Assembly (NCBI GenBank): GCA_029335935.2
Contig: JARJMV020000223.1
Coordinates: forward strand, 1 to 5,341
From: a bacterium
GTDB taxonomy: Bacteria; Armatimonadota; Fimbriimonadia; Fimbriimonadales; GBS-DC
Direction: 5' to 3'
DNA: 5,341 bases
The translations under genes and the position numbers were made by a program. Numbering within the stretch: the first letter of the stretch is position 1; the number at the start of each line of letters is the position of its first letter. The notes under the pieces are model-generated. The model worked only from the letters and a program-made list of their open reading frames with translations, had not been told where the DNA came from and made no database searches. Below, piece after piece: positions 1 through 5,341 of the stretch.

Positions 1-11
1 TAATAGGTCAA

Positions 12-28
12 TGTGGAATTGTGGAAAA
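12..28 (-). repeat. Outlying pair of DnaA-box-like 9-mers
   Basis: TGTGGAATT (12-20, degenerate) and TGTGGAAAA (20-28) share one base, giving two box-like sites abutting in the same orientation as the left half of the main array. They lie 128 bp from that array, across the AT-rich stretch. They may be the edge of a further box cluster outside the window. Only the second is a full match to the box form used in the main array. Confidence 0.55.
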
Positions 29-29
29 C

Positions 30-112
30 TTTGTCTACTTCGACCGCGCGGTCGACAAAATTTGCCCCTCCGAAGCCCTAATTTTGAACTCAAATTGAAA
101 CTTTTGTCTACT
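30..112 (+). repeat. Direct repeat TTTGTCTACT, two copies
   Basis: TTTGTCTACT occurs at 30-39 and 103-112, and both copies follow an AAACT-like context (AAACTTTGTCTACT and AAACTTTTGTCTACT). One copy abuts the 16-bp palindrome and the other borders the AT-rich segment. Two 10-bp matches within 83 bp of non-coding DNA suggest a bound site, but nothing identifies a protein. Chance or decay from an older duplication remains possible. Confidence 0.4.
40..55. repeat. Perfect 16-bp palindrome
   Basis: TCGACCGCGCGGTCGA equals its own reverse complement. It is an all but pure G+C core in an A+T-rich setting, between the outlying DnaA boxes and the unwinding region. It could be the operator of a dimeric DNA-binding protein or a hairpin-forming element. 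No known operator was recognised. Confidence 0.6.
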
Positions 113-148
113 AACCGATGGGTTAATTAGCTATGCTAAGAATAGGGG
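81..148. other. Candidate DNA unwinding element with DnaA-trio-like end
   Basis: Positions 81-145 are about 69% A+T, far above the flanking genes. The right end reads TAAGAATAG (137-145) followed by GGGG (145-148), then the DnaA box at 156. Read 3' to 5', the nonamer is GAT-AAG-AAT, which resembles the DnaA-trio of the basal unwinding system described in Bacillus subtilis, where a DnaA box, a short GC cluster and trios of roughly 3'-GAT-5' lie in that order. Here the gap between trio and box is 10 bp, somewhat longer than the Bacillus layout. A small inverted repeat TTAGC-tat-GCTAA (127-139) overlaps the trio. The assignment is by pattern only. Confidence 0.5.
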
Positions 149-155
149 TTTTCGA

Positions 156-271
156 TGTGGAAAACTCTGTGGAAAACTGTGGAAACCATGTGGAAAACTC
201 TGTGGAAAACTCGGCGTTGGGGCGTTATCCACAGGGTTTTCCACGGAGTTTTCCACAATCGATGTGGAAAA
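156..271. repeat. Main DnaA-box array, nine boxes
   Basis: Five boxes read TGTGGAAAA-like on the plus strand (so TTTTCCACA on the minus strand): 156-164, 168-176, 178-186 (TGTGGAAAC, degenerate), 189-197 and 201-209. Three point the other way: 225-233 (TTATCCACA, perfect consensus), 237-245 (TTTTCCACG) and 249-257 (TTTTCCACA). A last one, 263-271, returns to the first orientation. Start-to-start steps are 12, 10, 11 and 12, then 24, then 12, 12 and 14, close to one helical turn. Positions 156-178 and 189-211 are identical over 23 bp. Positions 189-212 and 234-257 form an imperfect inverted repeat (22 of 24 match). The TTTTCCACA form is known as a DnaA box in cyanobacteria; its use here is inferred from number and clustering. 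Confidence 0.85.
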
Positions 272-274
272 CTC
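246..274. repeat. Perfect 12-bp hairpin abutting the glycosyltransferase stop codon
   Basis: GAGTTTTCCACA (246-257) and TGTGGAAAACTC (263-274) are exact reverse complements separated by ATCGA. Each arm contains a DnaA box, so this is a pair of boxes facing each other. On the minus strand it begins at the base right after the glycosyltransferase stop codon (277-275), so the operon transcript could fold here. There is no clean U-tract after it, so a standard intrinsic terminator is not supported; it could still slow RNA polymerase or protect the 3' end of the mRNA. Confidence 0.6.
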
Positions 275-1396
275 TCAGTCGGGTTGCAGGGCTTGCCGAT
301 ACGCTTGCAGGGTGCGTTCGGCAGTGGTGCGCCAAGAGAAGCGTGTTGCCTGCTGACGCGCCTTGGCGCATAGATTAGCGCGGAAGTCATCGTAGACGAG
401 AATACTCCGAATGGCGTTCGCCCACAAGCCTGGTTCATCGGGTGGGAGTAGGATGCCGCCTGAGCCGACCACTTCAGGCAGCGCGCCGCCGTTGGAGGCA
501 ACCACAGGCGTACCGCACGCCATCGCCTCTAAGGGGGGTAAGCCGAACCCCTCGTAGAACGAAGGGTACAAAAACACATCGGCGGCGTTGTAGAGCCACA
601 CGAGATGCTCGTCGGGCACATAGCCTGTTTCAATCAGCCACTCTTGCGCGTTCAGGTCGTGTTTGGCGCGTTGGAGTGCGCGTGTCGCCCAGCCCGACTT
701 GCCCGTGAGCGCGAGCCGTATCGGCAGTGCGTACTGCGAACGCGCCATCTGTACTGCCAAGAGCGCGAGTTCCCAGTTCTTGCGCGGCTGCAGCACGCCG
801 ACCGCCAGCGCGAAGGGCGGTTCAAGCCCGTAATGCTCGCGCGCCCACGCCTGCGCCTGCGCACGCGGAATCGGGTGAAACCCCTCAGGTAGCCCGTTTG
901 GCGTGGCGATAATCTTCTCAGGCGGCAGGCAAAGTATCCGAATCATATCCTCGCGCGAGGTCTCCGAAACGGTCAGCACACGCCGCGCCCGACGACACGA
1001 CGCAGGCACCGTGAGCCTGAGCAGAATCCTGTCTTTCAGAGGGAACCACTGCGGTCCAATCAGGAACGAGATGTCATGCACGGTGGTCACGGCGGGGATT
1101 TTGAAGAACGGGGACACCGTGTATTGCGTGTGGATGAGGTCGCAAGCGTGCGCTTGAGCAAGTTTAGGCAGCTGGAACAGGCTCCAGAGGCGTTCGTTGC
1201 GGGCGGGCGCGACCACGAACGCATACAGCGACGATTCGGGCAGTGCGTCGCTGGGAATGGGGCGTGTGGAGAACAGCGTTAGGCGGTACTCGGTGGGGTT
1301 CAGCCGCTCGGCGAACGCCTTGAGCAGTCCGCGCCAGTAGGTGCGGTCGCCTGTGTATGTGCCCGTGAGCAAGCGTGCGTCGACGCCGATATTCAT
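275..1396 (-). CDS. Glycosyltransferase family 4 (GT-B fold)
   Basis: This 373-residue protein should transfer a sugar from a nucleotide-sugar donor to a growing glycan, in the cytoplasm or at the inner face of the membrane. It starts MNIGVDARLL with a TGTYTGDRTYWRGLL segment (11-25), where family members usually carry a Gly-rich acceptor loop. VHDIS lies at 106-110. The C-terminal donor domain shows VGVLQPRKN (199-207), TGYVPDEHLVWLYNAADVF (267-285 region start) and the EX7E motif EGFGLPPLE (282-290), followed by GTPVVASNGGALPEV. These are hallmarks of GT4 mannosyl/glucosyl-type enzymes with retaining chemistry. No signal peptide or membrane helix is evident. The ATG at 1396-1394 was chosen because it overlaps the rsmG stop as ATGA and is preceded by GGGAGG six bases away. 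The reading frame stays open upstream into rsmG, but that part looks unlike a glycosyltransferase. Donor, acceptor and final glycan cannot be told. Confidence 0.9.
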   Translation of the reverse strand: MNIGVDARLLTGTYTGDRTYWRGLLKAFAERLNPTEYRLTLFSTRPIPSDALPESSLYAFVVAPARNERLWSLFQLPKLAQAHACDLIHTQYTVSPFFKIPAVTTVHDISFLIGPQWFPLKDRILLRLTVPASCRRARRVLTVSETSREDMIRILCLPPEKIIATPNGLPEGFHPIPRAQAQAWAREHYGLEPPFALAVGVLQPRKNWELALLAVQMARSQYALPIRLALTGKSGWATRALQRAKHDLNAQEWLIETGYVPDEHLVWLYNAADVFLYPSFYEGFGLPPLEAMACGTPVVASNGGALPEVVGSGGILLPPDEPGLWANAIRSILVYDDFRANLCAKARQQATRFSWRTTAERTLQAYRQALQPD

Positions 1397-2127
1397 GCCT
1401 TGCCTCCCAAGGGGCGTTTGAGCATCTGCGCCCACGCGCGTGGGTACAGTGCAGGCGTCGGGCGATGCTTGTGCAGAATGGCGATGGCGCGCTGCACTGT
1501 GCCCGTCTCCATCTCCAACTCCACCGTCTGCACCTCCAGCGTTGCGCCGAGCGACTGTGCCGCTCCCTGCGACGCTTGGATCTCCTCTATTTCGTGGATA
1601 CTCTTGAGCGCAAGCCCGACGCCGCCCTGCTTTAGAAACGGCGTCATCAGCTCGGCGAGGATAGGCATCTTGGCGACTGCGCGCGCCACGACACAATCGT
1701 ACTGTTCGCGAGCTTCTGGGGCGTGCGCCCATGCCTCCGCGCGAGCCTGTACCGACTGCGCGTCAATCCCCAACAAAGTGCAAGTTTCTCTCAAAAACTG
1801 TACCGTTTTACCGTGAGAGTCCAATAGAGTTAGTTGTAGATCGGGGCGAACTATCGCAAGCGGGATTCCGGGCAATCCTGCGCCTGAGCCGATGTCCAGC
1901 ACGCGCGCGCCCTCTGGAATGGCGTAGACGCGGAGCAGGCTGAGCGAATCGAGCACATGTCGCCCCACTGCCTGCTCAGGCGGCACCCGGGTCAGATTCA
2001 TCTGCCGATTAACCTCGTACAAGCGTTCCAGATATGCGCTAAGCCGTTGCCTCTGTGCGTCGCTGAGGGTCAACCCCCAACGCGCGGTCTGATTGAGCAG
2101 TTGCCAATCGCCGATGTGCGCATGCAT
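1393..2127 (-). CDS. rsmG: 16S rRNA (guanine-527 N7) methyltransferase RsmG (GidB)
   Basis: RsmG uses S-adenosylmethionine to methylate N7 of G527 in 16S rRNA, in the decoding region of the small subunit; loss gives low-level streptomycin resistance in several bacteria. The 244-residue protein fits the family's usual 205-240 or slightly longer. Visible are NLTRV (44-48) with HVLDSLSLL (57-65), the SAM-binding motif I VLDIGSGAGLPGIPLAI (76-92), the acidic motif II LLDSHGKTVQFL (101-112), VVARAVA (146-152) and the basic family tail RPTPALYPRAWAQMLKRPL (222-240). The ATG at 2127 follows a run of six A residues; no strong Shine-Dalgarno is seen. It is the first gene of an operon with the glycosyltransferase (4-bp overlap) and divergent from the HDOD gene. 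It is commonly located beside oriC with mnmG, which is not seen here. Confidence 0.97.
   Translation of the reverse strand: MHAHIGDWQLLNQTARWGLTLSDAQRQRLSAYLERLYEVNRQMNLTRVPPEQAVGRHVLDSLSLLRVYAIPEGARVLDIGSGAGLPGIPLAIVRPDLQLTLLDSHGKTVQFLRETCTLLGIDAQSVQARAEAWAHAPEAREQYDCVVARAVAKMPILAELMTPFLKQGGVGLALKSIHEIEEIQASQGAAQSLGATLEVQTVELEMETGTVQRAIAILHKHRPTPALYPRAWAQMLKRPLGGKA
1403..1408 (-). promoter_or_regulatory. Ribosome binding site that sets the glycosyltransferase start
   Basis: On the minus strand GGGAGG lies six bases before the ATG at 1396-1394, inside the last codons of rsmG. This strong Shine-Dalgarno sequence, with the ATGA stop/start overlap, argues for translational coupling and against the longer in-frame start upstream. 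Confidence 0.75.
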
Positions 2128-2176
2128 TTTTTTAAGCCATTCACCATAATACCTTGCAGAGGCGGAGAGGGTATTG
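2128..2176. promoter_or_regulatory. Divergent promoter region of rsmG and the HDOD gene
   Basis: Only 49 bp separate the two starts. CATAAT (2145-2150) could be a -10 for the rightward gene, and on the other strand TATTAT (2151-2146) a -10 for rsmG, so the two nearly coincide. No good -35 is found for either at 16-18 bp. GGAGAGG (2164-2170) lies six bases before the ATG at 2177 and supports that start rather than the in-frame TTG at 2174, which would be only three bases from it. Confidence 0.4.
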
Positions 2177-2989
2177 ATGGTTCTACGACAAGAGGTTGCG
2201 GATGCGGTGAATCAGTTGCGCCCATTGCCGCGAGTGGTGATGCGTTTAGTGGAGCTGCTGGAGAGCGACACGGCGACTACCGAGCAGATTGAGGCGGTGA
2301 TTGTCGCCGACCCTGTGATGTGCGGCCGCGTGCTACAGGTAGCGAATTCGGCATACTACGGGTTGGCGCGTCAGGTAAGCACAGTTCAACACGCGCTGCT
2401 GGTGCTGGGTAGCCGAACGGTGAGAGGCATCGCGCTGAGCGTGGCGGCGGTAGATGCATTCCGCGCCCACCGAAGCGTAAGCGCCGCAGAGCGCGACCTG
2501 TGGCGTCACGCCTTCAGCACGGCTCTATGTGCGCGTGGTATCGCTCTGACTTTGAGGTGGGGGGTTAGCCTTGCGGAGGACGCCTACATCGTCGGCTTGC
2601 TGCACGACATCGGCGCGCTGTTTTTGAGGACGCGATACCGAGCGCTTTATCAACCCTTGATGGCGATAGCCAACGAGACGGAGCGTCTGGAGCGCGAGGT
2701 GCAAATCTTCGGGTGCGACCATGCGGATGTGGGCGCGATGATTGCAGACCACTGGCGGCTGCCTGAACGCATTGTGCAGGCGATAGCGCATCACCACGCG
2801 CCCTACTTGCCTGACGGTGAGAATCGCCGATTGATGGCGGCGGTGCTTCAAGCGGAGGCGTGGCAACATGGGGGCGGCGCGCCCGCCGAGGTCGCAGTCC
2901 TAATCCGCCTCAGCGAGCAAGAGCAGGCGCAGATGATGGCGCAGGCGCAGGAGCAGACTGCGCTGTATGAACAGATGCTCTTTAGTTGA
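2177..2989 (+). CDS. HDOD-domain protein (signalling/regulatory)
   Basis: The 270-residue protein is a stand-alone HDOD domain, a relative of HD phosphohydrolases found in bacterial signalling proteins and usually thought non-catalytic. Landmarks are LRPLPRVVMRLVELL (14-28), DPVMCGRVLQVANSAYYG (45-62), VLGSRTVRGIALS (76-88), LWRHAFSTALCAR (108-120), GLLHDIGALFL (140-150), FGCDHADVGAMIADHWRLPE (178-197) and a HHH cluster (206-208). Several potential metal ligands remain (H111, H143, D144, H182, H206-208), a pattern also common in family members without shown activity. The tail (about 246-266) is rich in Gln and Ala and probably helical. No receiver, GGDEF or membrane segment is present. No partner can be named; galT follows 16 bp downstream and may be co-transcribed. 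Confidence 0.9.
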   Translation: MVLRQEVADAVNQLRPLPRVVMRLVELLESDTATTEQIEAVIVADPVMCGRVLQVANSAYYGLARQVSTVQHALLVLGSRTVRGIALSVAAVDAFRAHRSVSAAERDLWRHAFSTALCARGIALTLRWGVSLAEDAYIVGLLHDIGALFLRTRYRALYQPLMAIANETERLEREVQIFGCDHADVGAMIADHWRLPERIVQAIAHHHAPYLPDGENRRLMAAVLQAEAWQHGGGAPAEVAVLIRLSEQEQAQMMAQAQEQTALYEQMLFS

Positions 2990-2997
2990 GGTATGCT
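2968..2997 (+). promoter_or_regulatory. Possible internal promoter for galT
   Basis: TGAACA (2968-2973, four of six to TTGACA) and TATGCT (2992-2997, four of six to TATAAT) are separated by 18 bp. TATGCT ends eight bases before the galT ATG at 3006, so transcription would begin at or very near the start codon. The only Shine-Dalgarno-like run, GAGG at 2988-2991, is 14 bases from the ATG and overlaps the HDOD stop codon. Weak evidence taken alone. Confidence 0.3.
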
Positions 2998-3005
2998 TGT
3001 AGCGC

Positions 3006-3974
3006 ATGTCCGAGTTGCGCTGGCATCCGCTGCTGCAGGAATGGGTCATTACGGCGACGCACCGTCAAGAGCGCACTTTCCATCCGCCGCCCGAATATTG
3101 CCCACTGTGTCCCACCCGCCCTGGCGGCTATCCGACAGAGGTTCCAGAGCCGACCTACGAGATTGTGGTGTTTGAGAATCGCTTTCCGTCGCTGTTGCGC
3201 GAGCCGCCTGCGCCCGCCGTAGAACCCACGCCCTTCTCGCCCGTGCAGCCGTCCTACGGCGTGTGTGAGGTGGTGCTGTACACGCCCGACCACCACGCCA
3301 CGCTGACCGATTTGCCCGATGCACGAATCGAGCAGCTCATTGAGGTGTGGCGCGACCGTTATGAGGAGCTTGGCGTGCGCCCAGAGGTGCAGTATGTGTT
3401 CATTTTCGAGAACAAGGGGCGCGAAATTGGCGTGACGCTGAGCCATCCGCACGGGCAAATCTACGCCTACCCGTTCCTGCCCCCGAAAATCGAGCGTGAG
3501 TTGGAGGCGATGCGTCGCCATCACGCCGCTACAGGGGGCAATCTGCTGTGGGACATCTTGCGTTATGAGTTGGAGGACGGCAGACGGATTGTACATCGCG
3601 CTGACGGATGGGTTGCTTTCGTCCCGTTCTTCGCGCGGTATCCTTACGAGGTCTATCTGGTTCCTGAGGCGCCGCGCCGCGATTTGACCGACCTTACCGA
3701 CGCGGAGGTTGCGGGGTTGGCGCGTATTCTCAAGGACACGCTGCGACGCTACGACGCGCTGTGGGGATTCCCGATGCCTTATATCATGGCGCAGCACCCG
3801 CGCCCCACCGACGGCGGGGAGCATCCCTACTGGCAGTTCCACATCGAGTTCTATCCGCCGTACCGCACGCGCGACAAGTTGAAATATCTGGCAGGCTCCG
3901 AATCGGGTGCAGGGGTATTCATCAACGATACCTTGCCGGAGGAGACGGCGCGTGCGTTGCGCGAGGCAGATTAG
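3006..3974 (+). CDS. galT: Galactose-1-phosphate uridylyltransferase (GalT)
   Basis: GalT exchanges UMP between UDP-glucose and galactose-1-phosphate through a uridylyl-histidine intermediate (Leloir pathway, cytoplasm). The 322-residue protein carries the zinc pair CPLC (C32, C35), DHH (95-97) and the family signature IGVTLSHPHGQIYAYP (141-156), with H147 as expected zinc ligand and H149 as the nucleophile matching E. coli H166. The second metal site aligns by spacing with E. coli E182/H281/H296/H298 as E165, H264, H279 and E281, so the last ligand is Glu instead of His. The C-terminal half ends LAGSESGAGVFINDTLPEE (295-313), typical of this bacterial group. The ATG at 3006 is forced, because TAG lies in frame six bases upstream. 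It is slightly shorter than the E. coli enzyme (348). Its stop overlaps that of the convergent ZIP gene. galK and galE are not in the window. Confidence 0.95.
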   Translation: MSELRWHPLLQEWVITATHRQERTFHPPPEYCPLCPTRPGGYPTEVPEPTYEIVVFENRFPSLLREPPAPAVEPTPFSPVQPSYGVCEVVLYTPDHHATLTDLPDARIEQLIEVWRDRYEELGVRPEVQYVFIFENKGREIGVTLSHPHGQIYAYPFLPPKIERELEAMRRHHAATGGNLLWDILRYELEDGRRIVHRADGWVAFVPFFARYPYEVYLVPEAPRRDLTDLTDAEVAGLARILKDTLRRYDALWGFPMPYIMAQHPRPTDGGEHPYWQFHIEFYPPYRTRDKLKYLAGSESGAGVFINDTLPEETARALREAD

Positions 3975-4747
3975 CCCAGCGCCACATCTAAGTAGAGCAT
4001 CACCATCAAGCCTGCCATCAGCCCGAAGGTCGCGCAGCGCTCGTGTCCTTTGCGATGGGTTTCGGGCACGATTTCGTCACTGATGATGTAGAGCATCGCG
4101 CCTGCGGCGAAGCCCATGGCGTAGGGGACAATCGGCGCGAGCGCGTACACCAGCGCGGCGCCCAGCCCAGCGGCAGGCAGCTCGACCAGCCCAGAGCGCG
4201 CCGCCACAAACACGGCGTAGAACCGCTTGCCATACCCCGCCGACGCCGCCGTGAGCGCGACTGCCAGCCCCTCAGGAATGTTCTGCAAGCCGATAGCAAG
4301 CATCAGTAGCACGCCCTCGCGAAACTGCCCCGCGCCGAACGCCACTCCGACCGCCAAGCCCTCAGGCGCGTTGTGCAGCGTGATGGCGATGATAAACAGC
4401 CACACGGCGCGCACGCGCTTGCTGTCCAATCCCTCGCGCCCCAGCACAGGATGACGGTGCGGAATCAAATGGTCGGCAAGGTCCATCGCCAGAGCGCCCA
4501 GCCCGACGCCCGCAAGCGTTGGCAGCGCGCCGCCGCGCTCAATCGCAGGCAGTATCAGGCTGGTGAAACTCGCAGTGAGCATTACTCCCGCCGCAAAGCC
4601 GAGCATGGTGTCCTGAGCGCGTTGTGAAGGCGTGCGCAAAAACAGTATCGCCAGCGCGCCGAGCAGGTTCAACGAGACGATAAAAACGCCTGCCGCAAGC
4701 CCCTGCGCAATCGGATGAGCCGGCATCCACGATTGCACCCACTCCAT
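3971..4747 (-). CDS. ZIP-family divalent metal transporter (GufA/ZupT-like)
   Basis: This 258-residue membrane protein should carry Zn2+ or related divalent metals (Fe, Mn, Cd) into the cytoplasm. About eight hydrophobic segments are visible, roughly 17-37, 46-67, 75-92, 113-135, 145-165, 176-202, 205-223 and 238-256. The metal site signatures are HNAPEGLAVG (125-134) in the fourth helix, QNIPEGLAVAL (155-165) in the fifth and SGLVE with E189 in the sixth, corresponding to the binuclear centre of GufA-type ZIPs such as BbZIP. A short His-containing loop (ADHLIPHRHP, 91-100) lies before helix four, as is usual. The ATG at 4747 was chosen because an upstream ATG (4846) would run into the divergent phosphoesterase gene. 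AGGA abuts the ATG too closely for a normal Shine-Dalgarno, so GTG at 4738 or ATG at 4726 remain possible. Metal specificity is unknown. Confidence 0.92.
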   Translation of the reverse strand: MEWVQSWMPAHPIAQGLAAGVFIVSLNLLGALAILFLRTPSQRAQDTMLGFAAGVMLTASFTSLILPAIERGGALPTLAGVGLGALAMDLADHLIPHRHPVLGREGLDSKRVRAVWLFIIAITLHNAPEGLAVGVAFGAGQFREGVLLMLAIGLQNIPEGLAVALTAASAGYGKRFYAVFVAARSGLVELPAAGLGAALVYALAPIVPYAMGFAAGAMLYIISDEIVPETHRKGHERCATFGLMAGLMVMLYLDVALG

Positions 4748-4755
4748 TCCTGCAA

Positions 4756-4761
4756 AGTATA
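4756..4761 (-). promoter_or_regulatory. -10-like element of the ZIP gene, possibly leaderless
   Basis: On the minus strand TATACT (five of six to TATAAT) is followed by eight bases (TTGCAGGA) and then the ATG at 4747. With the usual 6-8 nt from -10 to transcription start, the mRNA would start at or next to the start codon. No clear -35 is seen at 16-18 bp. Confidence 0.4.
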
Positions 4762-4775
4762 CCTGCCGAGCGAGG

Positions 4776-4781
4776 TACACT
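4776..4781 (+). promoter_or_regulatory. -10-like element of the phosphoesterase gene, possibly leaderless
   Basis: TACACT (four of six to TATAAT, with the key TA at the start and T at the end) ends six bases before the GTG start at 4788. GAGG at 4772-4775 is 12 bases from the GTG, long for a Shine-Dalgarno. No -35 is evident. The whole divergent gap is 40 bp, so both promoters must be compact. Confidence 0.35.
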
Positions 4782-4787
4782 TGTAGT

Positions 4788-5341
4788 GTGAGGATCCTGT
4801 TTCTGGCGGACATCGTGGGGCGCACGGGGCGCAACGCCGTCGCCAAGACGCTGCCCGAATGGCGCGAGCGCTACGCGCCCGATGTGGTGCTGGCCAACTG
4901 CGAGAACGCCTCAGGCGGTAAGGGAGTCACGCCCCAGACCCTGAACGAACTCGCGCAACTCGGCATCCACGCTTTCACCAGCGGCAACCACATCTGGGAC
5001 AAAAAAGAAATCTACCCCGTGCTGGACTCTGACCCGCGCCTCGTGCGCCCAGCGAACTATTCGCCCCTATCGCCTGGCAAAGGCTACACGGTACTGGAAG
5101 TGCTGGATCGGCAGTTAGCGGTGATTTCGCTGGCGGGGCGCGTGTTTATGGACAACGCCGACTGCCCCTTCCGCAAGTTCGATGACATCCACGCGCAGCT
5201 GCCGACGCCGTTCGTGTTCGTGGACTTTCACGGTGAGGCGACCTCCGAGAAGACCTGCTTCGGCTACTATGTGGATGGGCGCGCCAGCGCGGTCATCGGC
5301 ACACACACCCATGTGCAGACCGCCGACGAGCGTATCTTGCC
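4788..5341 (+). CDS. YmdB-family (TIGR00282) metallophosphoesterase, 3' part cut off
   Basis: Members are binuclear metal phosphoesterases; B. subtilis YmdB cleaves 2',3'- and 3',5'-cyclic nucleotides and affects biofilm and motility decisions. The visible 184 residues cover roughly 70% of the family's usual 255-270. Metal-site residues are in place: D8 in LFLADIVG (4-11), E39-N40 in ANCENASGG (36-44), N67-H68 in TSGNHIWD (64-71), H148 in VDFHGEATSEK (145-155) and H173/H175 in GTHTHVQTAD (171-180). RPANYSPLSPGKGY (87-100) and PFRKFDDI are further family features. The common ANGEN is ANCEN here. The GTG start at 4788 is the only in-frame start candidate near the conserved N-terminus. The gene is often near rny (ribonuclease Y) in other bacteria; downstream DNA is not in the window. 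The product is probably cytoplasmic. Confidence 0.93.
   Translation, partial: MRILFLADIVGRTGRNAVAKTLPEWRERYAPDVVLANCENASGGKGVTPQTLNELAQLGIHAFTSGNHIWDKKEIYPVLDSDPRLVRPANYSPLSPGKGYTVLEVLDRQLAVISLAGRVFMDNADCPFRKFDDIHAQLPTPFVFVDFHGEATSEKTCFGYYVDGRASAVIGTHTHVQTADERIL

Follow-up and report, generated by a model that had tools for sequence, protein, structure and literature searches.

A conserved DnaA-box module next to rsmG is the likely chromosomal origin of a Fimbriimonadales bacterium

The dense cluster of DnaA boxes at the left end of the window, by which we mean the whole stretch of 5,341 nucleotides that was analysed, is likely the chromosomal oriC of a Fimbriimonadales bacterium. We base this assignment on the uniqueness of the cluster, on its conservation, on the unwinding anatomy found in relatives and on direct contact with dnaA in one of them (G022); together, these points give good support to the preliminary description, which had called the region oriC. 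The window is an entire contig (G000:C263:1-5341) of a 2.03-Mb draft assembly (335 contigs, 85.5% complete), and the feature is truncated at position 1. The elements of the region and its flanking genes are:

1-6, minus strand: first two predicted DnaA-trios (CTA-TTA), separated from the proximal box by 13 bp; then the contig ends
12-20, minus strand: DnaA box AATTCCACA, the weakest, with two mismatches to TTTTCCACA; degenerate second member of the tandem pair
20-28, minus strand: proximal DnaA box TTTTCCACA; distance to the array-edge box (156), 136 bp
30-39, minus strand: copy of AGTAGACAAA adjoining the proximal box
40-55: perfect 16-bp palindrome TCGACCGCGCGGTCGA
about 50-150: A+T-rich spacer between array and proximal box, 38-40% G+C (60-62% A+T); the unwinding block of the preliminary description
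80-96: near-palindrome AATTTTGAACTCAAATT, conserved in an alignment of nine
103-112, minus strand: second copy of AGTAGACAAA, 73 bp from the first
127-139: dyad TTAGC-N3-GCTAA, conserved in an alignment of nine
156-271, both strands: main DnaA-box array (five boxes on the minus strand at 156-209, three on the plus strand at 225-257, one on the minus strand at 263-271)
156-164, minus strand: array-edge box
168-176, minus strand: box of the main array
178-186, minus strand: box of the main array, GTTTCCACA
189-197, minus strand: box of the main array
201-209, minus strand: box of the main array
225-233, plus strand: box of the main array, TTATCCACA
237-245, plus strand: box of the main array, TTTTCCACG
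249-257, plus strand: box of the main array
263-271, minus strand: box of the main array
275-1396, minus strand: glycosyltransferase gene (group 1/4, Pfam) flanking the array
1393-2127, minus strand: rsmG (gidB; Pfam PF02527)

Within the 274-bp region, 11 DnaA-box-like 9-mers span positions 12-271, and nine of them are packed into the 116 bp of 156-271. All were found where they had been described before, and the listing bears out the earlier choice of TTTTCCACA as the main box (seven exact copies) with TTATCCACA occurring exactly once. The main array consists of two opposed head-to-tail runs, 156-209 on the minus and 225-257 on the plus strand, plus the single box at 263-271, and the start-to-start spacing of boxes inside each run is 10-12 bp. 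At most one mismatch to TTWTCCACA was observed for 10 boxes. When these 274 bp were dinucleotide-shuffled 1000 times, such boxes averaged 0.38 per shuffle and never exceeded 3. The window carries a box cluster beyond chance, as is typical of a DnaA-type chromosomal oriC. Counted in four 50-bp bins, positions 1-200 have a G+C content of 38-44%, versus 61% for the whole window, in agreement with the A+T-rich block in GC-rich DNA noticed earlier. TTTTCCACA itself is already known as a DnaA-box variant (PMC4674748, for cyanobacteria; PMC5835720).

Across the whole assembly, 7 of the 12 exact TTTTCCACA sites and 8 of the 23 exact TTWTCCACA sites are located in this region, and the other 15 of the latter are singletons on separate contigs. 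The cluster is the sole one of its kind in its own draft assembly, and no DnaA box was found at the organism's own dnaA locus (3.2 kb). The complete chromosome of the relative KatS3mg018 (AP024673.1, 2.99 Mb) likewise has a single cluster: 10 of its 43 TTWTCCACA sites fall within 334 bp (2,138,766-2,139,099), and a second box cluster was not found. The genes parA and parB are located about 10 kb from this array, which lies at 2.14 Mb, and dnaA lies at 1.25 Mb.

We then looked at relatives, of which the named ones are Fimbriimonadales or Armatimonadetes bacteria. Among named records, a search with rsmG yielded 12 loci. Identity was 64-94% for nine of these (L014-L022), all of which except L022 have an array (8 of 9). 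Among 101 genomes of the order, rsmG matches were obtained in 97. Using two head-to-tail boxes 1-5 bp apart as the search pattern, we detected arrays in 22 of the 101 order genomes, namely in 15 of the 18 genomes of the family (the window's own included, hence in 14 of 17 related family genomes) and in 7 of the 83 others; these counts, like all conservation counts across relatives, reflect shared ancestry and are not independent. The pattern was not found in the family genomes G010, G042 and G002. For G010 and G042 the rsmG search was also without a match, and G002 belongs to a divergent genus, where the 18 boxes are scattered and the nearest two are 87 bp apart.

In other families, G068 carries five DnaA-box-like sites within 250 bp (L061, G068:C1, 1339-1588), and these may mark the origin in a different family of the order. 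G023 (L058), G004 (L060) and G045 (L057) have a lone head-to-tail box pair each, located on the same contig as rsmG at distances of about 18, 28 and 48 kb, respectively.

DnaA was found in 17 of the 18 family genomes. We considered an altered box-reading motif of DnaA as an explanation for TTTTCCACA and discarded it, since no alteration was seen and DHTT is kept in all 17 sequences. The residue preceding DHTT in domain IV is T, H, A, S or N in the family; in E. coli DnaA it is R.

The layout of the region is conserved. In all 14 relatives measured, the array is followed after 123-136 bp by a TTWTCCACA box and, after a further 69-77 bp, by an inverted box. In the window, 136 bp separate the array from this proximal box, and an inverted box would fall beyond the contig end. 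In 11 of 15 origins, the proximal box is followed by a degenerate second one, WTTCCACA, and the boxes at 12-28 give the window the tandem boxes of a basal unwinding system. The published trio rule asks for at least three trios within 0-16 bp of a box, with a preference for 13 bp (PMC8287927), and a 3'-GAT-5' trio reads CTA on the complementary strand (PMC8235120). By this rule, at least three trios follow the proximal box in 11 of the 14 relatives, with a spacing of 13 bp in 10 of the 11 and of 11 bp in G016, and the rule failed there in G044, G038 and G019. The trios read CTA-CTA-CTA in KatS3mg018, four times ATA in G022 and CTA-TTA-ATA in G025, the nearest relative; in the window, two trios (CTA-TTA) are visible before the contig ends. 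At least three consecutive NTA at 9-16 bp were detected at the proximal box of 9 of the 14 relatives, versus 12 of 34,744 background positions.

Further elements are shared in the spacer. Of the 11 same-genus origins, 7 contain both exact copies of AGTAGACAAA, 73 bp apart (72 in G044), and the other four have one exact copy. The 14-bp core of the palindrome (one base free) was detected in 10 of the 18 family genomes; nine of the 10 have it at the array, as do 9 of the 11 same-genus origins. As origin-only sites we rejected all three candidates: the palindrome core has a copy elsewhere in G044, G034 and G042, single copies of AGTAGACAAA were found elsewhere, and TTAGC-N3-GCTAA gave 22 matches in 2.4 Mb of KatS3mg018. 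There, groups of two or three such dyads, near 153.2, 739.4, 1875.1, 2117.6 and 2714.2 kb, have spacings of 77 and 116 bp and resemble a dispersed repeat. Our guess is that the paired AGTAGACAAA and the spacer palindromes are putative sites for a further regulator or a bending protein.

The gene neighbourhood of the module changes within the family. In the window's genus and in G016, the rsmG-glycosyltransferase pair stands on the array side. The module is located at the 3' end of dnaA in G022, with dnaN further out; a RecF/SMC-type gene (recF by eye) stands on its trio side in G013, and in G019 the array is flanked by genes for a tRNA-Met and a hybrid histidine kinase. These last three genomes also possess the rsmG-glycosyltransferase pair, but have the array on another contig. 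In G019 the gene following the glycosyltransferase gene, which we take by its motif to be recJ, starts 22 bp past the end of the latter, and the array site there is empty. Since four contexts exist, the neighbours changed at least three times, and given draft assemblies either the module or its flanks may have moved. In a tree of two proteins (the rsmG and glycosyltransferase products) rooted on the distant G002, G016 joins the window's genus (support 72), followed by G013 (51) and G019 (91), with G022 outermost, which would fit a single arrival of the origin beside the glycosyltransferase gene.

On the trio side, the neighbour varies even within the genus: rplL-type in several genomes, carB in two, and a chorismate-binding enzyme or a kinase in others. 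The closest relative, whose rsmG is 94% identical, has rplL as the next gene listed on this side; dnaA, dnaN or mnmG, suggested earlier as genes to look for just left of position 1, are not expected there. Linkage to a replication or partition gene was found with rsmG here, with parA/parB in KatS3mg018 and with dnaA in G022. We tentatively propose that the oriC of this family may be a self-contained cassette of ~350 bp that moved in one piece at least three times among unrelated gene settings (dnaA, recF, tRNA-Met/kinase and rsmG-glycosyltransferase), with a rigid geometry and, in the window's genus, with conserved sites (the paired AGTAGACAAA and the 16-bp palindrome) to which a second, undescribed origin-binding protein would attach.

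A minimum of GC skew at the array had been proposed as a check, and it did not confirm the site. We analysed 120 stretches of KatS3mg018, that is 2.4 of 2.99 Mb, and found a jagged skew with a broad minimum at 2.36 Mb, versus 2.139 Mb for the array, which ranked 30 of 84 and 31 of 89 among candidate positions. A two-arm pattern does exist (an equally good fit was obtained in 0 of 60 and 1 of 60 permutations); its best fits with free arms were at 2.80 Mb for GC skew and at 2.35 Mb for fourfold sites. The maximum of the detrended skew is at 0.685 Mb, and its antipode at 2.179 Mb lies 40 kb from the array. An equal-arm optimum near the array (2.16-2.24 Mb), obtained with the first 60 stretches, was dropped, since the fits moved with 120 stretches and free arms. 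Gene-strand bias and A/T skew in KatS3mg018 gave no support for the array as origin. The skew of the flanking 4 kb rises from the array side to the trio side in 12 of 14 relatives (in three by <0.01) and turns from negative to positive in 8 of 14, confounded by gene direction. A parS cluster was not found in 2.4 Mb of KatS3mg018, where the sole parS-like match is weak, with 3 mismatches, and far from the array.

The region is likely an oriC that would work as follows. We predict that DnaA occupies the opposed runs of boxes (156-271) as well as the tandem pair (12-28), 136 bp from the array edge; the main array may supply it to the pair in analogy to the distal boxes of B. subtilis incC. From the tandem pair, DnaA would run onto the single-stranded DnaA-trios at the left contig edge, the duplex would open leftwards, and the helicase would be loaded in the stretch of some 70 bp that precedes the inverted box. 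We therefore predict the unwinding site at the left edge of the window and beyond, and not in the A+T-rich block that had been taken for it.

That the oriC is correctly assigned but opens in this block, between the array and the proximal box, appears unlikely. The block is 60-62% A+T, the array-edge box of the window passes the lax trio rule (10 bp, then CTA-TTC-TTA), and the least stable 41-bp stretch, which in 14 relatives was not consistently on the trio side by helix stability, lies inside the block in several of them, including the closest, G025. However, the block lies between two box sets and is full of conserved sites other than trios, and the box facing it has no conserved ones: the lax rule is passed there in 3 of 14 relatives (G038, G032, G022) versus 11 of 14 at the proximal box, the trios of the window's array-edge box are absent from G025, and two NTA in a row were seen in none of the 14 relatives, versus three or more in 9 of 14 at the proximal box.

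A datA-like cluster that titrates DnaA or serves regulation, with oriC elsewhere, would agree with the distant dnaA of KatS3mg018 (1.25 versus 2.14 Mb), with a skew that does not point to the array and with the missing parS cluster in 2.4 Mb of that chromosome. We consider it improbable, given that neither the window's assembly nor KatS3mg018 has a second array, that the organism's own dnaA locus (3.2 kb) is without boxes, that relatives combine the tandem pair with trios and that the module adjoins dnaA in G022. The preliminary description had also named a plasmid or prophage contig as an objection; the boxes would then form its own origin. DnaA-box runs do exist on other small contigs, e.g. 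in the relative G028, but the window's contig bears housekeeping genes (rsmG and, according to Pfam, galT-type, HDOD, ZIP and YmdB-like genes), and the orthologous place sits in a complete chromosome of 2.99 Mb, which makes this explanation scarcely credible. The G028 contig of 3 kb (L155, G028:C39) has four TTATCCACA head to tail, 11 bp apart, at 573-614, away from the rsmG locus; the contig may be plasmid or contaminant DNA and had no match in the plasmid collection.

We favour the reading as oriC with opening at the trios, and compared it with known origins. The oriC of E. coli contains opposed head-to-tail runs of closely spaced DnaA sites, largely of low affinity, together with an IHF site. 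The window has opposed head-to-tail runs as well, but of near-consensus boxes. With incC and the basal unwinding system of B. subtilis, it shares tandem boxes, a distal box set and, as predicted, a spacer of about 13 bp with CTA-type trios (PMC6669920, PMC8287927). In the model put forward for B. subtilis, distal boxes increase the local amount of DnaA, and the proximal pair loads DnaA onto the trios (PMC6669920). Unlike there, the arrays here are dense and opposed, the spacer is conserved and contains palindromes and repeats, and neither dnaA nor dnaN adjoins the origin in the window's genus. Cyanobacterial origins also use TTTTCCACA as main box, with up to 12 boxes in one species, but are mostly found beside dnaN (PMC4674748), in contrast to rsmG and a glycosyltransferase gene here. 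Fimbriimonas ginsengisoli Gsoil 348, of the same class, shares scattered replication genes and a jagged GC skew; its description reports isolated DnaA boxes only and no cluster (PMC4072686), in contrast to the dense cluster here. This was the only paper on origins in the class that our search found, subscription papers and DoriC being outside its scope.

We describe a likely origin of a known kind, the interest of which lies in its changing gene context and its extra conserved sites. For another family of this order, the probable origin is placed by anatomy and comparison instead of skew, and a published type of unwinding module now appears in a little-studied phylum. Since the module adjoins dnaA in one genus and lies away from it in others, the family offers a natural test of whether the linkage of oriC and dnaA matters for initiation control.
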